Source: Bradyrhizobium ontarionense (GTDB lineage: Bacteria > Pseudomonadota > Alphaproteobacteria > Rhizobiales > Xanthobacteraceae). From it: DNA of 64,000 nucleotides. The stretch's first letter is position 1; every line of letters starts with the position of its first letter. The notes beneath the pieces are model-generated. The model was not told the DNA's origin and did not search any database. It saw only the letters and a program-made list of their open reading frames with translations. Below are positions 1 through 64,000 of this stretch, one piece after another. The stretch is from positions 2,108,001-2,172,000 of the forward strand of contig NZ_CP088156.1 in assembly GCF_021088345.1 (NCBI RefSeq), read 5' to 3'. The translations under genes were made by a program, and so were the position numbers.

Positions 1-58
1 ACTCTCTCCTGTCTGATCTGTTTCTTGTTTTCGAATTTCGTCCAAGTCCCACGCTGAA

Positions 59-520
59 CTAGCGGCGATAGCCCGGCGGATCTGCGTAGTCGCGCGGGCC
101 TCCGCCTTCGCGCGGCGCGAGGATCACGGCCGGCGGCTCCATCGGCACCGGCGGCTGCGCCGGCTGCATATTGGATTGAGCGCCCCAGGATCGGGAATAG
201 CTTTCCGGCGGCTGCGGCAGCTTGCGATTGGCCGGCGGCTCGATCTCGACCCGGCCGTAGCCGGGCTTCGCTCCGAGGGTCGGATAGTAGTGGCCGACCG
301 GCGGCTCCGGCTCGACCGGCCGGCCGCCATAGAGCGAGGGCTGCATATAGTTGCCCTTGCCGAGCCCGGCCTGGCCCTCGACGACGGCATAGGAGGCATC
401 GATGCCGTTGATGACGACGGGCACGCCGGGCCGTTGCGGGATGACGATCTCGAAACCTTCGCTGGCGAGCGAAGCGGACCCCGTCCCGATCAGAATCGCG
501 AGAGCTGTTGCAAAACGCAT
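59..520 (-). CDS. Small exported Pro/Gly/Tyr-rich protein, function unknown
   Basis: A 153-residue protein that opens with a short basic n-region and a hydrophobic core ending in SASLAS, a typical Sec signal peptide, so it is probably periplasmic. The mature part is low in complexity and rich in Pro, Gly, Tyr and Glu (runs such as PVEPEPPVGHYYP). No catalytic motif is visible. An in-frame Met 17 codons upstream would bury the signal peptide behind extra residues, so the start at 520 is preferred. I do not recognise a family; it resembles the many short exported proteins of Bradyrhizobium that lack a known domain. Confidence 0.6.
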   Translation of the reverse strand: MRFATALAILIGTGSASLASEGFEIVIPQRPGVPVVINGIDASYAVVEGQAGLGKGNYMQPSLYGGRPVEPEPPVGHYYPTLGAKPGYGRVEIEPPANRKLPQPPESYSRSWGAQSNMQPAQPPVPMEPPAVILAPREGGGPRDYADPPGYRR

Positions 521-675
521 GAATTCACGCCCTGGTTGCCACGCTACAAATACCGCAACGCGCGCCGCCATGGGTTAAGCGCGCGCATCAATCTGCGGGT
601 AAGGCTAACGCACAGGCCATTCGCCGGGGTTAATGCCGCAAGCCGGGTTCGCGCGGGAGGGTTAATGCCGGATCA

Positions 676-1371
676 TCATCCGAGCGTTGTGACAAGGATG
701 GCGCGCAGGCCGATCGCCATCGTGATCAGCCCGACGCCGCCCTGCAGGACCTGGTTGGCCATGGTGAGCCCGCGCGCGGAGATCGCGATCGGCACCGCGA
801 TCAGGGTCGAGAGCGCGCCCATGCCGATCATGGAGCCGACGCCGAACAGCAGGATGTAGGCAAGGCCCGCGGCCGGCGTCGGAGCCTCGGCGACCGCCAG
901 CACCAGCAGCGCCGCCGAGCCGGCCATCCCGTGCATCAGGCCGATGAGCAGGGTTCGCCAGCGAAACCGATGGGAATGATCGTGTGGCGCGCGACCATGC
1001 GGCATCCGTTCGCCGGCATGGCTGTGGGCATGAAAATGGGCGCTGCCGTCGCGGTGGCTATGGCGGTGGAAATGGATTCGGTCGCGCCACAGCCGCCACA
1101 GCACGTGCACGCCGAGCCCGACCAGCATGATGCCGACGGCGGTCTCCAGCCGGCGCGACAGCACCTCCGGGATGACATGGCCGAGCAGGAGCGCGGCGCC
1201 GGCAAAGGCGAACAGCGTCAGCGTATGACCGAGCCCCCAGGTGAGGCCGTGCTTGACGATGTCGGAGACGTCGCTGCGGCGGGCCGCAATGCTCGACACG
1301 GCCGCGATGTGGTCGGCCTCGAGCGCATGCTGCAAGCCCAACAGAAACCCCAGAGACAATATTGCCAGCAT
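676..1371 (-). CDS. NiCoT/UreH-like nickel-cobalt transporter family membrane protein
   Basis: A 231-residue polytopic membrane protein. Near the N-terminus it carries HALEADH, which fits the HX4DH signature of nickel/cobalt permeases. Between the hydrophobic halves lies a long His-rich loop (HFHRHSHRD, HFHAHSHAG, PHDHSHRF), expected to bind metal. The C-terminal half has further transmembrane segments containing Gly-rich GVGSMIGMG. Family knowledge: UreH/RcnA/HoxN-like proteins move Ni2+ or Co2+, inward or outward. Direction cannot be read from sequence. The ATG at 1371 is preferred over a TTG just upstream. The gene is divergent from a His/Met-rich exported protein at 1549, which suggests a shared metal theme. 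Confidence 0.8.
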   Translation of the reverse strand: MLAILSLGFLLGLQHALEADHIAAVSSIAARRSDVSDIVKHGLTWGLGHTLTLFAFAGAALLLGHVIPEVLSRRLETAVGIMLVGLGVHVLWRLWRDRIHFHRHSHRDGSAHFHAHSHAGERMPHGRAPHDHSHRFRWRTLLIGLMHGMAGSAALLVLAVAEAPTPAAGLAYILLFGVGSMIGMGALSTLIAVPIAISARGLTMANQVLQGGVGLITMAIGLRAILVTTLG

Positions 1372-1548
1372 CAACCCCGCCTACCCTGTCTTCAGCCTAG
1401 CAGTCTTCCGGGACAGAGCAAGCCGCGGGCCAGCCGGCGCAGCATCCGCCTCGCCGGCCCGCATCACTCGTTCCAAAACATTCCGGCGAGCGGGGAACGA
1501 CAGGGCCAGCCTGCACTTAGCAGGTGGGGCGCAACGACGGAGTATTCC

Positions 1549-2052
1549 ATGACACGATTTGCAATTCTCGGGGCTGCAGTTCTCGCAACGGCGCTCGCCG
1601 GCCCTGCCATGGCGCGCGACATGCACCACCGGCACCACATGGGTCACCAGCATGAAGGAATGATGCAGCACGGGCACATGGACCGCCAGGGCGGGCCGAT
1701 GATGCAGCAGCGCTCCGACGCCGGCTGGAACACCGGTTGGAACAATAATGGCTGGGATCGACGCAACAGCGGCTTCTGGCCGGCGAACGTCGCAGCGGGC
1801 GCAGTCGGCGCCGCTGCCGGCATCGCCGGCGCGGCCATCGGCACGGCCGGCGCCATTGCCACGGCACCGTTCCGCACCGCGGACGCCTATGCCTATGATC
1901 CCGGTCCCTACCGCTACGAACAGCCCGGCTATGATCGCGGCCCGAACGGCTACTATGGCGACTGGAACAGCTACGCGACGCGCAACGGTCTGGTCTGCCG
2001 CCCCGGCTCCGTCTTCAAGGGCAGCGACGGCCTGATGCACATCTGCCAGTAA
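1549..2052 (+). CDS. Exported His/Met-rich protein, possible metal binder
   Basis: A 167-residue protein with a clear signal peptide (hydrophobic core ending AGPAMA). Next comes a His/Met-rich segment (MHHRHHMGHQHEGMMQHGHM) that looks like a metal-binding sequence, then an Asn/Trp-rich stretch, a Gly/Ala-rich hydrophobic segment resembling a glycine-zipper, and a Tyr/Gly-rich tail ending in a short domain with two Cys (LVCRPG and HICQ). Divergent from the nickel/cobalt transporter-like gene across 177 bp. The metal role is inferred from composition and context only. A strong hairpin terminator follows the stop. Confidence 0.65.
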   Translation: MTRFAILGAAVLATALAGPAMARDMHHRHHMGHQHEGMMQHGHMDRQGGPMMQQRSDAGWNTGWNNNGWDRRNSGFWPANVAAGAVGAAAGIAGAAIGTAGAIATAPFRTADAYAYDPGPYRYEQPGYDRGPNGYYGDWNSYATRNGLVCRPGSVFKGSDGLMHICQ

Positions 2053-2078
2053 GCCGACGCTGCGGTTGGTTTCGACAG

Positions 2079-2103
2079 GGGCGGCCTCAAGGCCGCCCTT
2101 TTT
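2079..2103 (+). terminator. Rho-independent terminator after the His/Met-rich gene
   Basis: A perfect 8-bp GGGCGGCC/GGCCGCCC stem with a TCAA loop, followed at once by five T, 26 bases after the stop codon at 2052. Confidence 0.85.
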
Positions 2104-2235
2104 GCGCTCTGGACTGAAAGTCCTGGGCGTGTACGACACCAGTAGCCTCAGTGCATCAACTCTGGTAGGAACACCGCGCTTCGGAGAACCTCGCCGCAAC
2201 GGCTGGACGAGAGCTCCACCACCCACGGTGCATTC

Positions 2236-2310
2236 GCCGGCTTAGCTCAGCGGTAGAGCAGCGGTTTTGTAAACCGAAGGTCGGGGGTTCAATCCCCTCA
2301 GCCGGCACCA
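2236..2310 (+). tRNA. tRNA-Thr (anticodon UGU)
   Basis: Complete cloverleaf: 7-bp acceptor GCCGGCT/AGCCGGC, D arm GCTC/GAGC, anticodon loop TTTGTAA with anticodon TGT, T arm with GGTTCAATCC, discriminator A and an encoded CCA at 2308-2310. TGT reads the threonine codon ACA. Threonyl-tRNA synthetase is encoded in the same window at 33853. Confidence 0.97.
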
Positions 2311-2369
2311 CCGACCGTCGCGTTTCGATCCGCTGCGTTTCAACCCATCGCTTCAACGCGCGACGTTTC

Positions 2370-2978
2370 TCAATTCGCCTTCGTCTTGATCGCCCCCGGC
2401 GGGGGCGGCTTGGCGGCCCCGGCCGTCACCGGCGGCTTCGGCGCGGCCCATTCCCGATCCGGCACCGGCCCGCCGCCCTCGCCGGTCGCGGCCACCAGCT
2501 GGCCCGGCACCAGATCCGTCACCTGCGCCCAGCCCTGGGTGGCGCAGAACAGTCCGAGCAGGCAGCCTTTGACGGCCAGCATCTTCGGTCCCTCGCGCCA
2601 GATCGAGACGCTGTAGGTCTTGCCGTCCTCGGCATTGTAGACCTCGCCCGCATAGCGGCCGTCCGGGTTCGGCTTCAGGCCGAGCAGCATCTGGTGGCCG
2701 AGCAGCAGCCGGCTGCGCTTGGCCGGATCCGGGTTCAGCCGATCGCGAAACGGCTGTCCCCTAGCGTCCGCCGCCTCCTTCGCCCAGACGATGTAGCCGC
2801 AGAGGCGATCGGGCATTGCGCCGCAGCGCTCGATGCGAACACGGGCGCGCCCGTCTTCGGTGAGCCAGGTGCCGGTCGGATCGCTGGCCGGGGCGGCGTG
2901 GCCACGGCTTTCCGCCATCGACAGCAGCAGGCTGACGACGATGCGCAGGCTGACGCGCAGCACGAATCTCAATGTCAT
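2370..2978 (-). CDS. DUF2147-family exported protein
   Basis: A 202-residue protein with a signal peptide (LRIVVSLLLSMAESRGHAA), then the DUF2147 pattern: DPTGTWLTEDGRARVRI, a Cys-containing CGYIVW strand, GxxLLG, and a Y-N-A-E-DGKTY segment followed by AVKGCLLGLFC. The family is a small periplasmic beta-rich domain of unknown biochemical role, common in alphaproteobacteria. The tail is Pro/Lys-rich. The start at 2978 places the signal peptide correctly; a longer reading frame upstream is not signal-like. Confidence 0.8.
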   Translation of the reverse strand: MTLRFVLRVSLRIVVSLLLSMAESRGHAAPASDPTGTWLTEDGRARVRIERCGAMPDRLCGYIVWAKEAADARGQPFRDRLNPDPAKRSRLLLGHQMLLGLKPNPDGRYAGEVYNAEDGKTYSVSIWREGPKMLAVKGCLLGLFCATQGWAQVTDLVPGQLVAATGEGGGPVPDREWAAPKPPVTAGAAKPPPPGAIKTKAN

Positions 2979-3150
2979 GTCCAGGAACCTCGTTGTCTCC
3001 AGGGCCTCGAGCCACGCACTGGCGCGGCGCGCTTGAAGTTGCCGGCGGCTTCCCGGCACCTGCCCGTGCCCTCGATCCCAACGTTCGCAAACGAAGGTGC
3101 CGCGACACGATGCGGCCGGCGGGATCGGAGCATCCGTCCGCATCGGCCGC

Positions 3151-3813
3151 TCACTGGAGCTGTGCGACCAGGGCGTCGGCGCCCTTGTCGATCCCGGCTT
3201 CAGCCGCCGCGAGCGCGCCGACGCTGGCCTTGATGTCGTAGGGCGTCGGATACTGCTTGCTGACGAAGGCGTTCAGCAGCCGCCCGTTCGCGGCATCGAA
3301 GATCTCCGCGGCGTAGAACACCGAGCCGGTCAGCAGCCCCTCGCCGTCGCGCGCGCTCTGCACGCCGTTATAGACGGCGCCCGCGAAATCGAAGCGCGAG
3401 GCCGTGCCGAGCACCGGCGTGTTGGTGACGGCGCCGGTCAAGGTAAGCCGCACCCGCAGGGTGTTCGGGCCGCGCTGATTGACGAGCTGGAAGCGCGCCG
3501 AAAGGCTTTCCAGAAAGCGCGACCGCATGTAGGCGGCGAGCTTCACCTTGTCCTGCTCGGACATGTCGCCGAACTGGTGATCGCGGCCGCGATAGATCAC
3601 GACCGGGTCGAGCATGGCCCTGTCATAGCTGCGCCAGTCCGCGGATGCGGCGTAGCGGTAGGGCACGCGCCCCGATGAATCGGACGCATTCGGCGCCAGG
3701 TAGCGCGCCGATGCGACCTCGGAATAGGCCACCGGCGTCATCGTGTTGCAGCCGCCGCAAAGGCCCGCCACGGCAATTGCCGCAAGTCCGGACGCCCGGG
3801 ATCGAACCGTCAT
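3151..3813 (-). CDS. DUF3313-like lipoprotein
   Basis: A 220-residue protein with a hydrophobic leader ending at GLCGGC-N, a lipobox-like site that would put the mature protein on the outer membrane or periplasmic face. The mature part resembles the DUF3313 lipoprotein family, with a beta-rich core (VRLTLTGAVTNTPVLGTASR) and alternating strands. Its function is unknown. The second of two nearby ATGs (3813) is chosen because a GGAGGA Shine-Dalgarno sits about 7 bases upstream; the first ATG overlaps that site. Confidence 0.7.
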   Translation of the reverse strand: MTVRSRASGLAAIAVAGLCGGCNTMTPVAYSEVASARYLAPNASDSSGRVPYRYAASADWRSYDRAMLDPVVIYRGRDHQFGDMSEQDKVKLAAYMRSRFLESLSARFQLVNQRGPNTLRVRLTLTGAVTNTPVLGTASRFDFAGAVYNGVQSARDGEGLLTGSVFYAAEIFDAANGRLLNAFVSKQYPTPYDIKASVGALAAAEAGIDKGADALVAQLQ

Positions 3814-3997
3814 CTCCTTCTCCTCCATTCCATCGCAGGGCTGTTGCGAAGCACAACCACCGGACCTAGCATTAAAACCGACCAGACGGCTTGTAAAGAA
3901 GCTCGGTCAAGACGAGGTTAACGGCGGCGGTGCGGCGCAACAGCACACTTCAGGGAGGGCGAAGGTCGCCCTGCCCCGAGGGGGGCCTGGGAGGAGG

Positions 3998-4585
3998 TCA
4001 CCGGTCGCGGGGCGCTCCGGGCTGCTCGAATGCCATCCACTGATCGTCGTCGAGCAACCGCGCGAACAGCCTATCCAGGTCCGGCTGCGGCAGTGGCGAA
4101 ACGCGCAGCATGGTCATCAGCGCAAGACCACGGGCCGCTGCCCAGCGCAGCACCGCGAGATCGGCGTCGCGGGCCTCGGCCCGGATCTCGGCCACCCGCT
4201 CGGCGTCCTTGCCGCGGGCATCCGCCAGCAGGCCAGGCTCCTGAGCGAGCGCCCCCAGCATCGCCTGCGCCACGGAATATTGCTGAGCGATCAGCTCGCG
4301 CGAGATCGAGATCTGGGTGGCGAGTTCGGGCTGGCTCGCCGCTTCGCCAGCTTCAGCCCTGAATTTGTTGGCGAATTCCTCGAAATGCGCAAACTGCTGT
4401 TCAAGCAGAGCCTTAAGCACCGCTTCCTTGTTGGGAAACTGGTGCATCAGCCCGCCTTTGCTGAGCCCGCTTTCGCGCGCGATGGCGTCCAGCGTCAACC
4501 GCCCCGGACCATCCCGGGCGATGATGGTGAGGGCGGCGGTGACGGCCGCCTTGCGCGACCGCTCGGAGCGTGAAGGATTGTCCAT
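3998..4585 (-). CDS. TetR/AcrR-family transcriptional regulator
   Basis: A 195-residue protein. Residues about 10-55 form a TetR DNA-binding domain with the expected helix-turn-helix: GPGRLTLDAIARESGLSKGG, then MHQFPNKEAVLKALL (usual family reading YxHFxxKexLl). The remainder is a helical ligand/dimer domain. The ligand cannot be predicted. It is divergent from the unknown gene at 4919 with 333 bp between them, so it may regulate that gene, itself, or neither. Confidence 0.85.
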   Translation of the reverse strand: MDNPSRSERSRKAAVTAALTIIARDGPGRLTLDAIARESGLSKGGLMHQFPNKEAVLKALLEQQFAHFEEFANKFRAEAGEAASQPELATQISISRELIAQQYSVAQAMLGALAQEPGLLADARGKDAERVAEIRAEARDADLAVLRWAAARGLALMTMLRVSPLPQPDLDRLFARLLDDDQWMAFEQPGAPRDR

Positions 4586-4918
4586 CGGAGACTTGAGGTG
4601 CCGGGCGGCGCATCGGGTTGCGAGCAGGAGAGGCCCCGCCACCGGGGCTGCCCATGCCCTCCTCATAGGCGAGAGGCACCCTCCTCTGTCAAGCCGCGTG
4701 CAGACGTCGTGATGTTGCCATGCGCTGGAACAATCTGCGCGCGATCCGATTGAAGGTATCGCCTTGCGCGCGTGGGGAAGCACGGCCGCCTCAACTGTGG
4801 CAACAACATTGTCACATCTCATGCACGACTCGCGCCTATCCCCAGAAGTTATTGGTGTTCCAACTTGATTTCCGGACGAGCTTTTGTTGCAATTGAGGCA
4901 TTCCGGGGGACGACCGCC
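4586..4918. other. Intergenic region between tetR and the gene at 4919
   Basis: 333 bases that hold two divergent promoters by position. I see no convincing RNA gene or perfect palindrome. A short open frame here lacks ribosome-binding and coding signals. Confidence 0.4.
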
Positions 4919-5437
4919 ATGACGTGGAAGGAAGAGCGTGATGCGCTGATCGCGCAGACCATGGCCTTCGTGCAGTCGGTCACCGGCAAGCCGGCCGACT
5001 TCGCCCAGTTCGCTTTGCCTGTCGTTCCGGTCGCAACCCCAGTAGCGCCCCAGCAGGCCGTGACCGGGCGCGGAGTGTCCGACGCAGCAGAGCGTGCATC
5101 CGCGGCCCACGCAGACCCGGCGGGTCAGCGCGTGCAGCCGCAGGCTAGCGAACTCCAGGGCACCGCGGTCCGGCCGGACTCCGCCAGGGCAGGATCGCAT
5201 CAGCCGGGGCTCTCGATGCCTGGTCCAGCCCGGGCAGCCCCCGTCGCGCCGGAACGCTTCACCAGCATCGCCTCACAGCTCGATCTACAGCGGGACATGC
5301 AGGCGGAAATCCGCTCGCGCGTCGCCCGCTTCCGCGCTCATCAGGAGCGCTTCAACCGTGAACGCCAGGAATATTTCAGTGCGGAACTTGCCCGGCTGAA
5401 GGCTTCCGGAACTGGGCTCGCCGCTCCAGAGGAGTGA
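4919..5437 (+). CDS. Conserved-looking cytoplasmic protein, function unknown
   Basis: A 172-residue protein. Residues 1-30 form an amphipathic helix (MTWKEERDALIAQTMAFVQSV). The middle (about 35-110) is disordered Pro/Ala/Gln-rich linker. The C-terminal 60 residues are a charged predicted coiled coil (MQAEIRSRVARFRAHQERF, then REYFSAEL-like heptads). There is no signal peptide. The start at 4919 is chosen over an upstream frame because protein-like composition begins there. Divergent from the TetR regulator. I do not recognise the family; the helix-linker-coil layout suggests a scaffold or partner protein, which is inference. Confidence 0.6.
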   Translation: MTWKEERDALIAQTMAFVQSVTGKPADFAQFALPVVPVATPVAPQQAVTGRGVSDAAERASAAHADPAGQRVQPQASELQGTAVRPDSARAGSHQPGLSMPGPARAAPVAPERFTSIASQLDLQRDMQAEIRSRVARFRAHQERFNRERQEYFSAELARLKASGTGLAAPEE

Positions 5438-5516
5438 GTCACTCGCAGCCCGCGCGCCTTTGCCGATCTGGCTTCAAGACGAACCAGGACATTCGAAAAT
5501 CCACTCGCCGGCAGCC

Positions 5517-5624
5517 TCACATCCAGGCGCACAGCAGCGCCACATTTGCAACGCAGGCGAGCAGCAACCCCACGCTGAGCGTGAGCTGGATCCCACCGCA
5601 GAAGATGTTGAGATCGGTTCCCAT
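5517..5624 (-). CDS. Candidate 35-residue single-pass membrane mini-protein
   Basis: An ATG-to-TGA frame of 35 codons whose product is one hydrophobic helix: a short polar N-terminus (MGTDLNIFCGG), then about 22 hydrophobic residues (LTLSVGLLLACVANVALLC) and AWM. The codons are G/C-ending and the composition is far more membrane-like than chance frames nearby. The Shine-Dalgarno is weak. It lies alone between two plus-strand genes. It is recorded as a candidate only. Confidence 0.35.
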   Translation of the reverse strand: MGTDLNIFCGGIQLTLSVGLLLACVANVALLCAWM

Positions 5625-5805
5625 GGCTTAACCATCCGGCGATTCTGGCACCGGAGTCCCACGGATTCTTTTTCCAAAAATTTAGGACTCGTTTACGACT
5701 CGGCCGCGCCAAAAAAGGTCGCTTTCCGGCCCAGAACACGCCTGTGTCCGGCTACAACCCCTGTTCATCCTCGGTTCATCCTTCGCTTCTCTGGAGCTGT
5801 TTGGA

Positions 5806-6054
5806 ATGCCCTACGCCCTGTTCTGCAACGATGCCAAATTGAGCAAGGCCTACCCGACCGAGGCCGACGTCTGGAGGCTGGCGCGGCAGAGCGGGTTGGT
5901 GGTGGACGTGACGATCAGCGCACGCCGGTCGTCGGTCCATCTGCAGCTCGACAATGATTATGAGATCAGGGCCTGTTCCGCCGAGCCGGAGGAGGATCCC
6001 TGGCGCAATCGAGCCGACGCCGAGCAGGACTTCAACATCCCGTTCTCGTCCTGA
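5806..6054 (+). CDS. Small acidic cytoplasmic protein, function unknown
   Basis: An 82-residue protein with a GGAG ribosome-binding site about 9 bases before the ATG. It starts MPYALFCNDAKLSKAYPTEADVW, continues with an LARQSGLVVDV helix-strand unit and a LQLDNDYEIRAC strand, and ends with an acidic tail (EPEEDPW). The composition is that of a real small folded protein, with no signal peptide and no membrane helix. The layout is seen in short hypothetical proteins of Bradyrhizobium. No function can be assigned. Confidence 0.6.
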   Translation: MPYALFCNDAKLSKAYPTEADVWRLARQSGLVVDVTISARRSSVHLQLDNDYEIRACSAEPEEDPWRNRADAEQDFNIPFSS

Positions 6055-6269
6055 TGGTTCGGGCGAGGCTGCGCCCTTCCCTCGCGATTGGCATCGGCGT
6101 GGCCGCCGTGAGCTAAGACCGCCGGACAGTCGGGCGATCGATGCGAGAGCCCGCCCGCATCGATACGTTCACGAACTGAAACTTTTAAGACGGTCGCCCG
6201 GAGCGACAGAACCACTCTCAGCGGGCAGCCGCAGCCGTCCGCATGGATGGTCGCCATGAAGTCCGCTCT

Positions 6270-6509
6270 CTACGGCGTCGCCGTCGCCAGCGATGCGGTT
6301 TCGGACGGAAGTGCGACACAGGCGCGCTTGCGGCTGACACCGCGGATTGCACCGGTCACCTTCAGTACCCTTCCCGACGGGCAGAACGCGGTTTGCACCA
6401 GCGCGACCTCGTAGGGGGCCAGCATCAACGGTTCGGACTTCAGAATGGTCTGGGCGGAGCACGGCAAAACAGCCGCGGACAACAACAGCACGGATACCAA
6501 GATACGCAT
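6270..6509 (-). CDS. Small exported protein, function unknown
   Basis: A 79-residue protein with a classic signal peptide (MRILVSVLLLSAAVLPCSAQ). The mature domain of about 59 residues has a strand-rich look (LMLAPYEVALVQTAF, VLKVTGAIRG) and two Cys (FCPSG and RACV) that could form a disulfide in the periplasm. No family recognised. It lies downstream of the porin at 6749, same strand, but a GC-rich hairpin separates them. Confidence 0.6.
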   Translation of the reverse strand: MRILVSVLLLSAAVLPCSAQTILKSEPLMLAPYEVALVQTAFCPSGRVLKVTGAIRGVSRKRACVALPSETASLATATP

Positions 6510-6642
6510 GTGGGATGATCCATCAAACCGGCGAACTCATAATACCAAGTGATGGCGAAAGTTTCACGAAGGTTTGAAAATATTTTTGCACTGCGTGAGC
6601 CAACCTGAAACCACATTGACCAGGACCAGCCGATAGCAAGAC

Positions 6643-6664
6643 GCCCGCGCCGGAGGGCGCGGGC
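6643..6664 (-). terminator. Hairpin after the porin gene, candidate terminator
   Basis: A 9-bp perfect stem GCCCGCGCC/GGCGCGGGC with a 4-base loop, about 85 bases downstream of the porin stop. In the minus direction it is followed only by a weak T-containing tract (GTCTTG), so efficiency is uncertain. Confidence 0.45.
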
Positions 6665-6748
6665 GGTTTCCAATTCTGGTCTGAACAGATCTTCGCCGGC
6701 ATTGGGCGCCCACCGTCAGGTCGGCGCGTCAGATCGGCGCCTGCCGGG

Positions 6749-7462
6749 TCAGTACTTGCTGGCGACCGGACCACCCCAGCCAAAGCGATAGTTCACGCCG
6801 ACCTTGACCGTATGCTCGTCGCTGTTGAAGCGGCTGCCCACGACCGGTGCCGGACCACCCGTGAAGGTGGTATTGCCGAAATTGTAGTACTGGTACTCGG
6901 CCTTGGCCGACCAGCTCGGCGCGAACATGTATTCCAGGCCGGCGCCGACCGTGTAGCCGTCCTTGGTGTTGCCGTTGGTGGTGAAGCCGGCAGGCACGCC
7001 GGCGACGCTCACGCCGAGACCATTGCCGTCACGCCAGGCATAACCGCCCTTCGCGTAGACCAGAGCAGGTCCCCAGGTGTAGCCGAGGCGGCCGGTCACG
7101 GAGCCGAGCTGGTTGGCGCCGGTGGAGCTCACGACGGTTGCGCCGGGGAAGCCGAAATTGGTCGTGTTGCGGTCCATCCAGCTGTACTGGGCCTCGATGC
7201 CCAGCACCCAGTTCGGCGCGAACTGGTAGTCGAAGCCGCCCTGGACACCACCAAGGAAGCGACCGCTGTTGCCTTCGAGACTGTTGTTGCCGGCGAAGGC
7301 GCCGCCGAGGTGACCGCCGACATAGAAGCCGGTCCAGTTATAGATGGCCTGCGGCGGGGTGTAGATGGGCGCCTTGGTGTAGGTGCGCGCGGGCATGTCG
7401 GCGGCGAACGCCGGGGCAGCCAAAGCGGTCAAAGCCACTGCACTTAAAAAAAAGCGTTTCAT
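6749..7462 (-). CDS. Omp25/31-like outer-membrane beta-barrel protein
   Basis: A 237-residue protein with a signal peptide (MKRFFLSAVALTALAAPAFAA), a short linker with K-APIYTPP, then YNWTGFYVGGHLGG, the hallmark opening of the Rhizobiales Omp25/RopB/Omp31 8-stranded porin-like family. Alternating strands follow (GLEYMFAPSWSAKAEYQYYNFG) and it ends VGVNYRFGWGGPVASKY with a terminal aromatic, as outer-membrane barrels do. Role by family: structural outer-membrane protein, surface exposed. Bradyrhizobium genomes carry many paralogues, so a specific name is not justified. Confidence 0.9.
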   Translation of the reverse strand: MKRFFLSAVALTALAAPAFAADMPARTYTKAPIYTPPQAIYNWTGFYVGGHLGGAFAGNNSLEGNSGRFLGGVQGGFDYQFAPNWVLGIEAQYSWMDRNTTNFGFPGATVVSSTGANQLGSVTGRLGYTWGPALVYAKGGYAWRDGNGLGVSVAGVPAGFTTNGNTKDGYTVGAGLEYMFAPSWSAKAEYQYYNFGNTTFTGGPAPVVGSRFNSDEHTVKVGVNYRFGWGGPVASKY

Positions 7463-7758
7463 GGGACGTCCCCGTTATTCGTTTGCGACATCTAGTGAAC
7501 ATCATGGCCGCATTTGGGTTGCCCGATGGCGGTGACGCAGCTGTGATTGTTCAGCGCGTGTTACCAGGGAGCAACAAAGACCTTTTGTTCCATAGGCTTC
7601 CCGAATATTTCGTGAAGCTACGCGCCTCGCCCGAGATTTGGTCGCGGTGAGGCGGCAACGCGTTTGACCCATCCCTGAATTGTGATCGGGCGAGCCGGTT
7701 GGCAACCCGCCGCGACGGCGTGGCAGGCCTTCGAACTTGGAGGTGCTCGCGGCCAGAG

Positions 7759-8199
7759 CTAGCGCGTCAGGGCAGCGATCTCGGGGAAAGCGCCATAGGT
7801 CGCTCCAGCGCAGAGCTCGCCGGCATCCTCCATCAGGCGGTCGAACCGGCCGTCGACGTAGACTGCCGCCCGCTCCTTCGCCGGGCGGTAGCTGCCGTCG
7901 GACTCGCGCGCCGCATAGCGCAGACAGCTGACGTAACGCAGGCGGCCGCCGACCGTCCGCTGCACGGGCTCGGCCACGACGCCATCGCGCACGCCCACGG
8001 GATTGTTCAGGTAGGTCCTGAGATAAGCCAGGAGCTCGGCGCGATAGTTTGGCGGGAAGGGCTGGTTCGCGACACCGCGATCGTCCGTATAGGAAATGCC
8101 GCGACTGTCCTCGCTCATGAACGCGGCGGGGCCACCGCTGGCACAACTCGTCAGCAGCAGCGCCAGCCCGGCCGCCGGCCACCAGCTCGTTTTCCCCAT
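7759..8199 (-). CDS. Putative lipoprotein, function unknown
   Basis: A 146-residue protein with a short signal ending LLLTSC-AS, a good lipobox, so the mature protein should be lipid-anchored. It has a conserved-looking middle (FPPNYRAELLAYLRTYLNNPVGVRDG) and two Cys (YVSCLRYAAR and GELCAG) that could pair. The ATG at 8199 is used; a TTG five codons upstream is possible but lacks a better ribosome site. No domain recognised. Confidence 0.65.
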   Translation of the reverse strand: MGKTSWWPAAGLALLLTSCASGGPAAFMSEDSRGISYTDDRGVANQPFPPNYRAELLAYLRTYLNNPVGVRDGVVAEPVQRTVGGRLRYVSCLRYAARESDGSYRPAKERAAVYVDGRFDRLMEDAGELCAGATYGAFPEIAALTR

Positions 8200-8369
8200 C
8201 CCCACGCCGTCCAACTCTGAAAGACCTTCCCTTCGGCCGCTTCTAACCTAAAGCCGACGGCCAGGGAAATCAGTTCCCCTCACACTCCCGTCAAGCGGCT
8301 GCCACCGGTGGCACTGGTGCTGCCGGTGGCAAGACGAATCGACGATCGGCTCTATGGCTGCTCGGCCGG

Positions 8370-8789
8370 TCAGCCGCGGCGGGTCGCCGGGGTGACACGC
8401 TTGACGCTCACCTTCTTGTGTCCGGTCGCGTTGAAGCTGACCTTGGTCAGCGCCGGCTTCTTCACTGCGGCGTGCGATACCTTCACGTTGTGGTGATGGC
8501 GGAGATGCGCCACGTGCCGATGCGTGTGGCGGAGCAGCGAAGCGTGCGGCTTGCTCTTCGACTTGCCGACGGTCGGCTTCATCTCGTTGGTCTTGTCGCC
8601 GGCCTGCGTCCCACCTTCGGTCTTGGCTGCGTCGGACTTGCTCGCACCGGTCTTGACGGTATCTGTCTTCGCGGTCCCCGTGGTCTGGGTGGACTTCGCC
8701 GAAGGGTCGGTTTTTGCAGGACCAGCGGCGAACGCAGGCGCAGCCAGGATCGAAGCGGCGAGCAGCGTAACGGACATTGTCTTCAGCAT
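8370..8789 (-). CDS. Exported Lys/Thr-rich protein with His-rich C-terminus
   Basis: A 139-residue protein with a signal peptide (MLKTMSVTLLAASILAAPAFA) and a low-complexity Lys/Thr/Ser/Asp segment with repeated TGTAKTD/KTGASKSD-like units. A His-rich patch follows (RHTHRHVAHLRHHH), then a basic tail. The protein is strongly cationic and could bind metal or nucleic acid or cell-wall polymers; none of this is proven. GGAGACGACC precedes the ATG at 8789. Confidence 0.65.
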   Translation of the reverse strand: MLKTMSVTLLAASILAAPAFAAGPAKTDPSAKSTQTTGTAKTDTVKTGASKSDAAKTEGGTQAGDKTNEMKPTVGKSKSKPHASLLRHTHRHVAHLRHHHNVKVSHAAVKKPALTKVSFNATGHKKVSVKRVTPATRRG

Positions 8790-9081
8790 GGTCGTCTCCG
8801 TGATGTGAAGATCTGGAGGTACCATCCAGTCCGGATGGGCTCGTGATCATGGAAACGACGATAGGGAACCGGCACTGAACCCACCCTGAAGTAAAGCTGG
8901 GTTTTCAGTTCATCGACATGAAGGGATAGTCATCGAAGTGACTGGCCTGTCACCATGTGGCCCGTATAATGCGCCGATCGCGGCGCAAAATCCGCGCAAA
9001 TGACCGGGAATATTTCGCAGCTGCGGAAGTTCTTCTCTCCGCATGCAGTCACCTGTTGGATCGACAACTCGGGAGATACGA

Positions 9082-9627
9082 ATGAAAAAGTCTGCGATCA
9101 GGATTGCCACGCTGGCGCTGTTCTCGATGGCCGTGGCCTCCGGGCCGCTGCTTCTGTCGAAGGCCTATGCCGCAGGCAGCGACACCCCCTCGTCGCCGCC
9201 GGCGTCGGATTCGTCCAAGAAGAAGAAGGACAAGAGCTCGAGCATCGAAGATCCGAAGTTCCTCGCTGCCTACCGCACGGCCTACACCTCGATCTATGAC
9301 CGCGGCGACTATGCCACCGCGATCGAGCAGCTCAAGGCGCTGAACCGTGAGGACGTCGCCGACGTCGCCAATCTGATCGGCTACTCCTACCGCAAGCTCG
9401 GCAACTACCAGGCCTCGAAGCAGTATTACGAGCAGGCCCTGGCGGACGATCCGAACCACGTGCGCACCTGGCAGTATTACGGCCTGTGGCAGCTCGAACA
9501 GGGCAACCGCGAACAGGCCAAGTATCACCTCGACAAGGTGGCACAGCTCGCCGGCACCAACAGCACCGAATATCGGTCGCTCGCCGACGCGCTCGAGAAG
9601 CAGCCTGGCACCGGCCTCGTCTACTGA
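9082..9627 (+). CDS. Exported TPR-repeat protein
   Basis: A 181-residue protein with a signal peptide (IRIATLALFSMAVASGPLLL, AYA cleavage) and a Ser/Lys-rich linker (SSKKKKDKSSS). At least two tetratricopeptide repeats follow: YDRGDYATAIEQLKALNRED, then LIGYSYRKLGNYQASKQYYEQAL and WQYYGLWQLEQGNREQAKYHL. TPR domains are protein-protein scaffolds; this one acts in the periplasm. GGGAGATACGA lies before the ATG at 9082. A perfect 12-bp hairpin terminator follows. Confidence 0.85.
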   Translation: MKKSAIRIATLALFSMAVASGPLLLSKAYAAGSDTPSSPPASDSSKKKKDKSSSIEDPKFLAAYRTAYTSIYDRGDYATAIEQLKALNREDVADVANLIGYSYRKLGNYQASKQYYEQALADDPNHVRTWQYYGLWQLEQGNREQAKYHLDKVAQLAGTNSTEYRSLADALEKQPGTGLVY

Positions 9628-9672
9628 CGACCCGATCGGACAAGTCCGATCTGAAGAGGCTGTCTCAGATAC

Positions 9673-9708
9673 ATGGCGCAACCCGAAAGGGTTGCGCCAT
9701 TTCTGTTT
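9673..9708 (+). terminator. Rho-independent-type terminator after the TPR gene
   Basis: A perfect 12-bp stem (ATGGCGCAACCC/GGGTTGCGCCAT) closed by a GAAA tetraloop, followed by TTCTGTTT, 45 bases after the stop at 9627. Confidence 0.8.
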
Positions 9709-9730
9709 GTCTTCTGCTTGTTTCAGAGCT

Positions 9731-9800
9731 TAGCCCAAGTGAGCGCAGCGACCCGCGGGAGGCCGGTCCCGCATGTCGCTTCGCTTCATGCCGGGGTTAC
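9731..9800. repeat. Degenerate copy of the TAGCCCGCATGAGCGCAGCGA repeat family
   Basis: Contains TAGCCCAAGTGAGCGCAGCGAC and an inverted CATGCCGGGGTTAC end, related to the cleaner hairpin copy at 35940 and the longer copies at 19552 and 42590. Confidence 0.55.
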
Positions 9801-9894
9801 TGACTATTGTCCGCCGCCGTTCGTCGGGTCAGGATGACACCTCGGCCGCCCCCTCTTTCATTTTCATTGCGCGGTTTGAGCGGGAGATTGCCTC

Positions 9895-11283
9895 GTGGAG
9901 CCCTGGCTTGGCGCCGCACTCGGTTATATCAGCGATTGGCTGGCGTTTCAGGTCGAGGTCTCCGGACAGCCCGGCGGCATCCTGGCGATCGCCCATCGCG
10001 GCGAGATCGTCCTGGAGGCGGCCTTTGGGCATGCCAACCTCGACACCGGCGAGAAGCTGACGCCGCGGCATCGCTTCCGCATCGCCTCCCACACCAAGGC
10101 CTTCACCGCCGCCGGCATCATGCGCCTGCGCGAGCAGAAGCGATTGAAGCTCGACGACGCCGTCGGGCAATACGTCAAGGATCTGCATCCCGACGTCGCC
10201 ACGGCCACTCTCGGCCAGTTGCTGTCGCACACGGCGGGCCTGACCCGCGACGGCAAGGATTCCGGCCAGTTCGCCGATAGCCGATCTTATCTCGACAAGG
10301 ACGAGCTGCTGGCCGAGCTCAGGCTGCCGCCTGTGATCGATCCGAACAGCCGCTTCAAATATTCCAACCATGGCTATGGCCTGCTCGGCCTTGTCATCGA
10401 GGCGATCACCGGAGAGCCCTACCCCGTCTGGCTGCAGCGCGAGATCATCGCAGCCCTCGGCCTGCGCGAGACTGCCGCGGACATGACGCTGCTCGGCAAG
10501 GGCGTCCCGTTCGCGCGCGGCCATTCGCGCACCGTGCCGGTCGGACGCCGCGTGGTGATTCCCGGCGACAATCCAACCCACGCCATCATGGCCGCGGCCG
10601 GCGCGGTCGCGACCGCGGCGGACACCGCGCGCTTCTTCGCCCAACTCGCGCCAAACGCCAGGAAGAGCCTGCTGTCGGTCGCGAGCCGCCGCGAAATGAT
10701 CCGCAGGCAATGGCGTGTCCCGCAGGATGTCGAAGAGGTCCACTATGGTCTGGCGCTGATGAGCGGCACCACCGCCGGGTTCGACTGGTTCGGCCATGGC
10801 GGCGGCTTCCAGGGCTACATCTCGCGGACGTCGGTGATTCCGGCACGGGAGATCGCCATCACCGTGCTCACCAACGCCGTCGATGGCTGGGCCCCGGGAT
10901 GGGCCAACGGCGTCAAGTTCATCCTGCAGGCGTTTGCCACCCATGGCGCCCCGACCCGCAAGACGCGCGACTGGACCGGACGCTGGTGGACGCTGTGGGG
11001 CGCTGTCGATCTCGTGCCGTTCGGCGCGCAGGTGCTGGTCGCCAATCCGACCTTCATCAACCCTTTCCTGGACGCCTCCCGCATCGAGGTGACGGGACGC
11101 GACACCGGCCGCATCGTGCAGGCCACCGGCTATGCCAGCCACGGCGAATCCGTCCGACGCGTGCGCACCAAATCCGGCGTCAGCGAGATCTGGCTCGCCG
11201 GCGCCCGGGTGCGGCCCGAGCGGGTTGTACGGGCGGAGATGGAGCGGAAGTATCCGAAGGGCCGCCGCAGGACGCGATCGTAG
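9895..11283 (+). CDS. Serine hydrolase, class-C beta-lactamase/esterase fold
   Basis: A 462-residue protein starting at GTG 9895 with GGGAG upstream. It carries the class-C triad: SxxK in RIASHTKAFTAAG (about residue 65), YxN in FKYSNHGYGLLG (about 160), and HGGGFQGYISR near residue 302 in place of KTG. The C-terminal 100 residues are an extra beta domain. No clear signal peptide, so it is probably cytoplasmic. Family members are esterases, D-aminopeptidases or peptidases as often as beta-lactamases, so the substrate is unknown and antibiotic resistance should not be assumed. Confidence 0.88.
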   Translation: MEPWLGAALGYISDWLAFQVEVSGQPGGILAIAHRGEIVLEAAFGHANLDTGEKLTPRHRFRIASHTKAFTAAGIMRLREQKRLKLDDAVGQYVKDLHPDVATATLGQLLSHTAGLTRDGKDSGQFADSRSYLDKDELLAELRLPPVIDPNSRFKYSNHGYGLLGLVIEAITGEPYPVWLQREIIAALGLRETAADMTLLGKGVPFARGHSRTVPVGRRVVIPGDNPTHAIMAAAGAVATAADTARFFAQLAPNARKSLLSVASRREMIRRQWRVPQDVEEVHYGLALMSGTTAGFDWFGHGGGFQGYISRTSVIPAREIAITVLTNAVDGWAPGWANGVKFILQAFATHGAPTRKTRDWTGRWWTLWGAVDLVPFGAQVLVANPTFINPFLDASRIEVTGRDTGRIVQATGYASHGESVRRVRTKSGVSEIWLAGARVRPERVVRAEMERKYPKGRRRTRS

Positions 11284-11494
11284 CAGCGGTGATTGATGAA
11301 GATCCGGAGCAGGCAGCGAAGGCGAGCTCATGGTGGGCGCCAAGCGGGTGGCGACACGTCACACGAAGGTCGGTGACCCCCGCGACGTTACGTAGAGCGC
11401 TGGAGGATCGGATCGATCAAATCACAGACAAACAGACCCTGTCCCGAGCAAGACCCAGGAGAAGTTCTGCAAACGGGACAACGGTTCGGTTGAT

Positions 11495-11683
11495 TTAAAC
11501 GCCGCCAGAATACATTCGGCGTTGTAGGGGGGTGGGATGTCCCTTGGCCGGCTTTGCGCCAGCCTTTTTCTTTTCGAAGAACTTCTTGCGTGCTGCCCTT
11601 GCCTTCTCCTCGAACTCCTTCTTGAGGAGTTCCTCCTGCTTCTTTTCAGGTTGGTCGGGACCGGCGTATGTTATCTTGGGCAT
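11495..11683 (-). CDS. 62-residue Lys/Glu-rich protein beside the ADP-ribosyltransferase
   Basis: A 62-residue basic protein: MPKITYAGPDQP, then a continuous charged helix with alternating K, E, A and F (residues 13-45), then a basic tail ending RRMYSGGV. GAGG lies 5 bases before the ATG. It is 56 bases downstream of the ADP-ribosyltransferase gene on the same strand and could be co-transcribed. I do not recognise the family. Its size and place would fit an antitoxin or immunity partner, but the sequence gives no direct evidence for that. It could also be an unrelated small nucleic-acid-associated protein. Confidence 0.55.
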   Translation of the reverse strand: MPKITYAGPDQPEKKQEELLKKEFEEKARAARKKFFEKKKAGAKPAKGHPTPLQRRMYSGGV

Positions 11684-11739
11684 GGCAGCCTCGAAGTGTG
11701 TGTCAGGAATGCTTAGCGCGGCATGGATGTACGGCAGGT

Positions 11740-12348
11740 TTAAGCGGCGTGCTCCGGCGCGATGACCTCCTCCAGCTCCACAACGGCGTCATCGTTTTGA
11801 CGTTGCACCAACAGAACGCGATATTTCGTCGCCGCGTGGAATAGAATTTCGTCTTCGCTGGGCATATCGGAATATCCTCCTAAAACGCGGCCGCTTCGCG
11901 ACAGGATCGTAAAAGTCATGTTGCCGTCCAAGGCCTTGTCCTCGTCCCGGCTCGTGCTGGTAAACCCCGGCCAATCCACGATCGCACCCGCGGTATATTT
12001 CGCCAGGTCTTTCGAGAGGTCATCCGACATGTAGCCGCGATGAACGGCGCCAATGTGGACCGGCAATTTCTGCAGTGCACCATTCAAGATTCGTGCAAAC
12101 TCCCGAACCGCGGTGGACGGATGGCCGCTCCACAGCTCGCTGTTGATCTGCTGGTACCATCGGGAATGTTCGGTCGTGTAGATCCAGATTGCAAGCCGAT
12201 CGCCGGCGCTCAGACCCGCGGGATCGATGCCATCGACAAGGCGGGCGCGGGAGCAGCAATCGATATAGGTATGCCAGTTGCCCAAGAATTGGACAAAGAC
12301 ACCCTCCCGGCGCAAATCGCCATCAATTGGATGTGAAATCGCCACCAA
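11740..12348 (-). CDS. Orphan mono-ADP-ribosyltransferase (R-S-E class)
   Basis: A protein of about 202 residues that is almost entirely one ADP-ribosyltransferase domain. Helical lid: LSAGDRLAIWIYTTEHSRWY, then QQINSELW. Catalytic Arg at about 104 (AVHRGYMS), the STS motif at 131-133 (PGFTSTSRDED), and ExE at 165-167 (SEDEILF) followed by ATKYRVLLV, the usual last strand. Family knowledge: R-S-E enzymes move ADP-ribose from NAD+ to arginine or other acceptors; many are toxins or effectors. No signal peptide or delivery domain is seen. Only TTG or GTG starts are available (12348/12345). Third codon positions are much less GC-rich than in neighbours, suggesting transfer. Confidence 0.82.
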   Translation of the reverse strand: MVAISHPIDGDLRREGVFVQFLGNWHTYIDCCSRARLVDGIDPAGLSAGDRLAIWIYTTEHSRWYQQINSELWSGHPSTAVREFARILNGALQKLPVHIGAVHRGYMSDDLSKDLAKYTAGAIVDWPGFTSTSRDEDKALDGNMTFTILSRSGRVLGGYSDMPSEDEILFHAATKYRVLLVQRQNDDAVVELEEVIAPEHAA

Positions 12349-12563
12349 ATCCCCGCCCCCAGGAGCCGGATAAGATCACGGTCACAAGCTCTCTACAACC
12401 CAGGATCGTCGCGGATATCAGACCGCGCTTGCTATGATACGGCGAGTCGCCCAGCGGGACATGTGATCCTGATAACACAGCGTGTCTGAATCTGCCCGAC
12501 GGGTCGGTCGGGACCTTGCCGAAGGTTCGCAGTCCGGTGCGTTGCCCCATTGACGCCCTTCCC

Positions 12564-14135
12564 CTACTTCATCAGCGCCTCGGCCTCACCACGGAAGGCT
12601 TTGCGCGCATCGTCGCGCGAATAGAACATGTGCCCGCCCGGATAGACCACGAGCTTGACCCGCGGCGGCCGTGCGAAGGGCGGCAGCTGATCGAGCAGGA
12701 TCTTGGAGCCGTAGTAGGGCGTAGCGAGATCGAACAGGCCATGCCCGACCAGAAGCTTGAGCTTGGGATCGAGCGCGAGAATCTGCCTGAGCTCGCCGAC
12801 CGACTCCGGCGGACTGAGGCCGCGGCCGAAGTCCCAGTTCATGTTCACGGCACCGCTCAACAGCTCATAGGAGCCGTCCGGACGCCAGTTCAGCTTGCGC
12901 GTCGTCAGCTCGACCGCGGCACTGGTCAGCGGCGCGGTGAGCACGTCGCCGGAAGGGTCGGAGCTGCGCGAATGGCTCGAATCCGGATACGGATCGATCC
13001 CCAGCACCGAGCCGTCATAGCGGCCAGTGATCCGGCCGTTCTTGCGGTCGAATTCGCGGCGAAACTCGGAGACGTTGAAGCGGCCGGCCAGCCGGCGGCT
13101 GACCGCCTGGTCGATCCCGGTCAGACCAGCGACCTTGTCGGCGAGCCGGTTGGTGGCATCGGTGTCGGCCTCGCCTTTCACGAGGTCGAGCAGGAAATCG
13201 CCGCTTGCATAACGCTCGACATCACCGAGGTCGGCGCGGGTCACCGGCCCCTTCATCTGCCGGGCGACGGCTGCGAAGCTCGGCAGGCTCGCGACATATT
13301 GCATCAGGCTCGAACCCGAATAGTCGCGGAAATCCATCAGCGGCGACACCAGGATCAGGCCGTTCACGCCGATGCCCTGGTCGTGCTGGAGATTGTTCAC
13401 GATCTTCGGACCGCGAATGCCGCCATAGCTTTCGGCCGTGACGAATTTCGGCGACGCGAGGCGGTCATGCTTCTCCAGCCAGCGACGCACGACGAGCGAC
13501 AGCGAGCGCACGTCGCCATCGACCGAGAAGAAGCGCTTGCGCGCCTCGTCGCCGGTGGCGACGAAGCGGCTGTAGCCGGTGCCGACAGGGTCGATGAAAA
13601 CGAGATCGGTGAAGTCGAGCCAGGTGTCGGCATTGGGCAGCAGATCCGGCTTCGACGACGGCGTCACGCTGGCCGCATCGATCGAGATTCGCCATGGCCC
13701 GGCATTGCCGAGCTGCAGATAGGCGGACGAGGCGCCGGGACCACCATTGAAGAAGAAGGTCACGGGACGGACGGCGCGATCGGCGCCATCGAGCTGATAG
13801 GATGTGTAGGCGATGTCGGCCTGCGGCTCGCTCTTGTCGTCGAACAGGCGGATTGCGCCCGCGGCCGCCGTAAACGACAGCCTGCGGCCTGGCAATTCGA
13901 GCGTATGCGTGGTAGTGGAATCGGCAGGCAGCTTGCGCTGCTCGGCCGTCGAGGACGATCCGGGCGGGCTGGCCGACCGATTGCCGGCCGAGCCGGTGCG
14001 CTGACCTGCAGGAGCCACGCTCTCCTGCGCCGCAGGCGGGGCATCCTGCGCGCGCACGGCCTGGCCGGCGATCAGCGCCGCCAGCGCCAACGCGGCGAGG
14101 CCGGCACGCCGGTCCGATGATCTCAGAGCTGGCAT
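12564..14135 (-). CDS. Serine carboxypeptidase-like peptidase (S10 family)
   Basis: A 523-residue protein with a signal peptide (LAALALAALIAGQAVRAQ) and a Ser/Gly-rich linker, then the S10 alpha/beta-hydrolase domain: FFFNGGPGASSAYL (oxyanion region), nucleophile in TAESYGGIRGPK, Asp in GLFDLATPYYGSK, and His in PGGHMFYSRDDARKAF. Family role: release of C-terminal residues from peptides, here in the periplasm or outside. GGGAGTGAGTTG precedes the ATG at 14135. A longer upstream frame has no signal peptide and is rejected as the start. Confidence 0.9.
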   Translation of the reverse strand: MPALRSSDRRAGLAALALAALIAGQAVRAQDAPPAAQESVAPAGQRTGSAGNRSASPPGSSSTAEQRKLPADSTTTHTLELPGRRLSFTAAAGAIRLFDDKSEPQADIAYTSYQLDGADRAVRPVTFFFNGGPGASSAYLQLGNAGPWRISIDAASVTPSSKPDLLPNADTWLDFTDLVFIDPVGTGYSRFVATGDEARKRFFSVDGDVRSLSLVVRRWLEKHDRLASPKFVTAESYGGIRGPKIVNNLQHDQGIGVNGLILVSPLMDFRDYSGSSLMQYVASLPSFAAVARQMKGPVTRADLGDVERYASGDFLLDLVKGEADTDATNRLADKVAGLTGIDQAVSRRLAGRFNVSEFRREFDRKNGRITGRYDGSVLGIDPYPDSSHSRSSDPSGDVLTAPLTSAAVELTTRKLNWRPDGSYELLSGAVNMNWDFGRGLSPPESVGELRQILALDPKLKLLVGHGLFDLATPYYGSKILLDQLPPFARPPRVKLVVYPGGHMFYSRDDARKAFRGEAEALMK

Positions 14136-14402
14136 CAACTCACTCCCTGCCGCCAAGCGGGCTGGCGAAGCCATTGGCCGAAAACGTGCCATTCTGCAAC
14201 GCATGAACCGCGGCCAGGGACCAGGCTCAACCAACTCTTCCGTGATCCAGGTCACGTCCGAGCGAGTGCCTCTTCCTGCCACTTGTGGTATGGGCTCGAA
14301 CCTCGCGGCGCCGTCCGACGTCCCACAGGAGGGACATGGCCGAGCGGCCAGGGACGCGGCCAGAGACATGGGCGCCTGCCGGTTCGACCACGGAGTTCAT
14401 TC

Positions 14403-15065
14403 ATGAAAATACCGACGCTCATCGTCGTCGCGCTGACGGGGCTTGCCTCTCCGGCCCTGGCCGGGCCGCCGGCCGCCCTCGTCGAGGACGTTCAGGGCGA
14501 CGTGGCCGGCGCAGAGCTGATGGATTATGTCGCGCCCGGCCAGGTGATCAAGCTCGGCCCTGACGGTGCCGTGGTCATGAGCTACCTCAAATCGTGCCGG
14601 CGCGAGACCGTGAGCGGCTCCGGCAGCGTCACGGTCGGTCCTGGCGAGAGCAAGGTCGACGGCGCCACGCTCAAGAGCGACATCGTCAATTGCGACGCCA
14701 GCCACGCCCAGGCGACGACACGCGAGACCAGCGAGGTGGCGGCGACGATCGTGCGCAGCCTCGGGCCGGACAGCGCGCCGGTGGCGCAAGCCGTCATCTA
14801 CGGCGCCTCGCCGATCGTCGAAGCCAAGGGGCGCGGCACGCTGATCGTCGAGCGGCTCGACCAGCCCGGCGAGCGCCAGCAGGTCGAGCTGTCGGGCCGG
14901 CAATTCAAGGGACGCTTCTATGATTTCGCCGGCACCAACCATCCGTTGACCCCGGGCGGCACCTATGTCGCGAGCTTCGGGCCCTCCCGTCTCGTCTTCA
15001 AGGTCGACGCCCAGGCCAAGGCCGGCCCGGGCCCCGCGGTCGGGCGATTGATCCGACTGAACTGA
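14403..15065 (+). CDS. Exported FecR-like protein paired with CHASE2 cyclase
   Basis: A 220-residue protein with a signal peptide (LIVVALTGLASPALA). The mature N-terminal part reads like a FecR-type domain: LVEDVQGDVAG, a G-x-V-I-x-L-G-xDGAVVMSYL strand pair and a Cys-containing SCRRETVSGSGSVTVG. A beta-rich C-terminal domain follows, ending in strand-like FGPSRLVFKVDA. It lies 12-18 bases before the CHASE2 adenylate cyclase, so the two are almost certainly one operon. Plausible role, inferred: periplasmic partner or ligand-presenting protein for the CHASE2 sensor. Confidence 0.72.
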   Translation: MKIPTLIVVALTGLASPALAGPPAALVEDVQGDVAGAELMDYVAPGQVIKLGPDGAVVMSYLKSCRRETVSGSGSVTVGPGESKVDGATLKSDIVNCDASHAQATTRETSEVAATIVRSLGPDSAPVAQAVIYGASPIVEAKGRGTLIVERLDQPGERQQVELSGRQFKGRFYDFAGTNHPLTPGGTYVASFGPSRLVFKVDAQAKAGPGPAVGRLIRLN

Positions 15066-15077
15066 AGCTGAAGGCAG

Positions 15078-17231
15078 TTGTCGGTGGCGATCGGACGCCG
15101 GACGCGCGACGCGCTTGCCGTCGTCGCCATTGCGCTGGCGAGCGCGGGGTTGTTGGTCTCGCCGGCCTTCGAGCGCGGCCGCGGCCTGTCGCTCGATGCG
15201 CTCACATGGCTGCGCTTCGAGACGTTCGGCAACCTGCACGATGCTGCGGACAGTCCGGCGGTCGTGGTTGCCATCGACGAGGAAAGCTACCAAACGCCGC
15301 CGTTCAGGGGCTCGCCGCTATTGACCTGGACCGGCGAGATCGGCCGCGTGCTCACAGCCGTTCTCGACGGCGGCGCCAAGGTCGTCGGATTCGACATGGT
15401 GTTCCAGACCTCGATCGAGCAGTCCGAGATTCCGCTCGGTGACAGCACGCTCGGCGAGAAGACGCGCGGCTTCGACCGCGACTTTCTGCGCGCGCTGGCC
15501 TCCGCAGCCGCCGGCGGCAAGGTGGTGCTCGGCGAGATCTTCGGCGAGCAGCCGATCCTGCCGGCGCCGGGACAGCGCGTTGCCGTGCGCCAGCAGCAGA
15601 ACCTGCGCCCGCTCAACACCTACACCGACAGTGACGATGTCGTCCGCCGCCATCCGCTGACGCTCAGCGTCGACGGCAAGGCGGTTCCGAGCATGGCGCT
15701 CGAGCTGGCGGCGCGCGCGCGCGGCACCACGCCCGTGATCGCTCCAGAGGGCGTGACGCTCGGCGACTATAACGTGCCCGGCAGCGTACCCGGCACGATG
15801 AGCTTGAATTTCACCGGCGGCGCCGACGACGTGCCGACCTATTCCTTCGCCGATCTGCGGGCCTGTGCCATCAAGGGCGACAAGGACTATTTCCGACGCG
15901 AGTTCGCCGGCAAGGTCGTCCTAATCGGCACCGTCGGCATCGAGGACCGCAGACTGACGTCGAAGCGCTTCGCGACCCGCGCCGAGGGCGCACGGCGGCC
16001 GCGTTGCGTGCTGGCGGAACGCAAGCTGACCGAGACGTTCGCACGCAGCACGATCGCCGGCGTCTACATCCATGCCAACGCGGTGAACAATCTCGTCAGG
16101 CAGGATGCCGCGATCGAGCTCGGACGCTTCGCCATCTTCGCTATCGCCGCGACGATGGCGCTCCTGGCTGCGCTGCTGGCCCGGCTGCTGCGGCCGGCCG
16201 CCGCAGCTGCGATCCTCGCCGGGCTCGGCCTGCTCTACACAGGCCTTGCAACCGCCCTCTTCAACCATGCCCACGTGCTCCCATTGACCGAGCCGCTGGC
16301 GGCAGGCGTGCTCGCGCTGGCCGCGACGACCGGCTATCGCTTCATGGTCTCGGACAAGGATCGCCGGCTGCTGCAGAAGAGCTTTGCCTACTACCTCGCG
16401 CCGCGCGAGATCGACCGCATGCTCGCCTCGCGCCGGCTACCGCAGCTCGGTGGCGAGACCCGCGAAGTCACCGTGTTCTTCTCCGACATCGAGGGCTTCT
16501 CGCGCATCGCCGAGCAGATGTCGCCGGAACAACTGATGGCGCTGACCAACGAATATCTGTCGGCGATGACCGACGTGATCGAAAGCCATGACGGCTACGT
16601 CGACAAATATATCGGCGACTCCGTGGTCGCGGTGTTCGGCGCCCCGCTCGACGATCCCGATCATGCGCGAAGCGCCGCACGCGCGGCGCTCGGCTGCAAG
16701 GCAAAGCTCGCCGAGCTCAACCGCACGTCCACGGCCTTCCAGGGCATCAAGGTGGCGCAGCGCATCGGCATCAACAGCGGCGCGGCGCTGGTCGGCAATT
16801 TCGGCTCGCAGCGCCGCTTCAATTATTCCGTGATGAGCGACGCCGTGAACGTGGCCTCGCGACTCGAAGGCGCCAACAAGTTCTACGGCACCACCATCAT
16901 CGCGTCCGACGGCACGGTCGCGCTCGCCGGCAACGAGTTTGCCTGGCGCGAGCTCGACACGATCCGGGTCAAGGGCCGCGAGCAGTCGCTCAAGATCTAC
17001 GAGCTGCACGGCCGTGCCGCCGAGCTTTCGTCGCGCGAACAGGCCCTGCTCACCGGCTACGCGGCTGGTCTCGCGCACTGGCGGGCCGGCGAGTTGCCGC
17101 AGGCGGCCGATCGTTTTTCGCAGGGCGCGCTGGACGATGCGCCCTGCGATCTGTTCGCACAGAGAGCAAAAGCGGCCCTTGAGGGCGGCGCCGCCGCCTG
17201 GGATCCGGTGCGCAGCCTGCAGGAAAAATGA
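15078..17231 (+). CDS. CHASE2-domain adenylate/guanylate cyclase
   Basis: A protein of about 717 residues. An N-terminal membrane segment is followed by a periplasmic CHASE2 sensor (about 45-330, with VVAIDEESY and [12 protein letters not shown]), three transmembrane helices (about 345-425) and a class-III cyclase domain. Catalytic motifs: [14 protein letters not shown] and [13 protein letters not shown] (metal-binding Asp), then [20 protein letters not shown]. It should make cAMP from ATP in response to an unknown periplasmic cue. The start may be TTG 15078 or GTG 15084; AAGG at 15071 spaces better to the latter. Forms an operon with the FecR-like gene. Confidence 0.92.
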
Positions 17232-17394
17232 CGCCGTCATGACGGCGGCGTCATGCGCCCATTTCCGGGCGACATCGGTCCTCATCCCGGCCCCATTGCT
17301 CCGCCATATCGGCCGCGATGGACAAGCACGGCCAAGGTCGGCTAGACGACACGGCGCCTTCAATCGGCCAACCGACCAGCGAGCCCTGCGACGC

Positions 17395-18174
17395 ATGACC
17401 ACGCCCAAGCGATATGAGCGGATCGCCTTCGTCGCGAGTCCAAGTGCCGAGGCCCAGGCCGCGCTGACGCAGCTGAGCGCGCTCTACGGCAATGCTGATC
17501 CGGACCTCGCCGACGTCGTGGTGGCGCTCGGCGGCGATGGCCTCATGCTGCAGACGCTGCATGATCACATGCGCTCGGGAAAGCCGATCTACGGCATGCA
17601 TCGCGGCACGGTCGGCTTTCTGATGAACGAGTTCAGCACGATCGATCTGCATGGGCGGCTCGGCGCGGCGCAGGAATCGGTGATCCATCCGCTATTGATG
17701 CGGGCGACCGACGCCGGCGGCGTCGTTCACATTCATCACGCCATCAACGAGGTCTACCTGTTTCGCCAGACCGCGCAGACCGCGCGCCTGCGCATCCTGA
17801 TCGATGAGCGCGAGCGCATGCCGGAGCTGATCGCCGACGGCGTTCTGGTGGCGACTCCTGCGGGCTCCACCGCCTATAATCTCTCGGTGCAGGGTCCGAT
17901 CCTGCCAATCAACGCAGCGCTTCTGGCTCTGACGCCGATCAGCGCGTTCCGGCCGCGGCGCTGGCGCGGCGCCCTGCTCCCGAACACGGCTTACGTCATC
18001 ATCGAGGTGCTCGAAGGCGACAAGCGGCCGGTCGCGGCGGTGGCCGACCATGACGAGGTCCGCAACGTCCAGCGCGTCGAGGTGCTCTCGGACAAGACGA
18101 TCTCGATGCGGATGCTGTTCGATGCCGGCCACAGCCTGGAAGAGCGCATCCTGAGCGAGCAGTTCGGCTACTGA
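17395..18174 (+). CDS. nadK: NAD kinase
   Basis: A 259-residue protein with the NAD kinase signatures [12 protein letters not shown] (GGDG, residues about 41-52), [12 protein letters not shown], the NEVYLFR strand, and [19 protein letters not shown] in the C-terminal domain. It phosphorylates NAD+ to NADP+ with ATP in the cytosol. The ATG at 17395 gives a normal length for the short alphaproteobacterial form, which lacks a long N-terminal extension. It follows the cyclase gene by 163 bp and is probably transcribed separately. Confidence 0.95.
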
Positions 18175-18288
18175 TATCAGCCGCTTTTTCGGCCCTCTGC
18201 AGCCACCCGCAACGCTTTGTTAACCCGCGGCTCCGTATGGTTAATGCAGGTATACCGACATCTCCGGTGATCCTTTCAGGCCGGCCCA

Positions 18289-18834
18289 ATGTACCGCATC
18301 GACTTCAACAAGCTGCGTTTCCTCGTCTGCGACGACAACCCGCACATGCGCCGCATCCTGCGCACGCTGCTGCATTCGTTCGGTGCGCGCGAGGTCAATG
18401 AGGCCGAGGACGGCGCGACCGCGCTCGAGATGTACACCCATTTTTCGCCGGACATCGTCATCACCGATTGGGCGATGCCGATCTTCGACGGACTGGAACT
18501 CGCGCAGATGATCCGCCAGCCGGAAGCCAAGGGCAATCCCTACGCGCCGATCATCATGCTGACCGGTCATTCGGAGAAGCGCCGCGTCACCGTCGCGCGC
18601 GATGCCGGCGTGACCGAATTCCTGGCCAAGCCGATCTCGGCGAAGGGCCTGTATCAGCGCATCCTCAACGTGGTCGCCAATCCGCGCCCCTTCATCAAGA
18701 CCAAGACCTATTTCGGACCGGATCGACGCCGCAACACCAACACCGCCTATATCGGTCCCGAGCGCCGGGTTGGCGGCGAGGCCGAAATCTACCAGCAGCC
18801 GTCACTTCTGGATAAAGCGCGCTCCGCGGTTTAG
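18289..18834 (+). CDS. Single-domain response regulator with C-terminal extension
   Basis: A 181-residue protein. Residues about 8-130 are a CheY-like receiver: acidic pair in FLVCDDNPHM, phosphoacceptor Asp60 in DIVITDWAMP, Thr in IIMLTGHSE and Lys in EFLAKPIS. The 50-residue tail has no DNA-binding or enzymatic domain but holds FGPDRRRN and GPERRVGG motifs, seen in receivers that act by protein contact. It lies just upstream of an HPt-domain gene, so the pair likely belongs to a phosphorelay whose kinase is elsewhere. Confidence 0.9.
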   Translation: MYRIDFNKLRFLVCDDNPHMRRILRTLLHSFGAREVNEAEDGATALEMYTHFSPDIVITDWAMPIFDGLELAQMIRQPEAKGNPYAPIIMLTGHSEKRRVTVARDAGVTEFLAKPISAKGLYQRILNVVANPRPFIKTKTYFGPDRRRNTNTAYIGPERRVGGEAEIYQQPSLLDKARSAV

Positions 18835-18956
18835 GGGCGGAGCAGTGAGCCCCCGTTAACGCAATCCGGGGATCGGCGCCCAGCGCGCGCATGTCCTCGG
18901 CTATGAATCGGGCAATGAGTCGAAGTGCGTTGGTCGGCATCAGTCAGGACATCGAG

Positions 18957-19541
18957 ATGGCGAAACAGAAAGCCCCGGCGATCCAGGTCAAGACCTACGC
19001 CTCGCATCACGTCATCACCCAGCCCAATCCGCTGAAGAAAGTGCTGCACCGGGTCGACGAGAAGAATCTCGATGATCCGATTGCGCGGGCGGAAGCCGCT
19101 CTTGCGGACCTCTCGGGCGAGTTCAAGTCCTGGATGGACACCGAAGCCGGTCGTCTGTCGAAGGCCTACGCGGCCGTCCTGAAGAACGACTTCGACGACT
19201 CGGCCTGCGAGGAGATGTTCCGCGCCGCCCACGACATCAAGGGCGATGCCGCGACCTTCGGTTATCCCGCCGCCGCAGAAGTCGCCGACAGCCTGTGCCG
19301 CATCATCGAGCATGCACCCGATCTCGACAAGGTGCCCGCCGAACTGTTCGAGCATCACGTCAACGCCATCCAGGCGATCGTGCACGACCACACGAAATAC
19401 GACAGCGCCACCGTGGCGGGCGAATTGAGTCGTCGGCTGCGCCGCGTGGCCGACGACTATCTCGTCCAGGTCAACCGCGACCGGCCGGAGCATCTCGAAG
19501 CAATCCTGGCCCCGAGCCTGGTGCCGGGCGACCAGCCCTAA
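18957..19541 (+). CDS. HPt-domain phosphotransfer protein
   Basis: A 194-residue protein from ATG 18957, chosen because AGGA sits 7 bases upstream; two earlier in-frame starts add 22 residues without a site. The HPt motif is MFRAAHDIKGDAATFGYP with phospho-acceptor His92 and the usual K-G two to three residues on. The flanking sequence is helical, as expected for a four-helix HPt bundle. Its probable partner is the adjacent receiver protein. No kinase domain is present, so a separate hybrid kinase must supply the phosphate. Confidence 0.85.
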   Translation: MAKQKAPAIQVKTYASHHVITQPNPLKKVLHRVDEKNLDDPIARAEAALADLSGEFKSWMDTEAGRLSKAYAAVLKNDFDDSACEEMFRAAHDIKGDAATFGYPAAAEVADSLCRIIEHAPDLDKVPAELFEHHVNAIQAIVHDHTKYDSATVAGELSRRLRRVADDYLVQVNRDRPEHLEAILAPSLVPGDQP

Positions 19542-19551
19542 GCGTCGGGCC

Positions 19552-19648
19552 GTAGCCCAGGCGAGCGCGGCTCCCCCGGGGACAGACCATCCCCGCATGG
19601 CGTTTCGCCGAAGCCCGCTGGGCCTCGGCTGACGCACATGCGGGCTAC
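19552..19648. repeat. Long copy of the GTAGCCC...GGGCTAC palindromic repeat
   Basis: Starts GTAGCCCAGGCGAGCGCGG and ends CACATGCGGGCTAC, with internal CCCCGCATGGCG/CGAAGCCCGCTGGG. Same family as 35940-35973, with about 70 extra bases between the arms. Sits right after the HPt gene stop. Confidence 0.6.
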
Positions 19649-19708
19649 GGGGCCGTCATTGCCGCGGCACACGCGCGCAGCCTGCGCCGATCAGCGGTGG
19701 CCACGGGG

Positions 19709-20884
19709 CTAGGCCGCAATCAACCCGAACTCCAGCCCGGCGACGAAATCCTCCGCCATCACCTCGTCGCAGAACTCGCGGGCCTCGTCGCGCGCGGATT
19801 CGGTGGCGAAGCGGCGCAGAAGGATCAAGAGCGGCTCGGCGGAATCGCGATCGGTCGTGCAATGCGTCAGCACCCGCTCGACCATTTTGCGGCGCAAGAT
19901 GGCCGCACCGCTCAAGGTATCGGCAAAGCCGGTCTCGCGGCAAACGTCGAGTGCGATCCTGAAGGCATCGAAGGTGGTTTCGGGAATGCCCGCCTTGCGC
20001 AGCAGCCCCTGCAGGCTGGCGCGGCCGCGATCGTTGAGCAGCCCCGACACCCGCGCCCGGGGCATGTCGGCGAGCTCCGACAGCGCGATTTCGAACAATT
20101 CGATGTTGCCCGACAACAGCGCGCGCAGGATCAGGCCGGCAGTCAGCTGCGATGTCGCGCGCAAATGCTGGACCAGTCCGCGCAACTCCTCGCCGCGTGA
20201 GCGCGCCGCGATCGTGATGGTCGAACGGTCGCGCGCTTCGCCGGTGATGCGCCCGGCCCGGTCGACGCTGAGCCAGTTCCTGGCGACCACGAACTGCGCC
20301 AGCGTCTCGGAGAGCTTGTCGACCAGCGCCGCGCGCGTCGCCGCCGGCAGATCGTCCAGCACCAGCATGGCTTCGCGAATCGCGGCGAGATGTCCGTGAC
20401 GCTCGACGATGCGATCCCAGGAGAACGGCGCGAGGTCGGCATAGGCATTCTCGATCAGTTCGAGCGCGGCCGCCGGGCTGCCGACCTCGGCGATGGCGGC
20501 GCAGACCGGCGCCGGCAGGCCGACGCGGCGCGCCACAGCGCATTGTGTTTCCGAATTGCCGGTGGCGACGATGTCGACGAGGTCGGCGTCGATGAGCAGC
20601 GGCGAGTATTCGAGGATGATGGCGGCGACCGAAGGCTGGTCGGTGGCGAGCGCCTGGACGATGGCCGCGGGCGCCTCCGCCGATCGCGCGAACACCTCCG
20701 CCATGGCCTGCCGCACCAGTGGTGACGGATCGTCCAGAAGCATGAGAAGCGCGCCTTCTGCGGCGCCGCGATCCTCATCGGTGAGATTCGAGAGCATCCA
20801 CGCCCGGGCCAAAGCCCTGGTGGCCTCTGCCCGCTCACCGGCGGGCGCGGTTCTGACCCAACTGAGAAACTGCCGAACGATCAT
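19709..20884 (-). CDS. DUF2336 protein, HEAT-like helical repeats
   Basis: A 391-residue, almost all-helical protein. The N-terminal two thirds show repeated helix pairs such as LLMLLDDPSPLVRQAMAEVF and IVQALATDQPSVAAIILEYS, and the domain matches what is known as DUF2336, widespread in alphaproteobacteria. No catalytic residues are seen; the fold suggests protein binding. The start at 20884 is an ATG with a promoter region to its right that holds a degenerate CtrA-type site 75 bases upstream. Function unknown. Confidence 0.82.
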   Translation of the reverse strand: MIVRQFLSWVRTAPAGERAEATRALARAWMLSNLTDEDRGAAEGALLMLLDDPSPLVRQAMAEVFARSAEAPAAIVQALATDQPSVAAIILEYSPLLIDADLVDIVATGNSETQCAVARRVGLPAPVCAAIAEVGSPAAALELIENAYADLAPFSWDRIVERHGHLAAIREAMLVLDDLPAATRAALVDKLSETLAQFVVARNWLSVDRAGRITGEARDRSTITIAARSRGEELRGLVQHLRATSQLTAGLILRALLSGNIELFEIALSELADMPRARVSGLLNDRGRASLQGLLRKAGIPETTFDAFRIALDVCRETGFADTLSGAAILRRKMVERVLTHCTTDRDSAEPLLILLRRFATESARDEAREFCDEVMAEDFVAGLEFGLIAA

Positions 20885-20958
20885 GGTCTTTCCGGCTTAC
20901 GCAACTTGCAAAACAAGGCCACGAGGGCCTCGACAACACCGAAAATAAACCACGACGC

Positions 20959-20973
20959 TTAACAAAGCGTTCA
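20959..20973 (-). promoter_or_regulatory. Degenerate CtrA-type box upstream of the DUF2336 gene
   Basis: TTAA-N7-TTCA (one mismatch to TTAA-N7-TTAA), 75 bases upstream of the start at 20884. The distance matches two perfect boxes elsewhere in this window (22274 and 56306). Confidence 0.4.
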
Positions 20974-21163
20974 CCATAAGTGGCTGGTTTCGTTGATGTT
21001 TTGTTAAGCCACCGGCTCAATTAAGTATTATGATACCTCTAAAGGCTCGAATTGGCCGTAGTCGAACGGGCAAATTGCGGCCGTCGGCATTGCCGGCTTC
21101 CGCAGCAGGACGTGAAAATTATTCTCGTTGGATCAATGGCTCAGGCGAGCCGCAGCCGCCATC

Positions 21164-22198
21164 TCAGCCGGAGAAGGTCCCGTGGGGATCGCTAAACAGG
21201 TCGAGCCGACGCTGACCACCGCCGTTGCCATTATTGGCGGCGCTTTCGACCGGCGCGGTGCTGGCAACGGAGGAACGGCCCCACAATTCGCGGACATCAG
21301 GCGAAACCGTCTGATTCGACTGGCCGTCGACCTGGAATAGTGAGCGGAACATCGGATCCGCCGGCCGGCTCGCGGTGGAGGCATCCGCCGTCACGGAGGA
21401 CGCAGCCTGAGAGGACCCGCGGACATCCGGGAACATCGACAGAAAGGTCGCCGTGTCGGTCGTTGGCAGCGCGCCGCCGCCGGCGGCATTGGCGAGAGCC
21501 ACGTTCGACGACGCCCCGCCGTAGAGGGCGAGCGCCCCGCGGGTGGTCGAGGAATTGGCGGCGCCAGCGTAGCGGGTGTTCAGGACCGAATAGACCTGGG
21601 AGACACTGCGCGCTTGTCCATCGCGATCGTAGAAGATCGACCGGTTGGCCGCCGCCGCGCTGGGAAACATCCGCGCCGCCGACGCACTCGGCGTGTCCTG
21701 GGCGCTCGTGATCAGCTTCGCCGCGCCGCCGACGCCCATGAAGTGCGCCATGTAGAGCTCGGAATCGGTCGGCCGCCGGCCGATCGCGCCGGTGAGCTGG
21801 AAGCTGTTCGATTGCGTCAGGGCGGCCGCCATTGCCGACGACGCCTTGGGGTCGTCGCGCAGCTTCATGATCGCCTGCCGCATGCCGGGATCGCTGACCG
21901 TGTATTCGCCGGACGACGTCTTGGTGATCGCATCGGCATATTGGCCGTAGCCGAGTTCGGTGCCGGCTTCCTTCACCGTGCCGAGCCAGGTCTGGTCGAT
22001 GAACTGATAGAGCCCGCGCGCCGAAGACGTTGAAGCACCAGCAGTCGGGTTGAAGTCCGACTCCATCTTCGCGGTCGACAGGAGATATTCGAAACTGGTG
22101 CCGACCGTGTCGGCGGCCTGCTTGATCGCGCCGGCGACCCGCGCCCGGACGCCGTCAAGGAGCCCAGTGGACGAGGAGTTGGATGCGTCGACCGACAT
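21164..22198 (-). CDS. Lytic transglycosylase (SLT domain), possibly motility-linked
   Basis: A 344-residue protein. Residues about 30-165 carry the SLT fold: catalytic Glu46 in STAKMESDFNP, then ARGLYQFIDQTWL and a later SELYMAHFMGVGGAAKLI segment. The C-terminal half is Ser/Ala/Thr-rich and disordered. There is no classical signal peptide. That would fit export through the flagellar apparatus or another non-Sec route, but this is inference. It should cleave the glycan strands of peptidoglycan. A perfect CtrA box lies 76 bases upstream, in keeping with a cell-cycle or flagellar link. Confidence 0.85.
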   Translation of the reverse strand: MSVDASNSSSTGLLDGVRARVAGAIKQAADTVGTSFEYLLSTAKMESDFNPTAGASTSSARGLYQFIDQTWLGTVKEAGTELGYGQYADAITKTSSGEYTVSDPGMRQAIMKLRDDPKASSAMAAALTQSNSFQLTGAIGRRPTDSELYMAHFMGVGGAAKLITSAQDTPSASAARMFPSAAAANRSIFYDRDGQARSVSQVYSVLNTRYAGAANSSTTRGALALYGGASSNVALANAAGGGALPTTDTATFLSMFPDVRGSSQAASSVTADASTASRPADPMFRSLFQVDGQSNQTVSPDVRELWGRSSVASTAPVESAANNGNGGGQRRLDLFSDPHGTFSG

Positions 22199-22273
22199 GA
22201 GATGACCCGCTGTTTGCAGATTCGCTGGCAGACGAACGCGCCGGAAACATCAGGCAAAATGCGATCGGTATGG

Positions 22274-22288
22274 TTAATGGCCGGTTAA
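22274..22288 (-). promoter_or_regulatory. Perfect CtrA-type box (TTAA-N7-TTAA)
   Basis: TTAATGGCCGGTTAA: exact spacing for the alphaproteobacterial cell-cycle regulator CtrA. It begins 76 bases upstream of the lytic transglycosylase start at 22198. Confidence 0.6.
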
Positions 22289-22346
22289 TTGATTGCCCGG
22301 AGCAGGCCAATGAACGACCCGCAAATTGCCGGAGGAGGCCTCTGAC

Positions 22347-22772
22347 CTACTTGCGATAGACCGCGTCCGGATCGAACAGTCTGTCGGCATCGACGAAGAC
22401 GAGACGGGCGCCGCCTTCATCGGCCCGCTCGATCTTGCGATAGAAGCAGGAATGGCGGCCGGTATGGCAGGCCGCTCCCGTCTGCTCGACGCGCAGCCAG
22501 ACTGCGTCCTGGTCGCAATCGGTGCGCATCTCGACCACTCGCTGGGTCTGCCCCGAGCTCTCACCCTTCCGCCACAAGGCGTTGCGCGAGCGGCTGAAAT
22601 ACCACGCCTCGCCCGTCGCGACGGTCCTGCGCAGCGCCTCGTCGTTCATGTGGGCGACCATGAGCACGTCGCCAGTTACGGCATCGGTCGTCACGCAGGT
22701 GACGAGACCGGCCGCGTCGAATTTGGGCAGGAAGGCGGAGCCCTCCTCGCGTTCAACTGAGGATGAAGACAC
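22347..22772 (-). CDS. hisI: Phosphoribosyl-AMP cyclohydrolase
   Basis: A 141-residue single-domain HisI, third step of histidine synthesis: it opens the adenine ring of PR-AMP in the cytosol. Motifs: [33 protein letters not shown], the metal site in [12 protein letters not shown], and [17 protein letters not shown] with the zinc-binding Cys/His. The start is GTG 22772. HisE is not fused here, as is normal in alphaproteobacteria. Next to folE on the same strand, 29 bases away. Confidence 0.96.
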
Positions 22773-22801
22773 GAAAATCTCTGCTCACGACCCTGGACGG
22801 C

Positions 22802-23509
22802 CTAACGCTGCGGCGACCGCACCATGGACAGGAAACGCCCCTGCTCCGCCGGATTGTCCCTGAACATGCCGGTGAAGCGGCTGGTGAAGGTCATGGCACC
22901 GTGCTTGGCAACCCCGCGCACCGACATGCAGGTGTGCTCGGCCTCGATCATCACCGCCACGCCGCGCGGCTTCAGCACCTCGTCGATGGCGGCCGCGATC
23001 TGGGCCGTCAGGTGCTCCTGGGTCTGCAGGCGGCGCGCGAAGATGTCGGTCAGCCGCGCAAGCTTCGACAGCCCCACCACCCGCTCGACCGGGGTGTAGG
23101 CGATATGCGCCTTGCCGTAGAACGGCATCATGTGATGCTCGCATTGCGACGTAAACTCGATGTCGCGGATCAGCACGAAATCGTCATAGCCGGCGGTCTC
23201 ACCGAAGGTGCGGTCGAGCACGGTGGCCGGGCACTGATGATAGCCCTGATAGAGCTCGTCGAAAGCCTCGACCACGCGCCGCGGCGTATCGACCAGGCCC
23301 TCACGGGTCGGATCCTCGCCGATGTAATTGAGCAGCGTATAAACGGCGGCCTCAGCCTCCGCCCGCGACGGACGCGGCCGGTCGGCGCGGACGGCAGCGG
23401 CAAGAAACTCGGCCGGATCGAGCTCCGCGGGGCGGGCTTCCGGCAATTTGGCGTCGGACGGCTTGCCGTCCGGCTTATTCGCGCGCAGCGTCTTGATCAA
23501 AGCGTCCAT
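22802..23509 (-). CDS. folE: GTP cyclohydrolase I
   Basis: A 235-residue protein with the FolE signatures [20 protein letters not shown], the zinc-site motif [38 protein letters not shown], and [17 protein letters not shown] near the end. It converts GTP to dihydroneopterin triphosphate for folate. An N-terminal 45-residue Pro/Lys-rich tail precedes the domain, as in many Rhizobiales. ATG at 23509. Probably co-transcribed with hisI. Confidence 0.97.
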
Positions 23510-23706
23510 CTCAACTCCGTTCGACCGGTCGGCGGTCCGACCGGAGTGTCACCGGCAGATTGCACCTGCAGACTGGGCGCCTATACGCCAGACGGCTGTG
23601 GATGTGGCTGGAATTCCGGCCAATCATTTCCATATAGTCGCAATATAGGGCGATGAAACCCGGCCGCCAAGGCCGACCGCGCCGGTAAATCCGGGACGTC
23701 AGGCAA

Positions 23707-24180
23707 ATGCTGAACGACATCTACAACAAGCGCATCATCGAGCTCGCCGGAAACATTCCGCGGCTCGGACGGCTCGACAACCCCGACGCCACCGCGACCG
23801 CCCATTCCAAGCTGTGCGGCTCGACCGTGAAAGTCGATCTCAAGATGGATGGCCCCGTCGTGACCGACTTCGCCCATGACGTGAAGGCCTGCGCGCTGGG
23901 CCAGGCCTCCTCCTCGATCATGGCCCGCCATGTCGTTGGCTCGAACGCAACGGAGCTGCGCGAGTTGCGTGAGCTGGTCCGCCGGATGCTCAAGGAGAAC
24001 GGTGCGCCGCCGCAGGGCAAATGGGCCGACGTCGCGCTGCTCGAGCCGGTGCGGGATTACAAGGCCCGTCACGCCTCGACCCTGCTGACCTTCGACGCCG
24101 TGGTGGACGCGATCAACCAGATCGAGGCCAGGACCGGAGACACGACGGCGGACGAGCAGCCGGCTGCGGCCCGGGGCTAG
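23707..24180 (+). CDS. SufU/IscU-like iron-sulfur cluster scaffold protein
   Basis: A 157-residue NifU-N-type protein. It keeps two of the usual three cluster ligands: Cys in HSKLCGSTVKV and Cys in DVKACALGQASSS. The third, normally in an xKCA motif, falls where this protein has KARHAST, with no Cys. It also has a 15-residue acidic tail. The family assembles Fe-S clusters; loss of the third ligand makes its exact role unclear. Neighbours (folE, hisI, yidD) form a cluster that recurs in Rhizobiales. Confidence 0.85.
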   Translation: MLNDIYNKRIIELAGNIPRLGRLDNPDATATAHSKLCGSTVKVDLKMDGPVVTDFAHDVKACALGQASSSIMARHVVGSNATELRELRELVRRMLKENGAPPQGKWADVALLEPVRDYKARHASTLLTFDAVVDAINQIEARTGDTTADEQPAAARG

Positions 24181-24260
24181 TCTAGTCCATCGGAGCCACG
24201 GGAGCCATGGATCGCACCAGCGATCCGTCCAGCCGGGGTTTGGCCTTCGATAAGGATCAG

Positions 24261-25160
24261 CTACTGTTGCGGCGTCGCAGCGACCGTGTTCGGCGGCAGC
24301 GCTTCCGCTGTTCGGGTCGACCGCGCGGATTGCCCCTTGTCGGATTCGGCCACAACGGCTGGGAAGCGCTCCTGGTTCTTATCCTGCCCTTTCGGCGCGA
24401 GGGCGACCGGGATCGCGCCCTTGGCGAGCGGCAACACCTCGGCCACCATCTCGGTGGTGACGATGTTGGTGAGTCGCAACTCGGCGCGGGACAATTCGTG
24501 CAGGTCTTCCCACGGCGGCACGTTGAGCGCCAGGGACAGCAGGTCGCCTGCCCCACCCATGTCGAAGGTGTATTTGGCGAGACGGCCGATGTCGCGCTCG
24601 ACGATCATCAGGTCCTGCGCCGTATAGCTCGCCGCCTTGGCGTCGTCAGCACGATCTCCCATCCAGATCTGATGCACCCGGACATGCGCCGCGTCGGGGA
24701 CGTAGCGCGTGGTTCCGCTCAACAGCAGGAATACGCACATCGACTCGCAATAGGCCTCGGGCGCAATGCGCGGCCGGTCGCTCGTCCGGCTGGGACGCAA
24801 CGTCGTCCCCACGGTGGTGCGCATCTTGAGACCACGGAACCGCCGCCCGAGCGTGATGGCGTCATTGACCGAGCCGCCACTGGAGTCGAGCACGAGGGTC
24901 AGCCCGGTGAGGTCGCGATCCCTGGCGAAATCCTCGAAATCCTTCGGAGTATCGCCGGTGACAATGCCAACCGCACTGACCCAGCCGCAATTGGGCTCGC
25001 ACGCCACCCAGTCGAACCGCATCGGGAGCTTGCGTTCTTCGAGCGCGGCGCCAGCCCGCGCCGCGTTCGTCATCATGGTGATCGCGCTACCGAGCACCGC
25101 ACCAACCGCTGCAACGCCCAGAAGCATCCAGCGCAATTCACGCGACCGCAGCAATCTCAC
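24261..25160 (-). CDS. Membrane-anchored ClpP/crotonase-like periplasmic protein (COG3904 type)
   Basis: A 299-residue protein with one N-terminal helix (LGVAAVGAVLGSAITMM) that acts as an anchor or signal. Then comes a ClpP-like fold: TLVLDSSGGSVNDAITLGRRFRG (usual SPGGS loop reads SSGGS), and SMCVFLLLSGTTRYV where ClpP has its catalytic Ser (CxSAC type here SMC), followed by VRVHQIWM. The catalytic competence is uncertain because the Ser context is altered. A GTG at 25160 is used; another GTG at 25211 is possible. A paralogue of this family lies at 32237. Confidence 0.72.
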   Translation of the reverse strand: MRLLRSRELRWMLLGVAAVGAVLGSAITMMTNAARAGAALEERKLPMRFDWVACEPNCGWVSAVGIVTGDTPKDFEDFARDRDLTGLTLVLDSSGGSVNDAITLGRRFRGLKMRTTVGTTLRPSRTSDRPRIAPEAYCESMCVFLLLSGTTRYVPDAAHVRVHQIWMGDRADDAKAASYTAQDLMIVERDIGRLAKYTFDMGGAGDLLSLALNVPPWEDLHELSRAELRLTNIVTTEMVAEVLPLAKGAIPVALAPKGQDKNQERFPAVVAESDKGQSARSTRTAEALPPNTVAATPQQ

Positions 25161-25435
25161 GCCCAATCCGCCCCCCCTCGTAAAGCTCGGTAAGCAGTTC
25201 CGTCGCGGCACGACCTCACAACAAGACCTGACGAGCCGGCCTCAAATCGGTTATGAGTCTGTCACATCCTTGCCGAGAAACGTATCCGGGCAATCCCCGA
25301 GCGTCTAGCGCAGGCGCGCTGCGGCGCCGCTGAAAACCTGTCATTGTTGCATCACATCACCACACATGCGCGCGAGCGGAGGTTCCTCGCCCGGGAACCG
25401 GTCAAAGGTTCGCCCATCGGTCAGGCAAGCCGCCT

Positions 25436-25792
25436 ATGAAGCACTCATGTCCTGATTCCGACTGCCATTCCGCGCACATGCACGCAGCGCTCCTGTCGCG
25501 AATCCCGCGGCGCGCAGCCCGAGCTCTGATCTGGCTGTACCGTCACACGCTGTCGCCTCTGGTCGGCTACAATTGCCGGCATCTGCCGACCTGCTCGGTC
25601 TATGCCGATGAGGCGATCGAGCGTTACGGCCTCTGGGCCGGCGGCTGGATGACGCTGGCCCGCCTGCTGCGCTGCCAGCCGTTCGGCACCTCGGGCATCG
25701 ACAACGTACCTGTCGAACGACCTGCACGCGGGCGCTGGTACCTGCCTTGGCGCTATGCGCGCTGGCGCGGCGTCAACGGGCCGCCGGGCTGA
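25436..25792 (+). CDS. yidD: Membrane protein insertion efficiency factor YidD
   Basis: A 118-residue protein with the YidD core: ALIWLYRHTLSPLVGYNCRHLPTCSVYADEAI and GGWMTLARLLRCQPFG, including the conserved Cys residues and the amphipathic N-terminal helix. YidD helps YidC insert inner-membrane proteins. Here it is unlinked from rnpA/yidC. The N-terminus has a variable His/Cys-rich extension (CPDSDCHSAHMH). ATG at 25436. Confidence 0.93.
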   Translation: MKHSCPDSDCHSAHMHAALLSRIPRRAARALIWLYRHTLSPLVGYNCRHLPTCSVYADEAIERYGLWAGGWMTLARLLRCQPFGTSGIDNVPVERPARGRWYLPWRYARWRGVNGPPG

Positions 25793-25937
25793 TGTGTGCA
25801 ACGCAAAAGCGCGCGCGCATCATATGATTTGAAGCAAATCGGACTGGAAAAGTCCCGGGCCAGGATTAGTGTTACCGGATCAGGCGGCGCTGGTCCCGAA
25901 GGAACATCGCCGCGCGGTCTTGCATTGATGTTGAAGC

Positions 25938-25953
25938 TTCCTTCCGGAAGGAA
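25938..25953 (+). promoter_or_regulatory. 16-bp perfect palindrome overlapping a ribosome-binding site
   Basis: TTCCTTCC/GGAAGGAA, with the right half acting as the Shine-Dalgarno (GGAAGGAA) 6 bases before the ATG at 25960. It could be an operator or could sequester the ribosome site in RNA. Confidence 0.45.
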
Positions 25954-25959
25954 ACAACG

Positions 25960-26169
25960 ATGCGCTGGACAATCAGCCCGAGATCCGACCGATCCCGCAA
26001 GGGCTCAGGCCACAACGGGATTGATCACGACGCACGGCAGGTGGACCTGCTTTGCATCATCGCGCTCCTGATCGTCATCGTCGCCGGCTGGCGCTATCTT
26101 GCCGACAGCACCGCCCTGCCCCCGACGACGGCGTCCTACGTCGTTCCGAGCCAGAGCATGCACTGGTGA
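25960..26169 (+). CDS. 69-residue single-pass membrane protein, function unknown
   Basis: A small protein with a basic N-terminal region (RSDRSRKGSGHNGIDHDAR), one strong transmembrane helix (VDLLCIIALLIVIVAGWRYL) and a short outside tail (PTTASYVVPSQSMHW). It has an unusually good ribosome-binding site that lies inside a perfect palindrome. Positive-inside logic puts the N-terminus in the cytoplasm. No family recognised. It is on the plus strand, tail to tail with the gene ending at 26195. Confidence 0.6.
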   Translation: MRWTISPRSDRSRKGSGHNGIDHDARQVDLLCIIALLIVIVAGWRYLADSTALPPTTASYVVPSQSMHW

Positions 26170-26194
26170 AGCGCCACGCAGCTCTCGCGCCCAG

Positions 26195-27430
26195 TCACCA
26201 GCGCGGCCAGAAGATGAAGTCATCGCGCCGCGGCGGCGGATACACAGGAATGGGCTCCGGCGGACGCGGCATGCGGCGTGCGCGCGGCGGCTGATAGCTG
26301 GTTTCCGCCGGAACCGTCGCTTCGGCGGACGTCGTTGCATCGGCCGAAGGCGATCTGACCGACAGCAGCACGTTCGACTCGCGCGTGCGCCAGCGGTAGC
26401 CGATCCCGAAATCCAGCGGCTGGGCACGCTCGAACAGCTTCGCATAACTGACCTGATACATATCCGGGAACTTGTCGATCGGACCAGCATAGCGCCCGAA
26501 CGGGAAGAAGCGCCAAGCCCTGGATTCAAAGCTCGCAAGCGGGACGCCGGAATCATCCTGGATGATCGTGGCGCTGTTCTTCAGCAGCCAGCTGCGAACC
26601 TGGGAAAAGCTGCTCTCATGCAACAGATAAGAGGCGCTCTTCAGCAGGCTGTCGCCGGGAGCGAGGGGCTCGCAGAACTTGAGGAAACCGCTGGCCTTCA
26701 CGCCGGAGTCGGAAAGGTCCGTGGAAAAGTAGTAGAGCGTCTTCTCGACACCATCGGCGCCGGCAAACACGATGCGCGCGCCCTTGGTCGCATTGCGCGC
26801 CGGCGCTTCGCCGGCAGCGTGCAGCCCGCCTTTGTCATCCAGCCAGATCAGGCTCGCATTGCGGATCGTCTTGCCGGTGCGGGCCAGGAACACATAGAGG
26901 ATGGGCAGGGTCCCTTCGATCTCGCCTTCGCGCAGGTCCGCCTTCATGTGCTTGGTGATGAAGAAGGAGAAGCTCAAAATCGACTGCAGCGAACGCTCCA
27001 CGTAGGACAGCGCGGGACCGATGCTGCCGCGAGGCAATCGCGTCATATCTGGGATCGGACCGGGCGGCTCGAGCGCGGCCATCACATAGGTCGTGGCCTT
27101 CGGATAGAAGGCGTCGGCGTAGAGAAAGTCGGGCCCCGAGAAGAAATAGAACATCGCGGGCCGCGGCGCCGCGAGGTTGGCATCCGCCCAGGTCCGGATC
27201 TTCGACAGCTGCCGCTGCTCGAGCTGATTGAACGCGTTGTCGAAGAACGCCGCGTGCCGCTGCCACGCAGGATTCTGCGCCAGCGCAGCCAATGGCGACC
27301 CCGCAGAAGGCGTCATGCCCGCGAGCACCCGTGCCGTGTCGTCGGGCGTGACGGTCTGAGCCTTGACCTCGCAGCTCATCGACAGGATGCAGCATGCGGC
27401 TGCCAACCATAATCTCAGCCCGACGCGCAT
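26195..27430 (-). CDS. Exported protein of unknown function, in operon with APC permease
   Basis: A 411-residue protein with a signal peptide (LRLWLAAACCILSMSCEVKA). The body is a globular, mixed alpha/beta protein containing MFYFFSGPDFLYADAFYP, YVERSLQSILSFSFFI and LYYFSTDLSDSGV segments. The tail is Pro/Arg-rich. No known catalytic motif. It begins 2 bases after the stop of the APC permease at 27433 on the same strand, so the two are translationally linked. A role with the permease substrate is likely but not shown. Confidence 0.72.
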   Translation of the reverse strand: MRVGLRLWLAAACCILSMSCEVKAQTVTPDDTARVLAGMTPSAGSPLAALAQNPAWQRHAAFFDNAFNQLEQRQLSKIRTWADANLAAPRPAMFYFFSGPDFLYADAFYPKATTYVMAALEPPGPIPDMTRLPRGSIGPALSYVERSLQSILSFSFFITKHMKADLREGEIEGTLPILYVFLARTGKTIRNASLIWLDDKGGLHAAGEAPARNATKGARIVFAGADGVEKTLYYFSTDLSDSGVKASGFLKFCEPLAPGDSLLKSASYLLHESSFSQVRSWLLKNSATIIQDDSGVPLASFESRAWRFFPFGRYAGPIDKFPDMYQVSYAKLFERAQPLDFGIGYRWRTRESNVLLSVRSPSADATTSAEATVPAETSYQPPRARRMPRPPEPIPVYPPPRRDDFIFWPRW

Positions 27431-27432
27431 CT

Positions 27433-28815
27433 TCAATCCGACCCCGATAAGCCTGCTGCGACGCTCCGCCCCGACCGCCTGTGAGCGAACCAGTAGATGA
27501 ACAGTCCCGACATCATCGCCACGGCACCGAGGCCGGCCTGCACCGGCCGCGCGGTGATCAGATAGGACATCATGAAGCCGGTCACGGTGAGGAAGATCAA
27601 GGGCGTCAACGGATAGCCCCAGGCCCGGTAAGGCCGTGCGAGATCGGGCCGCGCGATGCGCAGCTTGAACAGACCGAGCACCGCCAGGAACGAGCAGGAC
27701 AGCAGCGAGAACTGCACGACGTCGAGCACCGCTTCGAAGCTCTCCGTGAACAGCATCAAGGTCGCCACCGTGAGCTGGAACAGGACTGCGTAGCCCGGCG
27801 CTCCGCTGCGCGTCCGACGGGCGAACACCGACAGCGCCGGGATGTCCTCGCCCATCGTCATCAGCACGCGCGGACCGATCCACATCATCGCGGCGATCGA
27901 CGGAACCAATCCGACGCAGATCATGGCAGCGACGAAACGGCCGCCGGCTTCGCCGAAGATGTGACCACCGGCGATGCTCGCAACCTGAAGCTGGCCGGCG
28001 AGCTCGTTCATCGGCGCCGCACGGAGGAATACAGCGTTCAGAGCGATATAGAGCACCAGCACGATCACGGTGCCGACAAGGAGCGCGCGCGGCAAGGTCC
28101 GCTCCGGAGCGTGCAGCTCGCCGATGATGTAGGTCGCGGCGTTCCAGCCAGAGAACGCGTACATCACGAACACCAGACCGGTCGCGAACGGAGCGCTCGT
28201 GATGTAGCCGATATCGCCGGGTGCAGGCAGGAACGTGACGGGCTGCGGGACCGCAATGGCGTAGCCGGCAATCAGGAATGCGATGATCAGGCCGAGCTTC
28301 AGCACGGTCGAGAGCAGCTGGAAGCGGCTCGATTGCCTGATGCCGCCGAGCTGGACGAGCGTCACCAGCCACACCGCACCGACCGCCAGCACCAGCGGCG
28401 GAACGCCGGGCAGGACGGCTCGGCCGTATTCGCCGAACGCCATCGCTGCGAGCGCTACCGGCGCGGCGAAGCCTACCGTCGACGACACCCACCCGGCCAT
28501 AAAGCCGATCGCGGGGTGAAACGCACGCGTCAGGAAGTTGTACTCGCCGCTCGAGCGCGGAAACATCGCACCGAGCTCGGCATAGGACAGCGCGCCACAG
28601 ACGGACACCAGGCCGCCGACGGCCCACAGGACCAGGATCGAGAACCCGGAAGGGATGTCCTTGACCTGGAAGCCGAGGCTGGTGAACACGCCGACCCCGA
28701 TCATGTCGGCGATCACGATTGCGGTCGCGACCGGCAGCGATACCGATGGGGCCGAAGCGCCTGGGCTTGCGCCGGCGCCCGACCAGGTGGCATCGTCGGC
28801 CTCGGATGCAGCCAT
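27433..28815 (-). CDS. APC-family amino-acid/polyamine permease
   Basis: A 460-residue membrane protein with about 12 hydrophobic segments. TM1 holds the APC substrate motif ADMIGVGVFTSLGFQ (GxG unwound helix). TM2 region: LWAVGGLVSVCGALSYAELGAMFPRSSGEYNF. Also FVMYAFSGWNAATYIIGELH in the TM6 region, typical of the superfamily. Secondary, cation-coupled uptake or exchange of an amino acid or amine is expected; the substrate is not predictable. ATG at 28815. Operon with the exported protein at 26195. Confidence 0.9.
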   Translation of the reverse strand: MAASEADDATWSGAGASPGASAPSVSLPVATAIVIADMIGVGVFTSLGFQVKDIPSGFSILVLWAVGGLVSVCGALSYAELGAMFPRSSGEYNFLTRAFHPAIGFMAGWVSSTVGFAAPVALAAMAFGEYGRAVLPGVPPLVLAVGAVWLVTLVQLGGIRQSSRFQLLSTVLKLGLIIAFLIAGYAIAVPQPVTFLPAPGDIGYITSAPFATGLVFVMYAFSGWNAATYIIGELHAPERTLPRALLVGTVIVLVLYIALNAVFLRAAPMNELAGQLQVASIAGGHIFGEAGGRFVAAMICVGLVPSIAAMMWIGPRVLMTMGEDIPALSVFARRTRSGAPGYAVLFQLTVATLMLFTESFEAVLDVVQFSLLSCSFLAVLGLFKLRIARPDLARPYRAWGYPLTPLIFLTVTGFMMSYLITARPVQAGLGAVAMMSGLFIYWFAHRRSGRSVAAGLSGSD

Positions 28816-29131
28816 CTCGTTCAGGGACGCTCGACGCCCCTTCCCTGCTTCGAGCTCAGGTTCCCGCTAAACCATTCAATCATAGTTAACGGGCGTTAAA
28901 TATGGCCTCCTTCGAAGGTATTTTTGAACCGATTCCGCTGGGGGATGTCTGTGGTATTGCATCGGCCCGCCGGGCGTCCCACAATCGCGACATGATCGCG
29001 TGGTGTGTCCCCGTTGCGCCGGAGTTGACCGGACACGACCCTTAACGCGACCTCAATGTCGGCGGCGCAGGTTGAACGAAGTCCGATGGTTGCGCGGGCC
29101 GCTCTGCGGCTCCAACTCGTCTTGGGGACGA
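28816..29131. other. Divergent promoter region, no gene seen
   Basis: 316 bases between the permease and the alpha/beta hydrolase. It holds TTAA-N6-TTAA at 28886-28899, which is one base short of a CtrA box. Nothing else is clear. Confidence 0.4.
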
Positions 29132-30391
29132 ATGATCGGGGCAGATCAGAAGCGCGCGATGCCTGTTTGCACACGCCGGTCCGTGGGGCCGCGTTGGCGC
29201 GCGCGTTCGAATGCGCCACGCTGGTCCGGCGTGGCGATGGCCGCCACAATCTGCCTCTCGCTTGCGCATTGCGGCAAGGTGCCCGACCCCGACGCCTTGG
29301 CGGCGAACGCGACGGCGGCGCAGGGGCTGACCTTCGACGAGCGCTTCCCCACGCCTGAGTTCGGTGACCGTTTCCCGTCGGCACAGGAGAGCTTCCGGCT
29401 ACACACCCCCTCGGACTTCGTTCCCAATCCGCCGCCCCATCAGGTCGCCTCTTTGGAGCCGCAGGCACCGGCCCGGCGGCCGCGTGAGGATCTGACGACG
29501 CTGGTCAGCATGAAGTCGTCGGCCTTCCCCTATTTCGGTAACAATCCGGCATCCGATGCGCCGTTCCTCAATGTCAGCAGCGGTGACCGCCGCGGCCATC
29601 GCAGCTTCTCGGGCCGCGTCTACTGGCAGGATCAGACCTACAATGACAGCCGCGTGCTGGTGCACGTTTCCGAACAGTTCGACGTGCGAAAGCCCGGCGT
29701 GATCGTCGTGTTTTTCCACGGCAACGGCGCCACCCTCGAACGCGACGTGCGCGACCGGCAGATGGTGCCGCAGCAGATCAGCGCATCCGGGGCCAACGCG
29801 GTGCTGCTTGCGCCGCAGATGGCGGTCGATGCCGCCGATTCGAGCGCGGGCAAGTTCTGGCAACCGGGCGGCTTCAAACGCTTCATGGACGAGGCCGCCG
29901 GCAACCTCGCCCGCCTGACCGGCGATCCCTCGAACGCGAAGGCCTTCGCCGACATGCCGATCGTGATCGTCGGCTATAGCGGCGGTTTCCTGCCAACCGC
30001 ATGGAGCCTGGAGGTCGGCGGCATCAGCGACCGCGTGCGTGGCGTCGTGCTGCTCGATGCCGTCTACGGTCAACTCGACAAATTCGCCAACTGGATCGAG
30101 CGTAACCGCTCCGGCTTCTTCATCAGCTCCTATACCCGCTACACCGCGCGCCATGACCATGAGCTGATGGCGATGCTGCGCAACCAGGGCATCGAGGTTT
30201 CGGAGGACATGGATCGGCCCCTGCGCCCCGGCAGCGTCGTATTCGTCGAGACCGACGAGGGCATCACCCATCGCGACTACGTCACACTGGCCTGGACCCG
30301 CCACCCGATCAGGGACGTGCTGACGAAGATGGCGGCGGCCCAGCCGCCGATCCGAATTGCGGCGGGGGCCTCCGGCTCATCGAGCCGCTGA
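29132..30391 (+). CDS. Alpha/beta-hydrolase-like protein, putative lipoprotein
   Basis: A protein of about 419 residues. Near the N-terminus is a hydrophobic stretch MAATICLSLAHC-GK that looks like an imperfect lipobox, so a later start (29237) is also possible. Hydrolase features: VIVVFFHGNGATLERD (oxyanion region) and nucleophile elbow IVIVGYSGGFLPTAW. A likely acid Asp is in VVLLDAVYGQ and a His in EGITHRDYVTLAW near the C-terminus. Substrate unknown. GGGGAC lies before the ATG at 29132. Confidence 0.75.
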   Translation: MIGADQKRAMPVCTRRSVGPRWRARSNAPRWSGVAMAATICLSLAHCGKVPDPDALAANATAAQGLTFDERFPTPEFGDRFPSAQESFRLHTPSDFVPNPPPHQVASLEPQAPARRPREDLTTLVSMKSSAFPYFGNNPASDAPFLNVSSGDRRGHRSFSGRVYWQDQTYNDSRVLVHVSEQFDVRKPGVIVVFFHGNGATLERDVRDRQMVPQQISASGANAVLLAPQMAVDAADSSAGKFWQPGGFKRFMDEAAGNLARLTGDPSNAKAFADMPIVIVGYSGGFLPTAWSLEVGGISDRVRGVVLLDAVYGQLDKFANWIERNRSGFFISSYTRYTARHDHELMAMLRNQGIEVSEDMDRPLRPGSVVFVETDEGITHRDYVTLAWTRHPIRDVLTKMAAAQPPIRIAAGASGSSSR

Positions 30392-30421
30392 GGCGATCGG
30401 AGTCCCTCGGGAGGGAAGGCC

Positions 30422-30784
30422 TCAGCTCTTCGGCAGTTTCGGCATGTTTTCGACGAAGCCGTTGAAGCAGGCCAGCCGCTCGTCCTCTTCCTTGGTGAAC
30501 TTGCAGTCGGCCACCGTCTTGGCCTTCGCGGCCTTAGGCTTGGCCGCGGGCGGGATGACCGCATCGTAGCAGTTCAGCCGCTCCTTGGTCCCATCATCGA
30601 TCTCCAGGCAGGCCTGGAGTTTCGCGCCGGTCGATTGCGGCTTGGCCGGCATGGCAGCCGCGGTCTTTGTCCCCTTCGGCTTGACCTGCACCAACGGGCG
30701 GTCACCGACCATCGGCTGGCTGCTCTGGGCCAGTGCGGAGGTGCAAAGCAGCACCGCGGCAAGGCTCAACATCATCTTCTTCAT
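30422..30784 (-). CDS. Small exported protein with repeated Cys motif
   Basis: A 120-residue protein with a signal peptide (MLSLAAVLLCTSALAQ). The mature part has two copies of a short motif, ACLEIDDGTKERLNCYD and DCKFTKEEDERLACFN, that is C-x(11-12)-C with a shared ERLxC[YF] core. The paired cysteines suggest small disulfide-closed hairpins in the periplasm. A Lys/Ala/Pro-rich linker joins them. ATG with the leader at 30784. No family name is claimed. Confidence 0.7.
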   Translation of the reverse strand: MKKMMLSLAAVLLCTSALAQSSQPMVGDRPLVQVKPKGTKTAAAMPAKPQSTGAKLQACLEIDDGTKERLNCYDAVIPPAAKPKAAKAKTVADCKFTKEEDERLACFNGFVENMPKLPKS

Positions 30785-30942
30785 GTCATATCTCTTTCAT
30801 CCGAACCGTGGGCGCGCGAGCATCCCGTCGAGACATTGCGCCGGGTGTGGCGAATTCCCCGCCCCGCAGCTCCCCACGATATTCGGCTTTAATCCGGTCC
30901 GGCGGGGTTTGCCAAGCGCCAACCCGCTGCTTGCGGTCCGCC

Positions 30943-32118
30943 TCAGGCCAGGACGGCGACCGCCACGCGCGGCCGGCTCGCCAGGATGGCCAGCAGCGAC
31001 AACACCACGAACCCCATGGCGACGTAGCCGGTGGGGCCGAGCAGGTCGCGCGCGAACAGGCTGCCGCCGACTGCGGAACCGATTGCCTGGCCGATATAGA
31101 GCACCGAGGTGTTCAGCGACACCGAGGCCGAGGCGAGCGGCGGCGCTGCCGCAACCAGACGGACCTGCTGCATCGAGTTGGTGGACGCAAATCCCAATCC
31201 CCAGATCGCCACGGCCACCGCCATCAGGGGATAGACACCCGCCCCCAACGTCCAGGCTGAAACCCCCGCCAGCATCAGGCAGGTGAACAGCAGCGACGTC
31301 CGATACGGACCCCAGCCATCGACGATACGGGTCGCAATGACGACGCCGATGAAGCCACAGGCGCCATAGATCGCAAACACCAGTCCGATCTGGTTGGGAT
31401 CGGCCCCGGTCAGCTTCTTCAGCAGCGGCCCCATGAAGGTGAAGATCACGAACTGTCCCGACATCTGCAGGGTCGTGATCAGCAGCAGCAGCACGACCAT
31501 ACGGTTGCGCCCGAGCTCGACCCAGGTGTTCAGCTCGACCCGTGCGCCCTTCAGGCCGGATGGCAGGCGCCATGTCAGCAGCGCGAAACTGACGACCCCG
31601 GCCGCACCAACCGCGAGATAGGCGGCCTGCCAGCCCGAGTGGCTGCCGATGAAGGTGATCAGTGGCAGCCCGACCGCTGCTGCCAGGGACCAGCCGAGAA
31701 ACACGTAGGCGATGGTGCTGCCGCGCTTCTCCACCGAACTGATCAGGGCGGCCGTCCCCGCTGCCTGCGGCGTATAGAGCGCCCCGACCGCGAGCATCAC
31801 GAGCCGGAGAGCCAGCAGACTCGCGTAGTCCGGCGCGAAGGCCGAGGCGAGATTGCCGAGCGCCAGCACCAGCAAGGTCGCCGCGAGCAGGCGGCGGCGG
31901 TCGAGCCGGCTGGTCAGCCAGGCGGTCAAGGGCGAGCAGATGCAGAGCACCATCGCGCCGAAGGTGATCAGGAGCCCTGCCGTATGGATGCCGACGGAGA
32001 GGCCGGACGCGAGTTCGGGCAGCATCCCGGCGGGGGCGAGCACCGAGCAACCGGTTACGATGTTGCCGAGCATCAGCGCGGTCGGGGCGAAGCGAGGGGG
32101 AGCATGATCGGACGTCAT
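30943..32118 (-). CDS. MFS exporter (DHA1-like, 12-TM)
   Basis: A 391-residue major facilitator protein with about 12 hydrophobic helices. Loop 2-3 has the typical LTAWLTSRLDRRRLL (G/L-x-x-D-R-R pattern). N-terminal MTSDHAPPRFAPTALMLGNIV and a central loop rich in Arg/Leu separate the two halves. DHA1-like members pump drugs or metabolites out using the proton gradient. GGAGG sits 4 bases before the ATG at 32118. A perfect 15-bp inverted repeat lies directly upstream, so expression is probably controlled by a trans-acting repressor. Confidence 0.88.
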   Translation of the reverse strand: MTSDHAPPRFAPTALMLGNIVTGCSVLAPAGMLPELASGLSVGIHTAGLLITFGAMVLCICSPLTAWLTSRLDRRRLLAATLLVLALGNLASAFAPDYASLLALRLVMLAVGALYTPQAAGTAALISSVEKRGSTIAYVFLGWSLAAAVGLPLITFIGSHSGWQAAYLAVGAAGVVSFALLTWRLPSGLKGARVELNTWVELGRNRMVVLLLLITTLQMSGQFVIFTFMGPLLKKLTGADPNQIGLVFAIYGACGFIGVVIATRIVDGWGPYRTSLLFTCLMLAGVSAWTLGAGVYPLMAVAVAIWGLGFASTNSMQQVRLVAAAPPLASASVSLNTSVLYIGQAIGSAVGGSLFARDLLGPTGYVAMGFVVLSLLAILASRPRVAVAVLA

Positions 32119-32132
32119 GGCGCCTCCATAGC

Positions 32133-32164
32133 AGACATTTTCATGCATCTGCATGAAAATGTCT
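32133..32164 (-). promoter_or_regulatory. Perfect 15-bp inverted repeat, operator of the MFS gene
   Basis: AGACATTTTCATGCA and its exact inverse TGCATGAAAATGTCT separated by 2 bases, 15-46 bases upstream of the MFS start. A further half-site GACATTTTC is at 32177-32185. Size and place fit a dimeric repressor operator. No regulator gene is adjacent. Confidence 0.7.
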
Positions 32165-32236
32165 CATGCTGCCCATGACATTTTCTGTGTTGTTCTTGTG
32201 TTGGCATTCTCTCTTGGCGGCATTCTCTCGGCCGCA

Positions 32237-33655
32237 TTAGCGCGCGGAGGCCTGCGGCCACGGAACCTGCTGCCAAGGCACGGGCGCGATCACAGGCTGA
32301 GTGGCGGCCTTGGCCGGCGGACAGGTGTCCGTCAGCATCTTCAAGGCGCTTTGCAGGCCCTCGCTCGCGACCGGGAATGGCGCGCCATCGGGACGCGCGA
32401 GGTTCGATGGGCCGTCGGTCAGCTCGGCGGTCCTGGTCGATGCGAGCGCCCTCACCTGACCGCCGTCGAGAAAAACGCCCCACGTCTCGCGGCCGCCCGA
32501 ACGGCGCGGCGGCGACAGAAAGTTCAGCCTGAGATCTCCGCCCACTATCGCAAGGGACGCACGTCCGGAGCCGGACGGCGCGTTGCGCTCGACGTCGAGC
32601 TCGAAGCGATTTTGATCGAAGCAGACGAGCTGAAAGCGCGTCGTGCCGAATGACGTCTCGCCGTCCTTGCGCGCAAGGATTGTCTTGTACGCGATACCGC
32701 GATTGGCAGCCTCGAACATCCATGGGCTTTCGACCCGGTCGCGCCGGTCGATCGCAAAACGCACGATCTCCTCCCGCGTCAGGACGCGCATGCTCTCGAA
32801 TGGGACGGACCGCGCCGCCGTGAGCAGAGCGGGGTCCGCACCGAGCTTGATGAGGTGATCGAGCACCATGCGATCGGATCGCGCCATGGCCTGTTGCAGC
32901 GCCTGCGCCCGCATCTCCCGGGTCGGCACGCCGCCGGTGAAATTCAGGATTACGCGCGGCGAATGCACCGCAAGCGTCGCGTCCGGTCCGACCTCGCGGG
33001 TCGTCCCGCCGAGAATGATGTAGGGACAGGCCGAGTTGCACATCGCGCCCCGCGTCCAGACCTCGCCGTGTAGCTCGCGCGCCGAGAGCTTGAGCCTGGT
33101 GCAGACGTCGCCCTCCTGGGGCTCGAAGCCGCATTCGCGCAACGTGGTGCGCCCGACCCGCACGGCTGCTTTCCGTTCGCGCAGCATGGTGCCGATGGCG
33201 AGCGCCTGTTCGAGATTGCCGCCCGGAGAATTGAAGTAGATCGGCAGCTTGCGGTCGCCGATCTGCTTCATGAACTTGCGGAAGCGCGCCGCGGCACTGC
33301 CGTCGATCTTGCCTTCGGCCGCGATCCAGCTGTCGCAACCCGGGCCGCAGGCGTCGGCGGGGCCTTTGACGAGGGCAAACGCAATCGGTGCAAAGCCGTC
33401 GCCGATCCGTGGCGATGGCTGCGCGGGACGAATAGCGGGCTTGGCCAGTGCCGCCGGCTTGGCTTGCGTCGGCGGTTTCTCCTGCTGAACAGGCCTGAAA
33501 ATCGAAAGCCTGGCACTCGCCGGTTTGGTCGTCGTCGCTACGCCCGCAATGGACTGACCGCTCGGCAGCACGAGCGCGAGAAGCACGGCTGCAACCCGAA
33601 TGCCGCCACGCCGGAAACAATAAAGAGAGAGCGGCGCCTCCCCTGCAGACACCAT
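32237..33655 (-). CDS. Periplasmic ClpP/crotonase-like protein (COG3904 type), long form
   Basis: A 472-residue protein with a signal peptide ([18 protein letters not shown]) and a Lys/Pro/Ala linker. ClpP-like core about residues 80-260: [22 protein letters not shown] (SPGG substrate loop), then [20 protein letters not shown], where the Ser of NSAC takes the catalytic place, and LAVHSPRVI with a His. The C-terminal 200 residues form an extra beta-rich domain. The paralogue at 24261 has a weaker Ser motif, so this copy looks more likely to be active. ATG 33655 is preferred over a TTG at 33688. Confidence 0.75.
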
Positions 33656-33852
33656 CGCCAACGCGTCCCCACGCCCCGAACACTTCAAGTTGTATCATAC
33701 CGGCCGACTGCGGCAATCTCCGTAACGCGCCTGCCGGCGCAAACGGCCGGTTTTCCCGTCCTTTGCCCGGTTGCAGCCTCCGAATCCCCTGCTATACCCC
33801 TTGCTCCCGCTTACCTGCGCTCGTTCGCAGGAGTGAGCTGAAGGAGAGACCT

Positions 33853-35925
33853 ATGCCTGATTCTAAATCCCCCGATTCCAAGTCCGAACAGCCCAAAGCC
33901 GAATCCGGTTTCCACTACAGCCTCAGCAACCTGAAGCCCGCCGCCCCGGTCGACAAGATCATCATCAGCTTCCCCGACGGCGCGAAGCGCGAATATCCGA
34001 GAGGCACCACCGGCCTGGACATCGCCAAGGGCATCTCGCCCTCGCTCGCCAAGCGCACCGTGGCGATGGCGCTCGATGGCACGCTCGCCGACCTCGACGA
34101 TCCCATTGTCGAGGATGCCAGGCTCGAGCTCGTCGACCGCGACGACCCGCGCGCGCTGGAATTGATCCGGCACGACTGCGCGCATGTGCTCGCCGAGGCC
34201 GTGCAGGCGCTGTGGCCGGGCACCCAGGTCACGATCGGCCCGGTGATCGAAAACGGCTTCTATTACGACTTCTTCCGCAACGAGCCATTCACCCCCGAAG
34301 ACTTCGCCGCGATCGAGAAGAAGATGCGCGAGATCATCGGCCGCGACAAACCCTTCACAAAGGAGGTGTGGGACCGCGAGAAGACCAAGCAGGTGTTCCG
34401 CGACAAGGGCGAGGCGTTTAAGGTAGAGCTGGTCGACGCCATCCCCGGCCAGGAGCCGATCAAGATCTACTACCAGGGTGACTGGTTCGACCTGTGCCGT
34501 GGTCCGCACATGACCTCGACCGGCAAGATCGGAGGCGCCTTCAAGCTGATGAAGGTGGCGGGCGCCTATTGGCGCGGCGATTCGAACAACCCGATGCTGA
34601 CCCGCATCTACGGTACCGCCTTCGCCAAGCAGGAGCAGCTCGACGCTTACCTCAAGCAGATCGAGGAGGCCGAGAAGCGCGACCACCGCAAGCTCGGCCG
34701 CGAGCTCGACCTCTTCCACTTCCAGGAGGAAGGTCCCGGCGTCGTGTTCTGGCACCCCAAGGGCTGGAGCATCTTCCAGGCGCTGATCGCCTACATGCGC
34801 CGGCGTCTCGCCGGCGACTATGACGAGGTGAATGCGCCGCAGATCCTGGACAAGTCGCTGTGGGAGACCTCGGGCCATTGGAACTGGTACCGCGAGAACA
34901 TGTTCGCGGCGCAGTCCGCCGGCGACGAGGCCGAGGACAAGCGCTGGTTCGCGCTGAAGCCGATGAACTGCCCGGGTCATGTGCAGATCTTCAAGCATGG
35001 CCTGAAGAGCTACCGCGACCTGCCGCTGCGGCTCGCCGAGTTCGGCGTCGTGCACCGCTACGAGGCCTCCGGCGCGATGCACGGATTGATGCGCGTGCGC
35101 GGCTTCACCCAGGACGACGCGCATGTGTTCTGCACCGAGGACCAACTCGCTGACGAGTGCCTGAAGATCAACGACCTGATCCTGTCGACCTACGCCGATT
35201 TCGGCTTCGAGGGCGAGTTGACGGTGAAGCTCTCGACCCGGCCGGACAAGCGCGTCGGCACCGACGAGATGTGGGATCACGCCGAGCGCGTGATGGCCAC
35301 CGTGCTGAACGAGATCAAGGCGCAGAGCAACCATATCCGCACCGAGATCAATCCGGGCGAAGGCGCGTTCTACGGGCCGAAGTTCGAATATGTGCTGCGC
35401 GACGCCATCGGCCGCGACTGGCAGTGCGGCACCACGCAGGTCGACTTCAACCTGCCGGAGCGGTTCGGCGCGTTCTACATCGACGCCGACGGCGCCAAGA
35501 AGGCTCCGGTGATGGTGCATCGCGCGATTTGCGGCTCGATGGAGCGCTTCATCGGCATCCTGATCGAGCACTATGCCGGCAGCTTCCCGCTGTGGCTGTC
35601 GCCGACGCAGGTCGTCGTCACCACCATCACCTCGGAAGGCGACGAATACGCCAAGCAGGTGCTGGCGGCACTGCGGCGCGCGGGGCTCAGGTGCGAGATC
35701 GACCTGCGCAACGAGAAGATCAACTACAAGGTCCGCGAGCATTCGCTGCAGAAGATCCCGGCTCTGCTCGTGGTCGGCAAGAAGGAGGCCGAGACGCATT
35801 CGGTCTCCGTGCGCCGGCTCGGCCGCGACGGCCAGACCGTGATGCCGACCGCGGAAGCGATCGCCGCTTTGGTCGACGAGGCGACGCCGCCGGACGTCCG
35901 GCGCCGTCAACGCGAGGCGGCCTGA
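33853..35925 (+). CDS. thrS: Threonyl-tRNA synthetase
   Basis: A 690-residue class-II synthetase with every expected part. A 30-residue extension, then TGS (about 38-105), the editing/alanyl-like second domain ([17 protein letters not shown], later DLCRGPHM), a catalytic core with NCPGHVQIF, motif 2 [20 protein letters not shown] and motif 3 [16 protein letters not shown], then the HGTP anticodon-binding domain. It charges tRNA-Thr; a cognate tRNA-Thr(UGU) lies at 2236. AAGGAGAGACCT precedes the ATG at 33853. Confidence 0.98.
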
Positions 35926-35939
35926 TCGGGCGGTAAATC

Positions 35940-35973
35940 GTAGCCCGCATGAGCGCAGCGACATGCGGGCTAC
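35940..35973. repeat. Hairpin repeat GTAGCCCGCATG-N10-CATGCGGGCTAC
   Basis: A perfect 12-bp inverted repeat with loop AGCGCAGCGA, just after thrS. It is the cleanest copy of a family with relatives at 9731, 19552 and 42590. It may also serve as a terminator. Confidence 0.75.
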
Positions 35974-35985
35974 GCCCTCTCTCCT

Positions 35986-36065
35986 CGTCATTGCGAGCGA
36001 AGCGACGCAATCCAGACTGTCTCTCCGGAGAGATTCTGGATTGCTTCGCTGCGCTCGCAATGACG
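35986..36065. repeat. 80-bp palindromic repeat CGTCATTGCGAGCG...CGCTCGCAATGACG
   Basis: Arms CGTCATTGCGAGCG and CGCTCGCAATGACG with inner arms CAATCCAGA/TCTGGATTG (inner match slightly imperfect). A single REP-like palindrome placed between thrS and the regulator gene. Confidence 0.75.
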
Positions 36066-36109
36066 CGCGGAAACATCTTGCTCCCAAGCGAGCCGCCCGC
36101 TGCCCTCCG

Positions 36110-37072
36110 TTAGGCCGACAGGCTGGCCACAGCATCCATCGCTCTCCCCTCTTCGTCGGCCGCCTGCAGCGCGACCTCGGCACATTCGGCCAAATAAAGA
36201 AACATCGTCGCGAGCATCCGCTCGATCGCCTCGCGTCCCCTTGGCAGGATGGTGATGGCGTCGTTCCCGGTGCCGCCGCGAGCCAGAAGCCCCTGCTGCT
36301 CGGCGTCGCGCAGCAGCGTCAGCACATGCTTGCGCGACACCGAGAAGCGCGTCGCGAGACCGTTGATGGAGAGCGGCACGGGACCATCGGGCGGGAACGG
36401 CTGATCCGGCCCGGCGCTTTGGGCCAGGCTGAACAGGATCACCATGCCGGCCGTGCGCTCGGCAAACGGCTCCAGCTCGGGCGCACCGTCGAGCACCCTT
36501 AAGCCCGCGATGAAGCGGCGGCCGAGCTCGAGCACGAAGCTCTTGACGAAGGCGGGATCGTTCAGCGCGGCACGATAGGCCACGGCAGCCGGAAGCACCG
36601 CGCTCATTGCGTCGAACTGCCCGCCCCAGCGGTCGCGATGCAGGGCGATCAGTCGGTCAGTCGGCGCCAGCGGCCGCCGTCGCCGGTCCGGATTGGAGAC
36701 CGAGGCCACCAGCCCGACTGCGCGCATCAAGGCGAGCATGGCCTCGCAGCGTCCGCGGCTGCACAGGTCGAGCTGCACACACATGTCCTTCATGGCGCCG
36801 ACGGTGAGTCCAAGCTCGCCTTCGCGCTCCCCGGCAAAGTGCAGATACAGCGCGACATGCGGAAGCAGCGCCCTGGCCCGGTCACTCAACAACGCATTCA
36901 GGATGCGGTCACCGCGGTACAGCCTGACCGCGGACGAGGTCGAGGCCCGCATCGCCATGACAAAGCCCGGCATTCGGCGCAGCCGGATAACGGCGTCAGG
37001 TGTCGGTATCGGCACGTTCATCTGCAAGGCAGAACTTGCACTTGGAGCAGCCCCCCGCGGTGATCTCAGCAT
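36110..37072 (-). CDS. Winged-helix transcriptional regulator, family uncertain
   Basis: A protein of about 320 residues. The first half is helical (VGAMKDMCVQLDLCSRGRC, with an HTH-like segment). Near residue 245-280 there is a second, clearer winged-helix (LSINGLATRFSVSRKHVLTLL). The central part is helical. Two HTH units in one chain suggest a duplicated domain. The ATG at 37072 is used; a second at 37021 is possible. It is divergent from the nitroreductase gene at 37333, so it could regulate it. The family was not identified. Confidence 0.65.
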   Translation of the reverse strand: MLRSPRGAAPSASSALQMNVPIPTPDAVIRLRRMPGFVMAMRASTSSAVRLYRGDRILNALLSDRARALLPHVALYLHFAGEREGELGLTVGAMKDMCVQLDLCSRGRCEAMLALMRAVGLVASVSNPDRRRRPLAPTDRLIALHRDRWGGQFDAMSAVLPAAVAYRAALNDPAFVKSFVLELGRRFIAGLRVLDGAPELEPFAERTAGMVILFSLAQSAGPDQPFPPDGPVPLSINGLATRFSVSRKHVLTLLRDAEQQGLLARGGTGNDAITILPRGREAIERMLATMFLYLAECAEVALQAADEEGRAMDAVASLSA

Positions 37073-37332
37073 TATGTTTTTACCGGTCCACCCAAGGTTC
37101 GACAATTCTCCCACGAAAGCGAGGTTCGGACACATGGCCGCAGCCGGCGTCCCATCCCAGCGTCGCAAAGCGCGAAGCTGCACACGGCACGCGCGCAAAC
37201 GCTGTGCCAGCGACGCGCCTGCCATACGGCCCCGGCCGGGCCATAGAACCGATCAAAACGCCGTGGCCCACCCTCGTTGCAGGCGGACCCGCATGCTATC
37301 TCTCGCCCATCCAGCCAAAGAGACCCCGCCAC

Positions 37333-37896
37333 GTGCCCGACGCCCTTGAACTCCTGAAGACCCGCCGTTCCGTGAAGCCGCGCGAGATGAGCGGCCCCGG
37401 CCCCTCCCCCGCCGAGCTCGACACCATCCTGACCATCGGCGCCCGCGTGCCCGACCACGGCAAGCTCGCGCCCTGGCGCTTCATCGTGTTCGAGGGCGAG
37501 GCCCGCCTGCGCGCCGGCGAGGTCATCGCCGCCGTGTTCGCTGGGAAGAACCCACAGGCGAGCGCGGCTGATATCGAGGTCGAGAAGAGGCGCTTCGCCG
37601 AGGCACCGCTCGTGATTGGGCTTGTCAGCTTCACCAAGCCGCACCCCAAGGTGCCGGCCTATGAGCAGGAGCTGTCGGCCGGGGCGAGCGCGATGAACAT
37701 CCTCACCGCCGCCACTGCATTGGGTTACGGCGCCTGCTGGCTGTCCGGCTGGTTCATGTTCGATCGCGACGTGCTCGACGGGCTCGGGCTGAAGCCGGAG
37801 GAGAAGCTCGCCGGCCTCATTCACATCGGCAAGCCGACCAGGCCGAGCGAGGACCGCCCGCGCCCGGCGCTGGCGGATATCGTGACGAGGTTCTGA
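37333..37896 (+). CDS. Nitroreductase-family FMN oxidoreductase
   Basis: A 187-residue protein from GTG 37333. N-terminal FMN-phosphate motif: ALELLKTRRSVKPREM. Then GARVPDHGKLAPWRFIVFEG (flavin contacts), SAGASAMNILTAATALGYGACWLSG (the long central helix) and LAGLIHIGKPTRPSEDRPRP at the end. These enzymes reduce nitro groups, quinones or similar with NAD(P)H as dimers. It resembles the YdjA group by length. Divergent from the winged-helix regulator. Confidence 0.93.
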   Translation: MPDALELLKTRRSVKPREMSGPGPSPAELDTILTIGARVPDHGKLAPWRFIVFEGEARLRAGEVIAAVFAGKNPQASAADIEVEKRRFAEAPLVIGLVSFTKPHPKVPAYEQELSAGASAMNILTAATALGYGACWLSGWFMFDRDVLDGLGLKPEEKLAGLIHIGKPTRPSEDRPRPALADIVTRF

Positions 37897-37918
37897 GCGC
37901 GCTCGTAGGAGCGGTCGT

Positions 37919-38058
37919 GTAGGGTGGGCAAAGGCGCGCGCCCTGCTGTCTGCCCCGTGCGAGATCGCGGTGGCGCCGTGCCCACCGTCTGGCAGCGGAA
38001 TAGGCGGCCCGACGGTGGGCACGCTGCCGCCTTGCGGCGGCTGCTTTGCCCACCCTAC
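37919..38058. repeat. Dispersed palindrome GTAGGGTGGGCAAAG...CTTTGCCCACCCTAC, copy A
   Basis: A full 140-bp copy with perfect 15-base ends and internal GTGCCCACCGTC/GACGGTGGGCAC. Other copies are at 48888, 57141 and 60552. Confidence 0.8.
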
Positions 38059-38069
38059 GCGCCCCATCC

Positions 38070-40544
38070 TCACGCCGCCTTCGACGGTCGCGTGCCGAAC
38101 CGCGCCAGCAGATCGGCGATCTCGGAGGGCGGCCGCGCCGCGCTGAACAGGAAGCCCTGGACCTGGTTGCAGCCTTCAGCGCGCAGCCAGTCGAGCTGTT
38201 CGGCGGTCTCGACACCTTCGGCCGTGGTCGTGATGTTGAGACTCCTCCCGAGCCCCGAAATCGCGCGGACGATGGCGACGCAGTCAGAGCGCTGCGTCAC
38301 ATCCTTCACGAAAGAGCGGTCGATCTTGATCTTGTCGAACGGGAAGCTGCGCAGATAGCTCAGGCTGGAATAGCCGGTGCCGAAATCGTCCATCGAGATG
38401 CGGATGCCAAGCCGCCGCAGCTGATGCAAGGTCGCGAGATTGGCCTCGGTCTCGGCCAGCAGGATCGACTCGGTGATCTCCAGCTCGAGCCGCTCCGGCG
38501 CCAGCGCCGACTGCGCCAGCGCCTGGACCACCACCTGCACCAGGTTGCGGCTGCGAAACTGCGCCGCCGAGAGGTTCACGGCGAGCTTGATGCCGTCGGG
38601 CCATTTCGCAGCTTCATGACAGGCTTCGCGCAGAACCCATTCCCCGAGCGGCACGATCAGCCCGATATCCTCGGCGACGGGGATGAAGTCGGCCGGCGAG
38701 ATCATACCCTTGTCCGGATGACGCCAGCGAAGCAGGCATTCGAAGCCGGCGATGGCATTGGTGGCGACGTCGACCAGCGGCTGGTAGTGCAACTCGAACT
38801 CAGACTGCGCGAAGGCACGACGCAGGTCATGCTCCATATCGCGACGCTTCTGCGCCTGGAGATCCATCTCCTTCTCGAAGAAGCGATGCACGCGGCCGCG
38901 GTCCCGCTTGGCGCGGTAGAGCGCCATGTCGGCGTTCTTCATCAGCTCCTCGCAGCTCGCGCCGTCGCCCGGAGAGAGCGCAATGCCGATCGAGGCGCCG
39001 ATCACCAGCTCGTTGCCGTCGATATCATAGGGGGCGCTGAGCGCCGCGATCAGACGGCCGGCGCACTCGCTCGCGTCCTTCGCGCCGGTGTGGCCGAGGA
39101 TCACGGCGAACTCGTCGCCGCCCAGCCGCGCCGCAAGATGGCCGCCATGCATCTGCTGCCTGAGCCGGCCCGCGACAGCCTGCAGCAGGCGGTCACCCAT
39201 CGGGTGGCCGAACGAATCGTTGACGGTCTTGAACAGGTCGAGGTCGATGCACATCACCGCGATGCGCTTGGCATCCGACGCGGCGCCATCGAGCTCCTGC
39301 GTGAGGCGCTGCTGAAAGAACTCGCGGTTCGGCAGGCCCGTGAGGCCGTCATGATGTGCCATATAGGCGATGCGCGCCTCGGCGCGGCGGCGCTCGGTGA
39401 TGTCGACGATGGCCACCAGCACGCCGTCGCGACCATCGAACGCGATCTCGCGTCCGTAGGTCAGCACCTCGATCTCGCTGCCGTCGGCCTTGCGATGGCG
39501 CCAGTCGCGGTTGAACTGATCGCCGTCGGCAAGGCGCAACAGCGCGTCATCGAGCGTCTCCCATTCGCCCGGCGGCCACAGGTCCCAGACGCTCTTGCGC
39601 AGGAAATCCGCGCGGCCGTAGCCATAGTGCCTCACCAGCGCATCGTTGACGTTGAGAAACTGAGCCGTCTTCCTGTCGAGGATGCACATCGGCACCGGAT
39701 TGGCATCGAACAGCAGCCGGAACGACGCTTCACGCCGCTTCAGCGCCGTGACGTCGGAGATGGTCAGCGAGACGATGTCACCGAACGCATGGGCGCCGAG
39801 TCGCAGGCTGCGGTCGTCACAGTCGAACTCGAACTGATCGCGTTCGCCGTCAACCACCACCTTGAACAGTCGCGCCATCACCTCGGGCGTGCACAGCATG
39901 TTGCCGCCCTGCTTGAGCCGATGCCATTGCAGCGTCGCAGTCGGCAATCTGAGCAACTCGGCCGCAGCATGGTTGTGGTGAACGACCTGAAAGTCGCTCG
40001 GCGCACCCGCGCTGTCGCGGATGGTCGCGAGCGAGACGACGCCGTCATCCGTCGTCGAGAAGATCGCATCGAGCAGATTGTACTGCGTCGCGCGCTCGTT
40101 GACATACGTGCCGACGAGCGTGCTGCCCCAACGCGAGTTGGTCGGCAGCGCCAGAACGTCGTAGGTGCGAACCATGCCGTCGCGCACGCAATGCCCGCTG
40201 GCGAGGTAAGGCTCGCCACTGGCAAGCGCACAATTGGCAGCCTCCACCAGCACGGTGGCGCAGTCCGGCGACACGGCTTCGAGCGCAATGTCCCAGCGCT
40301 CGTCCTGCAGCCATTGCTGGACGTAGCGGCCGCTGCGCGAAATCTCCAGGCGGCCATCCTCGTTGTTGAGCACCGCGATATGGTCGGCGAGACGGCCGAG
40401 GCTGCCCAGCATCACGTCTTCGTAACGCGGCAGGCGCTGGCCGGGCTTCAACGCCGCCTGCCATTTGCGCCTGAGCACCGGAATGTCGTCAAAGAGATCG
40501 CTGCTGATCGTCGTTGACGCCTTGTTCTTCGCAGCACTCATCAT
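38070..40544 (-). CDS. PAS-GGDEF-EAL cyclic-di-GMP enzyme
   Basis: An 824-residue cytoplasmic protein. N-terminal sensory region of about 390 residues with PAS folds (SFRLLFDANPVPMCILDR near 285, and an earlier one). GGDEF domain about 400-560 with intact RLGGDEFAVIL. EAL domain about 575-815 with GFECLLRWRHP (ECL for EAL), ITESILLAETEANL, DDFGTGYSSLSYL and KIDRSFVKDV. Both halves keep their key residues, so it could make or break down c-di-GMP. The signal sensed is unknown. The start may be ATG 40544 or the next ATG at 40541. Confidence 0.93.
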   Translation of the reverse strand: MMSAAKNKASTTISSDLFDDIPVLRRKWQAALKPGQRLPRYEDVMLGSLGRLADHIAVLNNEDGRLEISRSGRYVQQWLQDERWDIALEAVSPDCATVLVEAANCALASGEPYLASGHCVRDGMVRTYDVLALPTNSRWGSTLVGTYVNERATQYNLLDAIFSTTDDGVVSLATIRDSAGAPSDFQVVHHNHAAAELLRLPTATLQWHRLKQGGNMLCTPEVMARLFKVVVDGERDQFEFDCDDRSLRLGAHAFGDIVSLTISDVTALKRREASFRLLFDANPVPMCILDRKTAQFLNVNDALVRHYGYGRADFLRKSVWDLWPPGEWETLDDALLRLADGDQFNRDWRHRKADGSEIEVLTYGREIAFDGRDGVLVAIVDITERRRAEARIAYMAHHDGLTGLPNREFFQQRLTQELDGAASDAKRIAVMCIDLDLFKTVNDSFGHPMGDRLLQAVAGRLRQQMHGGHLAARLGGDEFAVILGHTGAKDASECAGRLIAALSAPYDIDGNELVIGASIGIALSPGDGASCEELMKNADMALYRAKRDRGRVHRFFEKEMDLQAQKRRDMEHDLRRAFAQSEFELHYQPLVDVATNAIAGFECLLRWRHPDKGMISPADFIPVAEDIGLIVPLGEWVLREACHEAAKWPDGIKLAVNLSAAQFRSRNLVQVVVQALAQSALAPERLELEITESILLAETEANLATLHQLRRLGIRISMDDFGTGYSSLSYLRSFPFDKIKIDRSFVKDVTQRSDCVAIVRAISGLGRSLNITTTAEGVETAEQLDWLRAEGCNQVQGFLFSAARPPSEIADLLARFGTRPSKAA

Positions 40545-41352
40545 TTTCTACTCAATCGCCACCCTGTCGGTCCCAGCGGTATCTGAAGCAGACGCGGCTT
40601 TAACGAGCTGTAAATTGATAGGCTTCGCGCCTCGCGCGCACCAATTGTGACAGTTTTAAGTGGTTCCATGGTTATCGCGCATTAGCGACTGTGACAGCAT
40701 CGCTTCACGTTCATGGTCGATGTCGCAACACGCGGCGGCTACGGCATTGATGCGGATGTGAGCTCGCGATCTCGCGACAAGATCTGCCCGAGTCTTGCTG
40801 ACTGAACCGCCCTCTTCGAATAGAGGGCGCAGGGAGGACCGGACCTCGACTGAGGCCCGTGGCCCGCCTGCGAAAAAAATGCAGGCGGCAGGTACCACAG
40901 GTTCAGCCGGACGACCCGGCCCTCCCTACGCGATGGCTGAACGGCTGCTTCGCGTTCTCCCTGGTGCACCGGGCTTTCTGGCCACCATCCCCCGCACGAC
41001 GCGCGAGCGTCGATCCGAGGTTGACAATCAGCATCGGGATGTCAGGACCGCGCGACTTGACCGTGCGTGCCGAATTGTTCGTCGGCGCAAGGAGACCTCG
41101 CGCTGCAATCCAACACGCCCACCGCTCCCCGCCCCGCGTGTCGTGACGACCGCGATACGCCCCTTGTGTTCAGAAAGTCTGCCAGAATGCGCGAACGGGC
41201 GGTTCTCGCAAAACCGCCCGTCGCTGGATCTGAGCCCGTTACGCCCCAAACGCGGCAGAGCCTGTATCAGAGCGAGGGACAGCTCCGGTGATCTTCCTCA
41301 ACCCGAACAGTTGCAAGGGCTTCGAGCCCATACAAGGCAAGGAAGGGAGTGG
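40545..41352. other. 808-bp region with no convincing gene, left flank of an IS110 element
   Basis: Long open frames run through this stretch in more than one phase, but composition (Arg/Pro/Ser-rich, no domain) is not protein-like. I read the part from about 40850 to 41290 as old repetitive Bradyrhizobium sequence, from style alone. The 3' part just before 41353 may belong to the insertion element. Confidence 0.45.
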
Positions 41353-42321
41353 ATGATGACACAAATCGTAAACGGTGTCGCTGGCATCGATGTCGCCAAG
41401 GACAAGGTCGACGGCTGCATTCGCAAGCTCGGCTTACGGCAGACGTTCCCGAGCAGTTCGCACGGGCACCGCCAGCTCATGGCCTTGCTTCGCAAGCACA
41501 AGGTGACAAAGGCCGTCATGGAGGCCAGCGGCGGCTATGAGCGCGAATGGGCCAAGGCGCTGCGCGAGGCGGGGATAGAGGTGCGGATCGTTGATCCCAA
41601 ACGGGTTCGCAGCTTCGCCTTGTCGGCGGGTCGACTGGCGAAGAACGATACGATCGACGCAGAGATGATCGCCTGGTTCGCCGAGACGTTCGACGAGGCA
41701 CCGAGCCAGACCTACGATGCTGCACGCGAGGAACTGGCGGGGCTGGTGAAAGCGCGCAAGAACCTGATGGATCTGAAAACCCGTTTGCAGAACCAGAACG
41801 AGCATGTTGTACCGGGATTGGCGCAGAAGGCCCATTCCCAGGTGTTGAAGATGCTCGCGGCCCAGATTGCAAAGCTCGAGGCTGCGATCTCCGCCAAGGT
41901 CAAGGCGACACCGGAATTTGCCGAGCGCGCCAAGATCATCGAAAGTGTGCCGGGGCTTGCCGGCACGACCTCCGCGCTTCTCATTGCAGGAGCGCCGGAG
42001 CTCGGCAAGGTGAGTGACAGGATCGCCGCTGCCCTGATCGGCGTTGCCCCTTATGACGACGACAGCGGCAAGCGCCGCGGCGAGCGTCACATCAAGGGCG
42101 GACGACGTTGGGTGAGAAACGGCCTGTTCCTTCCCTGCCTCGGCGCAGCGACGCAACACAATCCGGTGCTCAGCGCCTACTATGAGCGCCTCATCGCCAA
42201 GGGCAAGGAGCCAAAAGTGGCGCTCATCGCATGCATGCGCAAGCTGATCATCATCCTCAACACGATGATCGCTCGCGGTGAGAGGTGGAATCCCAAGCCG
42301 CTACGGACCGCGGTGAGCTGA
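41353..42321 (+). CDS. IS110-family transposase
   Basis: A 322-residue recombinase. N-terminal RuvC-like DEDD domain: GIDVAKDKVDGC (first D), VMEASGGYERE (E), and RSFALSAGRLAKNDTIDAEM (Asp pair). C-terminal transposase_20 domain with the serine-bearing SVPGLAGTTSALLI and helical GKRRGERHIKGGRRWVRNGLF. Length is normal and no stop or frameshift is seen, so it is probably intact. Wording such as EASGGYE and GRLAKNDTIDA resembles the IS1111 group. Element ends were not determined. A longer frame starting at 40795 is not coding. Confidence 0.9.
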   Translation: MMTQIVNGVAGIDVAKDKVDGCIRKLGLRQTFPSSSHGHRQLMALLRKHKVTKAVMEASGGYEREWAKALREAGIEVRIVDPKRVRSFALSAGRLAKNDTIDAEMIAWFAETFDEAPSQTYDAAREELAGLVKARKNLMDLKTRLQNQNEHVVPGLAQKAHSQVLKMLAAQIAKLEAAISAKVKATPEFAERAKIIESVPGLAGTTSALLIAGAPELGKVSDRIAAALIGVAPYDDDSGKRRGERHIKGGRRWVRNGLFLPCLGAATQHNPVLSAYYERLIAKGKEPKVALIACMRKLIIILNTMIARGERWNPKPLRTAVS

Positions 42322-42516
42322 TCGAGCGCTCTACCGCGCTCGGTCCACGACCGAGCGCATGCCAAGTCCTCAGGACGGCGAGCGGACGGGGTCAAGGCCT
42401 TCAGCCGCCGAAGGCGGGGGCGCGTCTCGCGCCAGCCTTGAGGCCGGCCGTTCGCCGGCCTACCTCTCAGCACAGTTGCTCATCTCGAGGCGGGATGGGC
42501 AGAAAGATCGACCTGA

Positions 42517-42570
42517 TTTGCCCGACGGCGCAAGGACTAATAACTGCGACAAATTAACCCGTCGGGCAAA
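42517..42570. repeat. 12-bp inverted repeat TTTGCCCGACGG...CCGTCGGGCAAA
   Basis: Exact 12-base arms separated by 30 bases. The spacer is AT-rich relative to its surroundings. It lies outside the transposase and may mark a pre-existing repeat flanking the insertion. Confidence 0.55.
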
Positions 42571-42589
42571 GGCGTACGAGTTGGCAAGC

Positions 42590-42654
42590 CGCCCGCATGA
42601 GCGCAGCAGAATGCGGGACGTTATCCTGGGCCTCGCTGCGCTCACCCGCGCTAC
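42590..42654. repeat. Copy of the GCCCGCATGAGCGCAGCA repeat family
   Basis: GCCCGCATGAGCGCAGCAGAATGCGGG matches the hairpin family at 35940 (one arm slightly changed); a further CTCACCCGCGCTAC end follows. Confidence 0.55.
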
Positions 42655-42701
42655 GCTCGCTGAGCCGTCAATGCGACAACCGCAACCCGCGGGCCAAGAG
42701 G

Positions 42702-43094
42702 CTAGGACGCGGCCGCGATGGCTTCAATCTCGATGACGAATTCCGGACGGACCAAGCCGGCCACCACGATCAGCGTCGTCGTTGGAGGCGTTCCGGAAAA
42801 GTGCCGGTCGCGTGACTGCCTGTAGCCCGGCATGTGCTCACGCGCCGTGACATAGACGCTGAGGCGGACGACGTTCGCCAGCGTCATGCCATCTTCGGCC
42901 AGGATGGCAGCAATGTTTGCGAAGCAGAGATCGGCCTGCGCCTCACTATCCTCGGGAATGCGCCCGTCAGGTCCGACGCCGAGTTGCCCTGCAGTGAACA
43001 CCAGTCGGTGGTCGGCCGGCACGGCCATCCCATGACTGTATCGCGCCAACGGCGGCAGAATCGATGACGGAGACAATGCGCGCACGGCTCTCAT
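42702..43094 (-). CDS. RidA-family (YjgF/YER057c/UK114) protein
   Basis: A 130-residue protein with the RidA fold signature: LPPLARYSHGMAV, VFTAGQLGVGPDG, QADLCFANIAAILAEDGMTLANVVRLSVYVTA, and a final VRPEFVIEIEAIA that follows the family's P-x-xxxEI-x-A end. The arginine that binds substrate in active RidA enzymes (in a VAxLxRPE context) appears as GLVRPEF. It may deaminate reactive enamines/imines. It sits alone next to the IS110 element. Confidence 0.9.
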   Translation of the reverse strand: MRAVRALSPSSILPPLARYSHGMAVPADHRLVFTAGQLGVGPDGRIPEDSEAQADLCFANIAAILAEDGMTLANVVRLSVYVTAREHMPGYRQSRDRHFSGTPPTTTLIVVAGLVRPEFVIEIEAIAAAS

Positions 43095-43376
43095 CCTGAT
43101 CGAGAATGGGAAGGTGATACGATCAATGTTAGTGGAGGCTGCTGCGCTTCGTCAACAAGATGCCGTCATGCAGACCCGCGTGATGCTTCTGGCGCATAGT
43201 CGTAATGTGAGCCGAGCGCTCCATGACGAGCAACTCACAGGATGGCTCCTCCGAACTATTGAGTTATGGTGGCGGTCGCCCCGGGGGCGAAGCGGCATGC
43301 CGGACCGTCTCCCGGGTATCGCCGCGCTGACCCGGGCTGCTCTCTCCATAAGCGTCACTCGTCCTCGAGGCGAATG

Positions 43377-43526
43377 TCAGCGTCGCTGAGGGGCATTGAT
43401 GACAAGCTCAATGTCCTCAGGCTCGACCTTGCTGCCATGGCAAAGCTCATTCAGCTCGTCGAACGTGATCCAGCCCTTGCGTTCGCCGATCTCGACGGCG
43501 CGGCGGATGATGTCGGACACGCGCAT
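43377..43526 (-). CDS. Stand-alone sigma-70 region-1.1-like mini-protein
   Basis: A 49-residue protein, MRVSDIIRRAVEIGERKG then WITFDELNELCHGSKVEPED and IELVINA. It matches the sigma-70 region 1.1 pattern (helix, KGYxTYDELNxL, then VxPExIDxxI) but nothing else of a sigma factor is present. In primary sigma factors this module blocks DNA binding by free sigma and occupies the RNA polymerase channel. GGGAG lies 7 bases before the ATG at 43526; an upstream ATG at 43553 has no such site. It is below normal gene-calling length, yet similar short proteins occur in Bradyrhizobium. Confidence 0.6.
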   Translation of the reverse strand: MRVSDIIRRAVEIGERKGWITFDELNELCHGSKVEPEDIELVINAPQRR

Positions 43527-43620
43527 GTGGCTCTCCCGATGAATGGTCTTCATAGATGGGGAGAAGAGTCGGACTCCTGCTGGAGTCGGGGACGGTTGCT
43601 TGCCGGGCGGAACCTCTCTG

Positions 43621-43834
43621 CGTCATTCCGGGGCGCGCGGAGCCGAGGCCGACGCCAGTCGGCCTCGAGCGCAGAGCGAGCCCGGAATCCATAGCCACTG
43701 CCGGTCAAGGCGAAGCGGATTGCGCATGGCGCTTTTCATCGAACCAATTAGCGCCTGTGATTATGGATTCCGGGCTCATTCGCGCTGCTCCAAAATGGCT
43801 GCGCCATTTTGCGCGCGAACGCCCCGGAATGACG
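43621..43834. repeat. 214-bp nested inverted-repeat element
   Basis: Outer ends CGTCATTCCGGGGCG/CGCCCCGGAATGACG are a perfect 15-bp inverted pair; inner AGCCCGGAATCCATA/TATGGATTCCGGGCT are another perfect 15-bp pair. It lies in a 394-bp gene-free stretch (43554-43947). There is no ORF inside that looks coding. Likely a non-autonomous repeat element. Confidence 0.75.
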
Positions 43835-43947
43835 GCGTGGAGAGCGCTGACGCCCCGCATCAGCGGCGCTACTCGCAGGACGATTCCCCGGCGGGTGGCG
43901 CTGGCGTTCACCGGGGCTAGGAGGACATCACGCGAGCGAGCCGCCGC

Positions 43948-45024
43948 TCAACGCGCGAGCACTTCGACCTCGCCGTCGACGCCGTTGACGACGCTGAAGG
44001 AGCGCTCGAACACCTTGCCCTCGTTCTTGGCGATGGCGCGGTAGTCGCCTTCGGAGAGCACGACCTTCGGGAACGCGCCGATCGATTCCTTGATCACGTC
44101 GCCGCCGGGGTTGATGACCGACCAGGCGGTGTTGGCGAGCGCCTCGCCACCCTTGTCGGTCACGAGCTTCAGGGTGATGACCGCGGCGCGATGGGTGACG
44201 GTGACGTCGGTCAGCTTGCTGGCCTGGACGCGGATGTCGGAGCGCACCACGGCGTTGGCGTCGCCATAGTTCGAGACGATGTAATAGGTGCCCTCGGGGA
44301 GCATCAGCACGTCGCCGACGGCGACGTTCGGCACCACCGGCGGCCGCTCGCGGCCGTCGAACTGGCTGCCCTTGTAGATCGAGAACGAGATCTGGTTCTG
44401 CGGGATCTTGCTGGCGCCGACCCGGCCCTCGAGGCGCAGACCGCCGGCCGGCAGCAGGAAGGCCTCGCGATCGGTTTCCGCCTTCAGGTTCACTGACCGG
44501 ACCGCGCTGACGAGCCCGAGCGCCACGTGCACGACGTAGTTGCCGGGCGGCAGCACGATGTTCGGCGTCGCGCCGCGGTCCTCGCGCAGCATCTTGAAGG
44601 TGCCGGTCTCGTCGGGCCGATCGGCAAACACGCGCCAGACCAGGCCGCCATTGATGCCCGGCAGATCCTTGCCGTAGCGCGCCGAGAGCGACAGCACGCC
44701 CTGATTGGGTGCAGCCGCCGGCGGAGCGGCAATGGGGGGGATGGCGGCGGGCGCCCCTGGCGGAATCGCCGCGACCGGCGGTCCCGGCAACGCCTGCGGC
44801 GCGGGTGGCAGGATGGGGCCAGCCCCCGGGCCGGAGGGCGGGGCCAGGCTGACGGCGGCGCCGGGATCAGGCACCGCAGCCGGCGGAACCGGGGGCGGAC
44901 GATCGCTGAACAGCTGGGCGGCGGCCGGAGAGACAGCGAGCCCGGCGAGCAGGCACGACAAAACGGGCACAAGCCATAGCCGCCCGCTGCGCCGGAATCT
45001 GGTGAACCCGCGACCTGTCGTCAT
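43948..45024 (-). CDS. Exported Pro-rich protein with repeated beta domains
   Basis: A 358-residue protein with a signal peptide (LWLVPVLSCLLAGLAVSPAAA), a Pro/Ala/Gly-rich linker of about 70 residues, then a run of carboxypeptidase-regulatory/Ig-like beta units: LPPGNYVVHVALGLVS, LPAGGLRLEGRVG, LPEGTYYIVSNYGDANAV and LSEGDYRAIAKNEG. The phrase [LV]-x-x-G-x-Y-x-[VA] repeats at least four times, giving an extracellular or periplasmic beta stack. Role unknown. AGGGACG lies just before the ATG at 45024. Confidence 0.75.
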   Translation of the reverse strand: MTTGRGFTRFRRSGRLWLVPVLSCLLAGLAVSPAAAQLFSDRPPPVPPAAVPDPGAAVSLAPPSGPGAGPILPPAPQALPGPPVAAIPPGAPAAIPPIAAPPAAAPNQGVLSLSARYGKDLPGINGGLVWRVFADRPDETGTFKMLREDRGATPNIVLPPGNYVVHVALGLVSAVRSVNLKAETDREAFLLPAGGLRLEGRVGASKIPQNQISFSIYKGSQFDGRERPPVVPNVAVGDVLMLPEGTYYIVSNYGDANAVVRSDIRVQASKLTDVTVTHRAAVITLKLVTDKGGEALANTAWSVINPGGDVIKESIGAFPKVVLSEGDYRAIAKNEGKVFERSFSVVNGVDGEVEVLAR

Positions 45025-45286
45025 CGTCCCTGCTTTTGACCGAAAACGCGGCGAATTCAAGCCTCTACTGAACCAGCCGGGGAACCGCAGCCCAGGCCGC
45101 GCGGCTTGGTCGCAGGCTCGCACCAAGGGGCCAGCCGCCGCGATCGCCCGAGTTGCGGGAACTTCAAATCGGCGGCATCTGATGCCCCGGTCAGCCGGCA
45201 TAAAGGATGCTTCTGGTAAGTTTGAGGTGCGTCATGAGTCCGTTGCCGACTCGTTGCACACAGTTTGCGTAGGCGTGGAGACCACA

Positions 45287-46303
45287 GTGCTGGACATGTT
45301 GAAGGGACGCCGCCAGAGCGGGGCCGAAAGCGCCGATATCGGTCTCGGCACGATCCGCAAGCCGGTCATCGGCCTTGCGCTCGGGGGCGGCGCGGCACGC
45401 GGCTTCGCCCATATCGGCGTGATCCGGACCTTGATGGCGCACGGCATCGTGCCCGACGTGGTCGTCGGCACCTCGATCGGCGCCGTGGTCGGCGGCGCCT
45501 ATGCGGCCGGCCAGCTCGATACGTTGGAGGAATGGGCGCGCAGCCTGCAGATGCGCAACATCCTCGGCTATCTCGACATCCGCCTGAACGGCTCCGGCCT
45601 GATCGGCGGCGAGAAGCTCGCGGCCCAGCTCGAAGCCTCGCTCGGCCGCGTCACCATCGAGGAGCTGCCGATGAAGGTCGCCACCGTGGCGACCGAGATC
45701 CGCACCGGGCACGAGATCTGGCTGACCCATGGCAGTCTGGTCGACGCGATGCGCGCCTCCTACGCCCTGCCCGGCATCTTCGCGCCGGTGCTGATCGGCG
45801 ACCGCTGGCTGGTCGATGGCGCCATGGTCAATCCGGTGCCGGTGTCGGCGGCGCGCGCGCTTGGCGCCGAGATCGTGATCGCCGCCAACCTGTCGAGCGA
45901 CGTCTTCACGCATTCGACGACGATCTATTCCCATGGCCAGCCGGTCGAGGTGCCGGAGACGGTGATGGAGAGCACGCCGCCGAAGCGCCGCTTCGGCAAG
46001 CTGTTCTCGCCCGAGCGCGCCGTGAAGCGGCAGTTCTTCGGCGGCGGCGGCCGGCCGGGCATCTCCTCGGTCATGGTCGACGCCTTCAACATCATGCAGG
46101 ACCGCATCACCCGCGCGCGGCTCGCGGGCGATCCTCCCGATCTCTTGATCTCGCCGCGGGTCGGACAGATCGGCTGGTTCGACTTCCACCGCGCAGCCGA
46201 TCTGATCGCGTTCGGCACGAAGGCGGCCGAACGTGCGCTGGATTCGATCCAGGACGCGATCGGCGCGGTTGCGCCGAACGGCGGCGGGCCTACGCCGTCT
46301 TGA
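45287..46303 (+). CDS. Patatin-like phospholipase (RssA/NTE-type)
   Basis: A 338-residue protein from GTG 45287 (GGAG 6 bases upstream). Patatin motifs: LGGGAARGFAHIG (oxyanion loop), the nucleophile Ser63 in VVGTSIGAVVGG, and the catalytic Asp177 in WLVDGAMVNPVP. The serine-aspartate dyad is intact. No signal peptide, so it acts on membrane lipids from the cytosol or is exported by another route. It ends inside the 3' end of the convergent CBS gene (14-base overlap). Confidence 0.9.
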   Translation: MLDMLKGRRQSGAESADIGLGTIRKPVIGLALGGGAARGFAHIGVIRTLMAHGIVPDVVVGTSIGAVVGGAYAAGQLDTLEEWARSLQMRNILGYLDIRLNGSGLIGGEKLAAQLEASLGRVTIEELPMKVATVATEIRTGHEIWLTHGSLVDAMRASYALPGIFAPVLIGDRWLVDGAMVNPVPVSAARALGAEIVIAANLSSDVFTHSTTIYSHGQPVEVPETVMESTPPKRRFGKLFSPERAVKRQFFGGGGRPGISSVMVDAFNIMQDRITRARLAGDPPDLLISPRVGQIGWFDFHRAADLIAFGTKAAERALDSIQDAIGAVAPNGGGPTPS

Positions 46304-46718
46304 TGTACTGACGCAGGGCTTCCTGCTCGTTCTCGTATTCCTGGACGCGCCACTTCACGACGTCGCCGATCGAGATCAGGCCGACGACGACGCCGCCTTC
46401 GATCACGGGCAGGTGCCGGAACTTGCCGTTGGTCATCATTTCCATGATCGAAGCGACGGTGTCCTGCGGCTTGCAGTTCACGACGCGGCGCGTCATGACG
46501 CCCGACACCGGCTCGGTGAGAACCCCGGCACCGCGCTCGCCGAGCGAACGCACGATGTCGCGCTCGGAAAGGATGCCCTCCATCCGCGTTCCCGACATCA
46601 CCAGAACCGCACCGATCTTGCGGTTGGCGAGCAGCTTGGCGGCTTCGGCGAGTGTGGTCTCGGGCTCGACGCTCTCGACCTGATGGCCCTTGACGTCGAG
46701 GATCGCACGTACTGTCAT
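46290..46718 (-). CDS. CBS-domain pair protein
   Basis: A 142-residue protein made of two CBS units: about 1-60 (VEPETTLAEAAKLLANRKIGAVLVM, then GILSERDIVRSL) and 70-130 (KPQDTVASIMEMMTNGKFRHLPVI, GLISIGDVVKW). The pair binds adenine nucleotides and usually acts as an energy sensor. The start ATG 46718 has AAGGAGACGAGCC in front. A longer frame upstream is not protein-like. No partner domain is fused. Confidence 0.9.
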   Translation of the reverse strand: MTVRAILDVKGHQVESVEPETTLAEAAKLLANRKIGAVLVMSGTRMEGILSERDIVRSLGERGAGVLTEPVSGVMTRRVVNCKPQDTVASIMEMMTNGKFRHLPVIEGGVVVGLISIGDVVKWRVQEYENEQEALRQYIKTA

Positions 46719-46990
46719 GGCTCGTCTCCTTGAGAGGCCGTTACGCCTTCTTGAGCGGGCGTCCTTGCGGCCGATGCTTCCAGCAGTTTCGGTCAAGCAA
46801 GTCTTCAATCAACAGTCGGGCACCGCACTGGTTGCGTTCTGGTTACATTGCGTTCTGGTTACGGTGCCATCGGCAGGCATGCATCAACGGAAAGAGCCTG
46901 CCGTTGTTTCGCGCGGGGGGCGTACCCCGGTTGCATTGCTGCAAATGATGAATGAAATCACGCGCGCTCGCAAGCGGAGGATCGCGGCAA

Positions 46991-47785
46991 CTAACTGTCT
47001 GTCGCGTCGGAACGCAACGCAGGTGCAGCATCATCCCGCACATGCGGGATCGGATCGAACAGCGGGAACAGGATGAGGCCGGCGATGAAGCCGCCGATAT
47101 GGGCCTGCCAGGCCACGTTGGCGCCGTCGGCGCCGGGCGTGAGGTCTCCCACGCCAAACACGATGTTGACGCCGAACCACACCGCAAGGAAGCTGAGCAC
47201 GCGCGGATTGCGCAGCGCACGCGCGAGCGACAGGGCCGGCACCTTGGCCGCCGTATCGGCGTCGCCGCGGCTGAACGACAGGAAGCTGCCCTTCACGAAC
47301 GCGAATCGCATCGCCGCCGCCATGGTGCCGGACACCGAGGCCGATGCGCCGATCATCGGCGCCAGGGCGTGCTCGTGGGTGACGAGATGCGCCAGCGCGC
47401 CGGCGGCCGCCGTGACCGCCAGGAACAGGAGGAAGCGCAGCGAGCCGAAGCGGCGGGCGAGCGCGCTGCCGAACGGCAGCAGCCACAGCACGTTGAAGCC
47501 GATATGCGTCAGATTGGCATGCAGCAGCGAATAGCTGACGAAGGTCCAGATCTTGGCCGGCGTGCCGCCGGGAAAGGCGCCGTCCATCAGGGTGGAGTCG
47601 TACCGTTTCGGGACGAAGGCGAACATGTCGATGATCCAGCCGTCCCAATCGTCCGGCAGCAGCACACGCAGATGGATCGCCGCGATCAGCAGGACATAGG
47701 CCGACAGCACACCCGGCAGGTTCAGGATCGGTTCCCGCGGCGTCTCCGGCTGCGGATCTGGCGTGGGGTCTGACGGAGAATCCAA
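46991..47785 (-). CDS. Rhomboid-family intramembrane serine protease
   Basis: A protein of about 264 residues with six or seven hydrophobic segments. Rhomboid features: SYSLLHANLTHIGFNVLWLLPFG (HxxxN in the second helix), the catalytic Ser in GASASVSGTMAAA (GxS, here GAS), and the catalytic His in QAHIGGFIAGL. It should cleave membrane-spanning proteins within the inner membrane. The start is uncertain; TTG 47785 begins DSPSDPTPDPQ, the disordered N-terminus that such proteins have, and no ATG is nearby. Confidence 0.82.
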   Translation of the reverse strand: MDSPSDPTPDPQPETPREPILNLPGVLSAYVLLIAAIHLRVLLPDDWDGWIIDMFAFVPKRYDSTLMDGAFPGGTPAKIWTFVSYSLLHANLTHIGFNVLWLLPFGSALARRFGSLRFLLFLAVTAAAGALAHLVTHEHALAPMIGASASVSGTMAAAMRFAFVKGSFLSFSRGDADTAAKVPALSLARALRNPRVLSFLAVWFGVNIVFGVGDLTPGADGANVAWQAHIGGFIAGLILFPLFDPIPHVRDDAAPALRSDATDS

Positions 47786-48313
47786 GGGGCCGAACGCTTT
47801 CGACGAGAGGAACAGACCCGTCAGATAGGCGGCTTTGCTGCACCGGCGCAAGCGCACACATGCAGAGTTGATGGGCGGTCCGGTGGACTGAAATGGCGCG
47901 GGATCTGAGAAGAAACGGGATCTGAGAAGAAAGGAGGGAGGGTTCTGAGAAAACCCTCCCTCGCGAGATCCACCGGTCTTATCCGCGTCGGAGAGCCCGG
48001 GGTTTGTCCCCCACCCCTCCCCGTCGCGACGACCGGACTTGTTTGACGCCGCCTCGTGTCCTTCATCGTGTCGCGGCGGACCTTCCACCGTCCGGCCGCG
48101 AACTGATGAACGCAAACTTAACGACATCAGCGCCGCTGCCAAGTTCATCGTTAATTTAACCTTAACGCGCGGAAGGCCGGGGGAAAGCAGGCACAATCGC
48201 ACCATCGGCATGGACGCTGCACAGCCCCTCCTGCACAACAAACCAGGGAGGCGCCTGGACGAAAGCGGGACAGCGATGTCCCGGGAACGTCGAGGGCGCG
48301 AGGGGTCCGAGAG
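47786..48313. other. 528-bp gap with direct repeats, hairpin and CtrA box
   Basis: Holds two tandem copies of GGGATCTGAGAAGAAA (47900-47932) and then a perfect 11-bp hairpin GAGGGAGGGTT/AACCCTCCCTC (47934-47962), on the upstream side of the rhomboid gene. A CtrA box is at 48151. No gene seen; open frames here are not protein-like. Confidence 0.5.
48151..48166 (+). promoter_or_regulatory. Perfect CtrA-type box (TTAA-N7-TTAAC)
   Basis: TTAATTTAACCTTAAC, the full consensus including the final C. It lies 148 bases before the PAS_5 gene start at 48314. Confidence 0.6.
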
Positions 48314-48871
48314 ATGAAACATCCGTCCAATCGCGAGTTCTTCGCCTATTGGAACGATCGGCGCGGCCATGCCAAGGCGCCGGAGCGCAGCGACATCGAG
48401 CCGTCGGCCGTGCGTGAGCTGCTCGGCGATATCTTCGTGTTGTCCTGCGATGCCGACAGCGGCTTTCCGTTCCGCATGGCCGGCACGCGGCTGTGCGCCC
48501 TGCTCGGCGGCGACGTCAAGGACAAGAGTTTTCCGGCACATTTTGCCGCCGCGAGCCGCCGCGAGATCGAGGAGATCACGACCGTGGTCTGCGAGGAGAC
48601 GCTGCCGGCAATCGCCGGCGTCAAGGCGCTGGCCCCGGACGGCGTGATGGCCCATTTCGAGCTGCTGCTGCTCCCCTTCGCGATGCGCGCGCATGAGCCG
48701 ATCAGCCTGACCGGCCTGCTCGCGCCGTTCGAGGCGCCGCGGGGCGCGCTGGGCCCGCTCGAGATGGTCTCCTGGCGCTACATCCATCCGCCCGCCGAAC
48801 GCATGGTGCCGCGCGCGCTGCGCAAGCTCGCGATCGCCCGCGGCCTGATGGTCTATGAGGGGCTGCGCTGA
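48314..48871 (+). CDS. PAS_5-domain protein
   Basis: A 185-residue protein resembling the PAS_5 family (PF07310) of alphaproteobacteria: YWNDRRGHAKAPERSDIEPSA, then RELLGDIFVLSCDADSGFPF and RMAGTRLCALLGGDVKDKSF, the conserved FRxxGTxLcxLfG box. Helical C-terminus ends RALRKLAIARGLMVYEG. These are single-domain proteins of unknown ligand. A CtrA box lies upstream, and a PilZ protein follows at 49144, after a repeat, on the same strand. Confidence 0.82.
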   Translation: MKHPSNREFFAYWNDRRGHAKAPERSDIEPSAVRELLGDIFVLSCDADSGFPFRMAGTRLCALLGGDVKDKSFPAHFAAASRREIEEITTVVCEETLPAIAGVKALAPDGVMAHFELLLLPFAMRAHEPISLTGLLAPFEAPRGALGPLEMVSWRYIHPPAERMVPRALRKLAIARGLMVYEGLR

Positions 48872-48887
48872 TTACAGCGATGCTGCC

Positions 48888-49003
48888 GGTGGGCAAAGCA
48901 GCCGCCGCAGGCGGTCGCGCGCCCCCCATCGAGCGGCGAACACATCGGCAAGATGGTGGGCACGGCGTGGGGAGAGAGCACAGCAGCGCCTTCGCCCACC
49001 CGA
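48888..49003. repeat. Dispersed GTGGGCAAAG...CGCCCACCCG palindrome, copy B
   Basis: A diverged copy of the 37919 element: GGTGGGCAAAGCAG at one end, GATGGTGGGCACGGCG inside, and TTCGCCCACCCGAC at the other end. Confidence 0.65.
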
Positions 49004-49143
49004 CGCGTCCATGACACGCGTCCCGCAAAACGCGAACAACATGAACGGCCGCGGCGCTGCGATAACGCTGAATTAACCCTGCAGGACGTAGTTTCAGCGC
49101 TGGATCGTCCGGCCCTGTAAGAGCCGGCTTTGAGTGGCGAAAC

Positions 49144-49758
49144 ATGGCGTTGCCGAACAAAAAACTCTCTCTTCCGGCCGCCGAGGAGCGCCGCCGTTTC
49201 CAGCGGGTCAAGGTCCACCTGCTCGGCCGCTACATGCTGCCCGACCGCCGTGAATTTCCCTGCCAGGTGATCAACATGTCGCCAGGCGGGCTCGCGCTGC
49301 TGGCGCCCGGCATCGGCAATGTCGGTGACCGCGTGATCGCCTATCTCGACCATATCGGCCGCGTCGAGGGCAAGATCACCCGCATCATCGACAACGGCTT
49401 CGCGATGACGATCGGCGCGACCGCGCGCAAGCGCGACAAGCTCGCGGCACAGCTGACCTGGCTCGCCAACCGCGACATCCTCAACCTGCCGGAGGACCGC
49501 CGCCACGACCGTATCATTCCGCGCAACCCGATCGCGGTGCTGACGCTCGAGGACGGCACCAAGATGACCTGCCGCATCATGGACATGTCGCTGTCGGGCG
49601 CGGCGATCGCGGCCGAGACCCGGCCGCCGCTGAAATCGCAGGTCTTGCTCGGCCGCGTGCAGGCACGTGTGGTGCGGAACCTCGAAGGCGGCTTCGCCAT
49701 CGAGTTCACCCACGCGCAGCTTGCCGAAACGCTCGAAGAGAGCGTTACCGCGCGGTAA
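49144..49758 (+). CDS. Tandem PilZ-domain protein
   Basis: A 204-residue protein with two PilZ units. First: EERRRFQRVKVH (RxxxR), then NMSPGGLALLAPG. Second (about 105-195): RRHDRIIPRN, then DMSLSGAAIAAE, the usual [DN]xSxxGxx. PilZ domains bind c-di-GMP; the second unit's Arg pair looks more degenerate. No enzyme domain is fused, so it acts as a receptor. It follows the PAS_5 gene, and a PAS-GGDEF-EAL protein is elsewhere in the window. Confidence 0.85.
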   Translation: MALPNKKLSLPAAEERRRFQRVKVHLLGRYMLPDRREFPCQVINMSPGGLALLAPGIGNVGDRVIAYLDHIGRVEGKITRIIDNGFAMTIGATARKRDKLAAQLTWLANRDILNLPEDRRHDRIIPRNPIAVLTLEDGTKMTCRIMDMSLSGAAIAAETRPPLKSQVLLGRVQARVVRNLEGGFAIEFTHAQLAETLEESVTAR

Positions 49759-50091
49759 AGCCGCCAGCCTCACATATCCCGCAACTTCACGGAGTACACG
49801 GCGCCTGCCACCGCAGGCGCCGTGTGGCGTTCGGCCATCGCACGTGCCGTCCGACGCGGTTAAAGGGCGATGCGGAATCCGCGCTGGAGGCTGCAACGAC
49901 AGCGGTTCCCGCATTAACGCAGCGCATTTGAATCAATCACGATCGATTCAAATTTTATGCGTATTCGATTCAATAGAATTGCGAATTATCCCTTTGTTTT
50001 ACTTGGATTTTCGTCAAATCCACTGTGGCGATTTAGCGGCAGCGAAAAATCTTTGTGAGACACATGGTCCCAACGAAAACGGGGGGCCAAA
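49759..50091. other. 333-bp promoter region of the BTLCP gene
   Basis: After the hairpin the sequence becomes AT-rich (about 49915-50080). It contains an inverted pair ATTTGAATC/GATTCAAAT (49926-49953), a repeated GATTCAA word at about 49967 and AT-rich promoter-like sequence. No gene seen. Confidence 0.5.
49797..49824 (+). terminator. 12-bp hairpin after the PilZ gene
   Basis: A perfect stem CACGGCGCCTGC/GCAGGCGCCGTG with loop CACC. No T tract follows, so it is a weak intrinsic terminator or a processing hairpin. Confidence 0.4.
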
Positions 50092-50718
50092 ATGGTCAAG
50101 CGGACGGGACTGGCAAAAGGGTTGGCGGCTGTCGCCTTCCTGGTGGCGATGGGCGCAGCGGCGCATGCGGGTGACGACCGGGTGCTGTATGCGAGCCTTG
50201 GCGACACGACGCGGGCCCCGATCGGCTGGGTCGAGTTCTGCACCGAGACTCCCGAGGAATGCCGCGGCGGCGCGTCGCAGCCCCGCGACATCGTGCTCTC
50301 GCAGACGGCGTGGCGCGACCTGCTAAAGGTCAATCGCTGGGTCAACGAGAACGTCAAGCCCATCACCGACATGGACCATTGGGGCGTGGTCGAGAAATGG
50401 TCGCTGCCGTCAGACGGCTACGGCGACTGCGAGGACTACGTGCTGTTGAAGCGCAAGCTGCTGATCGATGCCGGCTGGCCCCGCGAGGCGCTGCTGATCA
50501 CGGTGGTGCGCGACAAGAAGGGTGAGGGACACGCCGTCCTCACCGTGAAGACCGACAAGGGCGAATACGTGCTCGACAATCAGAACGAGAGCGTCGTCGC
50601 CTGGACCGAGACCGGCTACCGCTTCGTCAAGCGGCAGTCGCAGAGCGACCCGAACGTCTGGGTCTCGCTCGGCGACGGTCGCCCGGCAGTGGCCACCGCC
50701 AGCGCCAGAGAGCGCTGA
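50092..50718 (+). CDS. Transglutaminase-like cysteine peptidase (BTLCP)
   Basis: A 208-residue protein with a signal peptide (LAAVAFLVAMGAAAHA) and the bacterial transglutaminase-like cysteine peptidase domain (PF06035): catalytic Cys in GDCEDYVLLKR, His in EGHAVLTVKT, and Asp in VLDNQNE. WGVVEKWSLPSDGYGD precedes the Cys. In other proteobacteria the related LapG enzymes cut large surface adhesins and are controlled by a c-di-GMP receptor; whether this one does so is unknown. A strong terminator follows. Confidence 0.9.
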   Translation: MVKRTGLAKGLAAVAFLVAMGAAAHAGDDRVLYASLGDTTRAPIGWVEFCTETPEECRGGASQPRDIVLSQTAWRDLLKVNRWVNENVKPITDMDHWGVVEKWSLPSDGYGDCEDYVLLKRKLLIDAGWPREALLITVVRDKKGEGHAVLTVKTDKGEYVLDNQNESVVAWTETGYRFVKRQSQSDPNVWVSLGDGRPAVATASARER

Positions 50719-50797
50719 AGAAGAGAGGCGAGACAGGAATTCGAGTTACGCGACCCGGTCACATCCCCACCCCTCCCCGTCCCAGACCGGTTCGCGC

Positions 50798-50837
50798 GCG
50801 GCCAGGCCTCCCCCAAGGCCTGGCCGCAACTTTTTTT
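50798..50837 (+). terminator. Rho-independent terminator after the BTLCP gene
   Basis: A perfect 12-bp stem GCGGCCAGGCCT/AGGCCTGGCCGC with a CCCCCA loop, then AAC and seven T. Confidence 0.9.
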
Positions 50838-50924
50838 GGCCTTGCTTTGACGATAGGTCGCATGAAGGGCGCGGCCGCTGCCGGCCAGCTTGTCTCCCCT
50901 GATGGTCAGGTCTAGGTTGTCGGC

Positions 50925-51362
50925 ATGATGATGATCCTGCGAAGCGCAGCGCTGCTGGCGGCAGCCCTGACCCTGGCTAATTGCTGCATGACCGCGACCG
51001 GCTGCAGCGGACCGCTTGCGTCGGCCGATGCAATGGCGGGCACCCCCGTGGCGGCCAACCCGGTGGTCGTCACCGCGCCCGCCGGCACAGGACCGCAGAC
51101 GGCGGCGGCTGCGGCCGACTGGGACGGCCGCGTTGCGTCTTCCGAGGCCGACGCCGAGATGGCGATGGAGCCCGACGTCGGGACCCAGCGCAAGGGCGCC
51201 AAGCGCCGCGGCAACGCCCGCGTCGACGCGATGTCGTCGCAGTCGAGCTCCGGCGCTCGCGGCCGCATGAGCTGGGAGGAAGAACAGGCCGCCGACCTCG
51301 CCGACGAGGCCCGCCTGAAGCAGAAGCTCACGATCTGCAGGAACTGCGGGACAACCGAGTAA
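50925..51362 (+). CDS. Small putative lipoprotein, function unknown
   Basis: A 145-residue protein. The leader MMMILRSAALLAAALTLANCCM has two Cys at its end, so lipid attachment is likely (ANC-C). A disordered Ala/Thr/Pro-rich region follows, then a charged stretch (GTQRKGAKRRGN) and an acidic helix (WEEEQAADLADEARLKQKL). It ends CRNCGTTE, with two Cys in CxxC. Zinc or disulfide binding by the CxxC end is possible. No family recognised. Confidence 0.6.
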   Translation: MMMILRSAALLAAALTLANCCMTATGCSGPLASADAMAGTPVAANPVVVTAPAGTGPQTAAAAADWDGRVASSEADAEMAMEPDVGTQRKGAKRRGNARVDAMSSQSSSGARGRMSWEEEQAADLADEARLKQKLTICRNCGTTE

Positions 51363-51630
51363 CCACCTGTCTTTTCAGCGTTTCTGCGTCACCCGCCGGA
51401 CGGCCCGGGCCTCTGGACGTGCCGCCGCCGCGAAACCGCCGGCCGCCCGCGCTGTTTCGGGCTTGCGGGCCACTCTTTTGTCAGATTTGCTAATAAAACC
51501 TTGGTGAGGGAACGTCCCGCCGGGCGCATAGCTTATGGCGTGCGGGGATTCCCAGTTGCCTTCGAGTTTTCCGCCTCTCCCGGTTTTTGGGAGGGTATCC
51601 GAATGTTTTTCGATTTAGGGTGGTTTCGTG

Positions 51631-52143
51631 ATGAACCCGGTGACGCGCGACACCAGACGCTATCCCGATAAATCCAATACCCCTGTGGTCAGGAGTTCTC
51701 AGCCGATCGCGCTCGCGGCCGCCACCTTCGTGGTGCTGATCGCGGGCATCGGCGGCATCGTGCTCTGGCGGGCCTATGGCGGTACGCCTGCCGATGCCGA
51801 GCGCGGTGCGGTCACGCGGCAGCTGCAGGCGCGCACGGTGCAGGCGTCGGAGCAGCTCGTCGAGAAGACCAAGGGCCTCGAAGCCACGCAGCAGGAATCA
51901 ATCGACCAGCTGCAGATGATGCAGGAGCAGCTGCAGAGCATGCGCCGCCTGCTCGCAACCCAGCAGGCCGACACCAAGCGCCTGTCGGACCAGGTCTCGA
52001 CCCTGAAGGACGCGATCGACGGCTTGCGCCAGTCCTTCGCCAGCACGCAGAGCTCGGAGCAGGCATCGCCGCCGGGCAACCGCAGCATCCGGGCACGCGC
52101 CCATGCGAGCCGCAGCGGGCATCGGCACCGCCGGCGCTCGTGA
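51631..52143 (+). CDS. Single-pass membrane protein with coiled coil
   Basis: A 170-residue protein. A cytoplasmic N-terminus of 25 residues, one transmembrane helix (PIALAAATFVVLIAGIGGIV), then a long coiled coil of about 85 residues (LEATQQESIDQLQMMQEQLQ, MRRLLATQQADTKRLS) and a basic Arg/His/Ser tail (RARAHASRSGHRHRRRS). Such proteins often organise the envelope or tether partners. A GTG start one codon earlier is possible. Confidence 0.7.
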   Translation: MNPVTRDTRRYPDKSNTPVVRSSQPIALAAATFVVLIAGIGGIVLWRAYGGTPADAERGAVTRQLQARTVQASEQLVEKTKGLEATQQESIDQLQMMQEQLQSMRRLLATQQADTKRLSDQVSTLKDAIDGLRQSFASTQSSEQASPPGNRSIRARAHASRSGHRHRRRS

Positions 52144-52520
52144 CGCGGATCGTAAACTCCCGGCCGAATTTTCCCGGAGCCTTGTGAAGTGCTTCACAGT
52201 TCGAAGAGACGATTCACGCCATCCTGATTTCACCGGATGGCGAGCCAATTTCAGGATGGCGCCAAGGCCAATTTCAATATCCGGGGCTGGCAAGGTCGTT
52301 GGCGCCATACTGCGCCGACGACCTTGTTCTTTCTGGGACCGAGATTGATCGCTGAAGCCGCCTGGAACCGGCACGGCGGCCACGGCTCTCCGGCTGGTGA
52401 TTTGCTTTTCACGGGAAATTCTCTGCTCAATGCGCCCCCCACCTTTGGCGCCAACATTCGCTGAAGTGCGGCCCAGAGCGTGAGCGAATGTTGGCGCCGG
52501 ATCACCAGAGAGGAGCGCCC
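52144..52520. other. 377-bp region upstream of the dienelactone-hydrolase gene
   Basis: No convincing gene; short open frames on both strands lack coding signals. The region ends in a 16-bp inverted repeat just before the hydrolase gene and contains repeated GCCAATTTCA words (about 52236 and 52267). Confidence 0.45.
52447..52498 (+). promoter_or_regulatory. Perfect 16-bp inverted repeat before the hydrolase gene
   Basis: GGCGCCAACATTCGCT and AGCGAATGTTGGCGCC with a 20-base spacer, ending 22 bases before the ATG at 52521. It could be a two-site operator or an mRNA-leader hairpin. Confidence 0.55.
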
Positions 52521-53408
52521 ATGTCCGCTGAACCAGCACTGACGTCCGATGTCATCGGGCTGACCAAAGTCGCCCCCTTTTCACGCCGCGGCTTCATGAC
52601 CGCATCGGCGGCCGTGACGGCGGGCTACACGCTGGCCGCAGGCCCCGTGCGGGCCGAGGTCGTCACCACCGACACCAACGGCCTCAATACAGGTGATGCG
52701 AAGATCAAGGTCGCCGACGGCGAGATGCCGGCCTATTTCGCAAGACCTGCGAGCGCCAGCAATCCGCCGGTCGTCGTGGTCGCGATGGAGATCTTCGGAC
52801 TCCACCAATACATCAAGGACGTGACGCGCCGCCTTGCCAAGCTCGGCGTCCTCGCGGTCGCGCCGGACTACTATTTCCGCAAGGGCACCGACCTGACGAA
52901 GATCAGCGACATCAAGGATCTGCTGCCGATCGTGAATGCAAAACCCGATGCGGAGCTGTTGTCGGATCTCGACGCCACCGTCGCCTGGGCCAAGTCACAG
53001 GGCGGCGACACCTCGCGCCTCGGCATCGTCGGCTTCTGCCGCGGCGGCCGCACGGTGTGGGAATATGCGGCGCACAATGCCGGCCTGAAGGCCGGTGTCG
53101 CATTCTACGGTCCGCTGATCGATCCGCCCAATCCGGTCTGGCCGAAGAGTCCGACGCAGCTCGCGCCCGACATCAAGGCCCCCGTGCTTGGTCTCTACGG
53201 CGAAGCCGATACCGGCATTCCCGTCGCCAGCGTGGAAGCGATGAAGGCGGCGCTCGCCGATAACAAGAAGACCGCGGAGTTCAAGATCTATCCCGGCGCC
53301 CCGCACGGCTTCCATGCCGACTATCGTCCGAGCTACCGCAAGGACGCCGCCGACGATGCCTGGGCGCAGATGCAGAAATGGTTCAAGACGTACGGCGTGC
53401 TGAGCTGA
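52521..53408 (+). CDS. Dienelactone-hydrolase-family protein, Tat-exported
   Basis: A 295-residue protein with a twin-arginine signal (SRRGFMTASAAVTAGYTLAA, cleaved near GPVRA). The DLH domain has the catalytic Cys in IVGFCRGGRTVW, Asp in YGEADTGIPV and His in GAPHGFHADYRPSY. Family role: hydrolysis of dienelactones or related esters. Tat export means it folds in the cytosol and works in the periplasm. GGAG lies before the ATG at 52521. Confidence 0.9.
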   Translation: MSAEPALTSDVIGLTKVAPFSRRGFMTASAAVTAGYTLAAGPVRAEVVTTDTNGLNTGDAKIKVADGEMPAYFARPASASNPPVVVVAMEIFGLHQYIKDVTRRLAKLGVLAVAPDYYFRKGTDLTKISDIKDLLPIVNAKPDAELLSDLDATVAWAKSQGGDTSRLGIVGFCRGGRTVWEYAAHNAGLKAGVAFYGPLIDPPNPVWPKSPTQLAPDIKAPVLGLYGEADTGIPVASVEAMKAALADNKKTAEFKIYPGAPHGFHADYRPSYRKDAADDAWAQMQKWFKTYGVLS

Positions 53409-53497
53409 CGTTGCGTTGCGATAGTCAAACGCCAAGCACTGACCTCGCCCGGCGCGATGCGCCGAGCGAGAGCTTGTTGATCAACGCGAGCCGCCGA

Positions 53498-53662
53498 TCA
53501 GCGCAGGCGCGATCCGTTGCGGCGCGACTTGGCGTGTTCTTGGGCCGGTTGCCGGGTGCTCCGCTCGAGCTCCCAGACCATCCAGACCAGCGCGATGCCG
53601 AGGCTGACGACGACGCCCATGAAAAGGAACGTGAGTTCAGGGGATGTGAGTGAGTTCATCAT
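53498..53662 (-). CDS. Small single-pass membrane protein
   Basis: A 53-54 residue protein (ATG 53662 or 53659): a short polar start (MNSLTSPEL), one transmembrane helix (TFLFMGVVVSLGIALVWMVW) and a basic tail (ELERSTRQPAQEHAKSRR). The tail is charged and helical. No domain recognised. It is opposite in direction to the hydrolase upstream. Confidence 0.5.
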   Translation of the reverse strand: MMNSLTSPELTFLFMGVVVSLGIALVWMVWELERSTRQPAQEHAKSRRNGSRLR

Positions 53663-53783
53663 GCCTGTGTCCCATGCAAGCGTTGCGCCAGCGCCTTCTC
53701 CACCGGATCGCAGCATCAATAAATGGTGCCGAGAGATCGTTAACGCGAAGTGACCGGTTCATCCGGAGACCTCGCGCGAAGCC

Positions 53784-54095
53784 TCATTGGCACACTTCGA
53801 CATTGCGGTAGCGCCAGCCGTGCGCTGTCCGCACGCGCTGGCGGGCCACGTAGCAGCCGCCGAGATCCTCGTAGGCGTAAGGATAGTAGTCCGAATAGCC
53901 CCCATAATAGTAGGGGTAGCCGAACCCCAAACCGATACCGAAGCCGGGGCCGAAGCCGCGATAAAATCCGCCATGGTGGAAGCCGCCGAAGCCGCCATGG
54001 CGGAAGCCGCCCGGCCCGTGCGCCGAGGCCACGCCGGGCACCATCATCGATGCGATCACGCCGCCCGCCAGCAATCCCAACACCATCTTACGCAT
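53784..54095 (-). CDS. Exported Gly/Tyr/His-rich protein
   Basis: A 103-residue protein with a signal peptide (VLGLLAGGVIASMMVPGVASA) and a repetitive Gly/Phe/His/Tyr-rich body (HGGFGGFHHGGFYRG, PYYYGGYSDYYPY). It then ends with a short segment GGCYVARQRVRTAHGWRYRNVEVCQ-type, holding two Cys. That last segment resembles a small disulfide-closed unit seen at the end of several Rhizobiales Gly-rich proteins. Metal binding is possible. Confidence 0.7.
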   Translation of the reverse strand: MRKMVLGLLAGGVIASMMVPGVASAHGPGGFRHGGFGGFHHGGFYRGFGPGFGIGLGFGYPYYYGGYSDYYPYAYEDLGGCYVARQRVRTAHGWRYRNVEVCQ

Positions 54096-54245
54096 CGATT
54101 CCGTCTCCAAATCCAACCGACGCAACGACCGCCGTCATTGCAACGTCGATCTTTTAAGCCGGATTTGGAACAACTCGCGGGCAGGCCCGCTCACATCTGC
54201 GCGACTTTGGTGTCTCCACGTCAAATCCACCGTCGCGAGCAACAT

Positions 54246-54743
54246 TCAGCAACCCCTGCAGATGCTCTTCACCTTCTGATCGACCGTCTTGTTTTCCTGC
54301 TGGATCGCCTCTTCCGTCGAATCGCCGCCCCGGTTCGGTCCCATCGCTGTGGTGCCACCGGCTGCCCCGCGACCGCTCCCGGTGGTGACGCTCGAATTGC
54401 TCGAGCCGGCCCGCGATCCACTCGCCCCAGAACCGGTCGACTGCGCCGTGCCGAGGTTGTTGGTGCCCGGAGAATTCGGCTGCGAAAGCCGCGAGGCGCT
54501 GCCCGCGCCACTCGGATCGTTCTGCGAATTATTGAGGCCGGCCGGATTTCCGGGCCCCGAGGGGACGCCGCTCACGCCGGTCGTGCCTGCCCCGGCCGCG
54601 CCTGCATTGGGCGTGCCGGCCGCGCTCGGACTGCTGCCGGCTGCACCACCGCTCGCCGCGCCGCCGCCGCCTTGCGCGAACACGGCCGTAGCCGCGGTGA
54701 GACCTACGATCACGATCAACGTGTCCAGTGAATGTCTGGCCAT
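54246..54743 (-). CDS. Exported Gly/Ser/Ala low-complexity protein
   Basis: A 165-residue protein with a signal peptide (LDTLIVIVGLTAATAVFAQ). The body is a long disordered run of Gly, Ala, Ser, Asn and Thr. Only the last 30 residues look folded (EEAIQQENKTVDQKVKSICRGC), with two Cys. Unknown function; looks like a flexible spacer with a C-terminal contact. ATG at 54743. Confidence 0.6.
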   Translation of the reverse strand: MARHSLDTLIVIVGLTAATAVFAQGGGGAASGGAAGSSPSAAGTPNAGAAGAGTTGVSGVPSGPGNPAGLNNSQNDPSGAGSASRLSQPNSPGTNNLGTAQSTGSGASGSRAGSSNSSVTTGSGRGAAGGTTAMGPNRGGDSTEEAIQQENKTVDQKVKSICRGC

Positions 54744-54818
54744 AGGACGCTCTCCGTTTACACTTCAACCCGACGGCGCAAGCCACGTTCCGGAACGAAT
54801 TGGCATCGGAGACAATTG

Positions 54819-55076
54819 ATGGGGCGAGGAGAGCAAGGGTTCGTGCGCAAGCTGATCGCCTTCGACGACGACACGTTCGACAAGCTCAAGCAACTGGGAC
54901 GAGATCAGATGCTGAGCCTGCAGGACCTTGCCGACGAGGCGTTCATGGACCTGCTCGAGAAGCACGGCGTGCCGGCCGATCTGAAGGACGCATTGCGCAG
55001 GAGCGCGGCGGCGCACGGCGACAGCGCCGGTAAAGCGGCGCGCAAACCGAAAAAGACGAGGAAGACGGCAGCATGA
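54819..55076 (+). CDS. Small putative DNA-binding protein (ribbon-helix-helix-like)
   Basis: An 85-residue basic protein. Core: RKLIAFDDDTFDKLKQLGRDQ, then MLSLQDLADEAFMDLLEKHG, which has the strand-helix-helix order of ribbon-helix-helix proteins. The C-terminus is Lys/Arg-rich (KAARKPKKTRKTAA), like a nucleic-acid-binding tail. Its stop overlaps the next gene in an ATGA, so the two are translated together. RHH is inferred from pattern, not proven. Confidence 0.6.
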   Translation: MGRGEQGFVRKLIAFDDDTFDKLKQLGRDQMLSLQDLADEAFMDLLEKHGVPADLKDALRRSAAAHGDSAGKAARKPKKTRKTAA

Positions 55077-55240
55077 GCACCGACCCAGATCCGTTCGAAC
55101 AGGGCGAGCGCGCCGCACACGAGAACATCCCGGCGGAGGCCAATCCGTATCAGGACGGCAGCGAGCAGCATGCGTTGTGGGCGAGCGGTCACGAACGCGT
55201 TGCCAGCGCACGCGAGGCCGGAGAGTCCGAAGGGACCTGA
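55073..55240 (+). CDS. RMF/CrpP-like small protein
   Basis: A 55-residue acidic protein starting in an ATGA overlap with the gene before it. Key pattern: FEQGERAAHENIPAEANPY, then DGSEQHALWASGHERV. This is the G-xxA-x-xG...NPYxxGSxxHxxWxxGxxxA arrangement of the ribosome-modulation-factor/CrpP fold. RMF pairs ribosomes into inactive 100S particles; CrpP-like proteins act elsewhere. Here the role is unknown; the translational link to a putative DNA-binding protein is the only clue. Confidence 0.6.
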   Translation: MSTDPDPFEQGERAAHENIPAEANPYQDGSEQHALWASGHERVASAREAGESEGT

Positions 55241-55286
55241 TGGCGTGCGGATCAATCCGAGCGGCTCGACCGGTGGCGTGGCCGTC

Positions 55287-55817
55287 TCAGCCGATCTTCT
55301 TCAGACCCCTGGTGTAGCGCGGCCCCTTGTCGACATAGGCGCGGGCCGCGATGCTCATCCGTTCGACCTGCGCGGGTTCGAGCGTCCGGACGACGCGGGC
55401 GGGCGCGCCGACGATCAGCGAATACTCCGGAAAATCCTTGCCTTCGGTGATGATGGCGCCGGCGCCGACAACGCTGCCGCGGCGGATATGTGCGCCATTC
55501 ATGATGATCGAGCCCATGCCGATCAGCGCGTCGTCCTCGACGGTGCAGCCGTGCAGGATCACGTTGTGGCCAACCGTGCAGTTCCTGCCGACCCGGAGCG
55601 GGAAGCCGGGGTCGACGTGGCAGGTTACGTTGTCCTGGATGTTGGAGCTCTCGCCGATCTCGATCCAATCATTGTCGCCGCGAATGACCGCACCGAACCA
55701 GACGGTGACCTCCTTGGCGAGCCTGACACGGCCGATCACGGTCGCATTATCGGCGATGTAGTAGTTTCCGTCCGCCGGCAGCTCAGGCGCCTGCCCGTCG
55801 AGTTCGTAGATGGCCAT
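55287..55817 (-). CDS. Gamma-class carbonic anhydrase-like protein
   Basis: A 176-residue left-handed beta-helix protein with repeated hexapeptides (IGRVRLAKEVTVWFGAVIRGD, IGESSNIQDNVTCHVDPGFP). Zinc-ligand pattern: CHVD, GHNVILHGC. The trimeric interface features are typical of the gamma-CA/YrdA group. It may interconvert CO2 and bicarbonate or act as a structural subunit. ATG 55817. Confidence 0.88.
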   Translation of the reverse strand: MAIYELDGQAPELPADGNYYIADNATVIGRVRLAKEVTVWFGAVIRGDNDWIEIGESSNIQDNVTCHVDPGFPLRVGRNCTVGHNVILHGCTVEDDALIGMGSIIMNGAHIRRGSVVGAGAIITEGKDFPEYSLIVGAPARVVRTLEPAQVERMSIAARAYVDKGPRYTRGLKKIG

Positions 55818-55900
55818 CGAGGTCTCCCGTTCGCGCAAGACCTTGGCACAGCCGCAACCGGCTTTTCAAGCAAGCGCCCACGACGCGGCGCTCGCCGGAA

Positions 55901-56230
55901 CTAGGTCAGCACACCCGCGGCACGCAGCGTCATCACCAGGAAGGTGCCGGACATCATGCTCCAGAAGCCGGCGATCACGGTCGCCAGCATCACGAACTCG
56001 AAACGACGCCGCTCGATCCGGGCGCCACGCAGCGTGTTGCGCATGATGATGAAAGGTGCAGCGAACACCAGGAACGGCACCGCAGCGAAGCGCCGCGGCG
56101 TGACCCCCTGCTGCAGCAGTTCGAAGCCGGGTGGACGTTCGGCATAGGCCTGATAGCCGCTGGCCAAGGCGCCGGCCACGGCAAAGCCGATCAGGATCGA
56201 AAACAGTGAATTGAACGCCTCTGCCGACAT
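55901..56230 (-). CDS. Small three-helix membrane protein
   Basis: A 109-residue protein with three hydrophobic segments: SLFSILIGFAVAGALASGYQA, VPFLVFAAPFIIMRNTLRG and VMLATVIAGFWSMMSGTFLV. Between them is a basic loop with RIERRRFE. No known motif is seen. A perfect CtrA box lies 76 bases upstream of the start at 56230. Confidence 0.7.
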   Translation of the reverse strand: MSAEAFNSLFSILIGFAVAGALASGYQAYAERPPGFELLQQGVTPRRFAAVPFLVFAAPFIIMRNTLRGARIERRRFEFVMLATVIAGFWSMMSGTFLVMTLRAAGVLT

Positions 56231-56305
56231 CGAACGCACCCACAGACTTGCAGAACTGCCCCGATGCTGGTTTGGCAAAAACCGGCCGCGCCCGCCACAT
56301 TATCC

Positions 56306-56321
56306 TTAAGGAAGGGTTAAC
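56306..56321. promoter_or_regulatory. Perfect CtrA-type box (TTAA-N7-TTAAC)
   Basis: TTAAGGAAGGGTTAAC in the divergent promoter between the membrane protein at 55901-56230 (76 bases from its start) and the gene at 56426 (105 bases). Confidence 0.6.
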
Positions 56322-56425
56322 GGCGGCCGCGCCTGACGCCCGGGCCCTTGCCGGTAAGACCCTGCAGAAAGCCGTATTGGCGTGGCATAGTCCGCGGTGA
56401 TTCGCCCCGAGATACCCAGCCCGTC

Positions 56426-57124
56426 ATGACGATGTTTTCGATCCGCAATGCCCGCCCTTCGAACGGACATGGCCACGTCATGCCGATCGTGATTGGCGGC
56501 GTGCTGGCCACGGCTGCGGTTGCACTGGTCGCCTATCTGCTCTGGCCGACGTGGCAGGCCAGCGCATTCAAGGGGCCCGAACGCCTGCCCGTCAGCATCG
56601 GCGGCACGCTGTTCAACGTGCCGACGGCGGCCGTCCGCGTGAAGATCCAGCGTCATACCGGCCCGCAGGAGCGCGTCGATCTCGGCTTTGAATATCCCTC
56701 GCTGGCACCGCCCGAGGCGCCGCATCACGTCAGTGCCGATCAGTTGGACTTGGCGCCGCAGCCGATCGATCGGATCTTCGTATCGATATCAGCGCATCAC
56801 GACGCGTTGTCACCCGAGGCGCGGCTGAGGACGATCTATCCGCGCTACCTGAATTCGGCTGGTGTCGCGGTGCAGGACGGATTGACCATGCGCAGCTTCC
56901 GCGCTGGGACGCCCTACGACCTCGAGGACCTGTTCGTGGCGGAACAGCCCGCGCTTGTGACCCGCTGCACGCGTGATGCGGCTACACCGGGCATGTGCCT
57001 CAGCGAGCGCCGCGTCGAGGGCGCCGATCTCATCTTCCGCTTTCCGCGCAGCTGGCTGTCACACTGGCAGGACGTCGCCGCTGCCATGGAGCGGCTTGCG
57101 GCGCAAATGCACGCCGCGAAGTAA
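56426..57124 (+). CDS. Membrane-anchored protein, periplasmic domain unknown
   Basis: A 232-residue protein. A short cytoplasmic lead, one helix (VIGGVLATAAVALVAYLLW), then a periplasmic domain of about 185 residues: VSIGGTLFNVPTAAVRVKIQ, VDLGFEYPSLAPPEA, and RSFRAGTPYDLEDLFVAEQP. Two Cys are in TRCTRDA and GMCLSE. The final helix is WLSHWQDVAAAMERLAAQM. No family recognised. It is divergent from the small membrane protein, with a CtrA box between. Confidence 0.7.
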   Translation: MTMFSIRNARPSNGHGHVMPIVIGGVLATAAVALVAYLLWPTWQASAFKGPERLPVSIGGTLFNVPTAAVRVKIQRHTGPQERVDLGFEYPSLAPPEAPHHVSADQLDLAPQPIDRIFVSISAHHDALSPEARLRTIYPRYLNSAGVAVQDGLTMRSFRAGTPYDLEDLFVAEQPALVTRCTRDAATPGMCLSERRVEGADLIFRFPRSWLSHWQDVAAAMERLAAQMHAAK

Positions 57125-57140
57125 TTCGCGCAAGTGCCGC

Positions 57141-57276
57141 AGGGTGGGCAAAGCGGTCGCCCGCAGGGCGGCAGCGTGCCCACCATCGATCCGCACATTC
57201 CCGGTGAGATGGTGGGCACGGCGCCAAAACGATCTCGATTGCCGAGACAGCTCTGCCGCGCCTTTGCCCACCCTAC
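57141..57276. repeat. Dispersed AGGGTGGGCAAAG...CTTTGCCCACCCTAC palindrome, copy C
   Basis: A well-kept copy: AGGGTGGGCAAAGCGG at the left, GTGCCCACCATC and GATGGTGGGCAC inside, and CTTTGCCCACCCTAC at the right. Confidence 0.8.
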
Positions 57277-57285
57277 TGCTGCTAC

Positions 57286-57498
57286 TTACTCGACGAGGTC
57301 GTCTTCCAGGATTGCCATCTGGAATTGGAACGAGCGATCGTCGTCTTCATCGTCGACGAACAGCACACCGATGAACTCCTCGCCGATATAGACTTCGGCG
57401 GAGTCTTCCTTCTTCGGCCGCGGCACCACCCGGATCTTGGGATTGGCGAACACACGCTTGAGATACGCGTCAAGCTTCCTGACTTCCTGAACGTCCAC
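57286..57498 (-). CDS. DUF3126-family protein, beside cysE
   Basis: A 70-residue protein starting at GTG 57498: DVQEVRKLDAYLKRVFANPK, IRVVPRPKKEDSAEVYIGEEF and DDRSFQFQMAILEDDL, the full DUF3126 pattern. GGAG lies 6 bases in front. An upstream Met adds 13 residues not seen in the family. DUF3126 is found next to cysE in many alphaproteobacteria and is thought to be linked to cysteine synthesis, though its function is not known. Confidence 0.88.
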   Translation of the reverse strand: MDVQEVRKLDAYLKRVFANPKIRVVPRPKKEDSAEVYIGEEFIGVLFVDDEDDDRSFQFQMAILEDDLVE

Positions 57499-57766
57499 GG
57501 TGATCTCCAATCGGCAGCGGGGTTTGTTGTTTCTCAAAGACGACGCTGGGCAGAGCCCTCGTCCCTGAGTTCGACATTCCAGCCCGTCGACGTGGCGAGA
57601 CGACGTCGCCGTTGTCGAACGGACCTGAAAGGGACATCTTGGATCTCACATTCATTCTGCCGAAACAAATGGCGGATCGTCAAATCCACAGACGGTCAGT
57701 GTGTTGGCACGAAATCCCGCTATTGAAAAGCTCTTGACTTCGCGATCGCAGATCGCGCTTTGCGGT

Positions 57767-58609
57767 TCATATCCCGATGGCGTTGATCATCTGGTCCATC
57801 GTGCGCGACGGCTCCGCACAGCCGGCCTCGCCGACGATCTTCGCCGGTACGCCGGCAACGGTCACGTTGTTCGGGACCGGCTTCACCACGACCGAGCCGG
57901 CGGCGATCCGCGCGCAGTGCCCGACCTCGATGTTGCCGAGCACCTTGGCGCCGGCGCCGATCAGCACGCCATGGCGGATCTTGGGGTGACGATCCTCATT
58001 CTCCTTGCCGGTGCCGCCGAGCGTCACGCCGTGCAGGATCGAGACGTTGTCCTCGATGATGGCGGTCTCGCCGCAGACGAAGCCGGTGGCGTGATCGAGG
58101 AAGATGCCGCGCCCGATCCGCGCGGCCGGGTTGATGTCGGTCTGGAACACGGCCGACGAGCGGCTCTGCAGATAGAACGCGAAATCCTTGCGGCTCTTGC
58201 GGTGGAGCCAATGCGCCAGCCGATGCGTCTGCAGCGCGTGGAAGCCCTTGAAGTACAGCAGCGGATCGATGAAGCGCGAGGTGGCCGGATCACGGTCATA
58301 GACGGCAACGAGGTCAGCGCGAAAGGCGTGGCCGAGATCCGGCTCGTCGCGCAGCGCATCGTCGAAGGTCTGGCGGATCAGGTCACCCGAGAGCGCGGAA
58401 TGATCGAGACGCTCGGCGACACGATGCACGACCGAGTCCTCCAGCCGGCTGTGATGCAGCACGGTCGAGTAGATGAAGGTCGCGAGCTCCGGCTCGCGGC
58501 GGACGATCTCTTCGGCCTCGTGGCGAATCCGATCCCAGATCGGATCAAGCGCCGCCAGCTTTCCGCCCTGTTGATGGGTCTCGTGCTGATGAGTCTGATG
58601 CATAGCCAT
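57767..58609 (-). CDS. cysE: Serine O-acetyltransferase
   Basis: A 280-residue protein. Helical N-terminal domain (IRHEAEEIVRREPELATFIY), then the left-handed beta-helix with acetyl-CoA and serine site: DINPAARIGRGIFLDHATGF, NVSILHGVTLGGTGKENEDRHP, and GAGAKVLGNIEVGHCARIAAGS. It makes O-acetylserine from serine and acetyl-CoA, the first committed step to cysteine. The C-terminal tail is MINAIGI, the place where CysK binds in other bacteria. Partner gene DUF3126 lies 268 bases downstream. Confidence 0.96.
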   Translation of the reverse strand: MAMHQTHQHETHQQGGKLAALDPIWDRIRHEAEEIVRREPELATFIYSTVLHHSRLEDSVVHRVAERLDHSALSGDLIRQTFDDALRDEPDLGHAFRADLVAVYDRDPATSRFIDPLLYFKGFHALQTHRLAHWLHRKSRKDFAFYLQSRSSAVFQTDINPAARIGRGIFLDHATGFVCGETAIIEDNVSILHGVTLGGTGKENEDRHPKIRHGVLIGAGAKVLGNIEVGHCARIAAGSVVVKPVPNNVTVAGVPAKIVGEAGCAEPSRTMDQMINAIGI

Positions 58610-59084
58610 GGCGCTTCTCGCACGTTTAGTGGGCAGGTTTTATAGCACGACGCGTGGAACGGTGTCCTCTGTGAGCTGCTCCAGGTCGTCAGTCCATTGC
58701 GGCCAGCCTGCCTCCCAGAGAACATGGGATTGAGACAATTCCGTTACGCCGGTTACGCGTCCGTTACGCCGCCGACCCGCCGGTGCCGCACCGGCTCAAG
58801 GTGGTCAGCCGGAACCGGAAATCAAGCGGCCTCCCCGAGGCACAGCCGATCTCCTGCCGATGCGCTCGGAACCCGGTTCTCCTGTGCGCGGCCTGATGCG
58901 GGGCGGCAAGGCTGCGGATCAAGACTGCGGATCAAGACTGCCGGATACCGGCCCGCGCCGTTCGGGAGTCGGCTGCGGCAAAAAGGAACCACCCGCGGCC
59001 AGAAAGCCAAACGTCCCCCGCTCGATCACGGGGGCTGCTTTACCATCCATCACTCTGGGTCTATTGGTGAATATCGCCCTGACC
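58610..59084. other. 475-bp gap upstream of a membrane protein
   Basis: Contains short tandem repeats CTGCGGATCAAGA (about 58914-58939) and repeated CCGTTACGCC words near 58740-58770. No gene seen. It must hold the promoters for cysE and the membrane protein. Confidence 0.45.
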
Positions 59085-60479
59085 ATGTTTTGGCCATGGT
59101 GCTCCGCACAGGGGGACACAGGCATCAGTAACACCCAGATCCTGGACGAACGCGCAACCGAGGCCGGATCGGCCTGGCTCCCCGTCATCGTCATCCCGCT
59201 CTTCCTGGTCGCGCCGGCGCTGTGGAACGGCTACCCGCTCCTCCAGTGGGACACCGGCGGCTATCTCGCGCGCTGGTACGAAGGCTACCTGGTGCCGAGC
59301 CGCTCGACCGTGTTCGGGCTCTATCTGCATTGGGGCGAGGGCTCCAGCTTCTGGCTCAATCTCGGCCTGCAGGCATTGGCGACACTATGGATCCTGCAGC
59401 TCACCTTGCGCGTCCTGGGTCTCAGCCAGCCGCTGCGGCTGCTGTGGATCGGCCTGCTGCTGATCCTGACCACCGCCCTGCCCTGGCTGGCGAGCATGCT
59501 GCTGACCGACATCTTCGCCGGCCTGTCGGTGCTTGCGCTGTTCGTCATGGCCACGCAGGCGGGCCGGATCTCCCCACTTGAGAAGTGTGCGCTGTTTGGC
59601 TTCGTGGCCTTCGCCTCCGCCACCCACAGCGCCACGCTCGGAGTGCTGTTCGGCCTGTGCTGCGCCGGCTGGATCGCCTACCCGTTGCTGCGCCGGCAGA
59701 TCGCGCTTTCGGGCCTGGTGCAGGCCAGCATGACGATCGTGGCCGGCGCGGCGATGCTGCTGGCCGCGAACTTCGCTCTCTCAGGCCAGCTGGCCTGGAC
59801 GCCGGGCGGCACCGGCGTCGCCTTCGGCCGCATGCTCCAGGACGGCATCGTCGCGCAGTACCTGAAGGACCATTGCTCGCGCGAGAAGCTGAAGCTCTGC
59901 CCCTATCGCAACGAGCTGCCGCCCACGGCCGACGACTTCCTGTGGGGCAACAGCATGTTCAACAAGCTCGGCCGCTTCGAGGGCATGAACGACGAGATGG
60001 GCTTCATCGTGAAGCAGTCGCTCGCCGCCTATCCGCTGTGGCAGACCAAGGCAGCTGCGGTCGCGACGGCGGAGCAGCTGATGCACGTGGCGACCGGGGA
60101 AGGCACCAATGGCTGGGTGCCGCACACCTATGGCATCATCGAGCGCTACATCCCCTCGCAGACCCAGCCGATGCGCGCCGCACACCAGCAGCATTGGGAC
60201 ATCGACTTCGCGCTGGTCAACTGGCTGCACGTGCCGGTCGCGCTGGCCTCGATGCTGGCGGCAGCTGCGATCGCGGGCCACGCGATCTGGCGCCGGCGGC
60301 GCGACGACATCGCCCTGCTCGCCGCCACCGTGACGCTGGCCCTGCTCGGCAACGCCGTGATCTGCGGCATCATCTCCGGCCCGCACGACCGCTACGGCGC
60401 GCGCCTGGTCTGGATCGCAACCTTTACCGTACTGGTGGCGGCGGCCCGCCATTTCGGCGGCGAGCGCACAGCCCCGTAA
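59085..60479 (+). CDS. Polytopic membrane protein, function unknown
   Basis: A protein of about 464 residues with roughly ten hydrophobic segments, such as WLPVIVIPLFLVAPALWNG, LQALATLWILQLTLRVLGL and LASMLAAAAIAGHAIW. A periplasmic loop of about 150 residues with DHCSREKLKLCPYRNELPP and two Cys lies in the second half. The layout recalls membrane glycosyltransferase-like proteins but no key motif is visible. ATG 59085 is chosen; GTG 59067 is also possible. Confidence 0.65.
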   Translation: MFWPWCSAQGDTGISNTQILDERATEAGSAWLPVIVIPLFLVAPALWNGYPLLQWDTGGYLARWYEGYLVPSRSTVFGLYLHWGEGSSFWLNLGLQALATLWILQLTLRVLGLSQPLRLLWIGLLLILTTALPWLASMLLTDIFAGLSVLALFVMATQAGRISPLEKCALFGFVAFASATHSATLGVLFGLCCAGWIAYPLLRRQIALSGLVQASMTIVAGAAMLLAANFALSGQLAWTPGGTGVAFGRMLQDGIVAQYLKDHCSREKLKLCPYRNELPPTADDFLWGNSMFNKLGRFEGMNDEMGFIVKQSLAAYPLWQTKAAAVATAEQLMHVATGEGTNGWVPHTYGIIERYIPSQTQPMRAAHQQHWDIDFALVNWLHVPVALASMLAAAAIAGHAIWRRRRDDIALLAATVTLALLGNAVICGIISGPHDRYGARLVWIATFTVLVAAARHFGGERTAP

Positions 60480-61038
60480 GGCACGGGCGAGCTCTCGCCA
60501 CGTTCGAGCTCGCAAGTAGCGCTGTGCCGACCTTCTCGCCGCAGAGTATGCCGCCCGGCGGTGGGCACGGCGCCACCGCGATCCGCATGCGTGGACAGAG
60601 CACGGCAACGCCTTTGCCCACCCTCATATGGGGTCTTGTGAGTCAAGTCTCGTTCGATAGGTCGAGGTTGTTTTTTCGAGGATGCCGTTCGTTTCCTTAG
60701 AGGTGGTGTGTTCGGCGGAGCAAAGCCGACGTCCGCGCGCTCTCGATTTTGCGCCGTAGCGGACGGCGGCTTTGCGGGTGGGCAGGGCGACGTCTGGCGC
60801 CACGAACCTGCGGTCTCGGTCGAGGACTGGCTTGCGAAGATTCTGCAGCTGTCCGCTGCATCACCTCATATCCGGTCGGATGAAGTCATCCGGGCCCATG
60901 TTCCGCATGCTTGCGGCGAGAAGCCAAAGAGGATGAGACCCATCTACAAGACGGCTGGTGGTACGGCCCTAGGGTGGCACGGTCATCATCCATCCTCGCA
61001 AGACCGCGGCGAACCGCGGGCCTGATCGCGAAGTTCGT
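60480..61038. other. 559-bp non-coding region, left flank of the second IS110 element
   Basis: The first part holds a repeat copy (60552-60625). From about 60655 it may be the non-coding end of the IS110 element. A GTG-started frame of about 105 codons (60708-61025) has no recognisable domain and is not called as a gene. Confidence 0.5.
60552..60625. repeat. Partial copy D of the GTGGGCAC...TTTGCCCACCCT palindrome
   Basis: CGCCCGGCGGTGGGCACGGC and the end CCTTTGCCCACCCT are kept, while the left outer arm is missing. Confidence 0.65.
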
Positions 61039-62232
61039 TTACGCCTTCATCAGGGCCTCCTCGGGCACGAGGCCGGTCTCGAGATAGCGCCACAGCGCCA
61101 CGACGAGCTTGCGCGCCAGCGCCACGATCGCAATGCGCCTGACACGCTTGCCGGTGTTGAGCGTGCGGGTCTGGAACCAGCGGCTGAGCGCGCTGTCCGG
61201 CTGATGGCGGACCCAGAGCCAAGCCAGCTCGATCGTCTTCAGGCGGACGTGCGGATTGCCCGCCTTGCTGATGCCCTGCTCACGATCGATGCCGCCGCTC
61301 TTCCATGGGCTCGGTGTCAGGCCGCAATAGCTGGCGACCTCGCGCCGGTTGCGGAAGTCCTTGTAGAACAGCTCGCCCGCCAATGTCGTGGCGAAGGCCG
61401 GCCCGAGCCCCTTGAGCCGCTGCAGCTGCTCCCGCCGCTTGGCCATCGCCTCCGGAACGACAGCCGCCTGCGCGGCCTCCTGGCTCTGCTCCAGCGCCGC
61501 GAGCTGCTCGCGCACCAGCATCAGACGCGCGTGCTCGCGCTTGACCTCGGCCAGAACGTGGGGCGGCAGCGGCTCACCCTGCCAGTCGCGTTGCTGCTCC
61601 AGCCAGGTGAGCCAGTTGCGGCGGCGCGGCGCGCCGACCTCCAGGCCGGACAGCCGCAGCAGCGCCTTGATCCGGTTGGTGTGGGCCGTCTGCTCCGTGA
61701 CCAGCCGGTCGCGCTCGCGGCTGACCCGCCGGGCGTCCTCCTGCTCCACCGTCGGCACCCGGACGATCCGGACCACCCGGGGCTCGCCGCGCAAATAGGC
61801 CATCAGCGTGCGCAGCAACAGCTCGCCGTCGATCCGATCCGTCTTTGCCCGCCGTGCGCGCTGCTCGACCGCGATGCTTGCCGGATCGAACACCAGATTG
61901 TCGATTCCGTTCGCGACCAGCAACCGGTGCAGCCAGAAGCCGTCATAGCCGGCCTCGTAGCAGCTCGCCACGCGCGGCTCCGATCCGAGCTTCTGCGCCG
62001 CCCGGGCCCGCGTCTTGGCGATCAACGCCAGCAACCCGACCTGATCGACTCCGTCGAGCTTGTGCCGCGACATCCGTCCCTGATCGGGACTGTGCAACGT
62101 GATCAGCCAGCTCTTCTGGCTGAGTTCAATTGCAACGAAAATCGTGCCAGTATCTCCGGCGGTGAGCGTGCCTTGGGTCGAAGCTTGCATCTGACTCTCC
62201 GAGGGTTCGAGTGTGGAAACCCAAACCTATCG
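60655..62232 (-). mobile_element. Second IS110-family element, provisional limits
   Basis: Provisional limits are set by an 8-bp perfect inverted pair, CGATAGGT (60655-60662) and ACCTATCG (62225-62232), on either side of the transposase. The enclosed non-coding part (about 380 bases beyond the stop) is long for IS110 and could hold a bridge RNA. True ends need comparison with other copies. Confidence 0.45.
61039..62190 (-). CDS. IS110-family transposase, second type
   Basis: A 383-residue recombinase. DEDD domain: FVAIELSQKSWLI, an acidic residue in CYEAGYDGFWLHR, and RARRAKTDRIDGELLL (Asp pair). Transposase_20 end: RLKGLGPAFATTLAGELF, SYCGLTPSPWKSGGIDREQG, ISKAGNPHVRLKTIELAWLW. It is full length with no stop or shift. 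It differs strongly from the transposase at 41353, so these are two separate element types. ATG 62190 with GGAGAGTCAG before it. Confidence 0.9.
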   Translation of the reverse strand: MQASTQGTLTAGDTGTIFVAIELSQKSWLITLHSPDQGRMSRHKLDGVDQVGLLALIAKTRARAAQKLGSEPRVASCYEAGYDGFWLHRLLVANGIDNLVFDPASIAVEQRARRAKTDRIDGELLLRTLMAYLRGEPRVVRIVRVPTVEQEDARRVSRERDRLVTEQTAHTNRIKALLRLSGLEVGAPRRRNWLTWLEQQRDWQGEPLPPHVLAEVKREHARLMLVREQLAALEQSQEAAQAAVVPEAMAKRREQLQRLKGLGPAFATTLAGELFYKDFRNRREVASYCGLTPSPWKSGGIDREQGISKAGNPHVRLKTIELAWLWVRHQPDSALSRWFQTRTLNTGKRVRRIAIVALARKLVVALWRYLETGLVPEEALMKA

Positions 62233-62300
62233 GAAGGGCTCGCTCACCGCTCCCCCATGGAATCTACGGGCCGCGACCGCTTGGCGCGCGAATGGGACCG

Positions 62301-63050
62301 TCAACGCTGCGCCAGGAAATCGATCACACCGGCCTTGTAGACCTTGTCACCGACCGCGCGCATGTGGTCGCGGTTGGGGATATCGAGCACCCGAGCGCCC
62401 GGAATGAGCGCGCCGAGCGCGGGGCCCGAGCCCGAGACCTCGTCGGTGGTGCCGACGGCGACCAGCACCGGCACGCTGAGGCGCCCCGCCTCCTCCTTCG
62501 ACATCAATCCGCGTGAGCCGCGCATGCAGGCGGCGAGCGCCAGCCGGTCCGAGCGGGTCTGGTCGGCAAACGCGCGGAATGTCCGCCCGACCGGATCGGT
62601 CACCTCGTCGATCGAGGGCGCTTCCAGGGCGGAGGCGACGTTCTCGCCGGGGCCGCCGCCTTCGATCATCGCCATGCCGATTCCGCCGAAGATCGCCGAG
62701 CGCACGCGCGCGGGCGTCGCGAGCGCGATGTGGCCGGCAATGCGGCCACCGAGCGAATAGCCCATGATGTCGGCGCTTTCGATGTCGAGATGATCCATCA
62801 GCGCCGTGACATCGCTCGCCATTTCCGCGATCGCATACAGCGCGGGGTCGTAGAGCTTGGCGGAATCGCCATGACCGCGATTGTCGAGCGCGATGACGCG
62901 GCGGCCATCCTTGCGCAGCTCGGAGACCCAGGCCGGATAGACCCAGTTCACGTTCTTGGTCGAGGCGAAGCCATGGACGAGCACGATCGGATCGCCCTCT
63001 CCCTCATCGATGAAGGCGATTTCGACAGCGCCGTTGTGGAAGCTCGGCAT
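62301..63050 (-). CDS. Alpha/beta-fold hydrolase
   Basis: A 249-residue cytoplasmic protein with a full catalytic set: DPIVLVHGFASTKNVNWV (oxyanion), nucleophile in ADIMGYSLGGRIAGHIAL (GYSLGG), acid in LVAVGTTDEVSG, and the His in IPNRDHMRAVGD. It resembles small esterases/hydrolases. The substrate is unknown. ATG 63050. It precedes the gene cut by the window end. Confidence 0.92.
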   Translation of the reverse strand: MPSFHNGAVEIAFIDEGEGDPIVLVHGFASTKNVNWVYPAWVSELRKDGRRVIALDNRGHGDSAKLYDPALYAIAEMASDVTALMDHLDIESADIMGYSLGGRIAGHIALATPARVRSAIFGGIGMAMIEGGGPGENVASALEAPSIDEVTDPVGRTFRAFADQTRSDRLALAACMRGSRGLMSKEEAGRLSVPVLVAVGTTDEVSGSGPALGALIPGARVLDIPNRDHMRAVGDKVYKAGVIDFLAQR

Positions 63051-63097
63051 CGGTCCTTGGTCCTGAACGTCTGGAGTGACGATTGGTCGGAAGCACT

Positions 63098-64000
63098 CTA
63101 ACCGCAGGGCGCGGCTGCGACCAGTTCGGGGCTGGCGGCGGCGACCTGCATCTGGCGCAGCCGGCGCCGCTTGCCGCGATCGAGCCAGGCCTGCGTGGCC
63201 CGCTCGGTCATGGATTTGAGCGAGGCGACGAAGCCGAACAGCGTCATCAGCGCCCCGAACAGCCAGAGCGCGAGATTGAACGCGCCGGCCGTCAGCAGCA
63301 GCGCGCCACGGCCGAGCAGCTTCAGGATCGCGCGCGTCTGCCCGCCCTTGGCCTCGGCGAGGCGGGCGGCGCGGGCGATGTCCTTCGGCCCCTCGGCAAG
63401 CTTGAGCGAATCGAGCGCGCCGCGCGTTCCGACCTTCTCCGTGATACGGCCGACATCCTTGGCGAGGCGCACCAGCGCGCCGGCCTTCTCCGCACGAAAT
63501 GCAGCCCTGATCGCGGTCGCGGTCTCGCCCGGCCGCAACACCGAGCCCGTGGCGACCGCCTGCTGCAGCACCGGCGCATCCACCACCTCGCGCGCGGACC
63601 GTCCCGCCCAGGCCGCCAGCCCTTCGCCGAGCCGGCCGACCTTGCGCGCATCCTTGACCAAAGTGAGCCCGGCCCGCACCGGCGCCGCGCCGCCGGCCGA
63701 GACGTAGGTCGCAGCCGTCACGGCAAGACCGGCGGTGGCGAGGCCCAGCACCAGCCGGTCGGTCTCCTCGCCCATCACCAGATGTTTGCCTTCGCGCACG
63801 GCGTCACGGATATCGCCGAACACGAAGAGGTCGCCGGCCACGGTGCCGGACAGGCTCGCCACATCGTCGGCCTGGCCGGTGACCAGCCCCGTGGCGAAGC
63901 GCTTGGCGACGCTCGTCGGCGCCTTCTCCGCAGCCACGGCATCGGCCACGCGCCGGACCTGCGCCTCGTCGAGCGCGACGTGGTGATCCCGCGCCAGCGT
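63098..64000 (-). CDS. Membrane-associated protein of unknown function, 5' end outside window
   Basis: An open frame runs from the stop at 63098 to the window end with no upstream stop, so the start lies beyond 64000 (about 300 codons are inside). It holds several hydrophobic segments (LVLGLATAGLAVTAATYVSAGG, LLTAGAFNLALWLFGALM) and a basic tail (DRGKRRRLRQMQ). The layout of Ala/Gly-rich helices is typical of envelope proteins. An internal GTG at 63949 could also be a start. No family recognised. Confidence 0.6.
   Translation of the reverse strand, partial: TLARDHHVALDEAQVRRVADAVAAEKAPTSVAKRFATGLVTGQADDVASLSGTVAGDLFVFGDIRDAVREGKHLVMGEETDRLVLGLATAGLAVTAATYVSAGGAAPVRAGLTLVKDARKVGRLGEGLAAWAGRSAREVVDAPVLQQAVATGSVLRPGETATAIRAAFRAEKAGALVRLAKDVGRITEKVGTRGALDSLKLAEGPKDIARAARLAEAKGGQTRAILKLLGRGALLLTAGAFNLALWLFGALMTLFGFVASLKSMTERATQAWLDRGKRRRLRQMQVAAASPELVAAAPCG

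Follow-up and report, generated by a model that had tools for sequence, protein, structure and literature searches.

ADP-ribosyltransferase (ART) toxins and effectors are known from several bacterial settings. In the type VI secretion (T6SS) pair Tre1-Tri1 of Serratia proteamaculans, Ting et al. 2018 are said to have found that an extension of Tri1 enters the Tre1 active site, and a hydrophobic-x-x-Arg-Met segment matters for Tri1 function. The type III effectors XopAI and HopU1 of plant pathogens carry N-terminal extensions, and among the type II toxin-antitoxin (TA) systems with ART-type toxins, ParST and DarTG, ParS belongs to the DUF2384 proteins, whereas DarG is an enzyme of the macrodomain type. 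According to excerpts of PMC7827354, Tri1 protects by physical sequestration plus ADP-ribose cleavage. Excerpts of PMC13324451 describe another ART toxin, RhsF of Chromobacterium violaceum, an R-Y-E toxin carried on a T6SS Rhs protein and acting on RNA, whose immunity protein RhsFi contacts the catalytic Glu through R102 and the other site residues through W103. In the excerpted polymorphic-toxin survey the immunity given for R-S-E ARTs is Imm41 and ADP-ribosylglycohydrolase (PMC3482391), and small ORFs follow the MuF polymorphic toxins of temperate phages (excerpt of PMC5576092).

The window, a 64,000-nucleotide stretch of Bradyrhizobium ontarionense contig NZ_CP088156.1, holds an ART gene and a small partner gene (Table 1). 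The ART is an R-S-E ADP-ribosyltransferase by family, fold and catalytic residues, as the sequence-only reading had it. Profile searches match it to PF01129 (E 1.5e-11, 44.5 bits, above the curated cut-off of 22.3) and barely to PF03496 (24.0 vs 23.4), and the Arg, the S-T-S and the catalytic Glu stand in order, position 165 being E, D or S among relatives; by motif (ExE) it would be of the arginine type. Residues are numbered from the TTG start; the GTG, which gives the length of P0001, is the likelier start, (M/L)-A-I-S-H-P being the opening of many relatives. The protein has the ART fold and its nearest solved ART is Tre1, with the proviso that structural families absent from the VIA-align listing are not thereby excluded. 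HopU1 and XopAI are among its nearest relatives, and the XopAI equivalog model NF041404 gives it 35 bits, the cut-off being 300. In Pfam the 202-aa ORF is matched by ART profiles alone, with no PAAR, T6SS delivery or MuF head domain, in line with the earlier remark on a missing delivery domain. Unlike XopAI and HopU1 it has no long N-terminal extension, unlike the ART in locus L071 it is not joined to a PAAR domain, and unlike the MuF toxins (PMC5576092) and the ART relatives found in phage head proteins it has no MuF/head domain.

Table 1. Features of the ART-partner locus, in window positions
Feature	Position	Strand	Remarks
Putative ART toxin gene	11740..12348	-	202 aa from TTG; 201 aa from likelier GTG at 12345
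Catalytic Arg104 codon	12037..12039	-	invariant in A3 alignment, 14 sequences
S-T-S motif, residues 131-133	11950..11958	-	S131 invariant in A3, 14 sequences
E-D-E (ExE), residues 165-167	11848..11856	-	E167 invariant in A3
Partner (putative antitoxin) gene, 62 aa	11495..11683	-	open frame; homologues 94% and 68% identical
TPLQRRM, partner residues 51-57 (putative plug)	11513..11533	-	within identical block; predicted helix 52-58
Inserted segment with two genes	11284..12563		flank matches 26-136 bp apart in 5/11 relatives
Flanking gene, serine hydrolase (PF00144)	9895..11283	+	PF00144 E 3.8e-59
Flanking gene, serine carboxypeptidase (PF00450)	12564..14369	-	PF00450 E 1.3e-16

The ART had been read as an orphan without known partner, a description that has to be dropped because a partner gene follows it on that strand after a gap of 56 bp. 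The more similar of its homologues is annotated in a Bradyrhizobium metagenome-assembled genome, and residues 49-60 (HPTPLQRRMYSG) are identical in the window protein, P0029 and P0030. The fold model, of modest confidence (pLDDT 71.3, three-sequence input), predicts a long helix at residues 13-40 and a separate short helix over most of the motif. The 62-aa partner has no significant match in Pfam, NCBIfam or PHROGs and no recognised domain; neither a DNA-binding domain nor an ADP-ribosylhydrolase was matched by Pfam or NCBIfam. By sequence comparison it belongs to a family of small proteins in which PLQRRMxSGG is strongly conserved. The A5 profile search returned 108 such proteins at E <= 10 (70 at E <= 0.003, the rest up to E 8), and 107 of them carry the motif, which in 82 begins 10-11 residues before the C-terminus; as the A5 model itself contains the motif, this count describes the family and does not test it. 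One entry, P0117 (97 aa, from a contig of 72610 bases), which came into the list at E 0.55, has a HicB-like antitoxin domain (PF15919, E 1.6e-13) fused to LTPLQRRMISGGA.

Set against the known antidotes, the partner has no ADP-ribosylhydrolase, which Tri1 has, and its motif is C-terminal, not N-terminal as in Tri1 (PDB 6dre, 6drh). The proposed toxin-antidote layout, two adjacent genes on one strand, is that of the type II TA systems, yet the partner matches no domain, unlike ParS and DarG, and shows no DNA-binding domain, a HicB-like domain having been seen in the family member P0117. RhsFi, likened by description, is also small and inserts an Arg together with a bulky residue in the catalytic site of an ART, as the partner would, but is a six-helix protein of ~12 kDa in the excerpted account (PMC13324451). 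No small ART antitoxin of this kind is described in the excerpted literature searched, including PMC7827354, PMC13324451, PMC8262886, PMC3482391, PMC5576092 and PMC9503650.

The partner is recurrently placed after ART genes. A partner-type ORF directly follows the ART in 14 of 16 loci examined, the window and L007 included; L025 has no such ORF and L028 has a Tri1-type protein instead. In L003, L004, L018-L024, L026, L027 and L029 the small gene carries LQQRM, LQRRM, LQKRM, FVAKM, FVDKM, FVGKM, FIDKM, LMDKM or LIDKM, and the comparable ORF in L007 has FVPKM. The two genes are separated by -11 to 30 bp, the gap being larger in the window, L022 (~70 bp) and L024 (~190 bp), and in L027 and L029 the motif lies near the N-terminus rather than the C-terminus. 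Partner-type ORFs follow ARTs in apparent prophage loci too. In L023 (G369) and L026 (G333) the ART before such a gene is effector-like and has an N-terminal extension. Two loci differ: L004 (G226) has a broken ART frame and an open partner frame, and L005 (G098) a truncated ART remnant without a partner-type ORF.

A blind rule, which takes the longest of the ORFs that begin between -60 and +150 of the ART stop, scored 20 of 39 loci as carrying the strict motif [LIVMFWY]xx[KR]M, vs 40 of 706 background ORFs (binomial 3e-15), the 39 including paralogues of one genome as well as L005, L006 and L025, which as remnants or marginal cases stand outside the pairing argument. The reversed motif occurs in 6 of the 39. 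Removing array loci and ORFs above 180 aa leaves 13 of 22 (2e-11), a subset picked after the table had been seen. In L004, L022, L072 and L083 the rule took another overlapping ORF, with the motif-bearing frame also open, and in L024 the partner start lies past its reach; among the strict matches, L076 is an unrelated long ORF and L074 and L080 scored elsewhere in the protein.

Co-occurrence points the same way. Within the genus, clear ART matches occur in 3 of 265 genomes (E 2.5e-32 or better), besides a remnant in G098 and a marginal match in G126, and clear partner matches in 3 of 257 (E 4.1e-20 or better), the same three. At E <= 0.1 the partner model matches 18 genomes, 15 of them at E 0.015-0.1. 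The model, which also contains the motif, already includes the three genomes, so the informative part is the partner's absence from other genomes of the genus. The DNA pattern for RFVxKMTASGW, which is not conditioned on the ART, has three matches in all genome_contigs, each behind an ART and each with a stop after the W; since they come from genomes already seen (G399, G507, G552), they test specificity and add no new pairs. Between 26 ART homologues and 107 partner entries, five longest-contig sizes agree exactly, a number reached in none of 20000 jittered trials, which is circumstantial evidence for pairing because sizes are not contig names.

ART matches at E <= 0.001 are rare: 5 of 265 genus, 9 of 397 order and 3 of 385 class genomes, 6 of 101 relatives of G333 and 10 of 299 phylum genomes, these sets overlapping and the later ones having been searched with wider models. 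A search of viral contigs with the single sequence gave no ART of the window's type, and the alignment search gave one distant relative, L007; neither the partner P0030 nor a DNA pattern for the LTPLQRRM tail matched there, and two peptide patterns found no ART of this type in genome_contigs. Tandem repeats of an ART and a small downstream ORF occur at G1162:C4:9781-12409, G1162:C46:9384-12196 and G1069:C10:19571-21574 and are apparently orphan toxin-immunity arrays in prophages. L074 and L088 look like fusions of a head protein and an ART, 'prophage' and 'MuF' being read from the sequence with no profile result. P0023 looks like P0013 with its frame disrupted, with the same N-terminal half, a divergent stretch and the same end.

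The motif has its limits. Array partners end in YDRM, YERM, WQQM, WEQM or YDQM, and some in YERL or YARL; among partners from these arrays and fusions, which are apparently prophage-borne, Q replaces R/K in L085, L086, L087 and L088, and L replaces M in L081, L084 and L091. With L- and Q-type ends among the array partners, the motif is not universal; under the blind rule it is also absent from L075, L077, L079 and L082.

The two-gene pair is inserted between two chromosomal genes. The carboxypeptidase flank matches 13 genomes, the window's own included, and loci from 11 relatives were examined; the matched flank parts lie close together in L061, L062, L064, L067 and L068, vs ~1.3 kb apart in the window, and the remaining six have no hydrolase match within the locus. 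A second insertion site, L003 in G242 of the same genus, repeats this pattern: the flanks are 104-174 bp apart in four of eight same-genus relatives vs 984 bp, the insert is hardly more than the ART and partner genes, and in the other four relatives one flank is matched just partly or elsewhere. No recombinase was noticed in either insert, nor an integrase or IS gene in that of the window, where a repeat scan gave short or imperfect repeats only and a promoter/terminator scan of the locus came out near chance. Window DNA 11400-12560 finds, apart from itself, only matches of ~28-60 bases, in 12 of 257 genus genomes.

Base composition agrees with the sequence-only reading, which had noticed codons ending in A/T: ART GC3 is 0.680, the lowest of 45 coding-like ORFs (itself among them; mean 0.826, sd 0.047), with an overall GC of 0.573, and partner GC3 is lower still at 0.635. 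That reading's atypical island holds as regards GC3 and insertion and has to be reduced in size, a large island being discarded in favour of a segment of ~1.3 kb with two genes rather than one. Its proposal of a toxin, effector or defence enzyme gained by transfer is partly supported; defence was set aside, as PADLOC matched neither the ART nor the partner.

How might such a small protein act on the ART? Locus L071 has a PAAR-ART and, behind it, a Tri1 homologue of 366 aa (E 3.8e-151 to 6dre_A). The N-terminal extensions read SSPLVQRRM there, SRELQLRM in Serratia Tri1 and SYAVARRM in the Tri1-like protein of L028, with VQRRM, LQLRM and VARRM at residues 29-33 in all three. Alignments of other hydrolases with the L071 protein begin only near residue 63, which places the motif outside the hydrolase domain. 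The window partner has the same hydrophobic-x-x-Arg-Met segment, LQRRM. The preferred reading, with a probability of roughly two in three, is a horizontally acquired toxin-antidote module. The first gene would encode a cytosolic R-S-E ADP-ribosyltransferase without any delivery part, and the second a small protein with a predicted helix and the conserved C-terminal tail TPLQRRMYSGG. The tail would enter the NAD/substrate cleft and neutralise the enzyme, its Arg-Met taking the place held in Tre1 by the Tri1 extension, and the module would work as a stand-alone toxin-antitoxin cassette or as an orphan pair of effector and immunity protein; the target may be a bacterial protein, by analogy with Tre1, FtsZ being one candidate. 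Toxicity, co-expression, binding, neutralisation, tail pose and cellular target are thus steps that we infer.

Could the ART instead be secreted into a eukaryotic host or another cell, with the small protein as its chaperone or adaptor? HopU1 and XopAI are near relatives, and the effector-like ART of L026 is flanked by two CesT chaperone genes, with the small gene placed between it and the second of them. With two CesT chaperones present, however, that small gene is hardly a chaperone; the window ART is short and unextended, and at its locus no neighbouring secretion genes were noticed, so secretion is an improbable account. A domesticated, DraT-like regulatory ART, for which the partner would be substrate or regulator and the tail Arg/Lys the ADP-ribosylated site, would fit both the conserved Arg or Lys and the pairs in L020, L021, L022 and L024, whose seemingly similar chromosomal neighbourhood suggests long residence there. 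It is nonetheless unlikely, given the patchy presence in the genus, the two separate chromosomal sites that are empty of the pair in relatives, and the recurrence of the motif in the immunity proteins that go with Tre1-type toxins.

A five-residue pattern found in ~6% of background ORFs may also arise by coincidence beside an unrelated neighbour. That the association appears in four ways (genus co-occurrence, blind rule, RFVxKMTASGW pattern and shared longest-contig sizes), together with the conserved family tail, makes this very improbable. The toxin-antidote module is the reading kept here. Its extension, that R-S-E ART toxins across bacteria are inhibited through a common short element, hydrophobic-x-x-Arg/Lys-Met, is put forward tentatively, at slightly below an even chance: the element would recur in Tri1, in partners of putative type III effectors, in apparent prophage arrays and in a large, unnamed solitary-antitoxin family, as the plug alone here and shuffled elsewhere onto antitoxin domains like HicB.

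In this soil bacterium the products of the gene pair are probably an ADP-ribosylating toxin and its antidote of 62 residues; the conserved tail of the antidote is similar to the part with which much larger known antidotes block related toxins. If so, a small and mostly nameless antidote, identifiable by a tail of ~10 residues, would accompany many of the ART genes that annotations list as orphan toxins or effectors, and ART inhibition by a minimal peptide would be directly testable from that tail. The tail would also help to separate self-toxic from host-directed ARTs, and would link T6SS immunity to solitary toxin-antitoxin modules.
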